NCBI RefSeq assembly: GCF_027359595.1
Contig: NZ_CP114783.1
Location: 124,001-188,000 of the forward strand
Origin: Prochlorococcus marinus str. MIT 0912
Lineage (GTDB): Bacteria; Cyanobacteriota; Cyanobacteriia; PCC-6307; Cyanobiaceae
DNA: 64,000 bases
Direction of reading: 5' to 3'
Shown here: one piece after another, positions 1 to 64,000 of the stretch
Position numbering within the stretch: the first letter of the stretch is position 1
How the letters are laid out: each line of letters opens with the position of its first letter
Made by a program: the position numbers and the translations under genes
Notes under the pieces: model-generated
What the model was told of the DNA's origin: nothing
Databases searched by the model: none
What the model saw: only the letters and a program-made list of their open reading frames with translations

Positions 1-235
1 AACCTGTAGGAGACAAGTATTCGATGTTAAAAGAACTACTTCTCATCTGCATTCGATAAAAATACTATTTTTTAATCTTATCTGCAATAAATAGAAAATG
101 AAGTAATAGATTATTTTTCTAAAAACCTATTTTTTTAAGCTTTTAACTAAAGGGTTTATTGGCTATTAATGAGGATTTTTACGCATTAACACATGGAAAA
201 ATTTAATTAAAATTAAATATATTGTTTTTATTTAA

Positions 236-370
236 ATGGAAGGAAACCATAACTATGCTATGAACTTGATAGTTCCATTAATGGGAATTGCTCCTTTGCT
301 AATGCTATTTATATTGAAAGGAGAGAAAAAATCAAAAGTTACAAAAAATTGGACTAGATCAACTAACTAG
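236..370 (+). CDS. Small membrane protein, 44 aa, unknown
   Basis: A short ATG-started ORF of 44 codons. It encodes a hydrophilic N-terminus, one hydrophobic segment (about residues 9-27, rich in Leu, Met and Ile) and a basic tail with several Lys, which suggests a single-span inner or thylakoid membrane peptide with its tail in the cytoplasm. I do not recognise the family. There is no convincing Shine-Dalgarno sequence, but that is common in this window. It stands alone in AT-rich sequence. The membrane-protein character argues for a real gene, while the short length leaves doubt. Confidence 0.45.
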   Translation: MEGNHNYAMNLIVPLMGIAPLLMLFILKGEKKSKVTKNWTRSTN

Positions 371-1173
371 AAAAATAAAAATAAGATTTAGCTTTAATTA
401 TAATTTATTTCGAAATTAAAAGTGCTCACAAGATAAGTTATACTTTCTAACTAAATATTATTTATATTAAAGTATTTCTCAACATATTATATTCAGCACC
501 TTTTATATTTATAAGTAATCTTAAAAAAATGAGTTGATAGTTAATTCAAACCATTTCATAGGTTTTTTTGGTTTTCACCCGCGATTTCCTTTTCTTTTCG
601 CTATCTTGTACTTGAATTACTGTTTAAAGAGGATTCTTCAAGAAAACTCTAATAAATTAAATACATTAGCCAACCATGACAAAAAACAAAACCCAACAAT
701 TTGCAAAGTTTTATATAAAAGATTTAAAATTGAAAAATATAAAAAATAAAAGTCAGAAATTAGAGATCAATCAATTCAATTTTTTGTCATCCGTCAATTA
801 ATTTTTTGATTTAAACCCTTGCATCATTTATAATAAACTTTCTAAAGAAATTATAACCAAAAAAGTATTTTGTAAAAAAAATTTGTTTTAATTTCTAGTA
901 TATAGTATTTTTTCAAGATATTAAATTAAATAATAGCTACTAATAAATTGATAGTGCTTATGTTGAACTCTCTTCTATTAACAATGAGGATTTGTATATC
1001 TTCTTGATAAGAAGCAATCCATACAATGAGAAATAGCATGTGGATAAAGAAATCAGATAAACTATTTCATTTCTAAGATCTTTGATAAGTGCATTTACCT
1101 AAAAAAGTTTTGTTAATTTATTGGAAAATATAATCGTTAAACAGTATGTTTAGTTACTACTAAATTTACAAAT
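371..1173. other. Gene-poor AT-rich stretch
   Basis: About 800 bases with no coding region I can support. An open frame with a TTG start lies at 534-749, but its translation is of low complexity and resembles no family. The rest is A/T runs with stops in all frames. I see no hairpin with GC content, no tRNA-like cloverleaf and no array. Confidence 0.5.
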
Positions 1174-1320
1174 ATGAAAACTGCACAAGATAGATATTTT
1201 GAATGTTTAGAAGTTTGTATTGAAGATGAGCAAGGAAAATCATGTCGCCAAGTATGTGCACCCATATTAAATGATGATCCTTCTGATCACCCTACAGTTC
1301 CAATAATTAATAATCAGTAA
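1174..1320 (+). CDS. Small Cys-containing protein, 48 aa, unknown
   Basis: An ATG-started ORF of 48 codons. It holds four cysteines in the pattern C-x4-C, then C-x3-C near residues 11-29, embedded in an acidic, Gln-rich context. The end is Pro/Asp-rich. It has no hydrophobic segment, so it is probably soluble. Paired cysteines could bind metal or form disulfides, but this is inference only. I cannot name the family. Amino acid composition is ordinary compared with the junk frames around it, which supports coding. Confidence 0.5.
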   Translation: MKTAQDRYFECLEVCIEDEQGKSCRQVCAPILNDDPSDHPTVPIINNQ

Positions 1321-1427
1321 ATATTGACTTTGAAAATCTAATTTTAAGCGTTACCTCTATAACTTTTTTGTAAAAGAATTAAAGAGTTAGATTCTGAAAA
1401 TTTTTAACCCATATCTTTTTAGATGAA

Positions 1428-1658
1428 ATGGTCACTTTATTGATTGGGAGTTTTATTTGGGTGTTTTGTTGGTTAGGATTATCTATATTTCTTTTAATTA
1501 TGGATACCCCTATTACTCACATAAATTTATTTAACGCAATGCTTGCTCTGTATGTGATTGGTTACCAATTATCTATATGTATAGATTGGAGTTGGATCCC
1601 CATGAATAAAGAAGATTATCAGCTTCCCTATCAAGACAAATGGAGCAGAATTAGTTAG
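1428..1658 (+). CDS. Small membrane protein, 76 aa, unknown
   Basis: A 76-aa ORF with two strongly hydrophobic segments (about residues 3-24 and 32-52) followed by a hydrophilic, Trp- and Tyr-rich C-terminus. It is therefore probably a two-span membrane protein. The ATG at 1428 is chosen because an overlapping ATG at 1422 runs into a stop in its own frame. The family is not recognised. It lies downstream of the 48-aa Cys protein on the same strand with a gap of about 110 bases and could share its transcript. Confidence 0.5.
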   Translation: MVTLLIGSFIWVFCWLGLSIFLLIMDTPITHINLFNAMLALYVIGYQLSICIDWSWIPMNKEDYQLPYQDKWSRIS

Positions 1659-1714
1659 GTAAATATTTTAAAAATTTCTTTGCAAAGATTAAATGGTTAA
1701 CATTGACAGCAGAC

Positions 1715-1891
1715 TTAAATATTATTAACCACGTGAAATAATCCGAATGAATATCCACCTATAAGTATCCATCCTAATATCGCTGAGATTATAGTAGACC
1801 TTCTGTTGTGTCGTCTAATAGCATTTTCTATCATTTCATTTACGTCTTCTCTATTTATTAGATTTTTAGATTTTGGATTGGTAGATGTCAT
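1715..1891 (-). CDS. Small single-span membrane protein, 58 aa, unknown
   Basis: A 58-codon ORF on the minus strand. The first 30 residues are hydrophilic and end in an Arg/His-rich patch (RRHNRRS). A single hydrophobic helix with small residues (Gly-Trp, Gly-Gly) follows from about residue 33 to 54. The layout is typical of the small thylakoid or inner-membrane proteins common in picocyanobacteria. No family is assigned. It converges with the 76-aa gene at 1428-1658. The composition and topology make it a credible gene. Confidence 0.55.
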   Translation of the reverse strand: MTSTNPKSKNLINREDVNEMIENAIRRHNRRSTIISAILGWILIGGYSFGLFHVVNNI

Positions 1892-2533
1892 TTGTTTTAT
1901 GTAAATTTGATGCTTTTAGATCGTTTGATAAATCAATGTTTAAGCAAATTCAATTTGAGAGTGAGTTTGCTAAATAAAGCAGTGATGCCTTTCTAGCCCG
2001 ACTTACTAGAAGGCAAGTGGATTAGTGGCTGAAACAAAAAATGGATCCTATGTAAATATTTGTTAAGATTATAAAGGATTTTTCTGTTAGTTGTGTAGGT
2101 AAAATCACTTTAATATGAATTTTCGTCAAATTATTAAGCAGTCTTTTTCATATTCTGACTTTCCGAAGTTTGTTATTCAAGAATGCGCATCCCCAGATTT
2201 CTATTCCATCTAAAGATAAATCCAGCCAAAGTGTATGTAATATTAATTTTGTGCTTGGTATATTTTTTATTTCTTAATTAATTATTTTAGAAAATTCTTG
2301 ATATCAGTAAATGCATCTGCTTACATTTTTTCTTTAGATTAATATTAAACTCTAATAATAGAAATATATCATCATTGAGAAAATTAGAATTTAAATTGGT
2401 ATTTTCATACTATTTTTGACAAGATCAAATAAAATAAGATAAAAGACCTAAATTTTTTTTTCAAATATAATTTTATATAATTAAATTTTTATTTCCTTCC
2501 TTGATATTTAAATAAGAAAGTAGATAGAAAAAA
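1892..2533. other. Gene-poor stretch with one hairpin
   Basis: About 640 bases with no supported gene. It contains the stem-loop at 1986-2015, annotated separately. A 32-codon ATG frame at 2115-2213 cannot be distinguished from chance. From about 2230 onward the sequence is almost pure A/T runs. Confidence 0.5.
1986..2015. repeat. Stem-loop, about 10 bp
   Basis: The arm TGCCTTTCTAG pairs with CTAGAAGGCA with a single bulged base, closing a 9-base loop (CCCGACTTA). This is the most GC-rich structure in the surrounding 600 bases. Neither side carries a U-run, so it is not a classic terminator. It could be part of a small RNA or of the 5' leader of the minus-strand gene at 1715-1891. The function is unknown. 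Confidence 0.5.
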
Positions 2534-2989
2534 TTAAATGTTGTTTTCATTATTGTCTGTTTCATTCTTTTCTAATAGCTTTTTAGTCAAAAAAGAATAT
2601 GAAGCTTGATGTTTTTGTTTCCACTCTTTATGCTCTTTTATCTGTTTTTTTAACTTTTCCAAGCTCTCTTTTTCTTCTGGATAAACCCTCTCTAAATATT
2701 CTGGACTTAAATTTATATTTCCTTCATATTCATAAACCATTTCCTCAAATGAATCGCATATTCCAAGAATATCTGCCATAAAATCTTCAAACTCATCAAT
2801 ATTTATCTCCTGAAGAACTTTTCTTAATTTACTTTGACTAGATTCCTCTGGCTCCCATTCTTTTTTTAAAACGTGTAGAAGATTGAGCTGACCAATTCTA
2901 TCTAGAAGATCCCATTTTGATGCGTCATCGGCCGAGTAAAAATACGAGCCATCGCCAGATTGATAAAACTTTCCTCTATCTTTATCCAT
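2534..2989 (-). CDS. Hypothetical acidic protein, 151 aa
   Basis: A 151-aa soluble protein, rich in Glu and Lys, with predicted helical stretches. The middle part (about residues 55-85) is very acidic, and the C-terminal third (about 100-150) is a charged, possibly coiled-coil helix. There is no signal peptide or membrane span. I do not recognise a family. The ATG at 2987-2989 has no in-frame alternative nearby. It stands alone, flanked by AT-rich spacers. Confidence 0.6.
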   Translation of the reverse strand: MDKDRGKFYQSGDGSYFYSADDASKWDLLDRIGQLNLLHVLKKEWEPEESSQSKLRKVLQEINIDEFEDFMADILGICDSFEEMVYEYEGNINLSPEYLERVYPEEKESLEKLKKQIKEHKEWKQKHQASYSFLTKKLLEKNETDNNENNI

Positions 2990-3218
2990 TTATATCAAAA
3001 TGTGAAAGTATTAAATCTTGTATATGAGGTTTGCAGTGGTAAAGCATTTGATTCTATTTGTTAATCACTAACTTAGAGTTTAGTAAAATATTGAATTTTG
3101 TTTGCTATTTTTAGAATAGCATTTATTTTTAAATTTTTCTACTTTTTTGGTTGTTTTTAGACTTAGTATTTATTTATTGGAAATTATAATATTTTTTATA
3201 ACCTATTAAATATTATTT

Positions 3219-3620
3219 TTAATCAAAGAAATCTAATGGTAAGGGACCATAAGTTTTTGAGATCAATAAATTATCATTATATTGACAACTGATCAATATA
3301 CCCTCTCCCAGGCCAAATTCAATTCTAGCATGAATCTCACCAGTTTTTTGATTTGCCTTTAAGAATATTGGACCATCAGAATTAGGTATTGTGATACATT
3401 TCATTTCTTCATATTCAAATTTTTCTTCTATTTTTCTAATTACATGAATTCCTTTTTTTAATGAAGGTGACATTACTCCTACGGTTATCCAATCAGATTT
3501 ACGAAGAATAAAACTTAATTCATTTAAAAGTATTTTTGATTGAATTTTATTTATTTTAGGGGCAGATCTAAATTTGTCGAGGTCTTCTAATTTGTTGATA
3601 TCAATTGTTTTTTTAGACAT
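3219..3620 (-). CDS. DUF1824-like conserved cyanobacterial protein
   Basis: A 133-aa soluble protein. The central part (WITVGVMSPS, then an EEKFEYEEM helix, then a beta-rich LKANQKTGEIHARIE segment and a GEGILISCQY strand) resembles the DUF1824 family, which is found in cyanobacteria and plants and has no assigned biochemical role. The match is from memory of family style and not from a search. The gene is alone on the minus strand. The usual family length is similar, so it looks complete. Confidence 0.6.
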   Translation of the reverse strand: MSKKTIDINKLEDLDKFRSAPKINKIQSKILLNELSFILRKSDWITVGVMSPSLKKGIHVIRKIEEKFEYEEMKCITIPNSDGPIFLKANQKTGEIHARIEFGLGEGILISCQYNDNLLISKTYGPLPLDFFD

Positions 3621-3848
3621 TTAAATCTTAATTGTTTTTTTATGTTATCAGTTAGAGTAATTTTATCCTAGTATTTACTTTTTAGTAATCGATTTTTAGA
3701 TACCTTTAATGAGTGTATTAAAATTAAAAAAACAAAAATATATTTACCAATAATAAAATTAGAAAAATTTCTCAAATAGATTAATATTATTTTTCAGCTT
3801 GTTTTCATAATAAATTCTATTCTATTATTTGATTGAATTTAATTCCTA

Positions 3849-4040
3849 TTAATTAAGATTGTTAGATTCTTTTATCCTCCTTGATTCATGTAGTTTCTCT
3901 AATTCGTTGTAGACGTCACGTAGTGTTTTTTGTATGTGATCTAAATTCTCGATCGTTCCAAGCGAGTTCATGGCTTTTATAAGGCTTTCTTTCGCCTCTA
4001 TCAAACCTCGACATTGAGGACTACCAGCTTCAGAGGACAT
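3849..4040 (-). CDS. Small helical protein, 63 aa, unknown
   Basis: A 63-aa ORF predicted to be mostly alpha-helical after a short N-terminus containing PQCRG. Heptad-like Leu and Ile spacing through residues 13-55 suggests a helical hairpin or coiled coil. It has no membrane segment. The family is not recognised. It is divergent from the DUF1651-like gene starting at 4203. Confidence 0.5.
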   Translation of the reverse strand: MSSEAGSPQCRGLIEAKESLIKAMNSLGTIENLDHIQKTLRDVYNELEKLHESRRIKESNNLN

Positions 4041-4202
4041 CTTTCTTTGAGTTGTTGGTATAAATTTATTATATCTATTCTTTTAATTGATTAATTTTCT
4101 CTAACTTTTTTTAAATTATTATTTCTTTAACTTCACTTTAGATTTGAGACTTGACGACGACTGCTTTTTTAATTAAAAACAAAAAAAAGACTTATTTTTG
4201 TA

Positions 4203-4472
4203 ATGTCAAAAGTAGACAACTTAGATGCCCCTACTGGTTGGCTGAAAGATCCTCACGATAAATGGGCTATCCATTTTGATTTTAAGAGGTTAACCCATGA
4301 AAAGATGTCTACGGATTTTACAATTGATATGTGGGGTGTCGTTCCAAGCGGTAAACCTATGAAATTTAAGAGTAGAAGAAAGGTTACAAAAGAAGAGTCA
4401 TTAAAGACTTGGAATCAACTGCTTTCTTCAAATTGGGTCGAATTTGACTTTGATAAGCATATTACCGCCTGA
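4203..4472 (+). CDS. DUF1651-like small protein, 89 aa
   Basis: An 89-aa soluble protein with a GW near the start (residues 12-13), a central beta-like region ending in a basic KFKSRRKV patch, and a closing helix with the W-x(6)-N-W spacing seen in the DUF1651 family of marine picocyanobacteria. That family has no known function. The assignment rests on the pattern of aromatic and basic residues only. The ATG at 4203 is the first in frame. Confidence 0.55.
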   Translation: MSKVDNLDAPTGWLKDPHDKWAIHFDFKRLTHEKMSTDFTIDMWGVVPSGKPMKFKSRRKVTKEESLKTWNQLLSSNWVEFDFDKHITA

Positions 4473-4544
4473 TAAGTGTTTTAATTTAATGTGCATTCTT
4501 ATTTTAAATAGTTATTATAAATCATGTATTTATGATTTAAAAAA

Positions 4545-4769
4545 TTGCTAAATATTTCCAATAAACTTCTTAAACTAGTTTTTATATTCTCTGCGGTGAT
4601 TACTGGTTGGACTTCAATTATTTTATTATCTAATACAACATTTGATTTAGAGATTAAGGAACTAATTACTAAAATGTATTTGAATCAAAAAAATTTTGTT
4701 GTTAATGTCAAGGATCTATCACTTTTATTGGTAAAAGATGCAAATCAACGTTTTTCTGACGAAAACTAA
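4545..4769 (+). CDS. Small membrane-anchored protein, 74 aa, unknown
   Basis: The frame begins with TTG at 4545, because the two nearby ATGs are in other frames and stop at once. A hydrophobic helix (about residues 9-28) near the N-terminus is followed by a soluble helical tail of about 45 residues. This suggests a signal-anchor protein with its tail outside the cytoplasm. No family is recognised. It lies just upstream of the deoxyribosyltransferase-like gene with a 41-base gap and may be co-transcribed with it. Confidence 0.45.
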   Translation: MLNISNKLLKLVFIFSAVITGWTSIILLSNTTFDLEIKELITKMYLNQKNFVVNVKDLSLLLVKDANQRFSDEN

Positions 4770-4810
4770 GACATAATTCGATTAAATAATCCAAAACCAG
4801 ATTAATAAAA

Positions 4811-5275
4811 TTGTCTAATAAAACACTTTACCTTGCTTCTCCATATGGGTTTTCTAAGCATTGGAGTTTAAAGCTTTTACCTGAATTTATTACTAAACTT
4901 GAGTCTATGGGCGCAAGGGTTTGGGAACCTTTTGCTCGAAATAGTAGCATTGATACTTTAAGTCCTGGTTGGGCTAATAAAGTATCTAGTTCAAATTTTA
5001 ATGATTTGAAGCAAGCTGATGGTTTATTCGCAATAGTTAATGGCACCCCTCCTGATGAAGGTGTCATGGTTGAGATTGGGATCGCGGTTGCTTTAGGAAA
5101 ACCAACATTTTTATTTAGAGATGATTTTCGTAAATGTACTGATTCAGATGAATACCCCCTTAATTTAATGATTTTCTCAGGGATTCCAGCTGATTCATGG
5201 AATGATTACTATTATTCTGCTTTTGATGAAATTGATTGTAAAAAGAAGGCTATTTATAAATGGTTGAGAAATTAA
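4811..5275 (+). CDS. Nucleoside 2-deoxyribosyltransferase-like protein
   Basis: A 154-aa protein of the nucleoside 2-deoxyribosyltransferase superfamily, whose members transfer deoxyribose between bases or hydrolyse the N-glycosidic bond of (deoxy)nucleotides in salvage or pool cleaning. The N-terminal YLASPYGF (residues 7-14) matches the family's first strand and loop. D70 begins the DGLFAIVNG segment, and GVMVEIGIAVALGKP (84-98) holds the candidate catalytic Glu88. The length is typical. The TTG start at 4811 is the only reasonable one. It precedes the MTHFR-like gene with a 66-base gap. The exact substrate cannot be told from sequence. Confidence 0.8.
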   Translation: MSNKTLYLASPYGFSKHWSLKLLPEFITKLESMGARVWEPFARNSSIDTLSPGWANKVSSSNFNDLKQADGLFAIVNGTPPDEGVMVEIGIAVALGKPTFLFRDDFRKCTDSDEYPLNLMIFSGIPADSWNDYYYSAFDEIDCKKKAIYKWLRN

Positions 5276-5341
5276 ATGGATATGTTCTTTATCGCTTCGT
5301 ATATACAAAAATTATATTATCTTTCTTTTTATATATGATAT

Positions 5342-6187
5342 ATGAAAGATAATCTATTTCACTTGAGTGATATAAGGATTGAAATATCTTTTAAATCTTT
5401 TGATGAACTTCGTAAGATTCTATATTTTTATCAGAGAAATAATCTTTATAAAATTAATATTCCCTGTAAAAATAGTTTAAAGAAAGATTTCTTATTGGAG
5501 TCGATTAGAATTTCAAAAGAGGAATTTCCAAATATCGATATTATTCCTCACTTTAGTATCCTACATGAATTTAAAAGAGATAAGATAAATACTCAAGATT
5601 CATTCCTTAACTTTCTTAAAACTGTAAAAACTTTAGGTTGCGAACAGATACTTCTAGTTTCCGGTTCTCAAAAAAGGTCTACATTAGACTCTGTTTACGC
5701 TTTGTCTATGCTCAAAGATAATCCTCTTTGTTTTAATCAAGATATTTCTATCGGTGTAGCCTTTAATCCTTATTTACCTGGATTTTTGTTTGATGAGGAG
5801 CTTTTAAGATTGGAAAAGAAACTTCAATCAGGTTTAGTCGGATCTATCTGGATTCAATTTGGTACTGATTATAAACTTCTCAAAAGCAGGATTAAAATAC
5901 TTAAAAATATCATATCCTCGACTATGAAAAATAATTCTAAAATTTCAAATATTATTTTTTTTGGTAGTATCTTAATTCCATCCAAGCAATTTCTAGCTAG
6001 ATTTAAATTTAGGCCATGGAAAGGTGTTTATTGCTCTAGTGAATTTTTAGAATCGGTAGATCTTGCTAATAAGCTAATTTCGCAATTATTATTAACCTAC
6101 AAAGAGTATAACATTTGCCCTATAATTGAAACTAATATATCTAAAGATGATCATTTGAATAGATTAAAAAAGACTCTTATTTTATAA
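5342..6187 (+). CDS. MTHFR-like TIM-barrel protein
   Basis: A 281-aa soluble protein that I place near the methylenetetrahydrofolate reductase (MetF) fold. The N-terminal RIEIS (about residues 12-16) could supply the family's glutamate. PHFSILHEF (about 64-72) occupies the position of the folate/FAD strand, LLVSGSQKR (about 102-110) that of the RGD loop, and IGVAFNPYLPG (about 137-147) that of the AAYPE motif. The motifs are all degenerate, so it may be a diverged paralogue rather than true MetF. It lacks the C-terminal domain of eukaryotic enzymes. The gene follows the deoxyribosyltransferase-like gene on the same strand. Confidence 0.55.
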   Translation: MKDNLFHLSDIRIEISFKSFDELRKILYFYQRNNLYKINIPCKNSLKKDFLLESIRISKEEFPNIDIIPHFSILHEFKRDKINTQDSFLNFLKTVKTLGCEQILLVSGSQKRSTLDSVYALSMLKDNPLCFNQDISIGVAFNPYLPGFLFDEELLRLEKKLQSGLVGSIWIQFGTDYKLLKSRIKILKNIISSTMKNNSKISNIIFFGSILIPSKQFLARFKFRPWKGVYCSSEFLESVDLANKLISQLLLTYKEYNICPIIETNISKDDHLNRLKKTLIL

Positions 6188-6806
6188 ACATAGATTTCTA
6201 TTTATTCGTATTTCTTTTGAACTACTTTAACTTATTAATCAAATTATTTACTATCATATGAATTTAAAAGTTAATGTATATTTTTTTAATAAAATATTTT
6301 TTTAATTCAAATTGTTATTTTAATTTTAAATATAAATTTTTTTATAGAGCTCTTCACAGAACTGAACAAATGGTTTGAAGGGATTCATTCCATTTTTTGT
6401 ATTTAAAAATTTACGTTAGTTTGGTTTGAGATGGCTCCTGAATGGAGGTTTAGCAGTTGACTAGAAATGAGCATTTTCTATTGCTAACTATTGTAAAGGG
6501 GTTGTAAATTTATGTAAATCAACTTGTATTTCAATTTTCTTTATTTTAGGCAACTTTTTTCTTTTTGGCCTATAAGAGTTTCTACTTTCTTATTCATACC
6601 AGTTTATCTGGCTGTGTTAGGTTGATTTTTTTTTGAACGAAGTACTTATTTTTTTATTCTTACAAGTGTTGATTATATTAAGCCTCGTTTGATTTTAGTG
6701 TGACACCCTCTGCTCGTTTATATAGTTGCTTGTTTGATTTATGTCCATCTATTTTTCGCGGTCCATTAAAAATTCTATTAATTTAAAGTATGTGAATAAC
6801 TGACTA
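6188..6806. other. Long intergenic region with possible structured RNA
   Basis: About 620 bases without a supported gene. The most structured part is 6430-6490, where TTAGCA at 6450-6455 pairs with TGCTAA at 6482-6487 around an inner near-palindrome (TAGAAA...TTTCTA). A 33-codon TTG-started hydrophobic frame lies at 6524-6625 but has no independent support. The part just before 6807 presumably holds the promoter of the next gene. Confidence 0.45.
6450..6487. repeat. Nested inverted repeat, possible small RNA structure
   Basis: The outer stem TTAGCA/TGCTAA encloses an inner TAGAAA/TTTCTA stem with a loop around TGAGCAT. It lies mid-way through a gene-free region where a small RNA could sit. 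There is no U-run directly after it. The structure is visible by eye only, and the strand and function are unknown. Confidence 0.3.
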
Positions 6807-7010
6807 ATGTTTTCATCAAGGAAAAAAACACCACAAAAATCTGCTCCTCTGTCAAGTTCTTTTGCTGCCGATACCTTTCTACTAAGAAGAGGCTCCGAAG
6901 CTACTAGATACAAAGTCGCTGCTTTGATGATGTTCGTAGCTGGTTTTGGCTTGCTAACATTAGGTACTTGGGTGCTTAACGATTTTAATTTTCTTACTTT
7001 TACAAATTAA
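6807..7010 (+). CDS. Small single-span membrane protein, 67 aa, unknown
   Basis: A 67-aa ORF with a basic, Ser/Lys/Pro-rich N-terminus (about 35 residues) and one hydrophobic helix containing GFGLLTLGTWVLN (about residues 38-58). Basic residues before the helix predict a cytoplasmic or stromal N-terminus. It is similar in style to the small thylakoid proteins of picocyanobacteria, but I do not recognise it as any Psb, Psa, Pet or Hli protein. The codon use and non-repetitive sequence support a true gene. Confidence 0.6.
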   Translation: MFSSRKKTPQKSAPLSSSFAADTFLLRRGSEATRYKVAALMMFVAGFGLLTLGTWVLNDFNFLTFTN

Positions 7011-7146
7011 CAAAGTCGGTTTTGATTCTTATTTTCTTTGTATTTTAACGCATCCAGAATTTATTTATTAGATTTTTATTTTTTAAAGTTCTTAGTTTAA
7101 AAACTCTTCCTTTAGTAATCTAAAGTTTACAGTTACATATGATTAG

Positions 7147-7482
7147 ATGACAAATTCTTGGGATAAATATTTTGCTCATTATTCCGATTGGGATGATGCA
7201 CATTGCTTTAATGTAAGATTGGAAATCAAATTTGAGGATGAGATAAAGAGACTTGGTTATGTTGAATACTTTAATTCTGATGATATGTATCTAATAAACA
7301 ACAACATATCTAACAAATTAATCCCAAAAAATAAATCTTACAAAAAGAATCAAAATGAGATTCTATTATCTTTCGACGTGCCTTATGACTGGTCAATAGA
7401 TACAGATTGGGAGGATAAGGCTCTTATCCTTCTTGGAATATGTGATGAGTGGGTAATAGACTCTTCCGTTGAGGACAAATAA
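7147..7482 (+). CDS. Hypothetical acidic protein, 111 aa
   Basis: A 111-aa soluble acidic protein with many Asp and aromatic residues (for example NSWDKYFAHYSDWDDAHCF at the start and DWSIDTDWEDKA near residue 82). No signal or membrane segment is present. The family is not recognised. A weak 5-bp hairpin (AACCA...TGGTT, 7492-7506) after the stop could end the transcript before the convergent gene at 7525-7791. Confidence 0.55.
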   Translation: MTNSWDKYFAHYSDWDDAHCFNVRLEIKFEDEIKRLGYVEYFNSDDMYLINNNISNKLIPKNKSYKKNQNEILLSFDVPYDWSIDTDWEDKALILLGICDEWVIDSSVEDK

Positions 7483-7524
7483 TAAATATTTAACCATTCG
7501 TTGGTTTTGAAGTTAGGAATAATT

Positions 7525-7791
7525 TTATGAGTAAAAAATAAGTGCGAGACCTTTTTTAGTTAGATAGAATTCTTTCTCTTCTCTACTTAAATCCATTGCT
7601 AATTCTTCACCTTCTTTAATAGCTTGTTCATAAGGAGGCTTTGAAGGAGAATTACCTTTGTAAATTGCTGCAATACCTAATGGGGTTGCGTTCCATGCAA
7701 AATTAGCTGTTTCTCCAATAGGAGGCTGATTTAAGGCTTCTTCAAGAAGATTTGATGAGTTTGATTTGGGCCGAGTTGCTGTTGAAGTCAT
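7525..7791 (-). CDS. Hypothetical protein, 88 aa
   Basis: An 88-aa protein with a Ser/Thr/Lys-rich N-terminus, a central LNQPPIGETANFAWN segment, a Pro/Lys loop and a helical C-terminus (EEGEELAMDLSREEKEFYL region). It appears soluble and I cannot place it in a family. The sequence complexity is that of a real protein. Its start at 7791 is the only ATG in frame near the 5' end. Confidence 0.6.
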   Translation of the reverse strand: MTSTATRPKSNSSNLLEEALNQPPIGETANFAWNATPLGIAAIYKGNSPSKPPYEQAIKEGEELAMDLSREEKEFYLTKKGLALIFYS

Positions 7792-7983
7792 GTTTATATT
7801 TAAGATTTCTTATAAAAAAAACTTGTTTAGTGATCCTTAGAAGAACATATACGTCCACTTTCTAATGCATTGGATTGTTTTATGCGTCATTAGTGTTGAT
7901 CTCTGCATCCTTAATGCTTATAACCCTTTTAATCATTTATTAGCTGGAGAGATTTTTATTTAAAAATTTAAAAAATTAGATTA

Positions 7984-8379
7984 TTATTTATCTTGCATCA
8001 TTTTTTGAAAAACAATAAATTGTTTAAACTGCTCAAATAACTCTTCGTTAAAATTTTCTCTGGGCTCGGATGAATTAACCTTTTTAGTATAGTTATATTT
8101 TTTTGTGTTATAGGTTATACCTTTATCTGAAATTAATTCATCAAGATCATTATGGCTGAAAGTTGAATTATCGGCATTATTTTCCCTGCTATAAAGCTTT
8201 TCTCTAATTAGTTCATTAGAGTTTTTAAGATCGATTCCCTCTCTAGCTATCAATGCCTCTTCGACTAATATACCTACTACTTTTGATTGGCTAAGTTTTT
8301 CTTTATTTGCAATTTTGGTTATCGTCTCTTGAGCATTTATTGATGGAAGATAGCCAATCCTTTTTCTTGTGGAGGGCAT
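7984..8379 (-). CDS. Ribbon-helix-helix-like protein, 131 aa
   Basis: A 131-aa protein whose first 45 residues look like a ribbon-helix-helix DNA-binding domain: a short basic strand (RKRIGYLPS), then a helix (AQETITKIANKEK), a turn, and a second helix (SQSKVVGILVEEALIARE). The rest is a low-complexity, Asn/Lys/Glu-rich linker and a helical tail with an FEQFKQFIVFQ segment. If correct, it would act as a small transcriptional regulator. There is no adjacent toxin-like gene. The next genes upstream on the same strand are unrelated small proteins. Confidence 0.5.
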   Translation of the reverse strand: MPSTRKRIGYLPSINAQETITKIANKEKLSQSKVVGILVEEALIAREGIDLKNSNELIREKLYSRENNADNSTFSHNDLDELISDKGITYNTKKYNYTKKVNSSEPRENFNEELFEQFKQFIVFQKMMQDK

Positions 8380-8463
8380 ACATAACTTTTCTTATAGAAA
8401 TTAAATTTACTTTATCTTTTGGTTGAATTTCAAATATTTTATTTATTTCTTGACCTAATATTT

Positions 8464-8640
8464 TTAAAAAAACCATTCAGCCAAAATTATTTTTGCTTTT
8501 TTCATTTCATTCTTGGCCTTGAGCTCATTTATCTTTTTTAGAGCTGAATACGCCATTTCTCCTTTTTCCCAAAAACGAATGTGATTTATAGGACTTAGAA
8601 GATTAGATTCACTACTGGAATTGGTACTTTTTTTAGGCAT
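8464..8640 (-). CDS. Small basic protein, 58 aa, unknown
   Basis: A 58-codon ATG-started ORF. The N-terminus is Ser/Asn-rich, then comes INHIRFWEKGEMAYSALKK, and a Lys-rich amphipathic helix runs to the end (WFF). It is probably soluble and helical. No family is recognised. It lies 84 bases upstream of the ribbon-helix-helix-like gene on the same strand and may share its promoter region. The aromatic and charged residue pattern is not that of random AT-rich translation. Confidence 0.5.
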   Translation of the reverse strand: MPKKSTNSSSESNLLSPINHIRFWEKGEMAYSALKKINELKAKNEMKKAKIILAEWFF

Positions 8641-8814
8641 AAGTTTTCTCCAGAGAGTTATTTCTTAATTTGAATTAATTAGTTATTTATAATTCCAGAA
8701 TAGACTATTGACTCACGCCTCTATAAAAATTGAACAATATAGTGAAATAAAATCTTAAGTGATTAAGGATTACTATTAGTTGGTTTTCAAATTTATTAGT
8801 TTAATAAAGAGTTT

Positions 8815-9030
8815 TCAGTGTTTTTTGTCTTCAGGAAATTCTGGTTTCTCCTTCTTTTTTCTTCTGCCGTCTGAAAGCTCTAGTAAAGTTGAAAGTTGTT
8901 CATATACTGATCTGAGTGATGATAATTCTGGCAGTAAACCGTCGTTCCTAAGGTCTTCATCCATATATCTGAGCTCTTGTCTCACATAGGAAAGAATTGA
9001 TTTTGCTTCATCTCTTTTTGGACCAGCCAT
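8815..9030 (-). CDS. Small charged helical protein, paralogue of 12078-12281
   Basis: A 71-aa protein starting at the internal ATG (MAGPKRDE). The upstream frame extension to 9072 is A/T-run translation and is rejected because the paralogue begins at the same place. It shares with the gene at 12078-12281 the features KR-[DE]-E, a Y-[VI]-RQEL-R motif, an invariant GLLPELS, and a basic KKK...KPEF ending. It is predicted to be a two-helix, soluble protein. The function is unknown. Two copies about 3 kb apart on opposite strands suggest duplication. Confidence 0.75.
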   Translation of the reverse strand: MAGPKRDEAKSILSYVRQELRYMDEDLRNDGLLPELSSLRSVYEQLSTLLELSDGRRKKKEKPEFPEDKKH

Positions 9031-9263
9031 ATTTTTTTTAATTTTTTTAAAAAAACATACAACAAAAATCAACTGAATTAAGATTTCAACTGCGTATCAA
9101 GACAATGTGTTTCTAAGCAATATTCTTTTCTTTTAATTTAAATTTTAAATATAAATACTCACTATTTTTTTAAATAGAGCTTTGTATCTATAAATAAAAG
9201 TAATAAATAAATAATTTATATATGATTTTATTAAAATAAAAGTAATTCAAATTTTATCATTTG

Positions 9264-10484
9264 ATGATTTCAGATCTTGTTATTATTGGAGGTGGTGCCG
9301 CTGGTTTTATGGGTGCAATCACAGCGATTAGTAGTGGACTTAGATCTGTTGTCATACTAGAAGGTACATCAAAAGTGCTTGAAAAAGTTAGGATTAGTGG
9401 TGGTGGTAGATGTAATTTAACTAATTCATGTTATGAGATCTCTGATTTAGTAAATAATTATCCCAGAGGAGAAAAACAATTAATAGGTTTGTTTAATAGA
9501 TTTTCTACTACTGAGGCTTTTAATTGGTTTCAGAAGAAAGGACTTAGTCTTAAAGTAGAAAAAGATGGTCGAGTATTTCCCTGTTCTGATTCTTCTGAAG
9601 ATGTTATTAAATGTTTGACCGATGTTGCAAAAAACTCTGGTGTAAAGATACTAACTAATTCTCATGTAAAGCAGATAAGCATAATAAAAGAGGGCTTTAA
9701 GTTATTAGTTAAAGGTAATAATTTCTTTGAAACAAAAAATATTTTGATTTGTACTGGTGGTCATCCTAGTGGACGTAGACTAGCAAAGAGTCTTGGACAC
9801 TCTATTGTTCATCCTGTTCCGTCTCTTTTTTCTTTTTCTACTGATGAAAAGTTATTGAAATCTTGTTCTGGAATAACTTTAGATGTTCAAATTAAACTTA
9901 CTATAAATAAAAAGAAATATACTGAAAAAGGATCTTTGCTAATAACACATAAGGGATTTAGTGGTCCAGTAATACTCAAACTCTCAGCATTTAGTGCCAG
10001 AAATTTATATGCAAATAAATATAAGGCTGATTTAAGAATAAACTGGATTTGTATGACTGAAATAGAAGCTAGATCAAGTATTGATCTATATAAATTAGAA
10101 CATGCTAGGAAAAAAGTAATTAACAATAAACCTTTTGATAAACTACCAAGAAGCTTATGGAAAGCTATTCTCTCAAGCTTAAATTTTGATAGTCAAATGA
10201 AGTGGGCTGACATATCTAATTATCAAAAAGAGTCTTTGGTAAAATATCTAATAATGAAAAACTACTTAATAAATGGTCGTGGCCCTTTTGGTGATGAATT
10301 TGTAACCGCTGGTGGAGTATCACTTAAGGAAATTAATTTTAAGACTATGGAAAGTAAAATATGTAAGGGGCTATTCTTCGCTGGCGAGGTATTAGATATT
10401 GATGGTGTTACTGGTGGCTTTAATTTTCAACATTGCTGGACAAGTGGCTGGGTTGCAGGAAAATCTATCGTTTTAAGAAGCTAG
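9264..10484 (+). CDS. BaiN/RdsA (HI0933) family flavoprotein
   Basis: A 406-aa NAD(P)/FAD-dependent oxidoreductase of the HI0933/YhiN/BaiN family. The N-terminal dinucleotide motif IIGGGAAG is followed by the family-specific VRISGGGRCNLTNS (about residues 44-57). A second GTGGHPS-like loop (ICTGGHPSG) lies mid-protein, and the C-terminus has GLFFAGEVLDIDGVTGGFNFQ, which completes FAD binding. The length is typical. The ATG at 9264 is preferred over the TTG just before it. The physiological substrate of cyanobacterial members is not known. Confidence 0.88.
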   Translation: MISDLVIIGGGAAGFMGAITAISSGLRSVVILEGTSKVLEKVRISGGGRCNLTNSCYEISDLVNNYPRGEKQLIGLFNRFSTTEAFNWFQKKGLSLKVEKDGRVFPCSDSSEDVIKCLTDVAKNSGVKILTNSHVKQISIIKEGFKLLVKGNNFFETKNILICTGGHPSGRRLAKSLGHSIVHPVPSLFSFSTDEKLLKSCSGITLDVQIKLTINKKKYTEKGSLLITHKGFSGPVILKLSAFSARNLYANKYKADLRINWICMTEIEARSSIDLYKLEHARKKVINNKPFDKLPRSLWKAILSSLNFDSQMKWADISNYQKESLVKYLIMKNYLINGRGPFGDEFVTAGGVSLKEINFKTMESKICKGLFFAGEVLDIDGVTGGFNFQHCWTSGWVAGKSIVLRS

Positions 10485-10554
10485 CAAATCCAAACGATTT
10501 TTATAAGTTTTTTGTCTCATTACCTTTGAAAACTATACATAAAATATCCGCATT

Positions 10555-10641
10555 TTACCCTAGTGATGCAATTAGTGCTGGTATTGCCACTGCTATTAAA
10601 CCCACAGCAGCCGTTGCAGTAAGTAATGATGTGCTCACAGC
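10555..10641 (-). CDS. Candidate 28-aa membrane peptide
   Basis: A GTG-started frame of 28 codons with a Ser/Thr-rich start and then one continuous hydrophobic helix (AAVGLIAVAIPALIASLG), ending in Gly. This is the size and character of the tiny single-span subunits of photosystems and cytochrome b6f, but it matches none that I recall. There is no ATG and no clear Shine-Dalgarno sequence. It is offered as a candidate only, because a low-complexity Ala/Leu/Ile stretch could arise by chance. Confidence 0.35.
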   Translation of the reverse strand, partial: AVSTSLLTATAAVGLIAVAIPALIASLG

Positions 10642-10818
10642 CTGTAAAAAATTTTAATTTAGTATACATAATCGATTTGCTACCTTTTGTTAGTTTTATT
10701 ACTATTGATAGGTGACTTTGTACTCTCCTTCCGTTTGGTTAAAGATATTAAATTTTAATTGATCCAAATTTAAGCTTAACCAGCAAGTGAATCCTTCTCT
10801 TTATATTCAGAAGTCTCT

Positions 10819-10870
10819 AAGACCAGCTTACAACGATGGGTATTAATACTTATCGTTGTAAGCTGGTCTT
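10819..10870. repeat. Perfect 19-bp inverted repeat
   Basis: AAGACCAGCTTACAACGAT at 10819-10837 is repeated exactly as its reverse complement at 10852-10870. The 14-base spacer contains GTATTAATAC, itself a 10-base palindrome. The stem is GC-rich for this genome. There is no U-run after either arm, and the flanking genes both point the same way (9264-10484 and 10932-11486, plus strand). It could be an intrinsic or processing hairpin after the flavoprotein gene, a small RNA, or a binding site. Confidence 0.8.
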
Positions 10871-10931
10871 CTTGTTTCCACGCTTTGTGGCTTGACATAT
10901 CTAAAGTTTATTCAAAATTGACTAGGTTAAA

Positions 10932-11486
10932 TTGCTTAATTCAATCTTCTATAAATCAGTATTTAAAGATTTTGCTTTTCTTGTATTAAGAGTATTTACG
11001 GGAGCACTGTTAATACATCATGGATTTGAAAAGTTAAATGACATTAATAATTTTGCTGATGCATTTGTACGCCCTCTTCACTTGCCATTCCCCGTCACCC
11101 TTTCTTACATAGCAGCGGGCTCTGAAATAGGCGGTAGTTGGTTGTTAATACTTGGCCTTGGTACCAGATTAGGAGCATCTGCAATACTTGGAACTATGAG
11201 TGTAGCTATTTATCATGCAATAGTTACTTCGGGTTTTAATATCTATTTATTGGAACTTTTATTACTTTATTTTGCTTCTGCTTTTTCAATAATTTTATTA
11301 GGACCAGGTATGTTCTCGGCTGATTACTTAATTAAAAAAATTTCCAAATCGAATCCTGAATTTTTTAAATCAATTTTTAACAAAGAGTCCTCAGTTCCAT
11401 CCCTAGCATCTTCATATAAACAATCAAATAAAGCCATCAAGCAAAAGAGAACATTCGACTTCCCCTTCTCCAGTTTTTTATCTTAA
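10932..11486 (+). CDS. DoxX family membrane protein
   Basis: A 184-aa protein with four hydrophobic segments and the DoxX family pattern: an N-terminal LRVFTGALLIHHGFEKL (about residues 19-35), then SYIAAGSEIGGSWLLILGLGTRLGA (about 59-83), then YHAIVT, then LLLLYFASAFSIILLGPG. The C-terminal 55 residues are soluble and Ser/Lys-rich. DoxX-like proteins are inner-membrane proteins linked to quinone or thiol redox roles, with no firm function in cyanobacteria. The TTG start at 10932 gives the correct N-terminal helix. The gene converges with 11499-11795. Confidence 0.85.
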   Translation: MLNSIFYKSVFKDFAFLVLRVFTGALLIHHGFEKLNDINNFADAFVRPLHLPFPVTLSYIAAGSEIGGSWLLILGLGTRLGASAILGTMSVAIYHAIVTSGFNIYLLELLLLYFASAFSIILLGPGMFSADYLIKKISKSNPEFFKSIFNKESSVPSLASSYKQSNKAIKQKRTFDFPFSSFLS

Positions 11487-11498
11487 TAAAAAAAATAG

Positions 11499-11795
11499 TT
11501 ATTTTTTATTAATTTCTTTGTTTTTCATTGATAAGTAGAACCACATCCAAGTTGGTAATGTAATAAAAAATCCAATTAATATAATATAACTTTTTGTTGT
11601 GTCCCAAGCAGCTTCATCACATTTTTCTTTTATTTTATTTGAAGGATTTACTTTGCTGCTTAAGTTCCTACAAATATTTAGTCCATGAATACTGAGCGTT
11701 CCATATGTTATGGCTGTTGGAACAGTAGCAAGAAATATTGCGAGTATTAGATTGCCTAGCCTCAAGTTGAGGTCTTTCCTTTTTTGTTGATCCAT
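11499..11795 (-). CDS. Two-span membrane protein, 98 aa, unknown
   Basis: A 98-aa protein starting at MDQQKRKDL. The in-frame upstream extension to 11858 adds a Cys-rich low-complexity tail and is rejected. The first hydrophobic helix is at about residues 13-33, the second at about 70-90. A loop between them carries two cysteines. A pure-AT inverted repeat (11483-11512) spans both its stop and that of doxX and could work as a shared weak terminator. The family is not recognised. Confidence 0.6.
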   Translation of the reverse strand: MDQQKRKDLNLRLGNLILAIFLATVPTAITYGTLSIHGLNICRNLSSKVNPSNKIKEKCDEAAWDTTKSYIILIGFFITLPTWMWFYLSMKNKEINKK

Positions 11796-12077
11796 ATATA
11801 TATTTTTATCGATATCTAGGATATGGCACTGTATATTTCTTATTTTTTTACAAAGCACTAAGTTTTTTGGATATGCTATTCAATTTAATGATCTGCATTT
11901 TTTTAAGTAAAAATCTTTACTTTTCTAGTAATTAATAGCTTTATATTTTTTATGTAATTAATTAGCTGAAAAGTTTGGAGATAACTTGTGGGTTTATAAA
12001 CTTTGTGAATTTGTAGATGCTGTAGATACTAATATTAGGCTAAAATTAATTCCTCGTAGCAATCAATCTATTTTATA

Positions 12078-12281
12078 ATGTCCACAAGTAAGAGAGAAGA
12101 AGTTAGTTCTCATCTGCGTTATATCAGGCAAGAACTTCGAGACTTGGATCAAATGCTTGGCCAATATGGCTTATTGCCTGAGTTGTCAGAGCTTAAAGAG
12201 GTCTATAACTCATTAGATGCTCTTCATCAATTACTTTCGGGTAAAGTTAAAAAGAAACCTAAGCCCGAGTTTGATGATTGA
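12078..12281 (+). CDS. Small charged helical protein, paralogue of 8815-9030
   Basis: A 67-aa soluble protein: MSTSKREE, a helix containing LRYIRQELRDLDQML, the GLLPELSEL motif, a second helix (VYNSLDALHQLL) and a KKKPKPEF tail. It aligns along its whole length with the product of 8815-9030, including the conserved YxRQELR, GLLPELS and PEF elements. It is probably a helical hairpin that could dimerise. No function is known to me. It is flanked by AT-rich spacers on both sides. Confidence 0.75.
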   Translation: MSTSKREEVSSHLRYIRQELRDLDQMLGQYGLLPELSELKEVYNSLDALHQLLSGKVKKKPKPEFDD

Positions 12282-12416
12282 TATCATTAAATACTCGTTG
12301 ATTAAAATTTGAAACCTTTTGAGGGATTAATAAAACTGTATTTGTCTAAACTTCTGCAATCGATGTTTCTTCTTGGAACCTTCCTTTTTAAGGGTGTTAT
12401 TCGTCTCTTTAACTAG

Positions 12417-13493
12417 TTATATTTTTGTTGAAAAGTAATTTCTCTCTAATAAGTCATGAATAATTATTTCTTTAACAAAGACTTGAATTACTACTGCCAT
12501 TGGAATTGCCAAAAGTAAACCAAGTGGTCCAAAAAGAATAGTGAATATAAATTGTGCAGTAATTGTTAAACCTGGAAGTAATTTGACTTGTTTATGCATT
12601 ATTGAAGGAGTTATTACATAGCTCTCAATATTTTGAATTACCACATATAAGCCCAGAACAGCAAGTGATTTCCATGGAGTATCTAGCAATGCAACAGAAA
12701 GAGGAAAAATAGTGCTTATTGTTGGTCCTACATTTGGGATTACATTTAAAATACCAGCTATTAAAGCATTTGCTATTACAAGTTTTATTCCTAGTAAATA
12801 AAGACCAATAGAAGCAAGTATTGCTACAAATATTGAGCTTAGTAAAACTCCAGCCATCCAACTACTTAAGGCATCACCGCATCTAAGTAGAATAGTTCTT
12901 GCTCGTCTTCTATAAAATGATGGGACTAATAATATAGCGACTTCTCTATAGGAGTTAGGCTGTAAAGTTATCATTAAACCAACTGAAAGTATAAAAAATA
13001 ATTGAAGAATACCTATACCAACATTACTAACCAGGTTAACCAATTTTTTGATGCTATCTGTTACTCCACTAGCAAGAGTCGCACCATCTGGAATCATGCT
13101 AAGTTTATTTGTTAATATTGTTCTATCGGCTATGTTTGGAATATTATCTTTATATATAATCTCAGCAAAATTAAAAAAGGTATTTATTGATAGCTCCCAT
13201 AATTTGCTTACTGCTGATGGTATTTGATTGATTAGCTCTTGAAATTCGCTAGTGAATTGTGGTATTATTATTACTATTGAAATGCTTGAAATTAGTAATA
13301 TAGAAATTATTGTTATTACTAATGATATCCACCTAGGGAATTTAAATAAATCTCTTATTCTCCCAGTAATAGTGCAAAGGGCCATGGATATAATTATCGA
13401 AGCAAAAAAAAGTATGATTATTTCTTTTAAGCCCCATATAATTAATATAGAAACAATTAATGCTGTGATTGATAGAAAACTAGTAGGTTTCAA
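12417..13493 (-). CDS. AI-2E family transporter
   Basis: A 358-aa polytopic membrane protein of the AI-2E (UPF0118/PerM) exporter family, with about seven to eight hydrophobic helices. Signature parts are the long soluble loop after the third helix, and IAGILNVIPNVGPTIST followed by the family's C-terminal helix pair. I start it at the TTG at 13493, six bases after the psb28 stop, which gives the usual family length. A longer ATG frame from 13574 would overlap psb28 by 76 bases. The substrate is unknown. The call as a quorum-signal exporter is only the historical family name. Confidence 0.85.
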   Translation of the reverse strand: MKPTSFLSITALIVSILIIWGLKEIIILFFASIIISMALCTITGRIRDLFKFPRWISLVITIISILLISSISIVIIIPQFTSEFQELINQIPSAVSKLWELSINTFFNFAEIIYKDNIPNIADRTILTNKLSMIPDGATLASGVTDSIKKLVNLVSNVGIGILQLFFILSVGLMITLQPNSYREVAILLVPSFYRRRARTILLRCGDALSSWMAGVLLSSIFVAILASIGLYLLGIKLVIANALIAGILNVIPNVGPTISTIFPLSVALLDTPWKSLAVLGLYVVIQNIESYVITPSIMHKQVKLLPGLTITAQFIFTILFGPLGLLLAIPMAVVIQVFVKEIIIHDLLERNYFSTKI

Positions 13494-13498
13494 TTTGA

Positions 13499-13840
13499 TT
13501 AATTGTGAGACAGAGAATTTGCATACCTTGAAGCGAAACGCATAAATCTCTCGAATTCCTGTTCTGAATTCCAATTATAAGTAGACTTTACTTCCTTAAC
13601 ATTATTTTCTGAAATAGTTAAATCTATTTTTTTAGTTGTAAGCTCACCCTCTGAATCAATTAGATACATTTGTTGTATCGATTTGAAATTCTTTGAGGTT
13701 ATTGTTGTAGGTTTATAAAATTTATATACTGCTTTACCTTTTTTGCCATCTAGATTTCTAAATAAACGTATTTCGGGATGATCTTTTTCGTTTTCCCCTT
13801 TTACAAATTGAATAGATACATTCTCATTCATTTTAGTCAT
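13499..13840 (-). CDS. psb28: Photosystem II assembly factor Psb28
   Basis: A 113-aa protein matching Psb28 (Psb13/Ycf79), a soluble cytoplasmic factor that binds CP47 during photosystem II assembly or repair. Visible features are IQFVKG at the start, PEIRLFRN-DGKKGKAVYKF, MYLIDSEGELTTKKIDLTI, and the C-terminal F-E-R-FMRF-A-RYA. The length is normal. It is directly upstream of the AI-2E transporter (gap of a few bases) and directly downstream of mnmH (42-base gap), all on the minus strand, so the three may form an operon. Confidence 0.92.
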   Translation of the reverse strand: MTKMNENVSIQFVKGENEKDHPEIRLFRNLDGKKGKAVYKFYKPTTITSKNFKSIQQMYLIDSEGELTTKKIDLTISENNVKEVKSTYNWNSEQEFERFMRFASRYANSLSHN

Positions 13841-13882
13841 CTTTTGCTTGAATTTAATTAATAGAAATATCCTTTGTAAAAA

Positions 13883-14935
13883 CTATAAAGGATTGAGCTT
13901 TTCTTTTAAGATTTTATCTAAAGATGATTTTAGGTTTAGACCACTAAGATTAATTGAATTTATATTAGTTGTTTTTTTAAGTTCGAATTCATAACACTTA
14001 TCATAATAATCGAGCATCGCTTCACAGGCTTTTGACCATTCTTTCTTCTCAATTGCAGTTAATGCCTCTTTTGTTTTTTGTGGTCCTAACCTTTTGCTTA
14101 TTCTATTTACAGCGTCTTTTAATTCAGTTTGAGAGTTTCGACTATAAAGATTGACTAGATTTTCCACACGTTCATTTCTTGTTTTTAATATTTCAAGGAT
14201 TGGTGCTTTTTTCATTTTTGTATACAAATTATTTGGTATGCGACATTTTCCTAGATTAGAACTTTCAGCTTCAAGCCATATCTCAACGGCATTATTTCTG
14301 TAAAAGTTATAAACAGATTCTGCTAAAATATTTTCAAATTGTTGTGTTGTAGGTTGATTGCCCATACCTAATGAACCAAAACTGCTACCCCTATGATTAG
14401 CAATCCCCTCTAGATCAATTACATATATATTTTCTTTATTGATGTAATTTAGTAAATCTGTTTTTCTTGTACCCGTTTTACCTCCTATCAGTCTTATTGG
14501 TAAATCAGCCTCAAATTGATTTAAAACCCATTTTCGATAGCTTTTATAGCCACCTTTTAATAAAGATGTCTCAATGCCAATTGTTCTAGCAAGCCAGGCA
14601 AAAGAACTAGATCTCATGCCACCTCTCCAGCAATATATTCGTAATGACTTATTAACACTTTTTTCTAAATTAGTTGTTTGAACGATTTTTTGTAATAGTT
14701 TTGTGGTGTTAGGAATGGTTACTTTTAAACCCTTAAGTATTGCTGTTAAGCGACTTTCTTTTTTATAGCTTTTACCAATAGTCTCTCTTTCGCTATCAGA
14801 AAATAAAGGAATATTGATAGCACCCGGCCAATGTCCTTGGCGAAATTCGTTTGGACTTCTTACATCAACAATTGGACTTGTTAAATTCCGAAAATCCGTT
14901 ACGTGATAGCTCGAATTGGTAGGTTTCTCTGACAT
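13883..14935 (-). CDS. mnmH: tRNA 2-selenouridine synthase MnmH
   Basis: A 350-aa protein: an N-terminal rhodanese domain (VDVRSPNEF near residue 23, active Cys in CWRGG, C102) joined to a P-loop domain. MnmH converts 2-thiouridine to geranyl- and then 2-selenouridine at the wobble position of some tRNAs. The P-loop reads GGKTGTRKT (151-159), with Arg157 in place of the last glycine of the usual Walker A, which would be expected to weaken nucleotide binding. The length is typical. It is divergent from gun4 with a 39-base gap, so the two promoters overlap. Confidence 0.9.
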   Translation of the reverse strand: MSEKPTNSSYHVTDFRNLTSPIVDVRSPNEFRQGHWPGAINIPLFSDSERETIGKSYKKESRLTAILKGLKVTIPNTTKLLQKIVQTTNLEKSVNKSLRIYCWRGGMRSSSFAWLARTIGIETSLLKGGYKSYRKWVLNQFEADLPIRLIGGKTGTRKTDLLNYINKENIYVIDLEGIANHRGSSFGSLGMGNQPTTQQFENILAESVYNFYRNNAVEIWLEAESSNLGKCRIPNNLYTKMKKAPILEILKTRNERVENLVNLYSRNSQTELKDAVNRISKRLGPQKTKEALTAIEKKEWSKACEAMLDYYDKCYEFELKKTTNINSINLSGLNLKSSLDKILKEKLNPL

Positions 14936-14974
14936 AGTATTAGTGCTTAGGTCATTTTAGGCCTGCGGTAGATT

Positions 14975-15691
14975 ATGACTGAAGAAAAATCACATCCAAA
15001 TAAAGAGAGCATAGAGGTTTTTTTGGAGTCTTTTAAGATGGCTTCAGAAAGGAAACGACTAGGGCTTTTAGATGGTTTAGAAGAAAGGGCTGAGGAGCTT
15101 CTTAGCCTAGGTGTAAATCTAATGTCTGGTTTTGATCCTCGTATTTGCGACTGGACTCCTGGCTTCATTTTGCAGCTCATTCATAAAACAGATGAAAACT
15201 TCATAAGAAATACACTCAAGTGTGATGATCTTTCTTGGTTTGATGCCCCATCAGATGTTGGTTTTGATTACTCACCTCTTCAGAGGTATTTATTGAATGA
15301 ATGCTATGAGGATGCTGACCGCTTCACCAGCTCAAAACTTAGAGAGCTGGCAGGAGAAAAGGCAGTAAAAAGAGGATATGTTTATTTTTCTGAGGTTGAA
15401 TCAATACCTTCCATTGACTTATCAACTTTGGACAAGTTATGGGTTGTTTATTCAAGAGGGAAATTTGGCTTTACTGTTCAAGCAAAAATATTAGATTCCT
15501 TAGGTGGAAGATATGACAAGCTTTGGCCTCGAATAGGTTGGAAAAAAGATGGAATATGGACTAGATATCCAAAAGCATTTAATTGGTCTATTGAAGCACC
15601 AAATGGACATATGCCGTTGGTTAATCAGCTGAGGGGTGTTCGATTGATGGACGCGTTGTTGAACCATCAAGGATTTAAAGCTAAAAGCTAA
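14975..15691 (+). CDS. gun4: GUN4 domain tetrapyrrole-binding protein
   Basis: A 238-aa protein with an N-terminal helical domain (about residues 1-90) and a GUN4 core (about 90-230). Core features are LQRYLLNECYEDADRFTS, the IPSIDLSTLDKLWV strand, YSRGKFGFTVQAKI, the GWKKDGIW turn, and APNGHMP near the end. GUN4 binds Mg-protoporphyrin IX and its precursor, and stimulates Mg-chelatase. The two-domain layout is that of cyanobacterial GUN4. The ATG at 14975 is clear. Confidence 0.92.
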   Translation: MTEEKSHPNKESIEVFLESFKMASERKRLGLLDGLEERAEELLSLGVNLMSGFDPRICDWTPGFILQLIHKTDENFIRNTLKCDDLSWFDAPSDVGFDYSPLQRYLLNECYEDADRFTSSKLRELAGEKAVKRGYVYFSEVESIPSIDLSTLDKLWVVYSRGKFGFTVQAKILDSLGGRYDKLWPRIGWKKDGIWTRYPKAFNWSIEAPNGHMPLVNQLRGVRLMDALLNHQGFKAKS

Positions 15692-15812
15692 ACATTTAAT
15701 TATTAATGCTTAATTTTTTCTCTTAGAACAGTTTTTATGACTTAAGTTAAAATAATTTATAGTCTAATTCTTTGATCAGATGAGCAATTTACAAAGAATG
15801 TTTTAATTAATT

Positions 15813-16205
15813 GTGGAGAATTCTAAAAATTGGGCTGTATTTATTCATCCCTCTACTTTAAAATTATCAGCATTTATTGAAACCCTTTTAGAGCCTGTTA
15901 TATGTAAAGAAACTGCAAAAAAAATTGAATTAGGTTTGCACGAGGCGCTTGTTAATGCAGTAGTACATGGGAACTTATCTAATCCTAAAAAAGTTATTCG
16001 TGTTAGAAGAATTCTTACTCCAAACTGGTTTGTTTGGCAAATTCAAGATGAAGGATTAGGTATAGTTAAAAATAAAAGGCTAAGTTCATTACCTTTGAAA
16101 ATTGATGTTGATAGTGGGAGAGGAATTTATTTAATTCATAAGTGTTTTGATGATGTTAGATGGAGTAGGAAAGGAAATAGACTTCAGTTATCACTAAAGA
16201 AATAA
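15813..16205 (+). CDS. Anti-sigma-factor-like ATP-binding protein (RsbW type)
   Basis: A 130-aa HATPase_c_2 domain protein. GLHEALVNAVVHGN (about residues 42-55) is the N-box, QDEGLGI (about 77-83) the G1 box, and SGRGIYLIHKCFDDV (about 97-111) the G2 box. Proteins of this type are serine kinases or anti-sigma regulators acting with STAS antagonists; the partner is not in the window. The start is GTG at 15813. It converges with 16210-16467 with only 4 bases between the stops. Confidence 0.85.
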   Translation: MENSKNWAVFIHPSTLKLSAFIETLLEPVICKETAKKIELGLHEALVNAVVHGNLSNPKKVIRVRRILTPNWFVWQIQDEGLGIVKNKRLSSLPLKIDVDSGRGIYLIHKCFDDVRWSRKGNRLQLSLKK

Positions 16206-16209
16206 GTAT

Positions 16210-16467
16210 TTAATGACTTTTACATCCTGTATCTTTGATTCCCTCATTTATCCATAATATTGCTTGATTAAGTAAGTCTTCTATTTCTGCATCATCTCCA
16301 TCATTAATTAATTGTGAAATTGCCGAAATAATTAATTCTGCGCTTCTTCGTTGTTTATTTCCCCTGAATTTATGCCAGTTGTGGTTATTAAGACTGATTT
16401 CATTATGGAGCTCTTTTGTAAGTATATGAACTTTTTCAGGCCATATGTATTTATTTTTTTTTAGCAT
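16210..16467 (-). CDS. Conserved small helical protein, 85 aa
   Basis: An 85-aa soluble protein. Its core NNHNWHKFRGNKQRRSAELI, followed by an acidic GDDAEIEDLLNQAILWIN helix, has the look of a conserved picocyanobacterial family of unknown role. A GC pair near the C-terminus is the only Cys. The ATG at 16467 lies about 50 bases downstream of the methyltransferase gene on the same strand, so it may be co-transcribed with it. Confidence 0.65.
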   Translation of the reverse strand: MLKKNKYIWPEKVHILTKELHNEISLNNHNWHKFRGNKQRRSAELIISAISQLINDGDDAEIEDLLNQAILWINEGIKDTGCKSH

Positions 16468-16515
16468 GATTTGATACTTATTTGTGATTTTTTTGAAGAA
16501 ATCCTTTCAATAAAA

Positions 16516-17577
16516 TTAAGCTGGCTTGTTCGCTTTCCATACTTTAGTCATGAAATGAGATTCAGAAGTTATTGCGGAAAAACCACATTCTTCTAATCTT
16601 AAATTTATGTTATCAACTATGTAATCTCTGTAATAAGGTTCGTGAAAAATTTTGTGAAAGTTTTCCATTATTGTAATGAATTTTGGAGAATCTTCTATCT
16701 GAATGGAGTCGGCAAGAACAAGAGTTCCTCCAGGTTCTAGCAACCTAAAACACTCGTTCAAAACATTCTGGCGCGCATCTCTAGGAAGTTCGTGAAATAG
16801 AAAAACACAGGTTAAAGCCTGAAAACTCTCCGATGCATATGGCATTTTCTCTGCATTTCCTTTAGTTAGTTGAACAAGATCACCATTTCTGGAACTGAGG
16901 TATTTACTTGCTTGCTTTAGGTATGAACTTGATAAATCAAGACCATAAAGTTCAACTTGAGGTAATGCACTTTGTATTTGCTGGAGTGTTCTTCCAGTTC
17001 CTGTAGCGATATCTAAAATTTTTACTTTCTTTGACTCTTCAGATAAATATTTTTTAAGACCTCTTTTCAATGGAGATAAAACCCTTCTTCTCATGGAATC
17101 GGCTGTCCCATTGAAAAGAATCTCAACTTGTATGTCATAAATTTCAGCGGAATGTTTACTTAGATACCCGTCTGTTTGATGATGAAAATTTTGCAAATAG
17201 TAAGCAGGGTAATCTTTCTCATTTATATTTCTAGGGATTTCTCTGGTTTTATTTTTTTTTCGCCTCTGCCAAGTTTGGGGCATATCTAGCCAAACCAAGG
17301 GATATTTCTTAGCCCATTCCAACCATGGAGCTTCGAATAGTTGTGATTTAGGGTAAATTCCTTCCTCTGCTTCTTTCCAATCAATGGTTTCTAGATTTTT
17401 CATTGATCTTCTAACTTCTTTTATTAAGTCTTGATTTATTGGAAATTTGCCTGGAGCTGCTTCAGGTGCAAACACTTCCATCAACTTTGAACTCAACTCT
17501 TTATGAGCTAACCCAGCAAGTGTTTTTCCTTGTTGAAGAGTACGATATGCAATTTTTTCAAGGCTTGGCGCTGCCAT
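16516..17577 (-). CDS. Class I SAM-dependent methyltransferase
   Basis: A 353-aa protein. An N-terminal domain of about 180 residues has no family that I can name. A Rossmann-type methyltransferase follows: motif I ILDIATGTGRTLQQ (about 187-200), acidic strand LYGLDLSSSYL, NAEKMPYASESF, and a closing LLEPGGTLVLADS. The pattern of a long N-terminal part plus methyltransferase is common in cyanobacterial proteins that modify quinones or tetrapyrroles, but the substrate cannot be told. The clear ATG is at 17577. The glnA terminator lies just upstream. Confidence 0.85.
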   Translation of the reverse strand: MAAPSLEKIAYRTLQQGKTLAGLAHKELSSKLMEVFAPEAAPGKFPINQDLIKEVRRSMKNLETIDWKEAEEGIYPKSQLFEAPWLEWAKKYPLVWLDMPQTWQRRKKNKTREIPRNINEKDYPAYYLQNFHHQTDGYLSKHSAEIYDIQVEILFNGTADSMRRRVLSPLKRGLKKYLSEESKKVKILDIATGTGRTLQQIQSALPQVELYGLDLSSSYLKQASKYLSSRNGDLVQLTKGNAEKMPYASESFQALTCVFLFHELPRDARQNVLNECFRLLEPGGTLVLADSIQIEDSPKFITIMENFHKIFHEPYYRDYIVDNINLRLEECGFSAITSESHFMTKVWKANKPA

Positions 17578-17642
17578 GAACCATTATTTAATTTATGTAT
17601 TATCTAACAGATTTGATTGATTAGTGACGAGTTAACTAAAAA

Positions 17643-17684
17643 AAAATTAAGGTCTATGCATATTTGTACATAGACCTTAATTTT
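17643..17684 (-). terminator. Intrinsic terminator of glnA
   Basis: A perfect 16-bp inverted repeat (AAAATTAAGGTCTATG with its complement) around a 10-base loop, 17643-17684. On the minus strand the stem is followed by a run of U (the A-run at 17634-17646 read in reverse), as in Rho-independent terminators. It lies just downstream of the glnA stop and upstream of the methyltransferase gene, so it should separate the two transcripts. Confidence 0.85.
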
Positions 17685-17716
17685 GTATTCTAAAAATTAA
17701 TAAAGAAATTTAAATT

Positions 17717-19138
17717 TTAGGCGTCATAGTACATAGTGAATTCATGTGGATGAGGCCTTTGTCTTAGCTGTTGAACTTCTTCGTATTTCAGCTCTATCCA
17801 GTTATTAATAAAGTCTTCAGTAAATACACCTCCTTCCGTTAAATATTTGTTGTCACTTTTTAATGCCTCCAATGCATCATTCAATGAGGAGGGAACAGTG
17901 TCTATTTTTGATAATTCCTCAGAAGGAAGCTCGAAGAGGTCAACATCAACACCATCTCCAGGATCAATTTGATTGTTGATTCCATCAATACCAGCCATCA
18001 TCATTGCTGAAAAAGCAATATAAGGGTTAGCCAATGCATCACCAGAACGGAATTCAAGTCTCTTTGCTTTAGGACTTGGTCCTGTTAATGGAATCCTTAC
18101 CGCCGCTGATCTATTACCTTGTGAATAAACTAAATTGACGGGTGCTTCGAAACCTGGGACTAATCTTTTGTAGCTGTTAGTCGTTGGATTTGTAAATGCT
18201 AGGAAAGAAGGAGCATGCTTGAGAATTCCACCTATGTACCATTTAGCTGTTTGAGATAGATTTGCATATGTGCCTTCTCCATAAAATAAGGGCTCACCAC
18301 TTTTCCACAAACTTTGGTGAACATGCATTCCTGTCCCATTGTCATTAAAGACTGGCTTAGGCATAAAAGTCGCAGTTTTTCCATATTTCTTGGCTACATT
18401 TCTAACAATGTATTTGTAAATCATCACATTATCAGCTGCGTTAATTAGGGGGGCAAATTTCATCCCTAATTCATGTTGGCCAGCTCCAGCTACCTCATGG
18501 TGATGTTTCTCAATTGGTATTCCCAATTCACCCATAAGTAGAAGCATCTCAGACCTCATGTCTTGAGCGGTGTCATTAGGAGAGACTGGAAAATATCCTT
18601 CTTTTAGTTGAATTTTGTATCCAAGGTTTCCTCCTTCTTCAACTCTCCCTGTATTCCAAGGAGCCTCGATGGTATCAACGCTGTAAAAACTTCCACCTTC
18701 GCCTGAGTTATATCTGACATCATCAAAAATAAAGAATTCAGGTTCAGGCCCGAAGAATGCAGAATCTGCAACACTTGTGCTGCCTAAATAATCCAATGCT
18801 TTTTGTGCCAATGCTCTTGGACACCTGGCATATGGCTCTCCGCTTCTTGGCTCCTGAATTGAACAAATCAAGCTAAGAGTCTTGTGATGGTAAAAGGGGT
18901 CTATCCAACTTGTTGATGGATCTGGGACCATCGCCATGTCGGATTCGTTTATTGCTTTCCAACCGCGGATGGAAGAGCCATCAAAGGCAAGTCCTTCTGT
19001 GAAAGAGCTTTCTTCAATGAGATCTGAAGCTACAGTTAAGTGTTGCCATTTACCATGTAGGTCAGTGAATTTTAGATCTATTAGCTCAATGCCCTCATCC
19101 TTAATTTGACGAAGAACATCTTGAGAGGTCTTGCTCAT
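17717..19138 (-). CDS. glnA: Glutamine synthetase type I
   Basis: A 473-aa GSI dodecamer subunit, which makes glutamine from glutamate, ammonia and ATP. It contains the beta-grasp N-terminus, [10 protein letters not shown], the [11 protein letters not shown] and [11 protein letters not shown] glutamate and metal segments, [13 protein letters not shown] and RIPLTGPSP. The site that E. coli GSI adenylylates (Tyr in NLYDLPPEE) reads DLFELPSEE here, so Phe replaces Tyr. The start is MSKTSQ (19138), which gives the family length; the longer frame from 19156 is not needed. A terminator follows and a candidate NtcA site lies upstream. Confidence 0.97.
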
Positions 19139-19201
19139 GATGAATTTGATTTGCAACTTAGATACTCATTATGAACGTAATAAGTGTTTGCATCTCTTTA
19201 T

Positions 19202-19215
19202 GTATCGACACGCAC
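19202..19215 (-). promoter_or_regulatory. Candidate NtcA-binding site upstream of glnA
   Basis: GTATCGACACGCAC on the plus strand (GTGCGTGTCGATAC when read toward glnA) matches the NtcA consensus GTA-N8-TAC with one mismatch in one half-site. It lies 64-77 bases upstream of the glnA start. A TATTAC-like -10 element about 20 bases downstream is in a plausible place. glnA is a classic NtcA target in cyanobacteria. This is a by-eye match only. Confidence 0.45.
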
Positions 19216-19362
19216 TTTTTTTAGACTTTTAACAGAAAAATATGAATATTTGCTGTCTTATTGGAGAAATCTAGCTAATTCCTATTGCAATCCCTAAAAA
19301 AAACTCCCCGACTTTGCCTATTGCCTTTTAGGCTCGGTAGATATACAAAACGATCTGTTTTC

Positions 19363-20523
19363 TTGGCCACTCAAATTCTTCCTTCTGTTGATAATCAACA
19401 TCGTAAAGATTTTGGTCCAACTGTTTCTCCTGAAAGGTTATTGCTTGGGCCAGGCCCATCAAACGCAGATCCTGCTGTGTTGAAAGCTCTCTCTCAGCCC
19501 CCCATTGGTCACTTGGATCCTTTTTATGTGGACTTGATGAGTGAGGTCCAAGAGTTACTCAGATATGCATGGCAAACTAGCAATCGATTAACGCTTCCAA
19601 TGAGTGGTACCGGAAGTGCTGCAATGGAGGCAACGTTGGCAAATGTTGTTGAACCAGGAGATACGGTTTTAGTTGCAATAAAAGGATATTTTGGACATCG
19701 ACTTGCCGATATGGCAGGAAGATATAAAGCAAATGTTGAAACTATTCAGAAAGATTGGGGGAATGCATTCTCTCTCGAAGAAATAGAAGATGGGCTGAAG
19801 GAACATAACCCAGCTGTATTAGCAATTGTTCATGCAGAAACCTCAACAGGTGTTTGTCAACCTATGGATGGAATTGGTGATTTGTGCAGAAAATATAATT
19901 GTTTACTTCTTGTAGACACAGTGACATCTTTGGGAGGCGTTCCTCTTTATTTGGATGAGTGGAAAATTGATCTAGCTTACAGTTGCAGTCAAAAAGGATT
20001 AAGTTGTCCTCCCGGATTAGGTCCTTTCTCAATGAATGAGAGAGCTGAAAATAAAATGTCTAATAGAAAAGATAAGGTTCCAAACTGGTATCTAGACGTT
20101 TCTTTATTAAATAAATATTGGGGTAGTGATCGCGTATATCATCATACCGCCCCTGTAAATATGAATTTTGGCATTAGAGAAGCGCTTAGATTGTTAGCAG
20201 AAGAAGGATTAGAAGTCTCATGGGATAGACATAGAAAAAATGCGGAATCACTTTGGAATTCTTTGGAAAATATTGGTTTAGAATTACACGTTAAAGAAGA
20301 ATTACGCTTGCCAACTCTAACGACAGTAAAAATACCAGAGGGCATTGATGGTAAGTCATTTACTAAGCATCTACTAAATAATTTTGGAGTTGAGATTGGA
20401 GGTGGCCTTGGTGATTTGGCGGGTAAAGTTTGGAGAATTGGTTTGATGGGTTATAACTCAACCCCTACTAATGTAGATAAGATAATAAATATTTTTGAAA
20501 CTGAATTACCTAAGTTTAGATAA
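19363..20523 (+). CDS. Alanine-glyoxylate / serine-pyruvate aminotransferase
   Basis: An approximately 386-aa class V PLP aminotransferase of the AGT type (often called soluble hydrogenase 42 kDa subunit or PucG), which may convert photorespiratory glyoxylate to glycine. Signatures are LLLGPGPSNADP, MSGTGSAAMEA, VDTVTSLGG (PLP Asp region) and SCSQKGLSCPPG with the Schiff-base lysine. I favour the TTG at 19363 since the family usually begins shortly before LLLGPGPSN, but the frame stays open to a TTG at 19285. The 3' end overlaps the convergent tadA by 18 bases. Confidence 0.85.
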   Translation: MATQILPSVDNQHRKDFGPTVSPERLLLGPGPSNADPAVLKALSQPPIGHLDPFYVDLMSEVQELLRYAWQTSNRLTLPMSGTGSAAMEATLANVVEPGDTVLVAIKGYFGHRLADMAGRYKANVETIQKDWGNAFSLEEIEDGLKEHNPAVLAIVHAETSTGVCQPMDGIGDLCRKYNCLLLVDTVTSLGGVPLYLDEWKIDLAYSCSQKGLSCPPGLGPFSMNERAENKMSNRKDKVPNWYLDVSLLNKYWGSDRVYHHTAPVNMNFGIREALRLLAEEGLEVSWDRHRKNAESLWNSLENIGLELHVKEELRLPTLTTVKIPEGIDGKSFTKHLLNNFGVEIGGGLGDLAGKVWRIGLMGYNSTPTNVDKIINIFETELPKFR

Positions 20524-21045
20524 TAAACTTTTTCTTGATAAAAGTCTTTTGTCTTTGAACCAATCTACGATTAGTTTTCTAGATTCTTCTTCCATTATTC
20601 CTTTTTCAATGAGAAGATTATGATGAGCACTTTTATGTTCTGCGAGATTAATTGTTCCACCTAGTGCGCCTCTTTTTGGGTCTTTCGATCCATAGATAAT
20701 TCTCCCCATCCTTGCTTGTATTAAAGCGCCTGCACACATTGGACATGGCTCCAGATTTACAATCAATGTACAGTCATTAAATCTCCAATCATTATTTATC
20801 CAAGAAGCTTGTCTTAGCGCTACTAACTCAGCATGACCTAAAGGATCTTTCATTCCTTCCCTTCTATTTCCTCCATAGCCAATACATCTGCCTCTTTTGT
20901 CGAGAATAACTGCAGCGATGGGGACTTCCCCTCTCTCGCCTACAAGTTTTGCTTTGGATAACAATCTTGTCATCCATTTTATTTTTTCTTCCTGACTAAG
21001 TGAGATTGGTTTTGACAATTTTTTAGATGTTTGGAGAATTATCAA
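20506..21045 (-). CDS. tadA: tRNA adenosine-34 deaminase TadA
   Basis: A 179-aa zinc deaminase that makes inosine at the wobble position of tRNA-Arg(ACG). The zinc site is HAE (71-73) with catalytic Glu73 and PCPMC (Cys101, Cys104). VPIAAVILD precedes it and GALGGTINLAEH (about 125-136) follows in the expected order. About 24 extra N-terminal residues precede the usual start, so translation may begin at an internal Met (Met25). It converges with, and slightly overlaps, the aminotransferase gene. Confidence 0.9.
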   Translation of the reverse strand: MIILQTSKKLSKPISLSQEEKIKWMTRLLSKAKLVGERGEVPIAAVILDKRGRCIGYGGNRREGMKDPLGHAELVALRQASWINNDWRFNDCTLIVNLEPCPMCAGALIQARMGRIIYGSKDPKRGALGGTINLAEHKSAHHNLLIEKGIMEEESRKLIVDWFKDKRLLSRKSLLSKLR

Positions 21046-21128
21046 ATAAAATGTTTACCTAGAGATTAATCATTTTTTTTTTGGTTTGAACTGGATCATC
21101 AAATACTACAAATAGAGACTTATTTTCA

Positions 21129-22499
21129 TTGGAACCTTTTGCATCACCTCACAATTTAGATAGAGAACTGCATTCTTTACTTGCTGAAGCCTCAAGTAAT
21201 CTTTGTGATTGGTTTGCTGAATCAGGCAGTCAAGGTCCAATGCCTGATTCATTTGATTTGCCTAAGGCCTTTCCTGATGAAAAAGGTGTATCCAATAAGG
21301 TTTTATTGAATGATCTTCAATTATTAATGAATGGCTCTTACCGACCATCTCATCCAAGGGCTCTTGCTCATTTAGATCCTCCTCCTCTGTCAGCATCAAT
21401 AGTAGGAGAGCTTATTTGTGCAGGTTTAAATAATAATCTTTTGGCTGAAGAATTATCACCTAGCTTGACATGCCTAGAAAGAAACCTTTGTAAATGGTTT
21501 TGTCAGAAATTAGGTCTTGGTGATTTGTCTGGAGGGGTGGCTGCTAGCGGGGGAAGTTTAAGTAATTTAATGGCTTTAGTAATTGCAAGAAATATTTCTG
21601 GTCTAGAAAATGATCCAAGTGCAGTATTTTTTGCAAGTGATGATTGTCATGTCTCATTTTTAAAATCTCTAAAGATTATGGGACTTAAACAAGAATCTTT
21701 GCAAAAAGTTCCTACTGATGAAAAAGGTAAATTAGATATTTCTTATCTGTCCTCAAATTTAAAAAAAATAAAATCTCAAGGGAAGAAATGTTTTGCTGTA
21801 GTAGCTACTGCCGGAACTACTGTAAGAGGAGCTATTGATCCACTCTCTGAAATCTCTCAATTATGCAAAAAAGAGAAAATATGGCTTCATGTTGATGGCG
21901 CAATTGGTGGAATTTATGGTTTGTCAACAATAACTTCAGAAATTGTTCAAGGCTTAGATTCAGCAGACTCCATAACTGTTAATCCACAGAAATTATTGGG
22001 TATTGCAAAAACATCCTCTTTATTACTGGTAGCTAATAAAAACCATCTTTCTTCTACCTTCTCAACTGGACTACCTTATGCCGAACCAATTGCAGGCAAT
22101 GACTTTCATGGAGGAGAACTTGGAATTCAAGGTACTAGATCCGCTGAGTCATTAAAGTTGTGGATTGGTTTAAGGCAATTAGGTGAAGAAGGTATTGAAA
22201 AAATACTTTTGGAGTCTATCAAAAGAAGATGTTATTTAGAATCAATAATTGATTCATCAAAATTTAAAATAATATCAGGACCCCTTCATCTTCTAGCTTT
22301 AACACCCATCAATTATACTTATTCTCAAGCCTCCGATTGGTCTATAAAAACGAGAAACTCTTTATTAGTCAATAATTTTATGCTTTCAAGACCAATTTAT
22401 GGAGATAGATATTATTTAAAGGCAGTTATGGGAAACCCTAATACTAAATTTGAGGATTTAAAAATTTTAGCTAATCTTATTAACCATTCAATTATTTGA
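21129..22499 (+). CDS. PLP-dependent decarboxylase (group II, DDC family)
   Basis: A 456-aa member of the glutamate/DOPA/diaminobutyrate decarboxylase family. It contains RPSHPRALAHLDPPPL, the PLP-phosphate segment VAASGGSLSNLMAL, the VATAGTTVRGAIDP loop, the HVDGAIGG aspartate, and NPQKLLGI with the Schiff-base Lys (the family more often reads DPHKW). The substrate, probably an amino acid such as diaminobutyrate or an aromatic, cannot be told. The start is TTG at 21129; no ATG is suitable. It is divergent from tadA. Confidence 0.87.
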   Translation: MEPFASPHNLDRELHSLLAEASSNLCDWFAESGSQGPMPDSFDLPKAFPDEKGVSNKVLLNDLQLLMNGSYRPSHPRALAHLDPPPLSASIVGELICAGLNNNLLAEELSPSLTCLERNLCKWFCQKLGLGDLSGGVAASGGSLSNLMALVIARNISGLENDPSAVFFASDDCHVSFLKSLKIMGLKQESLQKVPTDEKGKLDISYLSSNLKKIKSQGKKCFAVVATAGTTVRGAIDPLSEISQLCKKEKIWLHVDGAIGGIYGLSTITSEIVQGLDSADSITVNPQKLLGIAKTSSLLLVANKNHLSSTFSTGLPYAEPIAGNDFHGGELGIQGTRSAESLKLWIGLRQLGEEGIEKILLESIKRRCYLESIIDSSKFKIISGPLHLLALTPINYTYSQASDWSIKTRNSLLVNNFMLSRPIYGDRYYLKAVMGNPNTKFEDLKILANLINHSII

Positions 22500-22505
22500 T
22501 TTAAA

Positions 22506-22670
22506 ATGAATAAGAATTTTTTTAATAAAAAAAATATATTGGCTTTTGTAACAGCTTCAATATCAATTTTGATTGGCCTGATTTATTTGGCTTTAGTTTT
22601 TATTTTAGATTTTAGAGGTCCTATGATCCCTCCTCCCTCGGAGGCCATGCTCTCGGTGGTAGTTTTTTGA
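22506..22670 (+). CDS. Small single-span membrane protein, 54 aa
   Basis: An ATG-started frame of 54 codons, 6 bases after the decarboxylase stop, so probably co-transcribed. A basic Asn/Lys N-terminus precedes a hydrophobic helix (about residues 12-34) and then RGPMIPPPSEAML. Its 3' end overlaps the convergent GTPase gene by 50 bases. The Pro-rich segment after the helix looks like a deliberate motif and not random translation. The family is not recognised. Confidence 0.55.
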   Translation: MNKNFFNKKNILAFVTASISILIGLIYLALVFILDFRGPMIPPPSEAMLSVVVF

Positions 22671-24165
22671 ATTTTTTTTCAACTAAAGGATCAATAACTC
22701 TCTCATAAGCCTTTCGAATAAAACTTTTGAAATACTCATCTCTTTTATTTAAGTTGTAATGATATTCAACAACTTCTTGGATTCCACCGTCTCCCCAATC
22801 TTGGTCTTGTTGGAAATAAGTTATAAAACTTGCTCCTGAAATTCTAGTAAGCCAAGATACACTTATAGCCTGAATTACTTTGCTAACAACTAATGTTGGA
22901 AGTGAAAGACTTAATGTTGAGCTTATCAGTGAAACTCCACCTTGAACTAAACCCATAGTTGCAAGTGTTTTTCCTACTGAAATTGCTAAATTCTTGGCTC
23001 TCTCTTTTGTTATTTCAACACCATAGATTTTTGCTATTTCAATTACCATTTGTGCATTCACAGCCGCAGCAGCGATCATATCGATAACAGGTAATGGTGT
23101 TAGCATTAATGCTCCGCTACTGAGCCAACCATACTTGTCAACACATTTTTTAGCTGATTGACTTCTTTGCTTAACTAATAATTTCTTACCTTCTTTCCCA
23201 AGATTGCTACATTGAAGCAATATATTATCTGCTATTAACTCCTCACCTTCTTCATGCAGGATTTTTGCTAATCTTCTAATTAGATTGTTTATTTCAGGGT
23301 CTGGTTGAAAGGGCTTTTTGCCAGGGATTGCAATTGACTGAGGGGATGCGGATGTACAGATAATATCTTTTGGTTCAATAAAATCATTACATCTAGAATT
23401 TAGAATTTCGATTAATCTTCTTTCTTCATTTTCTCCTCTTAAATCTATTTTATTAAGAACAAGTAAAAGTCTTTTGCCCAATTTAGATAAACTCATAATT
23501 GTTCTTATTTCTTCAGAACGTAAATCTCCTTCTATTACTACTAACATTAAATCAGCTTTGCGAGCTTCTATTAACGCACTCTTTTCTCTTTCTCTGCCTG
23601 CTTTCCCAGCTTCTAATATTCCAGGTGTATCAATGATTCTTATTCCTCTTGGAAGTCCTTTAAGTTTCAGCCGGAAGGTTTCTTTCCCTCGTGTTGAGCC
23701 CATTTCGGGACTAACTTTACCAACTATTCTTTTTAAAAGAGCTCTTATTAGTGAGGTTTTACCGCTAGAGCCAATTCCAAAAACTACTAAAATAATATCC
23801 CCTCTATCTAACTCTAACGAAACTCTATCCTTTTCATCCTTTAGGGCCTTGGCCTTGACTTTATCATTAATCAATTTGATTAACTGATCAATACTTTTTA
23901 ATGATTTATCTGCAGCTTCCTTTTTGGTTGTCAATGAAAAATCTAATAATTTCTTTTTACCCTTTGTTTTAAATATAGATTGTAGAAAGTTTTGCAACCA
24001 ATCTATTTTCTTTGAATAAACTAAACCGCCTATTAATAAAACCGTGATTAATACTGCAGGTATATTTATTAATCTAATGATTGCTCCAACTAAGCCTACA
24101 AATATCAAGCCAAAAAAAATTATAAATATATAAAATAATATTTTTTTTGAATTGTAGATTTTCAT
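22621..24165 (-). CDS. GTPase with DUF697 domain
   Basis: A 514-aa protein: two N-terminal membrane helices (about residues 8-50), an Era-like GTPase with Walker A GIGSSGKTS (130-138), DTPG (179-182) and NKID (238-241), and a C-terminal DUF697 part (about 330-440) with hydrophobic segments. Related proteins in cyanobacteria are thought to act at membranes, possibly in thylakoid or lipid processes; this is inference. The gene lies upstream of nothing on its strand and is convergent with the 54-aa ORF. Confidence 0.85.
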   Translation of the reverse strand: MKIYNSKKILFYIFIIFFGLIFVGLVGAIIRLINIPAVLITVLLIGGLVYSKKIDWLQNFLQSIFKTKGKKKLLDFSLTTKKEAADKSLKSIDQLIKLINDKVKAKALKDEKDRVSLELDRGDIILVVFGIGSSGKTSLIRALLKRIVGKVSPEMGSTRGKETFRLKLKGLPRGIRIIDTPGILEAGKAGREREKSALIEARKADLMLVVIEGDLRSEEIRTIMSLSKLGKRLLLVLNKIDLRGENEERRLIEILNSRCNDFIEPKDIICTSASPQSIAIPGKKPFQPDPEINNLIRRLAKILHEEGEELIADNILLQCSNLGKEGKKLLVKQRSQSAKKCVDKYGWLSSGALMLTPLPVIDMIAAAAVNAQMVIEIAKIYGVEITKERAKNLAISVGKTLATMGLVQGGVSLISSTLSLSLPTLVVSKVIQAISVSWLTRISGASFITYFQQDQDWGDGGIQEVVEYHYNLNKRDEYFKSFIRKAYERVIDPLVEKKFKKLPPRAWPPREEGS

Positions 24166-24182
24166 ATAATAACTAAATCTGT

Positions 24183-24659
24183 TTAATAATTCGTTTTTGG
24201 ATTGTCTTTAATCATATCGATTATAAAACATATTATAGCAATATTTATTGATATATCTGCTACATTGAAAATAGGAAAATTAATTGGAACTAGCTCTAAA
24301 AAATCTAGAACATAACCTTTGAATAACCTATCAATTCCATTGCCTACAGTACCACCTAAAAGATATGCAAGCCCAATACAATTCCAATAGGATTTTGGTG
24401 GGGATTTTAAAATAATAGTAATTAATAATAATGAGGCAATAATACTTATAACAGTAAGAGAGTTTGTTGAGTTAATAAAAAGACTAAAAGCAGCGCCTTT
24501 GTTTTTTACTAGGGTGAAATTTAATAGATTAGGAATAATACTTTTAGATCTTTCAAATCCTAGTGTACTTAATACTGAGAACTTACTAAATTGATCTAAT
24601 AAAATAATAAAAAGAGAGTAAGTTAATATTTTCATACTTCTACTATTAAATGTAATCAT
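24183..24659 (-). CDS. lspA: Lipoprotein signal peptidase (LspA)
   Basis: A 158-aa, four-span aspartyl protease that cleaves the signal peptide of prolipoproteins after diacylglyceryl transfer. Catalytic residues are Asp110 in GNGIDR and Asp135 in FNVADISI, with the conserved VKNKGAAFSLF upstream. I chose the ATG at 24659, whose ATGA overlaps the bioY stop and suggests translational coupling. The longer frame to 24782 would lie fully inside bioY. Confidence 0.93.
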   Translation of the reverse strand: MITFNSRSMKILTYSLFIILLDQFSKFSVLSTLGFERSKSIIPNLLNFTLVKNKGAAFSLFINSTNSLTVISIIASLLLITIILKSPPKSYWNCIGLAYLLGGTVGNGIDRLFKGYVLDFLELVPINFPIFNVADISINIAIICFIIDMIKDNPKTNY

Positions 24660-25228
24660 TTTACTATTAATACACGTTTTAATAGTATTGATAATAGACT
24701 TATTGATATGCATAGTAATAATTGATTTGGAAAAGGTATTAAAGTATTTACCAAGATAAGATCGGATAAAGATTCTAACCAATTACCAAATATTTTACCA
24801 AAAACAAGATAAAAAATACCTATAATATGTATAATGCACAATGATATTGCAGTATAAAATGAATAATTAATTAAATTAGGTTTTGAGGTATTTTTAGCTA
24901 GAAAACCACATGTCCAAGCAGCAGGAATAAATCCTAGTAAGTACCCAAATTCATGAGTTAAGATATAACCTACACTTCCTCCTCCATGAAAAACAGGTAA
25001 ATAAAATAAACCTATAATCAAATACGAAATTGCAGAAATTGTTCCTATTTCGGGTCCACAAACCAATGACGTCAAAAGAAGCCCCTGGATTTGCCAAGTG
25101 CTATTAAGTGGGATATTTGAGAGAGATAGGTCTTCTTGAGGAAAAATTATTGATGATGGTATCATTGCGCATATTATGATTAACATTACGCCTGTTATTG
25201 CTTTTACTCCGCTACTAAATTTATGCAA
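24656..25228 (-). CDS. bioY: Biotin transporter substrate-binding subunit BioY
   Basis: A 190-aa membrane protein with about six hydrophobic helices and the BioY pattern: LTSLVCGPEIGTISAISYL, GLFYLPVFHGGGSVGYIL, then GYLLGFIPAAW. BioY is the S-component of ECF-type biotin transporters; the shared A and T components are not in this window. It is coupled to lspA by a 4-base overlap. Two genes are enough to form an operon here. The upstream gap to sipA (divergent) is about 85 bases. Confidence 0.9.
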   Translation of the reverse strand: MHKFSSGVKAITGVMLIIICAMIPSSIIFPQEDLSLSNIPLNSTWQIQGLLLTSLVCGPEIGTISAISYLIIGLFYLPVFHGGGSVGYILTHEFGYLLGFIPAAWTCGFLAKNTSKPNLINYSFYTAISLCIIHIIGIFYLVFGKIFGNWLESLSDLILVNTLIPFPNQLLLCISISLLSILLKRVLIVK

Positions 25229-25312
25229 TGAATTTAATTAGCATATCTTATACATTATTATTTACAAATTGATTGATATGTCAATAAGATCATTTAAAGC
25301 TACTTAGTAATA

Positions 25313-25534
25313 ATGAAATTTTCAGTTGGAGAAAAAGTATCCTTACAAGTTCCTTTGCCATATTTGAAGACAGCAGATTCAATATCAATGCTGAGACCGC
25401 CAGATCTAGTTTCTCTCGATGAGGTAGGCATGATTATTGGAATAAGACCAAATGATTTACTAGAAGTGAAATTTAGAATGGGCAATTTTTTGATTCCTTC
25501 TGAAAGACTTAAGATTTCGGGTAAAGACAACTGA
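25313..25534 (+). CDS. sipA: SipA-like regulatory protein (DUF3148)
   Basis: A 73-aa SH3-like protein. YLKTADSISMLRPPDLVSLDEVGMI (residues about 17-41) is the family core, and FLIPSERLKI closes the barrel. SipA binds the NblS (DspA/Hik33) histidine kinase of cyanobacteria and enhances its activity, linking it to high-light and nutrient stress. The full family length is present. It converges with the M16 peptidase gene at 25556. Confidence 0.85.
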   Translation: MKFSVGEKVSLQVPLPYLKTADSISMLRPPDLVSLDEVGMIIGIRPNDLLEVKFRMGNFLIPSERLKISGKDN

Positions 25535-25555
25535 AGAAAATCAAATGAGACTTGA

Positions 25556-26803
25556 TTAGGTTTTCCAGTTTTCAATGATTTTCGGAATAACTTCTTTGTT
25601 ACTACAAACGCTTAGAAATGGGTTCCTTAAATATTTATTAGCAGCATTCTTGATTTCTTTACTGGTTATACTTTCAAGTCTTAGAAGAATTTCTTTATCG
25701 TGATCCTTTGTTAGACCAATTCCTAAAAGATGAGCTTTATGCTCAGCTCTTTGACTAATACTCTGCAAAGAATGTGCCATTTGACCACGAAATTTTATCT
25801 TTACAAGATCTAATTCCTCAGGAGAGATTTCACTATTAATAATTTTTCCCCAACACTCTTTTAGTAATTTAAGAGTAAGGATTGCTTTTTCTTCAGTTGT
25901 AGAAGCATGCATAATAAATGGGGTTTGATTTTCTCTAATAGGATGATAAACTCCTGCTTCATAAACTACTCCATACTTTTCCCTAAGTAGCTTAAATAAT
26001 AAACTTGACATTCCACAACCTAAGTAACACGATAATAATCTAAGAAAAATATCCGATTTATTATCATATCTAATTGTTGCTTTACCTAGTAGAAGAATTA
26101 CTTGTTTTGTATTTAATTCTCGTGTGTAAATACTGGTTTCTTGTTTGTTTTTTAAATCAATGTCATAATTTCTTTTAGACTTTATATTTTGATCATTAAG
26201 GTTTTTACTAATACCCTTAAATGCAATTGAATTTTCTATATAACTTTCTAAGTTAATTGGAAATTTTCCAGAAATTACTAAGTTTTTTTTTCTATAAATT
26301 AATGAATCTGCCAATGGCAATATATCTTCTTTAGTGATTTTCTTTACATCACTGATGGACCCCAGTGGATCATGTCCATATGGTCCATCACCATATACAA
26401 TTTTTCTCCAGCCATCAAAAGCTAGTTGATATGTACTCTCTTTTTGTCTTTTAATGGCTTTTATAGTTAAATCTTTTTCTAATTCAATTTGGTCTATTTG
26501 AAGTACAGGTTTTGTAATCATCCAACCAATTATAGGGAGAAGTTTATAAGCATCACTTTCGATACATTTAAGACTGATTAGAAGACCATCTTCGCAGGTA
26601 TCACAGTTTAAATTTGCTCCACTATTTTCTACAATTTCAGAAATTTGTCTATTATTGTATGGTCCGCAACCTCTAAGCATTGTTGAGCTTAAAAGTTGAT
26701 GGATTCCTTTTTTATTTTTGGGATCATTTCTGCTACCTTCTTCTATCCATAGTTTTGCGGACATTATATTTTTGCTATTAAGTTTGTCTAGAATTATATT
26801 CAT
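25556..26803 (-). CDS. M16 family peptidase-like protein, non-catalytic
   Basis: A 415-aa protein with the M16 (insulinase/MPP) two-lobed fold but no HxxEH zinc motif at the usual N-terminal site (it reads IHQLLSST). The C-lobe keeps LLREKYGVVYEAGVYHP (about 287-303). It forms a probable heterodimer with the adjacent catalytic subunit, as in MPP and other M16B pairs. It starts 2 bases after the stop of the upstream gene (26806-28038). The inactive role is inferred from the missing motif. Confidence 0.85.
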   Translation of the reverse strand: MNIILDKLNSKNIMSAKLWIEEGSRNDPKNKKGIHQLLSSTMLRGCGPYNNRQISEIVENSGANLNCDTCEDGLLISLKCIESDAYKLLPIIGWMITKPVLQIDQIELEKDLTIKAIKRQKESTYQLAFDGWRKIVYGDGPYGHDPLGSISDVKKITKEDILPLADSLIYRKKNLVISGKFPINLESYIENSIAFKGISKNLNDQNIKSKRNYDIDLKNKQETSIYTRELNTKQVILLLGKATIRYDNKSDIFLRLLSCYLGCGMSSLLFKLLREKYGVVYEAGVYHPIRENQTPFIMHASTTEEKAILTLKLLKECWGKIINSEISPEELDLVKIKFRGQMAHSLQSISQRAEHKAHLLGIGLTKDHDKEILLRLESITSKEIKNAANKYLRNPFLSVCSNKEVIPKIIENWKT

Positions 26804-26805
26804 AT

Positions 26806-28038
26806 TTACTTCTCAGGTTCAGCAATTAATGTAAATGCATTTTCTGGATTAAATAATGGAAGAATTAATTCATTTAAGCGGGAAGTTGTCCAATAAGAGA
26901 TGTCATCTATTGATTTTAATATTGCTTGGTGTCGACCCCATAGAGCTTGATTGCCTAATGTTGAGGCAATTTGAGTACTCAACTCTAGACCAAAATAAAT
27001 ATTATTTATAACTAATTTTTTCGCACGTTCTAAATTTTTATTAGTAACTAACTCTCTAATTGATTTTTTAAGAATGTAATTAATTTCACTTTCGGCAATT
27101 TTAAGATTTTCCTGTGGGCAACTGACATCTAAAAGAATTAATCCACCTTCTTCAAGAATTTGTAAATCAATATCTATTGATTCAATAATACGTTTTTCTT
27201 CTCTTAATTCCTTAACAATAAGACTACTTTTTCCTTCGCATAGCATTGTGGCAACTATTTCGGCGCCTAAAATTAAGACCTGTTCTTTTGCAGGTGGAAG
27301 TTTCCAGGCTTTCAATATCCTTCCTCCCTCAAGCCTTGGAATAGTTTCTTTTTTATAGCCTTTATTAAATATAATTTTGTTAGTTATAGCGGTCTTTTCT
27401 GAGATTGTTCTTAATTCCTTGATTTTACTATTGTTAATTATCGAATTAATTTCGTTAGGTAAATCTCCGGCTATACATAGCGTACAGTTTTTACCTACAT
27501 AATGATTTTTGTGGAATAATTTCATTTGTTTAGGATTAAGGCTTTTAACAGTTTTTTCATTACCAAGTATTGGTTTAGAATATCTATGAGGCGACAAACA
27601 TTCATTTAATAATTTCATATAAATAATTTCATCTGGTTGCTCAATATTTTGTGCGATTTCTTCTAAAACAACTTTTTTCTCAATTTCAAAGGCATCTTGT
27701 TCAATTTTAGGAAATAATAGTAATTCTAATATCAATTTTAGTCCGTCTTCTATTTTTTCTGGGGGTACTAGAACGTGATAGTGAACATCGTCTAACCCAG
27801 TTGCTGCATTACTACTTCCACCAAGAGATTCAATTTTTAGATCGAATTCACCCTCTTTAAGGTTTTTGCTCCCTTTAAATATCATATGCTCTAAAAAATG
27901 TGCCATCCCTTCTTCATCTTTCAATTCATAAAGACTTCCCCCTTTGCACCAAAAGTCAATACATGTCAAAGTTGATTGTTCTATATCAGCTACTACACAT
28001 GTAGTGCCATTAGGTAATGACCAATGATTTACTTTCAT
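26806..28038 (-). CDS. M16 family zinc peptidase
   Basis: A 410-aa M16B-type peptidase. The inverted zinc motif HFLEH (47-51), followed by the EIEKKVVLEEI glutamates (about 118-128), forms the metal site. The second lobe contains CEGKSSLIVKELREEKRIIESID. M16 peptidases degrade peptides, for example cleaved transit or signal peptides. It is paired with the non-catalytic gene downstream. It is divergent from pcyA with a 331-base gap. Confidence 0.9.
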   Translation of the reverse strand: MKVNHWSLPNGTTCVVADIEQSTLTCIDFWCKGGSLYELKDEEGMAHFLEHMIFKGSKNLKEGEFDLKIESLGGSSNAATGLDDVHYHVLVPPEKIEDGLKLILELLLFPKIEQDAFEIEKKVVLEEIAQNIEQPDEIIYMKLLNECLSPHRYSKPILGNEKTVKSLNPKQMKLFHKNHYVGKNCTLCIAGDLPNEINSIINNSKIKELRTISEKTAITNKIIFNKGYKKETIPRLEGGRILKAWKLPPAKEQVLILGAEIVATMLCEGKSSLIVKELREEKRIIESIDIDLQILEEGGLILLDVSCPQENLKIAESEINYILKKSIRELVTNKNLERAKKLVINNIYFGLELSTQIASTLGNQALWGRHQAILKSIDDISYWTTSRLNELILPLFNPENAFTLIAEPEK

Positions 28039-28369
28039 TCTAAATATCTTAAAGCACGTTAAATCTTTGTGCTATATTAATCTATGATAATATTTAAAAT
28101 CATTTCATTTAATATTTATCTAATTTTTATATCTATATTTTTTCATATTTAAGTTTTCTTTATTTACTTGCTTTGTTCTTAGTATAATGTTTTTTTCTTT
28201 TTCTGAATTCTATATTTGAATTCCTTTTGCTTATTCAGTTGTCTTTAGATAAAAATTTCTTATTTATTTCTTTTTAGCCTTAATAATAATATAATATTGT
28301 GTAAGCATAGTTATAAATAAACATTTCCTATGAATCTTAACCAAATCCGTTTAGCTTGAGTTATTAGTT
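28039..28369. other. Divergent promoter region, M16 peptidase / pcyA
   Basis: 331 AT-rich bases without a gene. On the plus strand, TATAAT hexamers at 28183-28188 and 28290-28295 are possible -10 elements for pcyA, the latter about 75 bases from its start. No -35 or operator is evident. No long hairpin is seen. Confidence 0.4.
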
Positions 28370-29095
28370 TTGGAGTCAGGTTTTTGCACTCAAAGTAAAT
28401 TGAATCCTCTTTTGCTTGAGGCTTTCGAGATTATCAAGAATAGAATCAATTCGTTGACTGATGTAAAACCTCTATACATTGACCCTAAGTCGAGCAAGAT
28501 TTACAGCAATTTAAATGAGGAGGAATTATTTATTATCAATGAGTTTTTTCAAGCAAAAGGCTTTAGAAAAATTCATTTAGAAGTTGCAAAGCTTGGAAAA
28601 TCATTGGAAATACTCCATTGCGTCTTTTTCCCTGATCCTTGTTATGAGCTTCCTATATTTGGTGCTGATTTGGTAGTTAATTCAAATAATATTTCCGCTG
28701 CCATAGTTGATTTGTCACCTGTTGGGAAACATTTGCCTGATTCCCTGATTCCTCAAATGAGATCATTAAAAGTCCCTAAATTCAATGAACCTGGGAAGTT
28801 GCCAGAATGGGGGTTTATCTTTTCTCCGTATGTATGCTTTATTCGTCCAGTTGATGTTCTCGAAGAAAAATTATTTTTAGAACTCATTGATCAATATTTG
28901 TCACTACTATTATCTTTACTAGTTAGGGTAGATGCAGACGAAATTAATTCGTTGGATTCAATGGAAAGACTTAATTATCAAAAACGATATTGTTTGAATC
29001 AAAAACGAAATGATAAAACCAGGGGGATTTTAACCAAATTTTTTGGTTCGCGTTGGGCAGATGAATATATCAATAAAATTCTTTTTGAATGTTAA
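28370..29095 (+). CDS. pcyA: Phycocyanobilin:ferredoxin oxidoreductase
   Basis: A 241-aa ferredoxin-dependent bilin reductase, which makes phycocyanobilin from biliverdin IX-alpha in two two-electron steps. Key residues are visible at a constant offset of -5 from Synechocystis PcyA: Glu71 (76), His83 (88) and Asp100 (105), the last in PIFGADLV. The start is TTG at 28370. In Prochlorococcus the product may serve phytochrome-like or remaining phycobilin use; that is inference. The gene begins a plus-strand run that continues into devB. Confidence 0.95.
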   Translation: MESGFCTQSKLNPLLLEAFEIIKNRINSLTDVKPLYIDPKSSKIYSNLNEEELFIINEFFQAKGFRKIHLEVAKLGKSLEILHCVFFPDPCYELPIFGADLVVNSNNISAAIVDLSPVGKHLPDSLIPQMRSLKVPKFNEPGKLPEWGFIFSPYVCFIRPVDVLEEKLFLELIDQYLSLLLSLLVRVDADEINSLDSMERLNYQKRYCLNQKRNDKTRGILTKFFGSRWADEYINKILFEC

Positions 29096-29097
29096 TT

Positions 29098-30006
29098 ATG
29101 TCAAAGCTTTCATCTTTAAAATTTTTATTCCTTCTAGGTATTACACCATTATGCCTAGTATTTATTAGTGGATGTAATAATAAAGATTTAGAAGTAAATC
29201 AAACTCTCAAGGATATTGAAGTTGTCGATAGGATTGAAGGTGTTGCTGCTTTGGGCCAATTAAATCCTTTCGGCGAAGTAAGGAAATTAGCAGCACCCAC
29301 TAGTGGAAAGGGCGGTACTCCAAGGTTGTCTAAATTATTAATTCGAGAAGGGGACTCTATTAACAAGGACCAAATCTTAGCTGTTTTTGATAACCGTCCT
29401 AAACTTGAAGCTAATTTGAAATCTGCGGAAGCTAATTTAAATATATTAATGAGTGAAATCAGTATAAAAAAAAGAGAAATTAATAGATATCAAATCCTTG
29501 TTGATAAAGGAGCAGTCGCTGCAATTGTTTTAGACAAGATGAAAGACGATTTGTTTATTTCACAGACCAGGATTTTAAAGCTTAAATCAGCTATCGATGC
29601 AATTAACGTTGATTTAGAACAAACACAATTAAAAAGTCCAATTGATGGAATTGTTCTTCAAATCTTAGTTCGGGAGGGAGAGAGACCAAATTCGTCTGGT
29701 GTAATTAATGTTGGCGCTAATCAATCAATGGAAGCGCTTATTGAGGTATATGAATCCGATATCGATAGAGTTCAATTGGACCAAACTGTTGATTTGATTA
29801 GTGAGAATGGAGGATTTATTGGGTCTTTAAGTGGACAAGTGAGTTTGATTAGCCCTCAAGTCAGGCAAAGAAGAGTGCTTTCAACTGATCCAACCGGCGA
29901 TGCTGATTCAAGGATTGTTGAGGTTAGAGTCAAGCTTGATAATTCATCGGCTAAAAAAGTTTCTCACCTAACTGGAATGAAAGTTATTGCTCGTTTTCAG
30001 CCGTAG
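29098..30006 (+). CDS. devB: DevB-like HlyD family membrane fusion protein
   Basis: A 302-aa periplasmic adaptor with a lipoprotein-type signal (LVFISGC, Cys at about residue 23). The lipoyl half-motif GVAALGQLNPFGEVRKLAAP precedes a coiled coil (about 95-180), and then a LKSPIDGIVLQILVREGERP barrel follows. This is DevB of DevBCA-type exporters, which export glycolipids or other envelope compounds with a TolC partner. The ATG at 29098 follows the pcyA stop by two bases. It overlaps devC by one base. Confidence 0.88.
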   Translation: MSKLSSLKFLFLLGITPLCLVFISGCNNKDLEVNQTLKDIEVVDRIEGVAALGQLNPFGEVRKLAAPTSGKGGTPRLSKLLIREGDSINKDQILAVFDNRPKLEANLKSAEANLNILMSEISIKKREINRYQILVDKGAVAAIVLDKMKDDLFISQTRILKLKSAIDAINVDLEQTQLKSPIDGIVLQILVREGERPNSSGVINVGANQSMEALIEVYESDIDRVQLDQTVDLISENGGFIGSLSGQVSLISPQVRQRRVLSTDPTGDADSRIVEVRVKLDNSSAKKVSHLTGMKVIARFQP

Positions 30007-31181
30007 TGGAATTAAATAATTTTTTTAAAAAAAGAAAAATTCCCCTTGCTTGGCTTTTGCTGACAAGACAACCCTTAAGAATATTTGTAGCTATTGCAGG
30101 AATAGCATTTGCTGGAATCTTGATGTTTATGCAATTAGGCTTCAGAGATGGTTTGTTTGATGCAAGTGTTACTGTTCATAAGTTATTTGACGCAGATTTG
30201 GTATTAATTAGTCCTCGCTCAAAAAGTTCAATAAGTATGAGTGGGTTTCCACGAAGAAGATTAGTTCAAGCAATGGCGCACAGGGATGTTATTGGAACAA
30301 CTGCTGTCAATTGGAATTTTCTGCTTTGGAGAAACCCTGAAAATTTATCTACAAGATCTATTCTTGCTTTAGGATTTGAGCCGAATAAGCCATTATTAAT
30401 TGATTCTGACTTTGAGAGAAAGGCTAAAACTTTAAAAAATAAAGGAAGAGTTTTGTTCGATGATCTTTCCAGAGATGAATTTGGGCCTATATCTTCCTGG
30501 TTTGAATTAGGGCGTTTAGTTGAAACTGAAGTCGCAGGTAAACGAGTAAGAGTTTCAGGGATAGTTAGTTTAGGTCCTTCCTTTGGAGCAGATGGGAATT
30601 TAATAACTAGCAGTGAGACATACTTAGAATTATCTCCAGGTAATCCTAACGGAAGTATTGAAATTGGTTTAGTAAGGCTAAAGAATGGATCTGATATTGA
30701 GAAAGTTGTACGTTCTTTAAATTTTAGTTTACCTAGTGATGTCAGGGTTATGTCTTTGAAATCTTTTATAGAATTTGAAAAAAATTACTGGAAAAGTAGT
30801 ACATCGATTGGTTTTATTTTTACCTTGGGTGCTGCAATGGGATTTATTGTTGGTTGCGTTATTGTTTATCAAATTCTTTATAGTGATGTCAGTGATCATT
30901 TACCTGAATATGCGACCTTAATGGCTATGGGTTATAACTTAAGAAGCTTATTAGGAGTTGTAGCTAGAGAAGGATTTATTTTATCGATTATGGGATATAT
31001 ACCTGCTTATGTTTCAGGACAAGCTTTATATGCTTTAGTTAGATCTTCAACTAAATTACCTGTTGAAATGAGTTTTAGTAGAGCATCAATTATATTTTGT
31101 TTGATACTTTTTATGTGTATGGGATCAGCTTTAGCGGCAATGAAAAAATTGGCAGATGCGGATCCTGCAGAAATATTTTGA
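30006..31181 (+). CDS. devC: DevC-like ABC transporter permease
   Basis: A 391-aa FtsX-like permease (MacB/DevC type). One N-terminal helix (about residues 25-45) is followed by a large periplasmic domain and three C-terminal helices (about 265-385). The start GTG at 30006 shares a base with the devB stop, so it is translationally coupled. DevC pairs with the ATPase encoded downstream. The substrate is not known, but the partner DevB is a lipid or glycoconjugate exporter adaptor. Confidence 0.9.
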   Translation: MELNNFFKKRKIPLAWLLLTRQPLRIFVAIAGIAFAGILMFMQLGFRDGLFDASVTVHKLFDADLVLISPRSKSSISMSGFPRRRLVQAMAHRDVIGTTAVNWNFLLWRNPENLSTRSILALGFEPNKPLLIDSDFERKAKTLKNKGRVLFDDLSRDEFGPISSWFELGRLVETEVAGKRVRVSGIVSLGPSFGADGNLITSSETYLELSPGNPNGSIEIGLVRLKNGSDIEKVVRSLNFSLPSDVRVMSLKSFIEFEKNYWKSSTSIGFIFTLGAAMGFIVGCVIVYQILYSDVSDHLPEYATLMAMGYNLRSLLGVVAREGFILSIMGYIPAYVSGQALYALVRSSTKLPVEMSFSRASIIFCLILFMCMGSALAAMKKLADADPAEIF

Positions 31182-31215
31182 TCAATAAATCGAATGTTTT
31201 AGATTTACATAACCT

Positions 31216-31908
31216 ATGAAAAATAAAATTAATAATACTTTAAATATTGGTTCATTGAATCATTGGTATGGGCATGGAGAAATGAAAAGGCATGTTCTTC
31301 AGTCTGTCTCAATGGAAATTTCCCGTGGCGAGGTTGTTTTACTAACGGGACCTTCTGGATGTGGAAAAACTACTCTTTTAACTCTGATTGGGGCTCTTCG
31401 TAAAGTTCAAGACGGTGATCTTAGAGTCTTTGGTAAACAACTTTTTGGAGCCAGCAGAAAAACTAGACAGAATCTTAGAAAAAATATTGGAATGATTTTT
31501 CAGGGGCATAATCTTTTGAGATGTCTTACCGCTGAACAAAATGTTCAAATGGGTGCTGACCTTTTAGATGGTTTTTCTTATAAGGCTCGAAGGGCCCAAT
31601 CTAGAGAATGGCTTAGAGCTGTTGGGTTAGAAGACCATTTGTCTAAGCTGCCACATGATTTATCAGGTGGGCAAAAACAGCGAGTTGCTATTGCAAGAGC
31701 TCTTGCAGCCAGACCAAAATTATTATTAGCTGATGAACCAACATCTGCATTAGATAGTTCAACTGGTAGAGAAATTGTTGATTTGTTAAAAAAACTAGCT
31801 TTAGAGCAATCCTGTTCAGTGTTGATGGTTACTCATGATCCAAGAATATTGGATGTGGCAGATCGTCTCTTGCGAATGGAAGATGGCCAAATATTGCCTT
31901 CTGTTTAG
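31216..31908 (+). CDS. devA: DevA-like ABC transporter ATP-binding protein
   Basis: A 230-aa ABC ATPase. Walker A is GPSGCGKTT (about residues 45-53), the signature is LSGGQKQR, and Walker B is LLLADEPTSALD, with the switch His in VTHD. It energises the DevBC complex. The ATG at 31216 follows devC by 34 bases. The three genes are in the order B-C-A, as in heterocyst-type devBCA, though this organism makes no heterocysts, so the cargo is different or general. Confidence 0.92.
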   Translation: MKNKINNTLNIGSLNHWYGHGEMKRHVLQSVSMEISRGEVVLLTGPSGCGKTTLLTLIGALRKVQDGDLRVFGKQLFGASRKTRQNLRKNIGMIFQGHNLLRCLTAEQNVQMGADLLDGFSYKARRAQSREWLRAVGLEDHLSKLPHDLSGGQKQRVAIARALAARPKLLLADEPTSALDSSTGREIVDLLKKLALEQSCSVLMVTHDPRILDVADRLLRMEDGQILPSV

Positions 31909-31945
31909 TAAATTAGATATATATCAAAAATTTTAGGAATTTAGT

Positions 31946-32101
31946 ATGTCCAAAAGACGAAATCTTAAGAAAGAGAAGCAAGAGAGAAACCGAGCTTATG
32001 CAAGGAAATTTAAAAAACGCAAGCTTCGCAATGATGGCAGGGGAGAAGGTGCAGGTAATGGTGTTACAGGCACTGCAAATAATGGTGGAGCTGCCGATTA
32101 A
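31946..32101 (+). CDS. Small basic protein, 51 aa, conserved in picocyanobacteria
   Basis: A 51-codon ATG-started ORF. The first half is Lys/Arg-rich (MSKRRNLKKEKQERNRAYA...) and helical; the second half is Gly/Asn-rich and disordered. Such a protein may bind nucleic acid or ribosomes, but no function is known. It follows devA by 37 bases in the same direction. I recall similar basic small proteins in other marine picocyanobacteria; that memory was not verified. Confidence 0.7.
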   Translation: MSKRRNLKKEKQERNRAYARKFKKRKLRNDGRGEGAGNGVTGTANNGGAAD

Positions 32102-32191
32102 TAATTCGCTATTCAAATTAAGAAATATTCTTTTTAAATCCTTTAATTTAAAGTGTTTGAACCAACCTTTTGATTTTATTTTTAATTAAGG

Positions 32192-33124
32192 ATGTTAATT
32201 AGCGTTGTTATACCAACTTATAACAGACTTCCGATACTAATAAAGTGTCTAAATGCACTGGAAAATCAAATTCTTAATGGTGAAATTTACAATTTCGAAA
32301 TTGTAATTGTCGATGACGGATCAACAGATGGAACAGTTGATTGGCTAAAGAATAATATTGAGTCTTATCCTCATTTAAGACTTTTTGAACAAACCCATGG
32401 CGGTCCTGCTCTAGGAAGAAATCTTGGAGTAGAAAAGTCAAAAGGTGATCTAATTGTTTTTATAGATAGTGATCTAGTTGTAGATAGATATTTCCTAATG
32501 AATCACGTTGACTCCTTGGGCATGGCTTGGAAAAAGCTCGGAAATAGAAAATGTTTTACCTATGGATCTGTTATAAATACTTCCAATTTTAATAATCCAA
32601 ATTCTGAACCTTTTAAACTTCAAGACTTGTCTTGGGCTTACTTTGCAACTGGAAATGTTGCTATTGATAAAAATATTTTAGAAATATCAGGCCTTTTTGA
32701 TCCCTCTTTTCGTCTATATGGTTGGGAAGATTTGGAATTGGGCGAAAGACTAAGAAACATGGGAGTTAAGCTTGTCAAATGTCCAAGAGCTATTGGATAT
32801 CATTGGCATCCAGCATTAGCTCTTGATCAAATTCCTCAGTTGATTCAAATTGAAAAAGAGAGAGCAAAGATGGGATTAGTTTTTTATCGTAAGCACCCCA
32901 CTTTAAGGGTAAAATTCATAATCCAATTCACTTTGTTTCATCGTTTTCTTTGGGAATTTTTAACTTTTGGTGGACTTATTAATACAAAGACACTTAGACC
33001 TCTCTTGTCTTTTCTAATAAAAAATGGTCAATCCGCTTTGGCTATGGAATTGTTAAGACTTCCTCTTAATTTGATTGGAGTGAGACAAATTTTTAGAGAA
33101 GCATCATTAATCGGCCTTCGGTGA
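32192..33124 (+). CDS. Family 2 glycosyltransferase
   Basis: A 310-aa GT-A fold protein. The N-terminal VVIPTYNR (5-12), IVDDGSTDG (about 49-57), GPALGRNLG, the DSDLV metal site (about 93-97), and GWEDLELGERL (about 182-192) make up the GT2 pattern. It transfers a sugar from a nucleotide donor to an unknown acceptor, probably in envelope polysaccharide. The ATG at 32192 is clear. The C-terminal part (about 225-310) is helical and may touch the membrane. Confidence 0.9.
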   Translation: MLISVVIPTYNRLPILIKCLNALENQILNGEIYNFEIVIVDDGSTDGTVDWLKNNIESYPHLRLFEQTHGGPALGRNLGVEKSKGDLIVFIDSDLVVDRYFLMNHVDSLGMAWKKLGNRKCFTYGSVINTSNFNNPNSEPFKLQDLSWAYFATGNVAIDKNILEISGLFDPSFRLYGWEDLELGERLRNMGVKLVKCPRAIGYHWHPALALDQIPQLIQIEKERAKMGLVFYRKHPTLRVKFIIQFTLFHRFLWEFLTFGGLINTKTLRPLLSFLIKNGQSALAMELLRLPLNLIGVRQIFREASLIGLR

Positions 33125-33164
33125 TCCATAGTTTGTTAGATTAATAAAGCAATTTAAAACCGCA

Positions 33165-33254
33165 CACCTGACTGTTTCGGGTGATAAATAAAATTTGATT
33201 ATTTAATCATCTTTTATGTTATCCCTGTTGGGTGGAGGCGAACCCGGAACCCAC
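33165..33254 (+). promoter_or_regulatory. Structured rpsB leader
   Basis: Two hairpins lie before rpsB. CACCTGA at 33165-33171 pairs with TCGGGTG at 33177-33183 (one G-U pair) around CTGTT. Closer to the gene, TGGGT (about 33229-33233) can pair with ACCCA (about 33249-33253), enclosing GGAGG. The second could hide a ribosome-binding site. This fits autogenous control of an rpsB-tsf operon, as known in E. coli, but is an inference here. Confidence 0.5.
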
Positions 33255-33262
33255 AAAAAAAC

Positions 33263-33955
33263 ATGGCTGTAGTTTCTCTCTCAGAGATGATGGAAGCTGG
33301 TGCTCACTTTGGACACCAGACAAGAAGATGGAATCCCAAGATGTCTCGATACATCTATTCTGCTCGTAATGGGGTTCATATTATTGATCTAGTAAAAACT
33401 GCTGTTTGTATGAACAGCGCCTACAAATGGACAAGAGGGGCTGCAAGAAGTGGTAAAAGATTTCTTTTCGTAGGTACTAAAAAACAAGCTTCAGAAGTAG
33501 TTGCTCAAGAGGCTATTAGGTGCGGAGCCTCCTATGTCAATCAAAGATGGTTAGGTGGGATGCTTACAAATTGGACAACAATGAAAGCAAGAATTGATCG
33601 ATTAAAAGATCTTGAAAGAATGGAATCAAGTGGTGCTATTGCAATGCGCCCAAAGAAGGAAGGTGCTGTTTTACGTAGAGAATTAGAGCGATTGCAAAAA
33701 TATCTGGGTGGACTTAAAGGTATGAGACGTTTGCCTGATGTAGTAGTTTTAGTAGATCAAAGGCGAGAAACAAACGCTGTTCTAGAGGCAAGAAAACTTG
33801 ATATTCCATTAGTGTCAATGCTTGACACTAATTGCGATCCAGATCTCTGTGAAATTCCAATACCTTGTAATGATGATGCTGTCCGATCTGTTCAACTAGT
33901 TTTGGGTAGATTAGCTGATGCCATTAATGAAGGCAGACATGGCCCTAATGAGTAG
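33263..33955 (+). CDS. rpsB: 30S ribosomal protein S2
   Basis: A 230-aa S2 protein. It carries [19 protein letters not shown] at the start, [22 protein letters not shown] and [12 protein letters not shown] in order, and [16 protein letters not shown] near the end. S2 binds 16S rRNA in the small-subunit head. The start at 33263 follows a GGAGG sequence about 25 bases upstream, not at ideal spacing, which suits a structured leader. It is followed by tsf after 57 bases. Confidence 0.98.
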
Positions 33956-34012
33956 TTAGTATATTTATTTAATAGAATTCTTATTTACTTTTTCTCACTA
34001 TCACAAAATAAA

Positions 34013-34669
34013 ATGGCGGAAATAACAGCTAAAATCGTTAAGCAACTGCGAGACAAGACATCCGCAGGAATGATGGATTGCAAAAAAGCCCTTATCGAAA
34101 ATAAGGGAGATATGGAAAAGTCTATTGAATGGTTAAGACAAAAAGGTATTGCCAGCGCTGAAAAGAAATCAGGAAGAGTTGCTGCTGAGGGCGCTGTAGG
34201 TAGTTACATCCATACAGGTTCTCGTGTAGGTGTACTTCTTGAATTGAATTGCGAGACTGATTTTGTTGCTAGAGGAGATTTATTCCAAGGCCTTTTGAGA
34301 GACTTATCTATGCAAGTAGCCGCTTGCCCAAGTGTCGAGTATGTAAGCGTTGACCAAATCCCAGAATCAATTGCGAACAAGGAGAAAGAAATAGAGATGG
34401 GAAGAGATGATCTATCCGGTAAGCCTGATCAAATAAAAGCTAAAATTGTTGAAGGAAGAATAGGTAAGAGATTAAAAGAAATGGCTCTCTTAGAACAACC
34501 ATTTATAAAGGATAGTTCAATAAACGTTGAAGAGTTGGTAAAACAAGTCGCCGGTAAAATAGGAGAAAATGTAAAGGTTCGTAGGTTTACGAGATATACT
34601 CTCGGAGAGGGGATTGAGGTTCAAGGATCTGACTTTGCAGAAGAGGTCGCATCTATGACTTCAAGTTGA
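34013..34669 (+). CDS. tsf: Elongation factor Ts
   Basis: A 218-aa EF-Ts, the nucleotide exchange factor for EF-Tu. The N-terminal UBA-like domain ([23 protein letters not shown]) and the [22 protein letters not shown] helix precede the exchange core, with [10 protein letters not shown]-type [11 protein letters not shown] (about residues 78-88). The length is standard for the short bacterial form. The stop overlaps the next gene's start region. Confidence 0.98.
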
Positions 34670-35871
34670 TCTTGTCTGAAAAAAACTATTCAATTGAATC
34701 TGATTTTGATCCTTTAGATCAAATAAGTTTACTTAAACAAAAATGTAATAATATATCTCCTTATTTATATAGGGCAAATTCTTTTTATCTAGATGAACTA
34801 AGAAACTTCCTACCTCAAACTATAAAAACTTCATTATTCTCGCTCATCACAGAAAGGCTTGGAGATGATTTTGGCTTTTCAACAGTCAGCTCTAGAAAAA
34901 CATTTCAGTTGAAAATAGATAAATTAGTTTCAGATAATATGTCACTAATAACAATTGAACATTTAAATGAACTGGCTAAGAAAATTGATGAAGAAAATAT
35001 TCAACAATTAAATAATGTAAAAGATGAAATGTCAAATGCACTACATATGAAAAATGATTCTGAAAAATCAGAATCATTTAGTAATGCTAATTCAGTTAAT
35101 ATAAGTTTCATGCCGCCTTTGGATAATTTATCAATTACTGAAGGATGGACTGGAGAGTTAAAAGCTCCATATTCAATAGATGTTAAAGAACCTTATCTGA
35201 AAAGTAAAATATCAGAAAGTGACGATATAATTAAGGATATAACTAATGAATTTGATTCATTAAAAGATGATGTTAAGAGTTCCGATACTTTTAATTTGAA
35301 AAGTAAAGATATTGAGATTTTACAGTCTATATTTGCATTGACAGATGAATCTATTTCAAGTGACTTAGATTCCAAAACAGAAGACTCATCTCATGAGCCT
35401 AGCTCTTATGAGGATGTAAAAAACAATCGATTTTTACCACAATCACCAATTGGATTATATGAGTGGATGATTTCTATCGATACAGCTTTGGTAAGAAGAT
35501 TGCGTGATCTTTCGCATTCTATTAATACTGAGCTTTTAAAATCTGGCTTGGTAAATACACTTGTTCCAATTAATATTTTAGATGCTGCTTTATCAGGTCA
35601 ATTAATATCCTCTAAGTCTATATCCAATATTCTAACTTTTAAATTACCAACGAATAATCCATTAGCCTCTGGAGGGTTAGAGATTGATTGCTTGCTAATC
35701 ACTCCTTCTGATATGGAATTTGATAATCCCAGACTAAGAAAAATTAGAACTAATATTAAACATTATCAAAACGTACTATTGGGTATGATCAAACAACAAC
35801 GTTACTGGCAAGGTCGCTCAATAGCGGAAGAGGTTAAAAAAGAATGGTGGAAGGATACAACAAAAATATAA
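34666..35871 (+). CDS. Conserved hypothetical, tsf-recG intergenic gene
   Basis: A 401-aa protein. Two ordered parts (about residues 20-115 and 265-401) flank a long acidic, low-complexity linker rich in Ser, Asp and Glu (about 125-255). The C-terminal part has [21 protein letters not shown] and [15 protein letters not shown], which look conserved. It overlaps tsf by four bases (TTG start) and recG by 28 bases. The position implies co-expression. I do not recognise a family. Confidence 0.7.
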
Positions 35872-38384
35872 GCAACACTGATTCAAAATCTACTCCTTAT
35901 AGCCAACGAAGTGAACTAATAGCTTGGATTCGATCTTTACAACAAGCTTTAACAGTTGAGGTCGATCACGGGTTTACTGATATTAAAGGGAGAACAAACA
36001 AATTTTCTTATTTTGTAAGTGGATATTTATTACGCGGTCCTTCCACACTTTTTCAAGAGTCTGATTTTTCTAAATTAAAGGATTTGGCTATCCGTTATGA
36101 GGAATATTCAACTATGTCTACAGACGATAGACGTAGACTAATAGTTCAGACGAGGCAGACTCTTCATGATCTATACAAATATGACGAAGGTGTAGAGAAA
36201 ACAGAGTCAAAAAAATTAAAGATAAGAAGAGCACATGATTCTATTATTTATCAAAGAAGTTCTTTGACAAATATATTAAGTTTAGGAAGCTCTATTTCCG
36301 CTATTAAAGGGGTGGGCCCAAAACAAGCAGAGAGATTGTCTGTATTGGGTCTTATATTAATTCGTGATCTCATAAATTATTTCCCACGTGATTATGTTGA
36401 TTACACTTCATTGAAAACAATAGATAAAACTCAAGCAGGTCAGAATGTGACAATCGTCGCAAAAGTGAGACGATGCAGTTCTTTTAAAAGCCCTAAAAAC
36501 CCAAATCTTTCAATTCTGGAGTTATTTATAAAAGATAGAACAGGAGGAATGAAAGTTACTAAATTTTTTGCAGGTCGTCGTCGTAGCAGTATTGCCTATG
36601 TAAAATCTCAACAAAGTTTGTATGCTGTTGGTGCAACTGTTGCTGTAAGCGGGTTAGTTAAGGAAAGTAAATATGGAAAATCATTAAATGATCCATTAAT
36701 AGAAATTATTGATAGTCCCAATAGTTTTTTAAAGTCTAGAACTATTGGTCAAATTTTCCCGGTTTATTCTTTAACCGAAGGTATTACTGCGGATAAATTC
36801 AGAGATCTAATACAATCGATTCTCCATTTGACGTCTGAGATAAATGATCCACTCCCTCAAGGCACCTTAAAAAGACTAGATCTACCTACTAAGAAGGAAG
36901 CTTTTTTTCATATTCATAATCCTGAGGATTCAAAAACTTTGGCTAGAGCAAAAAGAAGAATTGTATTCGATGAATTCTTACTATTGCAACTTAGTCTTCT
37001 TTTAAGACGCGATTTACATAAGAAAAGTGATTCCCCTAAATTAAGTATCGAGCCAAGTATTGATAGCCTAGTTGGAAAATTCTTAAGCACTCTTCCTTTC
37101 TCTCTAACAGATGCTCAAAAAAGAGTTTTAAAGGAAATTAAATCAGACATAGTCAAAGCTGAACCAATGTCTAGATTATTACAAGGTGATGTTGGTAGCG
37201 GAAAAACTGTTATTGCTATTTCAGCACTCCTCACTGCAGTTCAATCAGGATGGCAGGGTGCTTTTATGGCCCCAACTGAGGTCCTTGCTACACAACATTA
37301 TCAAACACTCAGTAAATGGATTCCACAGATTGAGTTGAATGTAGATCTGTTAACTGGTTCTACACCCAAGTCTCGTCGTAAACAAATTCTAACTGATTTA
37401 GCAAATGGCTCTACAAAAATTCTTGTGGGAACTCATGCATTATTTGAAGATCCAGTTGTCTTTGAGCGACTTGGACTTGTAGTTGTAGATGAGCAACATC
37501 GTTTTGGGGTTAAGCAGAGGAACAAGCTTTTGAACAAAGGATTACAACCCCACTTGCTAACGATGACTGCTACACCCATACCTAGAACCTTGGCGCTTAC
37601 TTTGCATGGTGATCTAGATGTTAGTCAATTAGATGAGCTTCCACCTGGCCGAACTCCTATCAATACTCAGCTGATATCACCAAAAGAAAAAACTTATGCA
37701 TATGATTTAATCAGAAGTGAAATTAATAAAGGACATCAAATTTATGTTGTTCTACCTTTAATTGAAGAATCCGAGAAACTTGAACTTAGTGCAGCTATTG
37801 ACGTACATCATCATTTGTCTACTGAAATTTTTTCAGATTTTACTGTTGAATTACTTCATGGCAAAATGAAGAGCGTAGAAAAACAAGAAGTTATTAAGAA
37901 TTTTCTCAATAAAAAAAGCGATATACTTGTCTCTACCACAGTTATAGAAGTTGGTGTAGATGTTCCAAATGCCAGTGTGATGCTAATAGAGGATTCTGAT
38001 CGTTTTGGTCTTGCTCAATTGCATCAATTAAGGGGACGAGTGGGAAGGGGAGCCTCCAAGTCTTACTGTCTCCTAAGTCATCAGAATAAAAATAAATTAT
38101 CTCGACAAAGATTGGAAGTCTTGGTGAATTCTAATGATGGTTTTGAAATTTCTGAAATTGATTTGCGTTTTCGTGGACCTGGACAAGTTTTAGGTACAAA
38201 ACAATCAGGCTTACCTGATTTTGCTCTGGCATCACTAGCTGATGATGCTGACCTACTTGAACTTGCAAGGAATGAGGCTCGAAATATTTTAGATTCCGAT
38301 CCTATGCTTACAAATAACTCAAAGCTTCGTTTGCTCATAAAAGAACAGTGGGAGAAATTTAAAATTGGTAATAAATTAAATTAA
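35844..38384 (+). CDS. recG: ATP-dependent DNA helicase RecG
   Basis: An 846-aa branch-migration helicase that remodels stalled replication forks. A cyanobacterial-type N-terminal extension (about residues 1-150) is followed by the wedge OB domain (about 155-270), then helicase lobes with Walker A QGDVGSGKT (about 450-458), DEQH, TATPIPRTLAL, and the motif VI region LAQLHQLRGRVGRG. The C-terminal TRG-type segment is present. The ATG at 35844 overlaps the upstream gene, so coupling is likely. Confidence 0.97.
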   Translation: MVEGYNKNISNTDSKSTPYSQRSELIAWIRSLQQALTVEVDHGFTDIKGRTNKFSYFVSGYLLRGPSTLFQESDFSKLKDLAIRYEEYSTMSTDDRRRLIVQTRQTLHDLYKYDEGVEKTESKKLKIRRAHDSIIYQRSSLTNILSLGSSISAIKGVGPKQAERLSVLGLILIRDLINYFPRDYVDYTSLKTIDKTQAGQNVTIVAKVRRCSSFKSPKNPNLSILELFIKDRTGGMKVTKFFAGRRRSSIAYVKSQQSLYAVGATVAVSGLVKESKYGKSLNDPLIEIIDSPNSFLKSRTIGQIFPVYSLTEGITADKFRDLIQSILHLTSEINDPLPQGTLKRLDLPTKKEAFFHIHNPEDSKTLARAKRRIVFDEFLLLQLSLLLRRDLHKKSDSPKLSIEPSIDSLVGKFLSTLPFSLTDAQKRVLKEIKSDIVKAEPMSRLLQGDVGSGKTVIAISALLTAVQSGWQGAFMAPTEVLATQHYQTLSKWIPQIELNVDLLTGSTPKSRRKQILTDLANGSTKILVGTHALFEDPVVFERLGLVVVDEQHRFGVKQRNKLLNKGLQPHLLTMTATPIPRTLALTLHGDLDVSQLDELPPGRTPINTQLISPKEKTYAYDLIRSEINKGHQIYVVLPLIEESEKLELSAAIDVHHHLSTEIFSDFTVELLHGKMKSVEKQEVIKNFLNKKSDILVSTTVIEVGVDVPNASVMLIEDSDRFGLAQLHQLRGRVGRGASKSYCLLSHQNKNKLSRQRLEVLVNSNDGFEISEIDLRFRGPGQVLGTKQSGLPDFALASLADDADLLELARNEARNILDSDPMLTNNSKLRLLIKEQWEKFKIGNKLN

Positions 38385-38485
38385 TTTTTTATTATTTATC
38401 ACTATTGAACTCATTTATTTTTACGGTTAAAATTTAATAAATATTTTTTACGTTTGAAATTTTATACTCATTTTTTCTATAAATC

Positions 38486-39241
38486 ATGAAGTTGAGACCT
38501 TGGAACAATATAAAAATAAATGAATGTAATGAGCCTTTGATTTCAATTCCAGAAACCATATTTCGATTAAAACCACATCCTTATATGTCGTTAGGTGCTC
38601 CATATTCTAATGGAGCAGATCCATGGGTTTTACGCAGGAGTGTTTTGAAAAGATTAATTCAAGCGCAGCAATATCTTTCCGAGATTAATCCTCAATTACA
38701 GTTGGCTTTGTTTGATGCCTGGAGACCAATAGCTGTCCAAAAATTCATGTTTAATCACACTATCAAGGAAAATTGTAGATTGAAGGGGATTGAGATAAAT
38801 GATCCCTCTGCTAATAGAGACATTACTGATGTAATTGAAGAGGTTGGTCGTTTCTGGGCAAAACCATCATCTAATCCTCTTACGCCTCCTCCTCACAGCA
38901 CAGGTTCAGCTATTGATTTGACTCTTGCCGATATGAGTGGTAATCCATTAGATCTTGGCGGAGAAATTGATTTTATTGGCGCTGAATCAACTCCTGATTT
39001 TTATAAGAAAGACTATTCCATGACGCCTAGCTCAAAATATCAAGTTTTTCAAAAAAGAAGATCCCTTTTATATTCAGCAATGTCACAGGCTGGATTTGTT
39101 CAACACCCAAACGAATGGTGGCATTTTAGCTATGGAGATCAATTATGGTCTTGGTTAAGTAAGAAAGGTAATCCTATTTATGGAGCAGCACTTGAGGTAA
39201 GTAAGGACATTACACTTTTAGATCCAAGTTTAGTTACATGA
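38486..39241 (+). CDS. D-Ala-D-Ala dipeptidase (M15D, VanX/DdpX type)
   Basis: A 251-aa zinc peptidase. ALFDAWRP (substrate Arg), the SxHxxGxAxD motif HSTGSAIDLTL (about residues 137-147), and EWWHFSYG (about 213-220) give the metal and catalytic Glu. It cleaves D-alanyl-D-alanine, probably for peptidoglycan recycling; no van-type regulators are near. Its last 64 bases overlap the convergent sir gene in antisense, a long tail overlap for this genome. Confidence 0.88.
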   Translation: MKLRPWNNIKINECNEPLISIPETIFRLKPHPYMSLGAPYSNGADPWVLRRSVLKRLIQAQQYLSEINPQLQLALFDAWRPIAVQKFMFNHTIKENCRLKGIEINDPSANRDITDVIEEVGRFWAKPSSNPLTPPPHSTGSAIDLTLADMSGNPLDLGGEIDFIGAESTPDFYKKDYSMTPSSKYQVFQKRRSLLYSAMSQAGFVQHPNEWWHFSYGDQLWSWLSKKGNPIYGAALEVSKDITLLDPSLVT

Positions 39242-41322
39242 TCTCCAAGGCTTGATGAACCCCCAGTATTTTTCCAGCTAAGAAATAATGGTTCTAATGT
39301 TTTCTCTAATTCATTAATAGACATCTTTTGTAAATATGGCGTTGCCAACCTTTGTAAATCAGTGCTACCACCAAGCCATAGTTGGTATTGATTTAAACCA
39401 CTACCAACAAGAGCTAATTCTGCCATATATGGGCGGGCACATCCATTGGGACAACCTGTAACTCTTATTAAGATTGATTTATTTATCTCTAGGATTTTTA
39501 ATTGATTGTTAATCCGTTCTAAAAGCTCTGGTAAGAATCTCTCTGCTTCTGTCATGGCAAGTCCACATAAAGGAAGAGCTGGACATGCCATGGCATGTCT
39601 GGCCAATGGATCAGGACTTCCTGGTTCATTAAAACCTATTTTAATTAGTGCATTCTTTACACTGGCTTTTTGATAATTTCCGATGTTGCACAATAAAAGA
39701 TCTTGGTTAGGAGTTAAGCGTACATCCAAGGCATATTTTTCAACTATATTTCTAAGTCCTTTCTTTACCTTCCCTGTAAGCCTGCCTGATAATACTGGTA
39801 GCCCAACAAACCATAATTTGTCAGATTGTCGATGCCAGCCTAAATAATCTTCAAGTATTGTATCCCCTTCGTGCTTAAGAGTGTCAATTCGTTTTGTAAA
39901 ATATTTAGTTGTTAACTGCTTCTTAAACCAATCCACACCCATGTCATGCAAAACATATTTAAGTCTTGAGTGTCTTCTCGTTTTTCTATCTCCATAATCT
40001 CTTTGAAGAGCGAGAATAGATTGAACAAGCTCTAATATGTATTTACCTTCTACAAAACCAATGGGATCTGCGACCCTCGCGAATGTCGTATCTAAGTTGT
40101 GTGTTCTACCCATACCTCCTCCTACGTAGACATTACATCCTTCTAGAACTCCTTTTGCATTCGTGAAAGTCACTAGACCTATGTCATGAGTAAGGATATC
40201 TACAGAGTTATCTCCTGGTACTGTAGTTGCGCATTTGAATTTTCTTGGCAAGTAGGTTGCACCATACAAAGGTTCGTTTTTGTCCCCACTAAATACACCA
40301 TGATTTCGTTGCAGCTTTCTGCTTTTTTTTACTTCAGGCGATGGCTTAATAGCATATTTCATCTCGCCATCAACCCATAAATCAATGTATGTTTTCTCTG
40401 CTTTTTGGGGTGATAAAACATCGGCAATATCATTAGCTAATTTTCTCGCAGCGGGATAAGATCCTTTTTCGTAAGGGGCCGCTGGAGCCATTACATTTCT
40501 ATTGACGTCTCCACAAGCCGCTAGGGTAGATCCCATCGACTTGACGATTGTTCCTATTACTTCTTTAATATTGTCTTTTTTTATGCCATGCATTTGGAAA
40601 CATTGACGTGTGGTCGCTCTAAGCGTTTTATTGCCTAGTCGATCAGATAGATCATCTAATGCTATAAAAAGGGGGCCTGGGACTAAACCAGCTGGATTTC
40701 TTAGCCTCAGCATCATTTGCCAATCTTTACCTGTGCCACCTCTTTTTCTATGTTCCCGATCATCTTGTTGATAACTACCATGAAATTTTAGTAGTTGTAC
40801 TGCATCGTTTGTAAAGTGATCGCTGTCGTTTATCAATTCACTTTGAAGAGGCTGACTTAAGTAATTACTATCGGCTTTAAATTGTTCAAATTTCGCTCGA
40901 GGGGAATTGTTAGCGATGCAAGGTGAAGGAACAGTCTCTTCTTTTTCTAAGGAATTTTTACTTTCATTTTCTTCAAAATTCATCAAAGCTTCAATAGCTG
41001 CATTACTGAATCCAGCATCTTTTAAATCTTTTTCTATATTTTTAGGAGCTTCTATTGAATTACTTTTTTTAATCGCCTCGAGTCTTATTCCTTTAGGTAA
41101 TGATTCATTGATCTGGTCTGCTTCTTCTTCTCTGAGCTTTTCATCGAATTTTTGTTGAATAGCTATTTCTGCTGAGCTTATATTCTTTTCGGCTTCTTCT
41201 TTTGTGTTACCTATTTTTTTTACAACATCACATGTTCCAAAAGCATCCCTTAATTTACCTCTTGGTACAGCAACCCTGAGGTAAAAACCAGATCTTCCAG
41301 GTATTTCTATGATCTTGGGCAA
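39178..41322 (-). CDS. sir: Ferredoxin-sulfite reductase with N-terminal integrase-like extension
   Basis: A 714-aa protein that reduces sulfite to sulfide using ferredoxin, siroheme and a 4Fe-4S cluster. The enzyme proper begins at about residue 145 (PRAKFEQFKADSNYL), with TRQCFQMHG, CGDVNRNVMAP, and cluster cysteines 580, 586, 624 and 628 (CX5C...CX3C). Residues 1-60 (IPGRSGFYLRVAVPRGKLRD...KKIGNTKEEAE) are not SiR sequence; they resemble the DUF6538/arm-binding domain at the N-terminus of tyrosine recombinases, though no catalytic recombinase residues remain. The first codon is TTG (41322); Met114 is an alternative native start. The end overlaps the convergent VanX gene by 64 bases. Confidence 0.95.
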   Translation of the reverse strand: MPKIIEIPGRSGFYLRVAVPRGKLRDAFGTCDVVKKIGNTKEEAEKNISSAEIAIQQKFDEKLREEEADQINESLPKGIRLEAIKKSNSIEAPKNIEKDLKDAGFSNAAIEALMNFEENESKNSLEKEETVPSPCIANNSPRAKFEQFKADSNYLSQPLQSELINDSDHFTNDAVQLLKFHGSYQQDDREHRKRGGTGKDWQMMLRLRNPAGLVPGPLFIALDDLSDRLGNKTLRATTRQCFQMHGIKKDNIKEVIGTIVKSMGSTLAACGDVNRNVMAPAAPYEKGSYPAARKLANDIADVLSPQKAEKTYIDLWVDGEMKYAIKPSPEVKKSRKLQRNHGVFSGDKNEPLYGATYLPRKFKCATTVPGDNSVDILTHDIGLVTFTNAKGVLEGCNVYVGGGMGRTHNLDTTFARVADPIGFVEGKYILELVQSILALQRDYGDRKTRRHSRLKYVLHDMGVDWFKKQLTTKYFTKRIDTLKHEGDTILEDYLGWHRQSDKLWFVGLPVLSGRLTGKVKKGLRNIVEKYALDVRLTPNQDLLLCNIGNYQKASVKNALIKIGFNEPGSPDPLARHAMACPALPLCGLAMTEAERFLPELLERINNQLKILEINKSILIRVTGCPNGCARPYMAELALVGSGLNQYQLWLGGSTDLQRLATPYLQKMSINELEKTLEPLFLSWKNTGGSSSLGDHVTKLGSKSVMSLLTSSAAP

Positions 41323-41323
41323 T

Positions 41324-41347
41324 GGTACCTACACTGGTACCTACACT
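41324..41347. repeat. 12-bp tandem direct repeat upstream of sir
   Basis: GGTACCTACACT occurs twice head to tail immediately upstream of the sir TTG start. It lies in the 180-base divergent promoter region shared with glyS. Read toward sir it is AGTGTAGGTACC twice. Its position directly at the fused recombinase-like N-terminus is suggestive, because tandem arm sites are a feature of recombinase genes, but no function is proven. Confidence 0.7.
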
Positions 41348-41502
41348 GTATCATTTTTCTTGTTAGTTGGTGCTTAATTGTTCAAATCAAGCCATGAGTA
41401 ATAAAAGATGCGTTCCTTTCATTTTAAATTTTTTCTAGGACACAGAATGTAGAAGTAATTCTATTTTAGATCTAATCTTGTATAGAACATAAGGAAATTT
41501 TT

Positions 41503-43665
41503 TTGTCTACTTACCTTTTAGAAATCGGCACTGAGGAATTACCAGCTGATTTGGCTGAATCTGTTATTTCCCAACTTGAGTTAAACGTAAATAATGACTT
41601 GAATTCTTCTCACATAAAATTTAGTGAAATTAAAGTTTCTACTACCCCAAGAAGAATTGCCTTAAAGATTGAAGGAATTGCTCCATTTTCTGAAGACAAT
41701 ATCTCAGAAAGAAAAGGCCCTCCTGTCGATCAAGCTTTTCATGATGGAAAACCTACAAAAGCAGCAATTGGTTTTGCTAAAAGATTCAATCTTTCTCCTG
41801 AAAAATTAGAGATCCGTGAAACGGTAAAGGGCTCATTCGTTTTCGCTAAATCAGTTGAGAAAGGCAGGCCCGTTGAGAGTTTATTGGCTGATCATTTACC
41901 TGGATGGATCAACAAAATTCAAGGAAGAAGGTTTATGAGATGGGGCAAAGGTGATTTTCGCTTTTCGAGACCTATACGATGGATTGTTTCTTTGATTGAT
42001 TCAGAAATTTTACCTTTTAGAATTTCAGGGTGCGATCCAGAAATTCAAATTAGCAATCTCTCAAGACCTCATAGGTTGCATGGATCAAAATTAGAAATAA
42101 AGAATGCAAAAACTTATTTTGATCAATTGCAGGATGTCGGAGTAACAGTTGATAGGAATAGTCGCCTTTCATGCATAAACGATTTAGTTCTTAATCATGA
42201 AAAAAATAAAAAAGTTAAGCCAGATCTGACTGAACCACTTTTAAATGAGCTGACAGATTTAGTTGAGTCTCCTTTACTCGTAACTGGGAATTTTGATGAA
42301 GCATTCCTCGATTTACCCCCAGAGGTTTTGTCCACTGTGATGAAGGTCCATCAAAGGTACATACCTTTATATAAAGATAACGTTGATTTTGATCCTTTAT
42401 CACTTGATTCTCGAAATATTCTACTTCCTAGTTTTTTGTGTATTAGTAATGGATTATCTTCAGCAAAGGAAAATATTATTTTAGGAAATGAAAAAGTATT
42501 AAAAGCAAGGTTCTCTGATGCTAAATTTTTTATAAAGTCAGATTTATTAATCACTAGCGCTTCACGTATTAATAAATTAAAAGATGTAACCTTTGCTGAA
42601 GGATTAGGTTCTCTATATGACCGTGTAAATCGGATTGAATGGCTTACTAAATTATTAACATCAAAACTTAAATTTGACCAAGCGGATATTGAAAAATCTT
42701 TGAAAGTTGCACATTTTTCAAAACATGACTTGGTCAGCAATATGGTTGACGAATTTCCAGAGTTGCAAGGAATTGTTGGATCAAAATACTTACTTCATGA
42801 GGGTGAAGAAAAAGATGTATGCCTAGGAGTTTTGGAACATTACAAGCCCAAAGGCTCTGCAGATTCTCTTCCCTCAAACAACTTTGGTAATGCAGTATCA
42901 TTAGCTGAACGTTTTGAATTGCTTTTCAGTATTTTTGCAAAGGGAGAAAGACCCTCTGGTTCATCTGATCCATATGCTTTGAGAAGGGCTGCTAATGGAA
43001 TACTTCTAATTTTATGGAAAAAAGATTGGAAATTAAATATCAATGAAATACTAAATTATTCTTTAACTTATTGGCAGCAAATTTTCCCTTCTCTTCCTTT
43101 TGATATAAGCAGTCTTTCGAGCGAGTTGATGGAGTTTTTCCGTCAAAGAATTATTAGTTTATTAGAAGAAAAAGGTATAGATTTTGATATTATTAATGCA
43201 ATTGCGGGAAATACAACCTCAACATCAAAACTATTAGATGATCCAACAGATGTTGATTTTCGCTCTTCATTATTAATGGATATGAGGAAAAATAATACAC
43301 TTGATTTGTTGCAAGCTGTAGTAACTCGAGCCTCAAAGTTGGCAGCTAAAAGTTCTATATCAAACGATATTATAGATCCTTCCACTTTTGTTGATAAGTC
43401 ACTATTTGAAAAGGGTTGTGAAAGTGAAATGTTTAATGTTTTGGAGAAATTAAAGCCTCTAGCTATAAATGGTGATCGTGTTAAATATAAGTTGTTGGCT
43501 GATGGCTTAGTCTCAAGTGCAGAAACTTTAGCCAACTTTTTTGATGGAGAAGGAAGTGTAATGGTTATGACGGATGATATTAATTTAAGAAATAACAGGC
43601 TTAATCTATTGACAGTCCTCAGAAATCAGTCTTTAAAGCTCGCTGATTTCAGCAAACTTACTTAA
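41503..43665 (+). CDS. glyS: Glycyl-tRNA synthetase beta subunit
   Basis: A 720-aa beta chain of the heterotetrameric alpha2beta2 enzyme. The start is YLLEIGTEELPADL after TTG (preceded by AAGGAAA at good spacing), then RRIALKIEG, ERKGPPVDQAF, the RFMRWGKGDFRFSRPIRW segment, and an HD-like region GLGSLYDRVNRI and HFSKHDLVSNMVDEFPELQG. It ends with a DALR-like anticodon domain. The alpha subunit gene is not in the window. It converges with chlP with a 21-base gap. Confidence 0.96.
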   Translation: MSTYLLEIGTEELPADLAESVISQLELNVNNDLNSSHIKFSEIKVSTTPRRIALKIEGIAPFSEDNISERKGPPVDQAFHDGKPTKAAIGFAKRFNLSPEKLEIRETVKGSFVFAKSVEKGRPVESLLADHLPGWINKIQGRRFMRWGKGDFRFSRPIRWIVSLIDSEILPFRISGCDPEIQISNLSRPHRLHGSKLEIKNAKTYFDQLQDVGVTVDRNSRLSCINDLVLNHEKNKKVKPDLTEPLLNELTDLVESPLLVTGNFDEAFLDLPPEVLSTVMKVHQRYIPLYKDNVDFDPLSLDSRNILLPSFLCISNGLSSAKENIILGNEKVLKARFSDAKFFIKSDLLITSASRINKLKDVTFAEGLGSLYDRVNRIEWLTKLLTSKLKFDQADIEKSLKVAHFSKHDLVSNMVDEFPELQGIVGSKYLLHEGEEKDVCLGVLEHYKPKGSADSLPSNNFGNAVSLAERFELLFSIFAKGERPSGSSDPYALRRAANGILLILWKKDWKLNINEILNYSLTYWQQIFPSLPFDISSLSSELMEFFRQRIISLLEEKGIDFDIINAIAGNTTSTSKLLDDPTDVDFRSSLLMDMRKNNTLDLLQAVVTRASKLAAKSSISNDIIDPSTFVDKSLFEKGCESEMFNVLEKLKPLAINGDRVKYKLLADGLVSSAETLANFFDGEGSVMVMTDDINLRNNRLNLLTVLRNQSLKLADFSKLT

Positions 43666-43686
43666 TTATTTTAACTGTTGTTGGTA

Positions 43687-45021
43687 TTATTTTTTACTGG
43701 TTTTTATACCACCTTTGATTGAACTAACAGCTAACATTTTATTTACTTCTTTATCATCTCTAACTGCACTTGGCACTGGCTTGTATGTGCTTGGTGCTAA
43801 TGCCTTTCCTCTTAAAACAGAACCAATTGTTAATAGGGTAAGCTTTAATTGTTGAAGTGGCTTCATGGCAACTACAGTTTTGTAGAGATAACTATCAAAT
43901 GTAAGTCTTTGCACATCCATGTCACCACACATCTCTACAAAAGCTTCCCTTGCTCCATCACTGGTATAGAAAATTCTTTGGAGAATATCTAATACGGTAT
44001 AAGTAGTTCCATACTTTTTATCCCATTTTTTTAAGTATTTTTTGAGATCATTTTCTGTAGGTATTATTTTTCCATTTTGACTTGATTCGACAATTTGCTC
44101 GGCACACATCCTTCCACTTTTGGCAGCGAAATAAATCCCCTCTCCTGAGCTTTTGGTTACATAACCCGCGGCATCTCCAACCAGAGCCATTCTTCCAACA
44201 ACTCTTCTTGGCCTTGGATGTTCAGGAATTGGATGAGCTTCTACTTTGATGACTTCTCCATTTACGAGTCTCTTCTTAGCTCTTTCTCTGACACCAATCT
44301 GAAGGCTTTTTATTAAACCACCATTTTGTTTCATTGTTCCTGTTCCAGCTGCTACATGGTCGTATTTTGGAAAGACCCAACCATAGAAATCTGGTGATAC
44401 ATCTGTGCCTACATACATTTCTGCCCTGTCCTCGTAATATTTCATTTCCTCTTTAGGAAGCTTTATCCTTTCTTGAATTGCTACTGCATAGTTGTAATCA
44501 CCAGCATCCATTGCTTTAGCAACTCTGCTTGTTGCACCATCTGCCCCAACAATTAGATCCACCTCAAGTTGTTTACCTTTCTCTTCAGATTGGTCGTTAA
44601 GGACTTCGGTGTAATGAAGTGTGTATGGACCTTGTCTATTACTACCAGTTTCTATTTTTGATACCAATCCGTTTACTAATGTGGCACCAAGTTCTGCAGC
44701 ACGATTTCTCATAAATGAATCCATCACTTCACGCCTCAACATGCCTATATATTCTTTGTCGCTTCCTGGATAAATATCATCCAAAATAATGTCTACTTCT
44801 CTATTTGAAGGGGATATCATTTTCATGTTCCTGACTTTCCTATCAATTATTGATTCAGGAAGATCAAACTCAGAAACCATACACAATGGAATCGCTCCTC
44901 CACATGGTTTTGCATTATCTAGCTTTCTCTCGAATATCCAAGTTTTAATTCCCGCTTTGGCCAAAATTTCTGCAGCGCATGATCCACTTGGACCACCACC
45001 AATAACAGCAACTCTTAACAT
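43687..45021 (-). CDS. chlP: Geranylgeranyl reductase ChlP
   Basis: A 444-aa flavoprotein that reduces geranylgeranyl to phytyl for chlorophyll (including divinyl chlorophyll) and tocopherol. FAD site VAVIGGGPSGSCAAE is at the N-terminus, CGGAIP near residue 40, and GDAAGYVTKSSGEGIYFAA (about 288-306) is the second flavin motif. A C-terminal helical tail follows. The full family length is present. It is divergent from the VanY-type gene. Expression is probably from its own upstream promoter in the 137-base gap. Confidence 0.96.
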   Translation of the reverse strand: MLRVAVIGGGPSGSCAAEILAKAGIKTWIFERKLDNAKPCGGAIPLCMVSEFDLPESIIDRKVRNMKMISPSNREVDIILDDIYPGSDKEYIGMLRREVMDSFMRNRAAELGATLVNGLVSKIETGSNRQGPYTLHYTEVLNDQSEEKGKQLEVDLIVGADGATSRVAKAMDAGDYNYAVAIQERIKLPKEEMKYYEDRAEMYVGTDVSPDFYGWVFPKYDHVAAGTGTMKQNGGLIKSLQIGVRERAKKRLVNGEVIKVEAHPIPEHPRPRRVVGRMALVGDAAGYVTKSSGEGIYFAAKSGRMCAEQIVESSQNGKIIPTENDLKKYLKKWDKKYGTTYTVLDILQRIFYTSDGAREAFVEMCGDMDVQRLTFDSYLYKTVVAMKPLQQLKLTLLTIGSVLRGKALAPSTYKPVPSAVRDDKEVNKMLAVSSIKGGIKTSKK

Positions 45022-45158
45022 CTTTGGATGAAAAATTTAGTTCTCTATATATAAAACTTACATCCTTATCTCATAGAAAGTATAAAGATTGGAGATACTC
45101 GTTACTATCGAAACATCATTTTTGTGAATTTCAATTGTTTTGACCATAAGCAGATCGT

Positions 45159-45869
45159 ATGAATTATCATGATGACATCCCTTTGGCCAAAAGGATTAGG
45201 TCCATTAAAACCCTTACTAGCAGGTCTTTTTTACGGTTTGGAATTCTTTTTTTTGGACTTGGTATATCGTTGACGTTTTTAGCTAATAAATCAAATTTTC
45301 GCCAAACAAAATCTTTAGATGATTCGATTAATTCTACTGAGATAAATCAAAATAAAAGTTTGTTAGGCCATCTTCCTTATCCTGAGGCTTCAAAAAATGA
45401 GTTAATTCTTTTCTCTCCTGGTATTTACGTTCATAAAGAAATTTATGAAAGTTTTAAGGAAATGCAATTTATGGCTTCCCAAAGAGGAATTTCTTTACAA
45501 CTGTTAAGTGGTTATAGATCAATTGATTTGCAAAGAGATATTTTTTATGAAAATAAATCTATTAGAAATCAAACTGCTGTTGAGCGTTCTATGGTCTCAG
45601 CTCCTCCTGGCTATTCCGAACACAGCACAGGATATGCAATCGATGTTGGCGATGGGAATTATCCAGATACTCATTTTGAGGTTGATTTTGAACAAACACC
45701 TGCTTTTAAATGGATGAAGAGGCATGCCCCTAAATATCATTTTGTTCTTTCTTTTCCACCCAATAATAAACAAGGTGTAACTTATGAGCCTTGGCATTGG
45801 AGATTTGAAGGGACTGTTAATGCTTTAAGAAAATTTGAGGATGCTAATAAAATTATAAAATTCAAATAA
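45159..45869 (+). CDS. D-Ala-D-Ala carboxypeptidase, M15B (VanY type)
   Basis: A 236-aa exported zinc peptidase. A cytoplasmic N-terminus and signal-anchor (about residues 25-42) precede the LAS domain: LLSGYRSIDLQRD (Arg for substrate), PPGYSEHSTGYAIDVGD (zinc His and Asp) and EPWHWRFEG (catalytic Glu-Pro-Trp-His). It trims the terminal D-Ala from peptidoglycan stem peptides. It is the second M15 enzyme in the window after 38486-39241. Confidence 0.9.
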   Translation: MNYHDDIPLAKRIRSIKTLTSRSFLRFGILFFGLGISLTFLANKSNFRQTKSLDDSINSTEINQNKSLLGHLPYPEASKNELILFSPGIYVHKEIYESFKEMQFMASQRGISLQLLSGYRSIDLQRDIFYENKSIRNQTAVERSMVSAPPGYSEHSTGYAIDVGDGNYPDTHFEVDFEQTPAFKWMKRHAPKYHFVLSFPPNNKQGVTYEPWHWRFEGTVNALRKFEDANKIIKFK

Positions 45870-46000
45870 TTTTGACTTGATTTCTTTCACTTCTGATTTT
45901 TTATTCGATATTTTAATTGGCATTTAAAACAGTTAAATGAAGTCATGGTGAGATAATGTTTGTAATTCTATTAAACAAAGAAATTTTAATTTTTTAAATT

Positions 46001-47803
46001 ATGAGTTTTGATATACAAGCCATAAGGAATATCGCAATAATTGCTCACGTTGATCATGGCAAGACAACTTTGGTTGATGCACTTTTAAATCAATCTGGGA
46101 CTTTTCGAGATAACGAGGAGGTCCCGACTTGTGCAATGGATTCAAATGATTTGGAACGTGAAAGAGGAATAACAATTCTTTCGAAAAACACAGCTGTTAC
46201 ATATAACGACACAAGAATAAACATTGTTGACACACCAGGGCATGCTGATTTTGGAGGCGAAGTCGAGAGGGTTTTGGGAATGGTAGATGGATGTCTTCTT
46301 GTTGTTGATGCTAACGAGGGACCAATGCCACAAACTCGATTCGTTTTAAAAAAAGCTTTAGAGCAGGGTTTAAGACCTATCGTTTTTGTTAATAAAATTG
46401 ATCGTGCAAGAGTTGAACCTGAAACTGCGGTAGACAAAGTTTTAGATCTATTTTTGGAATTAGGAGCTGATGATGATCAATGTGACTTTCCTTATCTATT
46501 TGGGAGTGGATTAGGTGGTTTCGCAAAGACTGAAGTAAAAAGCGAAAGTGATAACATGAAACCGTTATTTGAATCAATTATTAGGCAAGTTCCTCCTCCA
46601 GTTGGCGATCAAAATAAGCCTTTACAATTACAAGTCACCACTCTTGATTATTCTGATTTCCTAGGAACGATTATTATTGGAAGAGTACATAATGGTGTAA
46701 TAAAAAATGGTCAAAGGACTTGTTTAATAAAAGAAGATGGGAGTTTAAAAAAAGGAAGGATTAATAAATTATTAGGATTTAAGGGATTAAAAAGAATTGA
46801 AATAGATGAAGCAAATGCTGGAGATATAGTTGCCTTGGCTGGATTTGAAGATGTTTCTATTGGAGAAACCGTAGCTTGCCCTGATGAACCGAAGCCTTTA
46901 CCTCTAATAAAGGTAGATGAACCTACATTGCAGATGACTTTTGTCGTAAATGATTCCCCATTTGCAGGGAAAGAGGGCAAGTTTGTAACCAGTCGTCAGT
47001 TGAAGGATCGTTTAAATAAAGAACTTCTTACGAATGTTGCATTAAGAGTTGAGGATACAGATTCACCTGATCGTTTTTCTGTAAGCGGTAGAGGAGAGTT
47101 ACATCTAGGAATTCTTATTGAGACAATGAGAAGAGAGGGGTATGAATTTCAAGTTTCTCAACCACAAGTCATTTTTAGGACCATTGATGAAATCAAATGC
47201 GAACCCGTTGAGACCCTAGTCCTTGATGTCCCTGAAGCTTCTATTGGTGCTTGTATTGAAAGTCTTGGTGTAAGAAAAGGTGAGATGCAAAATATGGAAA
47301 CGGGTACTGATCATCGAACTCAACTTGAATTTGTCATCCCATCAAGAGGCTTGATTGGATTCAGAGGGGAATTTATTCGTGCAACAAGAGGTGAAGGGAT
47401 TATGAGTCATTCGTTTTTCGAATACAGACCATCTGTAGGAGATTTTGAACAAAGGAGAAATGGAGTCCTTATTTCATTTGAAGAGGGTGTCGCTACTTTT
47501 TATTCCTTAAAAAATGCAGAAGACCGCGGACAATTTTTTATTACTCCTGGAGCTAAAGTTTATAAAGGGATGATTATTGGGGAGAATAATCGCCCACAAG
47601 ATCTTGAATTAAATATTTGTAAGGCAAAACAACTGACCAATATGCGATCAGCTGGTGCAGATGAGCTAGATCAATTGCAATCTCCAATTGAAATGACATT
47701 AGAAAGAGCTCTTGAATACATTGGACCAGGAGAGATGTTGGAAGTTACTCCTGAATCTATAAGGCTGAGAAAAATTAATGCAAAGAAAAATATGAAAAAA
47801 TAA
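46001..47803 (+). CDS. typA: Ribosome-associated GTPase TypA/BipA
   Basis: A 600-aa EF-G-like translational GTPase. G1 is AHVDHGKTT (about residues 15-23), G2 lies in RERGITI, G3 is DTPGHADF and G4 NKIDRA. A C-terminal domain unique to BipA with [16 protein letters not shown] follows. BipA assists 50S biogenesis and stress adaptation. The stop overlaps the ATG of the next gene (TAATG), so the pair is translationally coupled. Confidence 0.97.
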
Positions 47804-48183
47804 TGACTTTTATAGATAAACAAGATGATTTATTTATAAATGACTATCGTTTTGAAATAGGAATGAAACTATTTAATTCTGGTCAGTGGTATAAATCTCA
47901 TGATGTTTTTGAAGAAATATGGCATGAGACTGGCGGGCCAGAAAGGCAGTTATTACAGGGTATTTTGCAAGTAGCTGTTGCTCAAGTTCATTTAGAAAAT
48001 AGCAATATAAATGGGGCGACGATACTTTACGGAGAAGCATTAGGTAGATTAAAAAAATTTCAATTATCAGATTCAGGACTGGATATTGAAGGACTTTATA
48101 AATGCGTTTCAAGGAGATTGGAATTTCTACAAATTGGTAAGGACCTTGCTGATTGCAGTTTGCCCTTACTCAGTTTCCTTTAA
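47803..48183 (+). CDS. DUF309 family protein
   Basis: A 126-aa helical protein. GMKLFNSGQWYKSHDVFEEIWHETGG (residues about 19-44) and RQLLQGILQVAVAQVHLENSNINGATIL (about 48-75) match DUF309, a bacterial and plastid helical-bundle family of unknown function. The HDVFEEIW motif, with His and Glu, is the conserved core. It is coupled to typA by a one-base overlap. Neighbouring typA suggests a link to translation or stress, but this is inference. Confidence 0.88.
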   Translation: MTFIDKQDDLFINDYRFEIGMKLFNSGQWYKSHDVFEEIWHETGGPERQLLQGILQVAVAQVHLENSNINGATILYGEALGRLKKFQLSDSGLDIEGLYKCVSRRLEFLQIGKDLADCSLPLLSFL

Positions 48184-48345
48184 AAACTTTGTTAAGCCTC
48201 CAACAGTTTTGCTAATGAAAGAGAGTTGACTTCATATTATTTTTCTTGTTATGTTTTTTTGGGCTTGCATCAATTTTGAGTACAAATTAACAGTACAATT
48301 TTAATTAATTCAAATTATATAGATCGACATTCTGCATCAATTAAA

Positions 48346-49902
48346 ATGGAATTAAAAAGAATCAGTCAAATACAATTACCGGGTCAGCGTTTTTATGAGA
48401 TATTTTTACCTATTTTATTTATTATAATAGGTTTATTTGGTGCATTTAATCATGCTCTTTGGAGAGATGAGATGCAAGGATGGCTCGTGGCTTGGCAAAG
48501 CAATAACTTAATAGATTTATGGAAAAATAACGCACCATCTGGACATCCTATTCTCTGGTCATTATTAATTTATTTTTCGAAAAATATTACTGGAACACCA
48601 GTAAGCATGCAACTGATGCATTGGCTTTTAGGTAGCTCAGCGATCTTGATTTTTTGGAGATTTAGTCCTTTTAATCTAACAACCAAAGCATTATTTACTT
48701 TTGGTTATTATCCTTTCTGGGAATATTTTTTTGTGTGTCGGCATTATGTAATTGCGGAATTAATAATATTTATTTTTTGCTCTATTTATCATTTAAGACG
48801 TACTACATACATACCTTTCGCTCTTTGTATAGGACTTTTAGCTAATACACAAGCATTGTCCTGGTCATTAGCATTTGCTGTTGGAATGACGCTTGTCTCG
48901 GATTGGTTTTTAAATCCGTATCAAAGAAAAAATTACATGAGAAATAATAATTGGATTTTCGATTTAATTTCAAGTATTACTATATCTCTCTCATTATTAT
49001 CTTTTGGAGCTTTTAGTCTTCTCCAAGTAAGAGATTCAGTTAAGCTTTTAACTTCTTTTATTGATATACGTCATTTTCTTAGAGTAGTAGGACAGATTTT
49101 TGGAGGATATGTGCTTATTATTCCTAATTCAAGTAGATTTTTTGATTTAATTTTATGCGCATTAATTACTTTAATTTTGGTTTTCAGTACAATCATATTT
49201 ATTAAATTTTATCGTCCAGCATTAACTTATTTTTTGAGTGGCTTTATATTTTTATTTCTTTTTAATTATTTTTTATTTTTGGGAGATGGATCAAGACATT
49301 ATGGATATTATTTCCTATTGATTATCTCATCATTATGGTTAGCATTATCTAATAAAGATAAACAACCTACGTCTTCTAATCTTCAAAATTTGTTTACTAA
49401 AGGTAATTTATTTTATTTCCCTAGATTACTTACTATTTGTTTAGCTATACACATGGTAGTTGGGATCCATATGGTCATCAATGATTTTCGATTGCCTTAT
49501 TCAAGTGGAAAGGAAACTGCTCAATATATACAGGCTAGGGGATGGGAAGATTCTCCAATATTTGCGACTAGAGATGTTGAGGTGGCAACAGTATCTGGAT
49601 ACCTTGATAGAGAATTTTACTTACCTGAATTGAATGGATATGGAAGTTATGCTCAATGGGCTAATAGGGTTATACTAGACAGAACTAAAACACTTGATGA
49701 AGTACAAGTTTATTTAGATAAATATCCTAAAGTAAATAAATTATTACTACTTTTAAGTAATCGATCGTCTATTAAGAATTTGGAGCCAGGTGAATCTCTT
49801 TACTTTGAAAAATTTAGGGTAAAGGCTGATTCTAAATTTGAGAATTCCTTTCATGATTCAGAGATGTTTTATTTATATTGGGTTGAGAGGAATCTTGATT
49901 AA
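48346..49902 (+). CDS. GT-C-type membrane glycosyltransferase-like protein
   Basis: A 518-aa protein with about ten hydrophobic helices. The first extracytoplasmic loop begins WRDEMQGWLVAWQ (about residues 39-51), an acidic DE pair as in GT-C enzymes of the GT39/PMT type, and APSGHPILW follows. The C-terminal soluble part (about 395-518) faces the outside. Such enzymes use lipid-linked sugars. The acceptor is not known. It lies 76 bases before lptB, with which it may share a role in envelope building. Confidence 0.75.
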   Translation: MELKRISQIQLPGQRFYEIFLPILFIIIGLFGAFNHALWRDEMQGWLVAWQSNNLIDLWKNNAPSGHPILWSLLIYFSKNITGTPVSMQLMHWLLGSSAILIFWRFSPFNLTTKALFTFGYYPFWEYFFVCRHYVIAELIIFIFCSIYHLRRTTYIPFALCIGLLANTQALSWSLAFAVGMTLVSDWFLNPYQRKNYMRNNNWIFDLISSITISLSLLSFGAFSLLQVRDSVKLLTSFIDIRHFLRVVGQIFGGYVLIIPNSSRFFDLILCALITLILVFSTIIFIKFYRPALTYFLSGFIFLFLFNYFLFLGDGSRHYGYYFLLIISSLWLALSNKDKQPTSSNLQNLFTKGNLFYFPRLLTICLAIHMVVGIHMVINDFRLPYSSGKETAQYIQARGWEDSPIFATRDVEVATVSGYLDREFYLPELNGYGSYAQWANRVILDRTKTLDEVQVYLDKYPKVNKLLLLLSNRSSIKNLEPGESLYFEKFRVKADSKFENSFHDSEMFYLYWVERNLD

Positions 49903-49977
49903 CCACATATATTTTAGTTATAATTTACTTTCTGATGATTCTCATGTATAAGCTTTTCCCTGATAGGATTTTTTAAA

Positions 49978-50706
49978 ATGACTCTACTTATTGAGAGTTT
50001 GGTATTAACCTTATCCAATAAAACTATTGTTAAAAACGTCAATTTAAATGTTAATCCTGGAGAGATAGTTGGTCTTTTGGGTCCAAATGGTGCGGGTAAA
50101 ACTAGTACTTTTAATATGATCGTCGGCTTGATTAAGCCAAACAAAGGCAATATCTACTTGGAGGGAAATAGTATAAAAAATTTTTCGATGACAAAAAGAG
50201 TTCAATTAGGCCTTGGTTATTTAGCTCAAGAACCAAGTATTTTTAGAAACCTTACAGTCAAAGAAAACTTGGATATGGCCTTGAACCAATCAGGTTTATC
50301 TAAATCTTTTTGTAGGAATAAACGTGAAATGTTGATAGATAAATTTAATTTATCTTCTTTTGTTGATCTTTATGGATATCAACTTTCTGGTGGAGAGAGG
50401 CGAAGATGTGAAGTTGCAAGAGCCCTAGCCGTTGGTCGCACAGGACCTAAATTTCTCCTTCTAGACGAGCCTTTTGCTGGTATTGATCCAATTGCTATAT
50501 ATGATATTCAAAATCTTATTGAAATTTTACGTGAAAGCGGCATGGGCCTATTAATAACAGATCATAATGTTCGTGAAACTTTAGCAATTACTAATCGTTC
50601 CTATATCATTACAGATGGGAGCATACTTCGCTCCGGTTCTTCTGAAGAGATTTTAAATGATCCAATTGTAAAAAAATATTATTTAGGTACTAATTTCCAA
50701 ATTTGA
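49978..50706 (+). CDS. lptB: LPS export ABC transporter ATPase LptB
   Basis: A 242-aa ABC ATPase: Walker A GPNGAGKTS (about residues 35-43), YLAQEPSIFRNL (LptB Q-loop), LSGGERRRCEVARAL and Walker B LLLDEPFAGIDP. It powers lipopolysaccharide transport from the inner to the outer membrane with LptF/G. The next gene is the LptF/G permease, 17 bases downstream. The ATG at 49978 is clear. Confidence 0.95.
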   Translation: MTLLIESLVLTLSNKTIVKNVNLNVNPGEIVGLLGPNGAGKTSTFNMIVGLIKPNKGNIYLEGNSIKNFSMTKRVQLGLGYLAQEPSIFRNLTVKENLDMALNQSGLSKSFCRNKREMLIDKFNLSSFVDLYGYQLSGGERRRCEVARALAVGRTGPKFLLLDEPFAGIDPIAIYDIQNLIEILRESGMGLLITDHNVRETLAITNRSYIITDGSILRSGSSEEILNDPIVKKYYLGTNFQI

Positions 50707-50723
50707 CTAATTAAATATTTAAT

Positions 50724-51914
50724 ATGAAAAATAAAATTATAAATTTGTTATTGAAAATTTCAAATTTTTTTCGAATAAGGATTAATCATATTCCTTTACT
50801 TGATAGATGGATTCTTTCACAATTAATTCCCCCTTTGGTTTTTTCTATTTCGGCTTTTACAGTTGTATCTGTATCTGTTGGAGTAATGTTTGATCTTGTC
50901 CGTAAGATAGTTGAGCTGGATTTGCCTTTAAATACTGCATTAAACATTTTAGTTCTTAGATTACCTAGCTTTATTGTTTTATCATTTCCGATGGCCACTT
51001 TATTGGCCTCTTTATTAACATATAGTAAACTTTCTTCTAATAGTGAATTAAAAGCATTAAGAGCTATTGGGATTTCTGTATATCGAATTATTTTACCATC
51101 TTTGTTATTGGCATTAGTAATGACAGGATTAACTTTCATTTTTAATAATAATATTGTTCCATATTCAAATAGTAAGGCTGAATTTGTACTTAGAAGCTCA
51201 TTAGGCAAATCCATTTCCATAGAAGAAGGGGAGGACATTATTTATTCTCGTAAAGGAAATATTACTGATCTTGAAAATAATAAAGTCTCCTATTCCTTAA
51301 CTCATATTTTTTATGCCAAGGACTATACAGATGGTTTTATGAATCAAGTTAAAGTGCTTGATTTATCAAAATATGGATATACTCAAATTCTTACAGCTGA
51401 AAAAGCATTTTGGGATCCTTCGATTAAAAAATGGGAACTATTAAATGGTAAATTAGTTGTTTTTTCGGAAAAAGGTGATTCAACTATTACTAAATTTAAT
51501 TCTTATCTATATCCATTTAATACTGGTCCAATTAAGATTGCATCTATACCCAAAGATGCAAATGATATGACTTTAGCTGAAGCAAAAAAAGCTCTGCAAA
51601 TTTATAAAGATACTTCGAATATAAAGGAGGTGAGACGATTGAAAGTAAGGATACAAGAAAAATTTACGTTGCCAATGTCATGTCTTGTGTTTTCTTTGAT
51701 TGGGAGTAGTTTAGCTTCAATACCAAACTCTAGAACAAATCGATCACAAGGTTTTGGTATAAGTATTATTTTGATTTTATTTTATTATATATTAAGTTTT
51801 ACATTTAGTTCATTAGGTGTAAAAGGATCAATTTCATATATATCAGCCGCATGGTCTCCTGTATTTATTTCAACTATTATAGGAATAATATTGATGAGGC
51901 GAGCAAATAAGTAA
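50724..51914 (+). CDS. LptF/LptG family permease
   Basis: A 396-aa YjgP/YjgQ permease: three N-terminal helices (about residues 30-140), a periplasmic beta-jellyroll domain (about 150-290) and three C-terminal helices (about 310-395). RWILSQLIPPLVFSISAF and LLRLPSFIVLSFPMATLL-type segments are characteristic. Cyanobacteria often have a single such gene where E. coli has two. It partners with LptB from the upstream gene. The stop is followed by the minus-strand cassette. Confidence 0.92.
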   Translation: MKNKIINLLLKISNFFRIRINHIPLLDRWILSQLIPPLVFSISAFTVVSVSVGVMFDLVRKIVELDLPLNTALNILVLRLPSFIVLSFPMATLLASLLTYSKLSSNSELKALRAIGISVYRIILPSLLLALVMTGLTFIFNNNIVPYSNSKAEFVLRSSLGKSISIEEGEDIIYSRKGNITDLENNKVSYSLTHIFYAKDYTDGFMNQVKVLDLSKYGYTQILTAEKAFWDPSIKKWELLNGKLVVFSEKGDSTITKFNSYLYPFNTGPIKIASIPKDANDMTLAEAKKALQIYKDTSNIKEVRRLKVRIQEKFTLPMSCLVFSLIGSSLASIPNSRTNRSQGFGISIILILFYYILSFTFSSLGVKGSISYISAAWSPVFISTIIGIILMRRANK

Positions 51915-51938
51915 TTTAAAAATCAAAGACTAATTTGA

Positions 51939-52388
51939 TTATTTCTTCTTAAATAAAAATTTTCCTGTCATAGAGCTTGTCCATATGAATCCTATTCCAC
52001 TAGAGATTACTTTTGTTGAAAGAGCATAATAATTACTATTATTTAGTATTTGTGTATATAAAAAATAATTATATAATTTAGCAATATAGTCTATTGAATT
52101 TAATATAATTAAATTGATAAGAAGTGTTCCTAATCCAATTAATAAATGAATTAACAGGCCAACTCTTTTTTTATTTAAACGATATTTAGTTATAAATAAA
52201 AGTGTACTAAATGAAGTAATAGTTCCAAATATATATGCTATTAAAGCACTATAGTTTGTCCCTAGGTTCGTTCTTAGTAGTGTGAATATGCTTATATCTA
52301 CTGTAAAAGCAAGTCCAGATCCAAATAGATAAAAAGGTACAAATTCAAGATATTTTTTTAATCCTAATTTAAATGTATTCAATTTCAT
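51939..52388 (-). CDS. GtrA-like family membrane protein
   Basis: A 149-aa protein with four hydrophobic helices. [21 protein letters not shown] (a GtrA first helix with its inner acidic residue), [24 protein letters not shown], and [16 protein letters not shown] fit GtrA, a lipid-linked sugar flippase of serotype-conversion clusters. The ATG overlaps the stop of the FAD gene by four bases (ATGA), so the genes are coupled. It is the last gene of the three-gene cassette. Confidence 0.82.
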
Positions 52389-53998
52389 TCTTTTATATTT
52401 TTGATTTCTTCATGATATTCCTGTTCTACATTAATTTGCCATAATTCCTCTTTTGATTTCTCATTGACTCGATTATGCGCTATAAGTTCTGCAGCTCTAA
52501 ATCCTGAAAGCATAGAATGATCCTGATTATTATATTTGTGCATACCATTTCTGCCGATTAGGAATAAATTGTTTATTTTATTTACGCAATTTATTAAGGT
52601 GTCTATCTTTTCGTAAGAATCAAAATATGCTGGGTAGGTTTTAGGCTCTCTTATAATTGTTGAATCGATAAAGGCCTTTGAATTGGTAAGTTTTAACTTT
52701 ATTATTTCTTCTTTAGCTAATTCAATTAGCTCTATATCTGATTTCTTCCATAATTCATCATTCTCATTACAAAAATATTCAAGTCCTATCCAATAATTTT
52801 TTTTATCTGCTACTAAGTAAGGACTCCAATTATTGAATATTTGTATCCTGCCTACTTTAACATTAGGTTCTTGAACATAAATCCATGTATCGTCTAGCAA
52901 CTCCATTTGTGGTCCTGAAATGTGGTTTATTAGTAAACCAATTGTTATAAAATCTCTGTATGGTAGTGATTCTGCGATCTTTAAAATTTCTGGTGGAAAA
53001 ATATATTCTTCATTTTCTAATTTAGATGATTTGATTAGTTCCTTTATTGGCATTGTAGATATTATATAGTCATATTCTTGCTTTATAATTTTCCCATTTT
53101 CATCTTTAAATAGGATTTTTTCTGCTTTTCTTTTGTCTGAGGAAAACTCAATACCTTTTATTGGCTTATTCATGAATATATTTACATTATTTCTCTTTAA
53201 ATCATTGGCTACTTCCTCCCACATTTGACCTGGTCCATATTTCGGATAAAGAAATCTTTCTATTAAGGATGTCTCAGTGTTTTTTTGACTTATGCCGTTT
53301 GATTCTGTATTAATTATCTTAGATAATAACTTTTTTAAAATATCAATTATTAATTTCCTTATTGATAAACCTTTTATTCTTTGGGCACCCCATTCTGGGG
53401 AAATTTCTTTAGGGTGACGTCCCCAAACTTTTTCTGTATAGCTTTCAAAAAACATTGTGTATAGTTTGTATCCAAATCTTGATATAATAAAGTCTTCAAG
53501 ATTTTTAGCTTCTTTTTTATCCAGTTTGCTTTTTAAATAACTTAAACCTACATTAATAATTTTAATTGAACCAATATTCTTGATTGTTTTTAAATTTAGT
53601 TTTAGAGGGTAATCATATAACTTTCCTGAATATAGAATTCTTGATTTTCTTTTTCTTACTAACATTATTCGATGATCCTTTGTGTTTTTTTCCTTTATCG
53701 TTTTATAACCTTCAATGTTCCTACTTGAATTTTGGTAACTTATTAAATCTGACTCTTTAAGAGTTGAAATATCTATAGGAAATTTATTAGTCCACCATTT
53801 CATAACCTCATCGGATTTTGAAAAAAATCTATGTCCACCTATATCTATTCGATTTCCCTTGTAATTAACGGTTTTTGAAATGCCTCCTATGTGATTACTC
53901 TTTTCATAAATATCAATAGAAATATCTTTTCTTAATTCAAGTAATTTATCAGTAAAAGCTAATCCTGCAGGGCCTGCTCCAATAACAGCAACCTTCAT
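52385..53998 (-). CDS. FAD-dependent oxidoreductase, UGM/amine-oxidase fold
   Basis: A 537-aa flavoprotein with [11 protein letters not shown] (about residues 5-15), [13 protein letters not shown] (about 31-43), [12 protein letters not shown] (about 48-59), YIISTMPI in the middle and [18 protein letters not shown] near the C-terminus. It resembles UDP-galactopyranose mutase or protoporphyrinogen-oxidase-like proteins that occur in polysaccharide clusters. The precise substrate is not known. It is flanked by and coupled with GtrA and the GT39-like gene. Confidence 0.82.
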
Positions 53999-54070
53999 GC
54001 TAATGACTTCATATTTTAATAATATAACAGGATACTATTATTTTGACATCATAGAAAAAATAAATACCTT

Positions 54071-55693
54071 TTATTGATAAATACTTTTAAAGATGAATAT
54101 ATTATTTTTATTTAATTTTTTTGTTGATAATAATTTATATTTTGAATTTTTTTGTATTAAGCAATTGAATGAATAATCATTATTTCTAGTTATTATATAT
54201 TGTGGAGAATATTTATTTAGTGTCTCACAGAGTTTAATCCTAGTTGGTAATAAAAATTTGTAATCTAGGTTCTTGTTCTCATTTATTACTTTATCCATTT
54301 TACCTTCTGAGATGTTTCTAAAAATTGCCTTTTGTGGAAATCTATGCCTTGACTCATCAAGTTTCCAATGTATGTAATTATCTTCAGGTGCTAGGAATCC
54401 AACGTTTTCACTTTTAAGCTTTTCCTGATTAATAAAATCTTTTACTAATTTGACTTTATATGATTTACTTGAGATCTTTTTGTCAAATATTTCACTTAAT
54501 GCCCCTGGAATACTTTGATTTGTTATTAAACAGGTAATTAGAAGTATTATAAATATATTTTTAATTATAATCTTAAAAATCTGATAATTATAAATTATTT
54601 TGTCTAGTTTTGTTATTAATGCTAGAAATAGAACCATACTTACTGTTATATATGGGCTGAATAGAGTAAAGTAATGTCCAAAGAAATGCTTTCTATAAAA
54701 CATTATCTCTAGAAGAATAGGATTTATTATCCCAAAAAATAAAATATCAATATCAATTCTTTTGAGTCTCAATAGTTGAATATCTTTTTTTGTAAAACGT
54801 ATTTGATGTATATTCCCAAATATGATTCTTATTATAGGTAGTAGTATCATTCCTATTAACATTGGATATAATATAGGATTTCTACCTAAATTTATATACT
54901 GTCTTAAAAGTATATTATGATTTATATAGTCAACAGAGTTTAACTTTATTCCGAAAATGAAATCTGTAAATTGTCCAGTTATAAGATATGGCATCGTATT
55001 AAAAAGTAATATATAGAAGCTAATAATACAAATCCAACTTATTTGTTTCTTTGCGTATAATAAGTTTTTATTAATTATATTTATTTCTTTTTTATTTGTT
55101 ATAAAGCCTCTCTCCCTGACGTGTAACCATAAGGGTATTGTTATTATATTTAGAAGATAATATGGTCGTATAGATATTGAAATTGCAGCAGCTATTGCTG
55201 AAAAATTTAATATTAACTTATTTTTCTTCCCCCTATTTAAGTACGCTAATGATATTGTGATTAGACATAATGAAGAGCTAATTGCATTTATATGATGTAA
55301 AGAACCATAGATACAAACTAATAAAGTCAAATATAATATAATGCCAAAATATATTATTGAATTTTCAGCTTTTCTATTTAAATCAAGATTGCTGTTACGT
55401 ACTATATCCCTTAGCATTAAATATCCTATATAAGAAGCTAGTAGACTGATAATTAAAGTAATTACAACAAATATACTTGTACTTTTTAATGCTGCAGGCA
55501 ATGAGAATATGTATTGCAAAATAGGCGACTTATCATCAAATTCGTTTGTCCATATTAATTCTCCATGTAATAATCTACTGCCAAAATACATGAATTGATC
55601 TATGTCGTGATCATATCTATCAGTGATCAACTCCTTTGCTGTTAGTATAAAGAATACAAGGGTATATATAAAATTTGTAAATATAAGACTCAT
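54071..55693 (-). CDS. GT39-like membrane glycosyltransferase
   Basis: A 540-aa, Ile-rich polytopic membrane protein (about ten hydrophobic segments). The first loop carries DHDIDQFMYFGSRLLHGE and TNEFDDKSPILQY (about residues 27-61), which match the DxD-like and 'DhKpP' loops of the GT39/RgtB-type glycosyltransferases. The C-terminal soluble part ends in FKSIYQ. It is strongly AT-rich even for this window. It is the first gene of the minus-strand cassette, 72 bases before the FAD gene. Confidence 0.75.
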   Translation of the reverse strand: MSLIFTNFIYTLVFFILTAKELITDRYDHDIDQFMYFGSRLLHGELIWTNEFDDKSPILQYIFSLPAALKSTSIFVVITLIISLLASYIGYLMLRDIVRNSNLDLNRKAENSIIYFGIILYLTLLVCIYGSLHHINAISSSLCLITISLAYLNRGKKNKLILNFSAIAAAISISIRPYYLLNIITIPLWLHVRERGFITNKKEINIINKNLLYAKKQISWICIISFYILLFNTMPYLITGQFTDFIFGIKLNSVDYINHNILLRQYINLGRNPILYPMLIGMILLPIIRIIFGNIHQIRFTKKDIQLLRLKRIDIDILFFGIINPILLEIMFYRKHFFGHYFTLFSPYITVSMVLFLALITKLDKIIYNYQIFKIIIKNIFIILLITCLITNQSIPGALSEIFDKKISSKSYKVKLVKDFINQEKLKSENVGFLAPEDNYIHWKLDESRHRFPQKAIFRNISEGKMDKVINENKNLDYKFLLPTRIKLCETLNKYSPQYIITRNNDYSFNCLIQKNSKYKLLSTKKLNKNNIFIFKSIYQ

Positions 55694-55813
55694 AAAATTT
55701 TTTAATTATTATATTATGTTTTTTGATTTTTTTTAAGTGTTTTTTTGTCTCACTGCTTTTAAATCTTAGTACTACTATAATCCAGATGTAGGTCTCTAAT
55801 ATTTTTTTCAATC

Positions 55814-56758
55814 TTGAAGGACTTAACTTCTTATTTTATCGGAGATCCTATTTTAGGTTTAGGATTATTAGCTTTCTTTGTCTTATTGATATCGCTACCT
55901 ATTTCTTTTTGGTCCGTTGCTGGTGATCGCAATTCTTCTTTTATAAAATTTTTAATTGCAATTGCAAATATTTCTCTTACTTGTCAATTGATTCTGCGAT
56001 GGTTGCAATCGGGACATTTCCCAATTAGTAATCTTTATGAGTCCCTTTGCTTTTTGACTTGGGGTTGTACGTTAACGCAACTTTTTGTTGAAAGGGCATG
56101 GAAATCTCCGATCGTTTCAGCTGTTGCGACACCTATATCTCTTCTTTCAATAGGGTTCGCTAGTTTTGTCTTGCCAGAGAATTTGCAATCCTCTGCTCCT
56201 TTAGTTCCAGCGCTTCGTTCTAGTTGGTTGATAATGCATGTGAGTGTAATTATGTCTTCTTATGCTGCACTACTAATAGGTTCAATTTTGTCTTTTGGGG
56301 TCTTTCTTGTTGATGGAAAAAAACAATTCAATATTCGTAATAGTTCCTTTGGTTCTGGTTCGTTTAGGCAAAGCTCTGAGGTCTATTTAAATGGCAGAAA
56401 TGAAAACTTAAATTCAATACAACCGGTTGAATTTACAAATGCTGAGCAGCTTGATTCATTGAGTTACAGATCAATAACTGCTGGATTTTTGTTGCTTACA
56501 GTTGGTCTGATTAGTGGTGCTGTTTGGGCTAATGAAGCTTGGGGTAGTTGGTGGAGTTGGGATCCTAAAGAAACCTGGGCTTTAATATGTTGGTTGGTTT
56601 ATGCTGCTTATTTGCATACTAGGATTACAAGGGGATGGCAAGGGAAAAAGCCTGCATTGCTTGCTATAACAGGCTTTTTCTTGATTATTGTTTGCTATAT
56701 AGGAGTCAACCTCCTTGGGGTTGGTTTACACAGTTATGGTTGGTTCTTTGACGCTTAA
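55814..56758 (+). CDS. ccsA: Cytochrome c biogenesis protein CcsA
   Basis: A 314-aa heme-handling membrane protein of system II. About eight hydrophobic helices surround the conserved [13 protein letters not shown] (about residues 243-255), which with nearby His residues binds heme. [23 protein letters not shown] is the N-terminal counterpart. The start is TTG at 55814. Works with Ccs1 to attach heme to cytochromes c6, f and others. It converges with rpe with a 17-base gap. Confidence 0.95.
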
Positions 56759-56775
56759 GAGTTAATTGTAATTTA

Positions 56776-57528
56776 CTATTTTTCTAAAATTATTCCATTC
56801 TGTGCGTCATTCGCAACTTTTCTAAGTGCATCACAACCTTCTTTAAGCGTTGGGTAAGCAAACATACCACTTCCGGCTATGAAACAGTTTGCTCCTGCAG
56901 CGCAGCATTGAGACAATGACCAATCTGCTTTTATTCCTCCATCAACCTCTATATCTACGTTGTATCCATTCTCTAAAATTATTTTTCTTAACTGAGTGAT
57001 TTTGTTGAGCATTGTTGGAATATAAGCTTGCCCGCCAAATCCAGGGTTAACTGTCATTACTAGTACGTGATCAACCATATCAAGTACATCCTTGACCATA
57101 TCCATTGGAGTATGAGGATTAAGGGCTACGGAAGGAGACCCCCCTAGTTGACGAATCCTGCCTAGAATTCTATGGAGGTGAACATTAGCTTCAGCATGAG
57201 CAATTACAACTCCTGGCTCTCCGTTTGAACCCTTACTTGCTTCTACATATCCATCAAGCATTGTTTCACAATTGTATTGACTAACCATTAACTGAGTCTC
57301 AAATGGAACTTTGCAATACTTTCTGCATGCAGAAATCATTTCTGGGCCAAATGTGAGATTTGGAACAAAGTTCCCATCCATCACATCGAATTGAATTCTG
57401 TCTACGCCTGCTAATTCAAGGTCTTTTACGCACTGGCCCATATTTGCCCAGTCTGCTGGCAATACTGAAGGGATTATTTGAACTGGACGATGTTCAGAAA
57501 AAATTGATGAAGAAATGGATTGGATCAT
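56776..57528 (-). CDS. rpe: Ribulose-phosphate 3-epimerase
   Basis: A 250-aa TIM-barrel metal enzyme converting ribulose-5-P and xylulose-5-P in the Calvin and pentose phosphate cycles. IIPSVLPADWANMG, FDVMDGNFVPNLTFG (metal His/Asp), MTVNPGFGGQAYIP, and IEVDGGI are all present. The length is normal for cyanobacteria, with an N-terminal extension of about 15 residues. It is divergent from the FBPase/SBPase gene, with a 10-bp inverted repeat in the gap. Confidence 0.96.
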   Translation of the reverse strand: MIQSISSSIFSEHRPVQIIPSVLPADWANMGQCVKDLELAGVDRIQFDVMDGNFVPNLTFGPEMISACRKYCKVPFETQLMVSQYNCETMLDGYVEASKGSNGEPGVVIAHAEANVHLHRILGRIRQLGGSPSVALNPHTPMDMVKDVLDMVDHVLVMTVNPGFGGQAYIPTMLNKITQLRKIILENGYNVDIEVDGGIKADWSLSQCCAAGANCFIAGSGMFAYPTLKEGCDALRKVANDAQNGIILEK

Positions 57529-57561
57529 TGTTTTTGTCTTTTGGCAGAGATTCTATTAATT

Positions 57562-57589
57562 CATGGTCACAAGTTCTATTGTGACCATG
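57562..57589. promoter_or_regulatory. 10-bp inverted repeat in rpe/glpX divergent gap
   Basis: CATGGTCACA at 57562-57571 and its exact reverse complement TGTGACCATG at 57580-57589 are separated by AGTTCTAT. The repeat sits 34 bases upstream of rpe and 138 bases upstream of the FBPase gene. As both genes point away from it, a terminator is unlikely; a dyad operator or a 5'-UTR hairpin of rpe is more plausible. By eye only. Confidence 0.65.
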
Positions 57590-57727
57590 CACTGATACAG
57601 TAATTATTGCTTATCAACAGATAATAAGTTTTTTGTGAGTACTTTTTTCTGAGCATTTTTCAATGCCCTCAATTACTTACAATATTGTCTGCCTTAAGGC
57701 GTAAATTTCTTTACCTAACTGCAAAAA

Positions 57728-58732
57728 GTGGATCGTACTCTCGTCCAAGAAATTCTTGAAGTAGTTGAGCAAGCTGCAATTGCTTCTGCTCAATTGACTG
57801 GTTTAGGTCAAAAAGATGAAGCTGATGCCGCAGCCGTAGAGGCAATGCGAAAGAGAATGGGAACGATTCAGATGCAAGGAAGGATCGTAATTGGTGAAGG
57901 AGAAAGAGATGAAGCTCCAATGCTTTATATCGGAGAAGAAGTTGGATCAGGCACAGGCCCAGGCGTTGACTTCGCTGTAGATCCATGCGAAGGGACAAAT
58001 TTATGTGCCAACAGCCAGCGTGGATCTATGGCTGTTCTTGCTGCATCAGACAGGGGTGGTTTATTCAATGCTCCAGATTTTTATATGAACAAATTAGCTG
58101 CTCCACCAGCAGCTAAGGGCAAAGTTGATATCAGAAAAACTCCGACCGAAAATATAAAAATCCTGAGTGATTGCTTGGGTATTGCAATAAGTGATTTAAC
58201 TATTGTTGTTATGGATAGAGCTAGACATAAAAATTTGGTTTCCGAAATCAGATCTACAGGTGCCAGGATTCAGCCTATTTCAGATGGGGATGTCCAGGCA
58301 GCAATTGCATGTGGATTTGAGGGGACTGGTACACATTGTTTAATGGGTATTGGTGCTGCTCCCGAGGGAGTTATTTCAGCCGCTGCTATGAGGGCACTTG
58401 GGGGGCATTTTCAGGGACAACTTGTTTATGATCCTGCTATCGCTCAAACATCAGAATGGGCCGACTATACAAAAGAGGGAAATATTAAAAGATTGAACGA
58501 AATGGGCATAACTGATATTGACAAGATCTATGAAGCTAATGAACTTGCTTCAGGAGAAAATGTTGTTTTTGCTGGTAGCGGAATAACAGATGGATTGCTT
58601 TTTGATGGTGTTAAATTTGAAAAAGATTGCACTAGAACTAGCAGCCTTGTTATTAGTACGCTTGATCAGACAGCAAGATTCACCAATACGGTTCACATCA
58701 AAGATGGTGCTCAAAGCATCTCTTTGAAGTGA
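57728..58732 (+). CDS. glpX: Bifunctional FBPase/SBPase, class II (GlpX type)
   Basis: A 334-aa class II bisphosphatase, in cyanobacteria acting on both fructose-1,6- and sedoheptulose-1,7-bisphosphate in the Calvin cycle. [20 protein letters not shown] (about residues 56-75), the metal-binding [11 protein letters not shown] (about 84-94), and [18 protein letters not shown] (about 188-205) are family signatures. The start is GTG at 57728. It is followed by hemA after 30 bases, so a common transcript is possible. Confidence 0.96.
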
Positions 58733-58762
58733 AATCTAAGTAAATGAAGTAAGGGGCTATTT

Positions 58763-60088
58763 ATGCATATTGCTGTCGTCGGTCTTAGCCATCGCACGGC
58801 CCCAGTCGAAGTGCGCGAAAAGCTAAGTATCCCAGAAGACCTCGTTGAAAAATCTTTTAATAATTTAAAGAAAATTGATCAAATACTTGAAGTTTCAATA
58901 CTGAGTACATGTAACAGGCTAGAGATTTATAGTTTAGTTAAGGACCCGCAGTTGGGAATAGAAGCAATTAAATCTTTTCTTCTTGAATTTTCGGGCCTTG
59001 AGGAAGAGATTCTCTCCCCACACTTATTTAATTTTGTCCAAGAGAAAGCTGTTTCTCATGTGATGAGAGTTTCCGCTGGTTTGGATAGTTTGGTTTTAGG
59101 TGAAGGACAGATCCTTTCTCAAGTAAAAAAAATGGTCCGTCTTGGCCAAGATCATCAAAGTCTAGGTCCTATCTTGAATAGATTATTAACTCAGGCAGTT
59201 AGTACTGGTAAAAGGGTAAGAAGCGAGACAAATCTTGGAACTGGAGCTGTTTCTATAAGCTCTGCGGCTGTAGAGCTGGCTCAATTAAAACTTGGCCAAG
59301 CGCATGGTAGAGACCAATTGATGACCTTAGAAACCGAAAAGGTTGCTGTAGTTGGCGCTGGAAGAATGAGCCGTTTATTGTTACAACATCTCCAATCAAA
59401 AGGATGTTGTTCACTGACCCTTTTAAATAGAACTAAAAAAAGGGCCGAGGATCTTTCAGCAGCTTTTCCCGATATTCAAATTGATTGTCAATTAATAGAT
59501 CAGCTTGATAGTTGTCTATCACTCAGTACTCTTGTCTTTACTAGTACAGCTGCTAATGAGCCAATTATTGATGCTGAAAAATTGATAAAAATAGATAGAA
59601 AACCTTTGTTAAGGCTTATTGATATTGGAGTTCCGAGAAATATTTCTTCTGATGCAAAATCAGTTTCTGGAATTGAATCTCATGATGTTGATGACCTTCA
59701 AGAAGTTGTTTCAAGAAATCAAGAGGCAAGACAAAAGCTCGCCTTAGAAGCAGAAGGATTGATAGAGGAAGAATGTCGTATTTTTCTAGAATGGTGGGAT
59801 AGTTTAGCGGCTGTTCCAACTATTAATTGCCTTAGATCTGGTTTGGAGGCAATTAGAAAAGAAGAGCTTCAGAAGGCATTAAGCAGAATGGGACCTGATT
59901 TCTCTGCTAGAGAACGAAAAGTTGTCGAAGCATTAAGTAAGGGCATCATTAACAAAATACTGCATACTCCAGTGACAAAATTGAGAGCACCTCAATCAAG
60001 GAACGATCGTAGAGATTCTCTTGATGTGATTGAAAAACTTTTTAATCTTGATGTTTCTAGTTCTTTAAACAAGCCTAAAAACAATTGA
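58763..60088 (+). CDS. hemA: Glutamyl-tRNA reductase
   Basis: A 441-aa NADPH enzyme making glutamate-1-semialdehyde, the entry step of tetrapyrrole synthesis. The catalytic Cys50 is in STCNRLEIY, GLDSLVLGEGQILSQV (about residues 105-120) binds the tRNA-linked substrate, and VAVVGAGRMSRLL (about 194-206) is the NADP site. A C-terminal dimerisation helix runs to the end. It is an important control point in chlorophyll supply; its co-direction with the Calvin-cycle gene upstream may be incidental. Confidence 0.97.
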   Translation: MHIAVVGLSHRTAPVEVREKLSIPEDLVEKSFNNLKKIDQILEVSILSTCNRLEIYSLVKDPQLGIEAIKSFLLEFSGLEEEILSPHLFNFVQEKAVSHVMRVSAGLDSLVLGEGQILSQVKKMVRLGQDHQSLGPILNRLLTQAVSTGKRVRSETNLGTGAVSISSAAVELAQLKLGQAHGRDQLMTLETEKVAVVGAGRMSRLLLQHLQSKGCCSLTLLNRTKKRAEDLSAAFPDIQIDCQLIDQLDSCLSLSTLVFTSTAANEPIIDAEKLIKIDRKPLLRLIDIGVPRNISSDAKSVSGIESHDVDDLQEVVSRNQEARQKLALEAEGLIEEECRIFLEWWDSLAAVPTINCLRSGLEAIRKEELQKALSRMGPDFSARERKVVEALSKGIINKILHTPVTKLRAPQSRNDRRDSLDVIEKLFNLDVSSSLNKPKNN

Positions 60089-60193
60089 TATTGTTATTAA
60101 CTTTTGAATTTCTTACTACAGATCACTTTTTTCTGGATTAATGAGCACTCTATCCAGTAGGTTTGCTCCGAATAGCCGATTAATAGTGCCTTC

Positions 60194-61489
60194 ATGAAGA
60201 GAGTACTTGCCATAATTCTTGGCGGTGGTAAAGGATCACGCCTATATCCATTAACGAAAATGAGGGCCAAGCCCGCTGTTCCATTAGCGGGTAAATATCG
60301 ACTAATAGATATTCCTATAAGTAATTGCATAAATTCGGACATCAGTAAAATGTATGTTCTAACGCAATTCAATAGCGCTTCTCTTAATAGGCATATTGGG
60401 CAAACTTATAATCTCAGCGGACCTTTTGGTCAAGGTTTCGTTGAGGTTTTAGCTGCTCAGCAGACACCTGAAACACCATCTTGGTTTGAGGGAACTGCTG
60501 ATGCTGTAAGAAAATATCAATGGCTTTTTCAGGAGTGGGATGTTGATGAATATTTGATTCTCTCTGGAGATCAGCTTTATCGAATGGATTACAGCCTATT
60601 TGTTGAACAGCATAGAAAAACAGGAGCAGATTTAACAGTTGCCGCCTTGCCAGTTGATTCAGCTCAAGCTGAAGCATTTGGTTTGATGCGAACTGATGAA
60701 TCTGGGAATATTAAGGAATTTCGTGAAAAACCAACTGGTGATTCTTTGAAAGCAATGGCAGTAGATACTTCAAGGTTTGGATTGGAAGCAAGTGAGGCTA
60801 AAGAAAAACCTTATTTGGCTTCAATGGGAATTTATGTTTTTAGTCGTTCCACTCTTTTTGACTTATTAAATAAATTCCCCTCCTATACAGATTTTGGAAA
60901 AGAAATTATTCCTGAAGCTTTAGGCAGAGGAGATAAGCTCAAAAGTTATGTGTTTAATGATTATTGGGAGGATATCGGAACTATTGGTGCATTTTTTGAA
61001 TCAAATTTAGCTTTAACTCAGCAACCGACACCGCCATTTAGCTTTTATGATGAAAAGTTCCCTATTTACACTAGGCCTAGATATCTCCCACCTTCAAAAA
61101 TTGTAGATACCCAAATAACTGATTCAATAGTTTCCGAGGGATCAATACTTAAATCATGTAGTATTCACCATTGTGTATTGGGCGTAAGGAGTCGAATTGA
61201 AAGTGACGTTGTTCTTAATGAAACTCTGGTTATGGGATCTGATTTTTATGAGTCTTATGAAGAGAGAATAGCGCTAAGAAATGGAGGAGGTATTCCCTTA
61301 GGTGTAGGACAGGGAACAACGGTTAAAAGAGCGATCCTCGATAAAAATGCTCGAATAGGGGACAATGTGACGATAGTAAACAAAGATAATGTGGAAGAAG
61401 CTGATCGAGCAGATCAAGGTTTTTATATTCGTAATGGAATAGTTGTTATCGTCAAAAATGCCACAATTCCAGATGGAACTATTATTTGA
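60194..61489 (+). CDS. glgC: Glucose-1-phosphate adenylyltransferase
   Basis: A 431-aa ADP-glucose pyrophosphorylase that makes ADP-glucose for glycogen. The nucleotide motif is [13 protein letters not shown] (about residues 9-21). Then come [31 protein letters not shown], the catalytic-metal SGDQLYRMD and the FREKP site. A left-handed beta-helix follows from about residue 310. Cyanobacterial GlgC is activated by 3-phosphoglycerate and inhibited by phosphate, which matches the regulatory lysine environment near the C-terminus. Confidence 0.97.
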
Positions 61490-61647
61490 TTGATTTAATG
61501 TTTTAGAAATTTAATAAGCCTAGTTTTTTTAAGATTTTATTATCAAACATTTATTAAAGAATCCTTCATTCCTGACATTAGGCTATTTAATGCAGCGAAA
61601 TGATTACACAGTCGTCACACTAACTCAAGTATAAACTTATTAACTTA

Positions 61648-63066
61648 ATGACCAAGGCACATTTTGGATTAATCGGTCTTGGAGTAATGGGAGAGAATCT
61701 TGTTCTTAATGCAGAGCGGAATGGGTTTTCTAGTGTGGTGTTTAACCGTACTTATAAAAAAACTGAAGAATTTCTCTTAGGTAGAGGTTTAAATAAATCA
61801 ATTCAAGGAGCTGAGGATCTTCAAGAATTTGTATCAAAGCTGGAACGTCCAAGAAGAGTATTAATGATGGTTAAAGCTGGAGCCGCTACTGATGCTGTCA
61901 TTAATCAAATTTCACCTTACCTTGAAGAAGGCGATTTGCTTATTGATGGGGGCAATGCCCAATTTATGGATACAGAAAGAAGAGTAAAAGAACTTGAGAG
62001 TAAGAGTTTTGGATACATCGGTATGGGTGTATCTGGTGGGGCGAAGGGAGCTTTGGAAGGACCTAGCATGATGCCGGGTGGCACAAAGACCTCTTACGAT
62101 GCTATTGAGAGCTTGTTGAACAAAATGGCAGCTCAGGTAGAAGACGGACCTTGTGTGACATACATCGGTCCGGGGGGATCAGGTCATTTTGTTAAGACCG
62201 TTCACAATGGAATTGAATATGGAATCGAGCAGATATTGGCAGAGGCCTATGACTTGATGAAGAGAGTTTGTGGAATGACTGGTGATGATATGGCATCTGT
62301 TATGGGCTATTGGAATAAAACCGAAGAACTTTCCTCCTATCTTGTTGAAATTACAGAGGCATGTTTACGAGTTAAGGATCCTGATGATAGTTCCGATCTT
62401 GTCGAAAAGATAATGGATAAGGCGGGTCAAAAAGGTACTGGCTTATGGACAGTTGTCAGCGCGCTTGAACTTGGAGCTTCTGTCCCAACTATCTATGCAT
62501 CTTTGAATGGAAGGGTTATGAGTTCGATGAAGGATCAAAGAAATTATGCGGAAACACTTTTGAACGGCAATAAACCTTCGTTTGTTGATTTTGGTAAACC
62601 CTCTGATGGCATGCCTTTGCTAATGGATGCAGTCGTATTGGCTACAATTGCTAGTTATGCCCAAGGCATGGATATTCTAAGGCTTGCTTCTGAAGAATAT
62701 AATTACAATCTTGATATGCCCTCCATAGCTCAAATATGGAAAGGTGGTTGCATAATAAGGTCTACTCTTTTGAGTCGTATACAAGATGCTTTTAAGAAAG
62801 ATCCGAGGTTGACGAATCTTATTCTAGATAGTTGGTTTACCGATCAGGTTAACAATCGTCTTTCGGGCCTTACTAAGGTTGTTTCTGCTGCTGCAAATGC
62901 TGGAATTCCAGTTCCATGTTTAAGTAGCACTCTTGATTATATAAATAGCTTAAGAACCTCCAGACTTCCCCAAAACTTAGTTCAGGCAATGAGAGATTGT
63001 TTTGGCTCTCATACATATGAGCGCGTAGACAAAGCCGGATCATTTCACACTGAATGGATTGACTGA
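61648..63066 (+). CDS. gnd: 6-phosphogluconate dehydrogenase
   Basis: A 472-aa decarboxylating enzyme of the oxidative pentose phosphate pathway, giving ribulose-5-P and NADPH. NADP motif GLIGLGVMGENLVLNAERNG is at the N-terminus, followed by IDGGNAQFMDTERR, GMGVSGGAKGALEGPSMMPGG, HNGIEYG (catalytic His/Asn), and KAGQKGTGLWTV (catalytic Lys). The ATG at 61648 is good. The pgl gene starts 5 bases after its stop. Confidence 0.97.
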   Translation: MTKAHFGLIGLGVMGENLVLNAERNGFSSVVFNRTYKKTEEFLLGRGLNKSIQGAEDLQEFVSKLERPRRVLMMVKAGAATDAVINQISPYLEEGDLLIDGGNAQFMDTERRVKELESKSFGYIGMGVSGGAKGALEGPSMMPGGTKTSYDAIESLLNKMAAQVEDGPCVTYIGPGGSGHFVKTVHNGIEYGIEQILAEAYDLMKRVCGMTGDDMASVMGYWNKTEELSSYLVEITEACLRVKDPDDSSDLVEKIMDKAGQKGTGLWTVVSALELGASVPTIYASLNGRVMSSMKDQRNYAETLLNGNKPSFVDFGKPSDGMPLLMDAVVLATIASYAQGMDILRLASEEYNYNLDMPSIAQIWKGGCIIRSTLLSRIQDAFKKDPRLTNLILDSWFTDQVNNRLSGLTKVVSAAANAGIPVPCLSSTLDYINSLRTSRLPQNLVQAMRDCFGSHTYERVDKAGSFHTEWID

Positions 63067-63071
63067 TATCA

Positions 63072-63788
63072 ATGACTAAATATGAAATCCAAGTTTCAGA
63101 AGACAAAAACTCTCTCGCTCTTGCTGCTTCAGATTTGATAACTCAGATTATTCAGTCAACTTTGAAAAATAAAACAAGAGCAAAAATTGCACTTTGTGGT
63201 GGTTCCACTCCTAAGGCTGCTTATTCTTTGTTAGGTAAAAACAAACTTGAATGGACTAACGTCGATTTGTTTCTTGGAGATGAAAGATGGGTTGACAATG
63301 AATCGCAAGATAGTAATTGCTTTTTATTGAATAATTCTTTGTTTAAAGAAGGTAACCCTTCTCTAGAAGCATCATTTTTTAGTGTTTCAACTGTTGATTT
63401 ACCATCGCCAGAGGATAGTGCTAATGATTATGAAACAATTTTGAGAAATAATTTAGATGGGGATCCACCAAAATTTGATTTGATTTTATTGGGCTTGGGG
63501 GATGATGGGCATACAGCCTCCCTCTTTCCTGGCTCGGATGCATTATTTGAAAGAGATAGCCTAATAACTGTTGGCGAAGGTAAAGGTCATAAAAGAATAA
63601 CCTTTACCAGTAAATTGCTCAGTTCAGCAGATAATGTGGTTTTTCTAATTAGTGGATCTGCCAAACAAATTGCTCTTAAACGTCTACTTGATCAATCAGA
63701 ATCATGGGAGCGAACTCCCGCAAAATTAGTTTCACCCAACTCTGAAATTATTGTCTTAGCTGATAAAGATGCTTATCCATCTTTCTAG
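63072..63788 (+). CDS. pgl: 6-phosphogluconolactonase
   Basis: A 238-aa lactonase that hydrolyses 6-phosphogluconolactone, one step before Gnd. ALCGGSTPKAAYSLL (about residues 40-54), LFLGDERWVDNESQDSNC and LILLGLGDDGHTASLFPGS are the NagB/SOL-family signatures. It is coupled in direction and spacing to gnd, so the two NADPH-pathway genes form an operon. The glucose-6-phosphate dehydrogenase is not in this window. Confidence 0.94.
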   Translation: MTKYEIQVSEDKNSLALAASDLITQIIQSTLKNKTRAKIALCGGSTPKAAYSLLGKNKLEWTNVDLFLGDERWVDNESQDSNCFLLNNSLFKEGNPSLEASFFSVSTVDLPSPEDSANDYETILRNNLDGDPPKFDLILLGLGDDGHTASLFPGSDALFERDSLITVGEGKGHKRITFTSKLLSSADNVVFLISGSAKQIALKRLLDQSESWERTPAKLVSPNSEIIVLADKDAYPSF

Positions 63789-63824
63789 TTAGGTTTATTA
63801 TATGAGTTGAAAAGTATTTCTTAA

Positions 63825-64000
63825 TTGATTCCTGATTTACCACCGACAGAAAGTTCAATAACTCCTCTGATACAGGGTTCAGAATTTTCAGATTGGAAAT
63901 CTCTAAATGACACAATTATGGGCGGGTCAAGTTTTGCAACTTGTCGTTCTTCTGAGAAAGGCTTGTTTCTTGAGGGTAACTTGGTAGAAGAGGGAGGAGG
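63825..64000 (+). CDS. CIA30 family protein, 5' part only
   Basis: The frame starts with TTG at 63825 and runs off the window. It reads FSDWKSLNDTIMGGSS and then LEGNLVEEGGG, the start of the CIA30 (complex I intermediate-associated protein 30) beta-sandwich domain, found in many cyanobacterial proteins of unknown function. In other cyanobacteria, CIA30 domains occur alone or with NAD-binding domains. An in-frame stop precedes the TTG, so the start is fixed. The C-terminus lies beyond the window. Confidence 0.8.
   Translation, partial: MIPDLPPTESSITPLIQGSEFSDWKSLNDTIMGGSSFATCRSSEKGLFLEGNLVEEGG

Follow-up and report, generated by a model that had tools for sequence, protein, structure and literature searches.

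A Prochlorococcus sulfite reductase with a recombinase-derived N-terminus and a conserved tandem repeat before its gene: a putative self-regulating enzyme

The sir gene for sulfite reductase (SiR) in the window, the whole stretch of 64,000 nucleotides from Prochlorococcus marinus str. MIT 0912 that was analysed, encodes a long N-terminal extension and directly follows a short tandem repeat, and the question is where the extension came from and what it does together with the repeat. An earlier note on this DNA, made from the sequence alone, had proposed that the frame begins about 130–145 residues before the usual SiR start, at a TTG codon, that the first part looks like the arm-binding domain of a tyrosine recombinase, and that nothing of the recombinase catalytic domain is left. 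The features of the locus are collected in Table 1. The proposed frame and its start codon were both confirmed: the TTG lies about 134 codons ahead of the usual start, and the SiR models start matching at residue 135–146, so that the N-terminal extension comprises about 134–145 residues. The codons immediately 5′ of the TTG are GTG TAG GTA CCA, and because of the in-frame TAG three codons upstream, the frame can start at the earliest two codons before the TTG. The protein scored 732.1 bits against TIGR02042 (NCBIfam cut-off, 731.5), which meets the criterion for a ferredoxin-dependent sulfite reductase, and 741.5 bits against NF010029 (NCBIfam cut-off, 457). The likeness to the TIGR02042 family covers the catalytic part, residues 139–706, but the SiR of the window has about 118 additional N-terminal residues. 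As had been supposed, no Pfam match to the core-binding and catalytic domains of tyrosine recombinases was obtained in the 714-residue frame. The divergent arrangement of sir and glyS is kept in 10 outgroup loci without the extension and at the locus of the sister-genus genome G101, and since the neighbour is the same in all of these, the gain at sir amounts to only a few hundred base pairs. On the other side of sir, a 27-bp tandem repeat (38418–38476; 2.2 copies, 81% match) was seen between a frame at 38486–39241 and another that ends at 38384 and by eye resembles recG.

Table 1. Positions of the features at the sir locus (window coordinates) and of the two Rieske fusions (genome:contig:position)
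Feature	Position	Strand	Basis and remarks
sir, ferredoxin-type sulfite reductase with integrase-derived N-terminus	39178..41322	-	714 aa, TTG start; NCBIfam match
Residues 1–62, integrase arm-binding-type domain	41137..41322	-	Homology; predicted strand-strand-short helix-strand-long helix; dN/dS 0.062 (2–62)
Residues 63–118, end of long helix, linker and small constrained helical motif (96–118)	40969..41136	-	dN/dS, AF2
Residues 119–134, loosely constrained junction	40921..40968	-	dN/dS 0.34 for 119–140
Operator-like unit 2 (start-proximal), TGTAGGTACC	41324..41333	-	Repeat and conservation
Operator-like unit 1 (start-distal), TGTAGGTACC, 12 bp from unit 2	41336..41345	-	Repeat and conservation
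AATGATACAG, nearly invariant block adjoining the repeats	41346..41355	-	Conservation
glyS, divergent neighbour of sir	41503..43665	+	Identity by eye
Rieske fusion, L059/L159	G388:C2:51310-52632		Arm and Rieske/Ring_hydroxyl_A domains
Rieske fusion, L065	G407:C2:2196-2402 region		Arm and Rieske/Ring_hydroxyl_A domains

Residues 2–64 of the SiR are homologous to the DUF6538-like N-terminal arm of complete tyrosine recombinases of the same family. When an alignment of the SiR extensions was compared with an alignment of integrase arms by hhalign, the match reached 99.1% with E 1.9e-18 and 40% identity over 62 columns, and the resemblance to a recombinase arm that the earlier note had seen is thus one of homology to the N-termini of complete recombinases. 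A chance or low-complexity resemblance was considered and ruled out by the hhalign score and the agreement with many integrases. Within the same genus, a search with the 142-residue extension matched a 424-aa frame of genome G002 (E 1.4e-7), and the G002 protein (L050:4981–6249) is a recombinase, with Phage_integrase and Phage_int_SAM_5 above the Pfam cut-offs and DUF6538 below threshold. Besides SiRs, the other matches were the N-termini of recombinase frames from this family, about 420–450 aa long and with E values as low as 6e-11. The assignment of the arm to the DUF6538 type could be sustained only in part. Fourteen of 16 aligned arm relatives matched DUF6538 (PF20172) at E <=1, the best at 7.6e-7, and the DUF6538 domains of tyrosine recombinases are homologous to the SiR arm; the extension of the window SiR itself, however, is missed by the family model, with no match at E <=10, and does not meet the 27-bit cut-off for membership. 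The sister-genus SiR gave E 0.11 (12.7 bits) and the integrase of G158 gave 21.8 bits. On this homology, the N-terminus of SiR is a recombinase-derived piece, in support of the in-frame capture of an integrase fragment that had been suggested.

The extension was found in 30 of 41 genomes of the own genus and in G101 of the sister genus when 400 genomes of the family were searched, and all 30 own-genus genomes that hold the 5′ end of sir have it. Among the 11 own-genus genomes without the extension, four had no SiR match, six had only partial-query matches of 27–30%, and G036 had only a C-terminal SiR fragment. SiR was detected at E <=1e-100 in 278 of 300 family genomes. Among the matches listed, the complete SiRs of the own genus and G101 have frames of 716–750 aa and most others about 585–630 aa; some other SiRs in the same set of matches lie in longer stop-to-stop frames, none of which matches the extension at SiR. 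The outcome that would have refuted the proposal, an extension on all picocyanobacterial SiRs without similarity to recombinases, is therefore not the case. The extended SiRs form a single clade both in the tree of the SiR core (17 rows; 98/94) and in the tree of the arm (35 rows, few columns; 98/92). Twenty-one matches to the extension lie on named contigs, all of Prochlorococcus, and the AG numbers of these contigs presumably denote single-cell genomes. Misassembly or a strain-specific fusion was also ruled out, by the presence of the extension in 30 own-genus genomes and one of the sister genus. This distribution, together with the trees, shows that the in-frame fusion of the 5′ part of a tyrosine recombinase gene to sir dates to the common ancestor of the own and the sister genus. 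No donor was found in phages by tblastn, nor in viral contigs scanned for the arm, and two viral contigs with the tandem motif had no arm-domain frame in the stretches examined. With profile searches, arm matches turned up in 5 of 31 genomes from the genus of G158 and in 5 of 34 from that of G315, all at loci already known.

The selective constraint on the extension was estimated as dN/dS across 29 genomes. The values were 0.062 for residues 2–62, 0.152 for 63–95, 0.088 for 96–118 and 0.34 for 119–140, as compared with 0.076 for the SiR core. The arm is under constraint as strong as that on the enzyme core, which speaks for translation beginning at the TTG and for a functional role. Translation from Met114, which the earlier note had named as a possible refutation, was rejected, because the constraint on codons 1–113 would then go unexplained. 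The motif at residues 96–118 is perhaps also derived from the integrase: residues 66–132 searched alone against integrase linkers gave no significant match (best E 0.12, against 0.28 for a reversed control), and a roughly colinear match of the DLKDAGF region with L061 gives no more than a suggestion of linker homology. The junction at residues 119–134 is inferred to be, probably, the ancestral N-terminal tail of SiR; the outgroup SiR frames (n = 10) mostly have just a short tail ahead of PCIA(N). AlphaFold2 predicted the arm (69 residues) with a mean pLDDT of 88.1, in the order of elements given in Table 1, and the 141-residue extension with a mean pLDDT of 75.7. In structure searches the P4-like integrase arm domain (3rmp) appeared at Z 3.0 and 2.8, weakly and amid ribosomal and dsRBD rows; the match at Z 2.8, of 3rmp_C with the predicted arm in VIA-align, had an rmsd of 3.3 over 48 aligned residues. 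No match below E 0.001 was obtained with the predicted arm in Foldseek, a PDB sequence search with the arm alignment gave a single match at E 1.1, and the bare extension gave no meaningful match in Pfam, PHROGs or NCBIfam.

The 12-bp tandem repeat that had been reported directly upstream of sir is indeed present at 41323–41348 of the window, with a period of 12, 2.2 copies and 100% match, and abuts the TTG. Its consensus, TGTWGGTACC-NN-TGTWGGTACC, is nearly invariant. In 29 genomes the leader has the layout AATGATACAG-TGTAGGTACC-NN-TGTAGGTACC-A, followed 0–2 bases on by TTG or GTG. Pairwise identity among these leaders is 97.5% in the 33-bp operator block and 72.9% in the adjacent 60 bp upstream. 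The most variable columns of the block are the two spacer columns between the units (26 and 23 of 29); four further columns have one exception each and the remainder are fixed, with GGTACC intact in both units of all 29 leaders. With <=2 mismatches allowed, 30 of the 41 own-genus genomes have a single copy of the tandem site, which always adjoins the sir start; the 11 genomes without the extension have none, and a reversed-pattern control gave 0 in 41. In the own genome, where alone single units were counted, the 11-bp unit has two exact matches, both at sir. Seven sites with the tandem motif were found outside the own genus and G101, including those in G140, G345 and G211:C23; the one at G211:C14 is an integrase operator. 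A further three of the seven were inspected, and none of these precedes an arm gene. The AATGATACAG block is a possible −10 region, but this is an inference, and a consensus promoter scan at sir returned no sigma-70 site (0, against 1.1 expected). As a separate observation, several of the outgroup sir leaders L186–L191 and L195 share a block like TAGCTACG..TAGGAAAAATGACGCCGTGA, and in some of these a possible GTG start of SiR is overlapped by a short ATG ACG CCG TGA, which gives the appearance of a micro-ORF with coupling to sir.

Tandem repeats also precede many of the integrase genes that encode the arm. The arm-domain frames were clustered into 35 non-redundant clusters, L062, L106 and L123 having been dropped beforehand (the repeat of L062 is perfect). 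A tandem repeat of >=9/10 within 50 bp upstream was found in 16 of the 35 clusters, where its period was always 12 or 13, and in 6 of 104 control ORFs, and a perfect repeat in 9/35 and 0/104, respectively. After removal of the SiR and Rieske clusters (see below) the counts were 14/32 for >=9/10 (Fisher, 1.7e-6) and 7/32 for perfect repeats (Fisher, 2.3e-5); with only the recognised integrases retained, they were 12/25 and 6/25. The remaining 19 of the 35 clusters, including the Rieske member L065, scored under 9/10. The G002 integrase has GGTAGGACC twice upstream and the G211 integrase GTGGGTACC three times. The integrase arm nearest to that of SiR in the compared set is from G158 (45%), and the G158 repeat contains TGTAGGTAC; the G211 arm is just 32% alike, yet its repeat is as close to that of SiR as the G158 repeat is. 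Arm identity and operator similarity were correlated in a Mantel test (rho 0.28, p 0.011). The same was true, however, of a control stretch farther from the gene on the upstream side (rho 0.35), and the result is therefore no evidence for coevolution of arm and operator. A stretch like CCGTGCCGTGCGAGCCCCAGTGATCGACCTGA, seen by eye about 60–110 bp upstream of the integrase start in L050, L053, L056, L057, L063 and L068, is perhaps an attachment core. No Rfam match was found in 6 integrase loci, and no tRNA in 13 loci scanned, mostly over about 2 kb on each side; loci with this stretch were among those scanned. A family of tyrosine recombinases with unusual domain structure has been described in Prochlorococcus and Synechococcus (PMC10187409). 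These are tyrosine recombinases of marine picocyanobacteria like those analysed here, although shared family identity is not established, and the described ones typically lie near tRNA-Phe or tRNA-Cys, in contrast to the 13 loci without a tRNA. From the same architecture of tandem repeats, a set of picocyanobacterial integrases is likewise predicted to have arm sites and to regulate themselves.

From the conserved repeat at sir and the repeats of their own that many arm genes have, SiR seems to have captured an integrase arm together with an operator. By homology only, SiR meets the criterion of a DNA-binding-type domain fused to a catalytic domain. The earlier note had considered a new domain for DNA binding or targeting; the origin from a DNA binder stands on that homology, but since the repeat resembles a captured operator or arm-type site, self-regulation becomes a likelier function than a general role in binding or targeting DNA. 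We think it probable that SiR is an enzyme-repressor that binds its own tandem site and so limits its own expression, with parts taken from an autoregulated integrase, although DNA binding and repression are both inferred and there are no binding or expression data. The sequences show a tyrosine-recombinase arm fused in frame to sir, with an integrase-type 12-bp tandem repeat directly before the start codon, and strong constraint on arm and repeat ever since. According to the proposal, the arm would bind the two direct repeats at the sir start; when free SiR is plentiful the site would be occupied, and when SiR is scarce sir would be derepressed. Whether substrate, siroheme or Fe-S loading might tune the binding of the arm is speculation. 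SiR is a monomer, which weighs against the model, as it gives no account of how two arms cooperate. The source of the parts would most likely be an integrase already regulating itself through the same arm and site. Such self-repression is on record: prophage integrases can act as repressors of their own gene through arm-type sites that overlap its promoter, and in IntS of KplE1 one arm-type site overlaps the −10 region (PMC2951348). Many of the picocyanobacterial integrases analysed here seem to be laid out similarly, with tandem repeats a short way upstream of the start codon. IntS is a recombinase, whereas SiR lacks the core-binding and catalytic domains.

The same conservation could also reflect control at the RNA level, with the GGTACC palindromes pairing as a leader hairpin before the start codon and controlling translation, and with the arm kept for some other reason. 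A same-genus sir leader folds at z −2.0 and the G101 leader at z −3.4, and this reading is also helped by the palindromes being unchanged in every leader. We nevertheless hold it to be unlikely, because the folding is not general (of five other arm-gene leaders, one had z −2.2 and four lay between −0.2 and +1.2), and because the loop TGT is conserved like the stem while the 2-nt spacer is the most variable part, which fits two protein sites better than a hairpin. The arm might instead be a relic or structural tail without DNA binding that aids SiR folding, ferredoxin docking or oligomerisation, the repeat being kept as promoter sequence. The absence of binding data would allow this, as would a SiR arm diverged enough to miss the Pfam model, but arm and tandem site are conserved jointly, and in its period and, roughly, its position the site matches those upstream of the integrase and Rieske genes that encode this domain. 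The merely tolerated tail that the earlier note had left possible is thus disfavoured by purifying selection on arm and repeat, and we regard this explanation as quite improbable.

Plastid SiR is a nucleoid protein, and this counts in favour of a general targeting of SiR to DNA or the nucleoid. The tandem site, however, is present once per genome, at sir, which speaks for self-regulation rather than genome-wide binding and makes nucleoid targeting very doubtful. A role against mobile elements, in which the SiR arm would compete for the arm sites of integrases and block integration, could draw on the complete arm-type integrase in one same-genus genome (G002, L050), but the GGTAGGACC repeat of that integrase is unlike the SiR repeat, and no second SiR-type tandem site exists in own-genus genomes; of all the explanations we find this the hardest to credit.

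Self-regulation by a DNA-binding enzyme has a precedent, and the preferred reading of SiR as an enzyme-repressor departs from it in the parts used. Trifunctional PutA is described as an enzyme with an N-terminal DNA-binding domain that acts as an autogenous repressor (PMC5293562). It shares with SiR the combination of a metabolic enzyme and an N-terminal DNA-binding domain, repression of the own gene being only proposed for SiR. The DNA binder of PutA is a ribbon-helix-helix domain, whereas the presumed binder of SiR is an integrase arm with an integrase-like tandem site. Bifunctional enzyme-repressors are thus already known, but for an integrase arm and operator on a sulfite reductase or Rieske enzyme, which would be new parts and a new route, no description was found: literature searches limited to titles and the beginnings of abstracts gave none of the arm-SiR fusion among the papers listed, and a search for DUF6538 found no mention. 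If the model is true, a mobile-element integrase would have supplied both the DNA-binding domain and the operator in one step, an unusual way for a self-regulating enzyme to arise, and it would be explained how streamlined ocean bacteria keep a core sulfur enzyme under feedback control. The bare annotation 'sulfite reductase' hides both the conserved, putatively regulatory site and the 118-residue extension.

A second kind of enzyme also has the arm: a Rieske/Ring_hydroxyl_A oxygenase, to which it is fused in G388 and G407, two genomes from another genus of this family (Table 1). The Rieske gene of G388 has GGTTCTACC twice upstream; that of G407 (L065) has a weaker repeat (8/10, p 0.30). In the arm tree the SiR and Rieske arms stand apart, and of 200 bootstrap trees just 4% joined them, although their separation is not enforced by any branch with strong support. 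A profile search of 266 genomes of the genus of the Rieske fusions (g41) gave 13 arm carriers. Seven new ones among them, for which only the first 130 residues were considered, look like integrases; G369 (broken frame) and G261 and G361 (short frames) were incomplete. Aside from the two Rieske genes, no fusion of the arm to a protein other than an integrase was recognised in these 266 genomes, and in a search of 121 g41 genomes with the Rieske protein, full-length similarity was seen, among the matches listed, just in G388 itself, G407 not being one of those matches. We raise, tentatively, the possibility that arm and tandem operator form a portable self-regulation cassette. It would have been captured at least twice within this cyanobacterial family by unrelated iron-sulfur enzymes, a sulfite reductase and a Rieske oxygenase. 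Each enzyme would thereby repress the gene that encodes it, with the state of the enzyme or of its Fe-S/siroheme cofactor perhaps acting as a gate, and streamlined genomes would gain a feedback that needs no separate regulator. The neighbours of the Rieske gene at L159 include, by eye, a FabH-type ketoacyl synthase and a Wzz-type chain-length protein, and the locus is possibly a surface-polysaccharide island.
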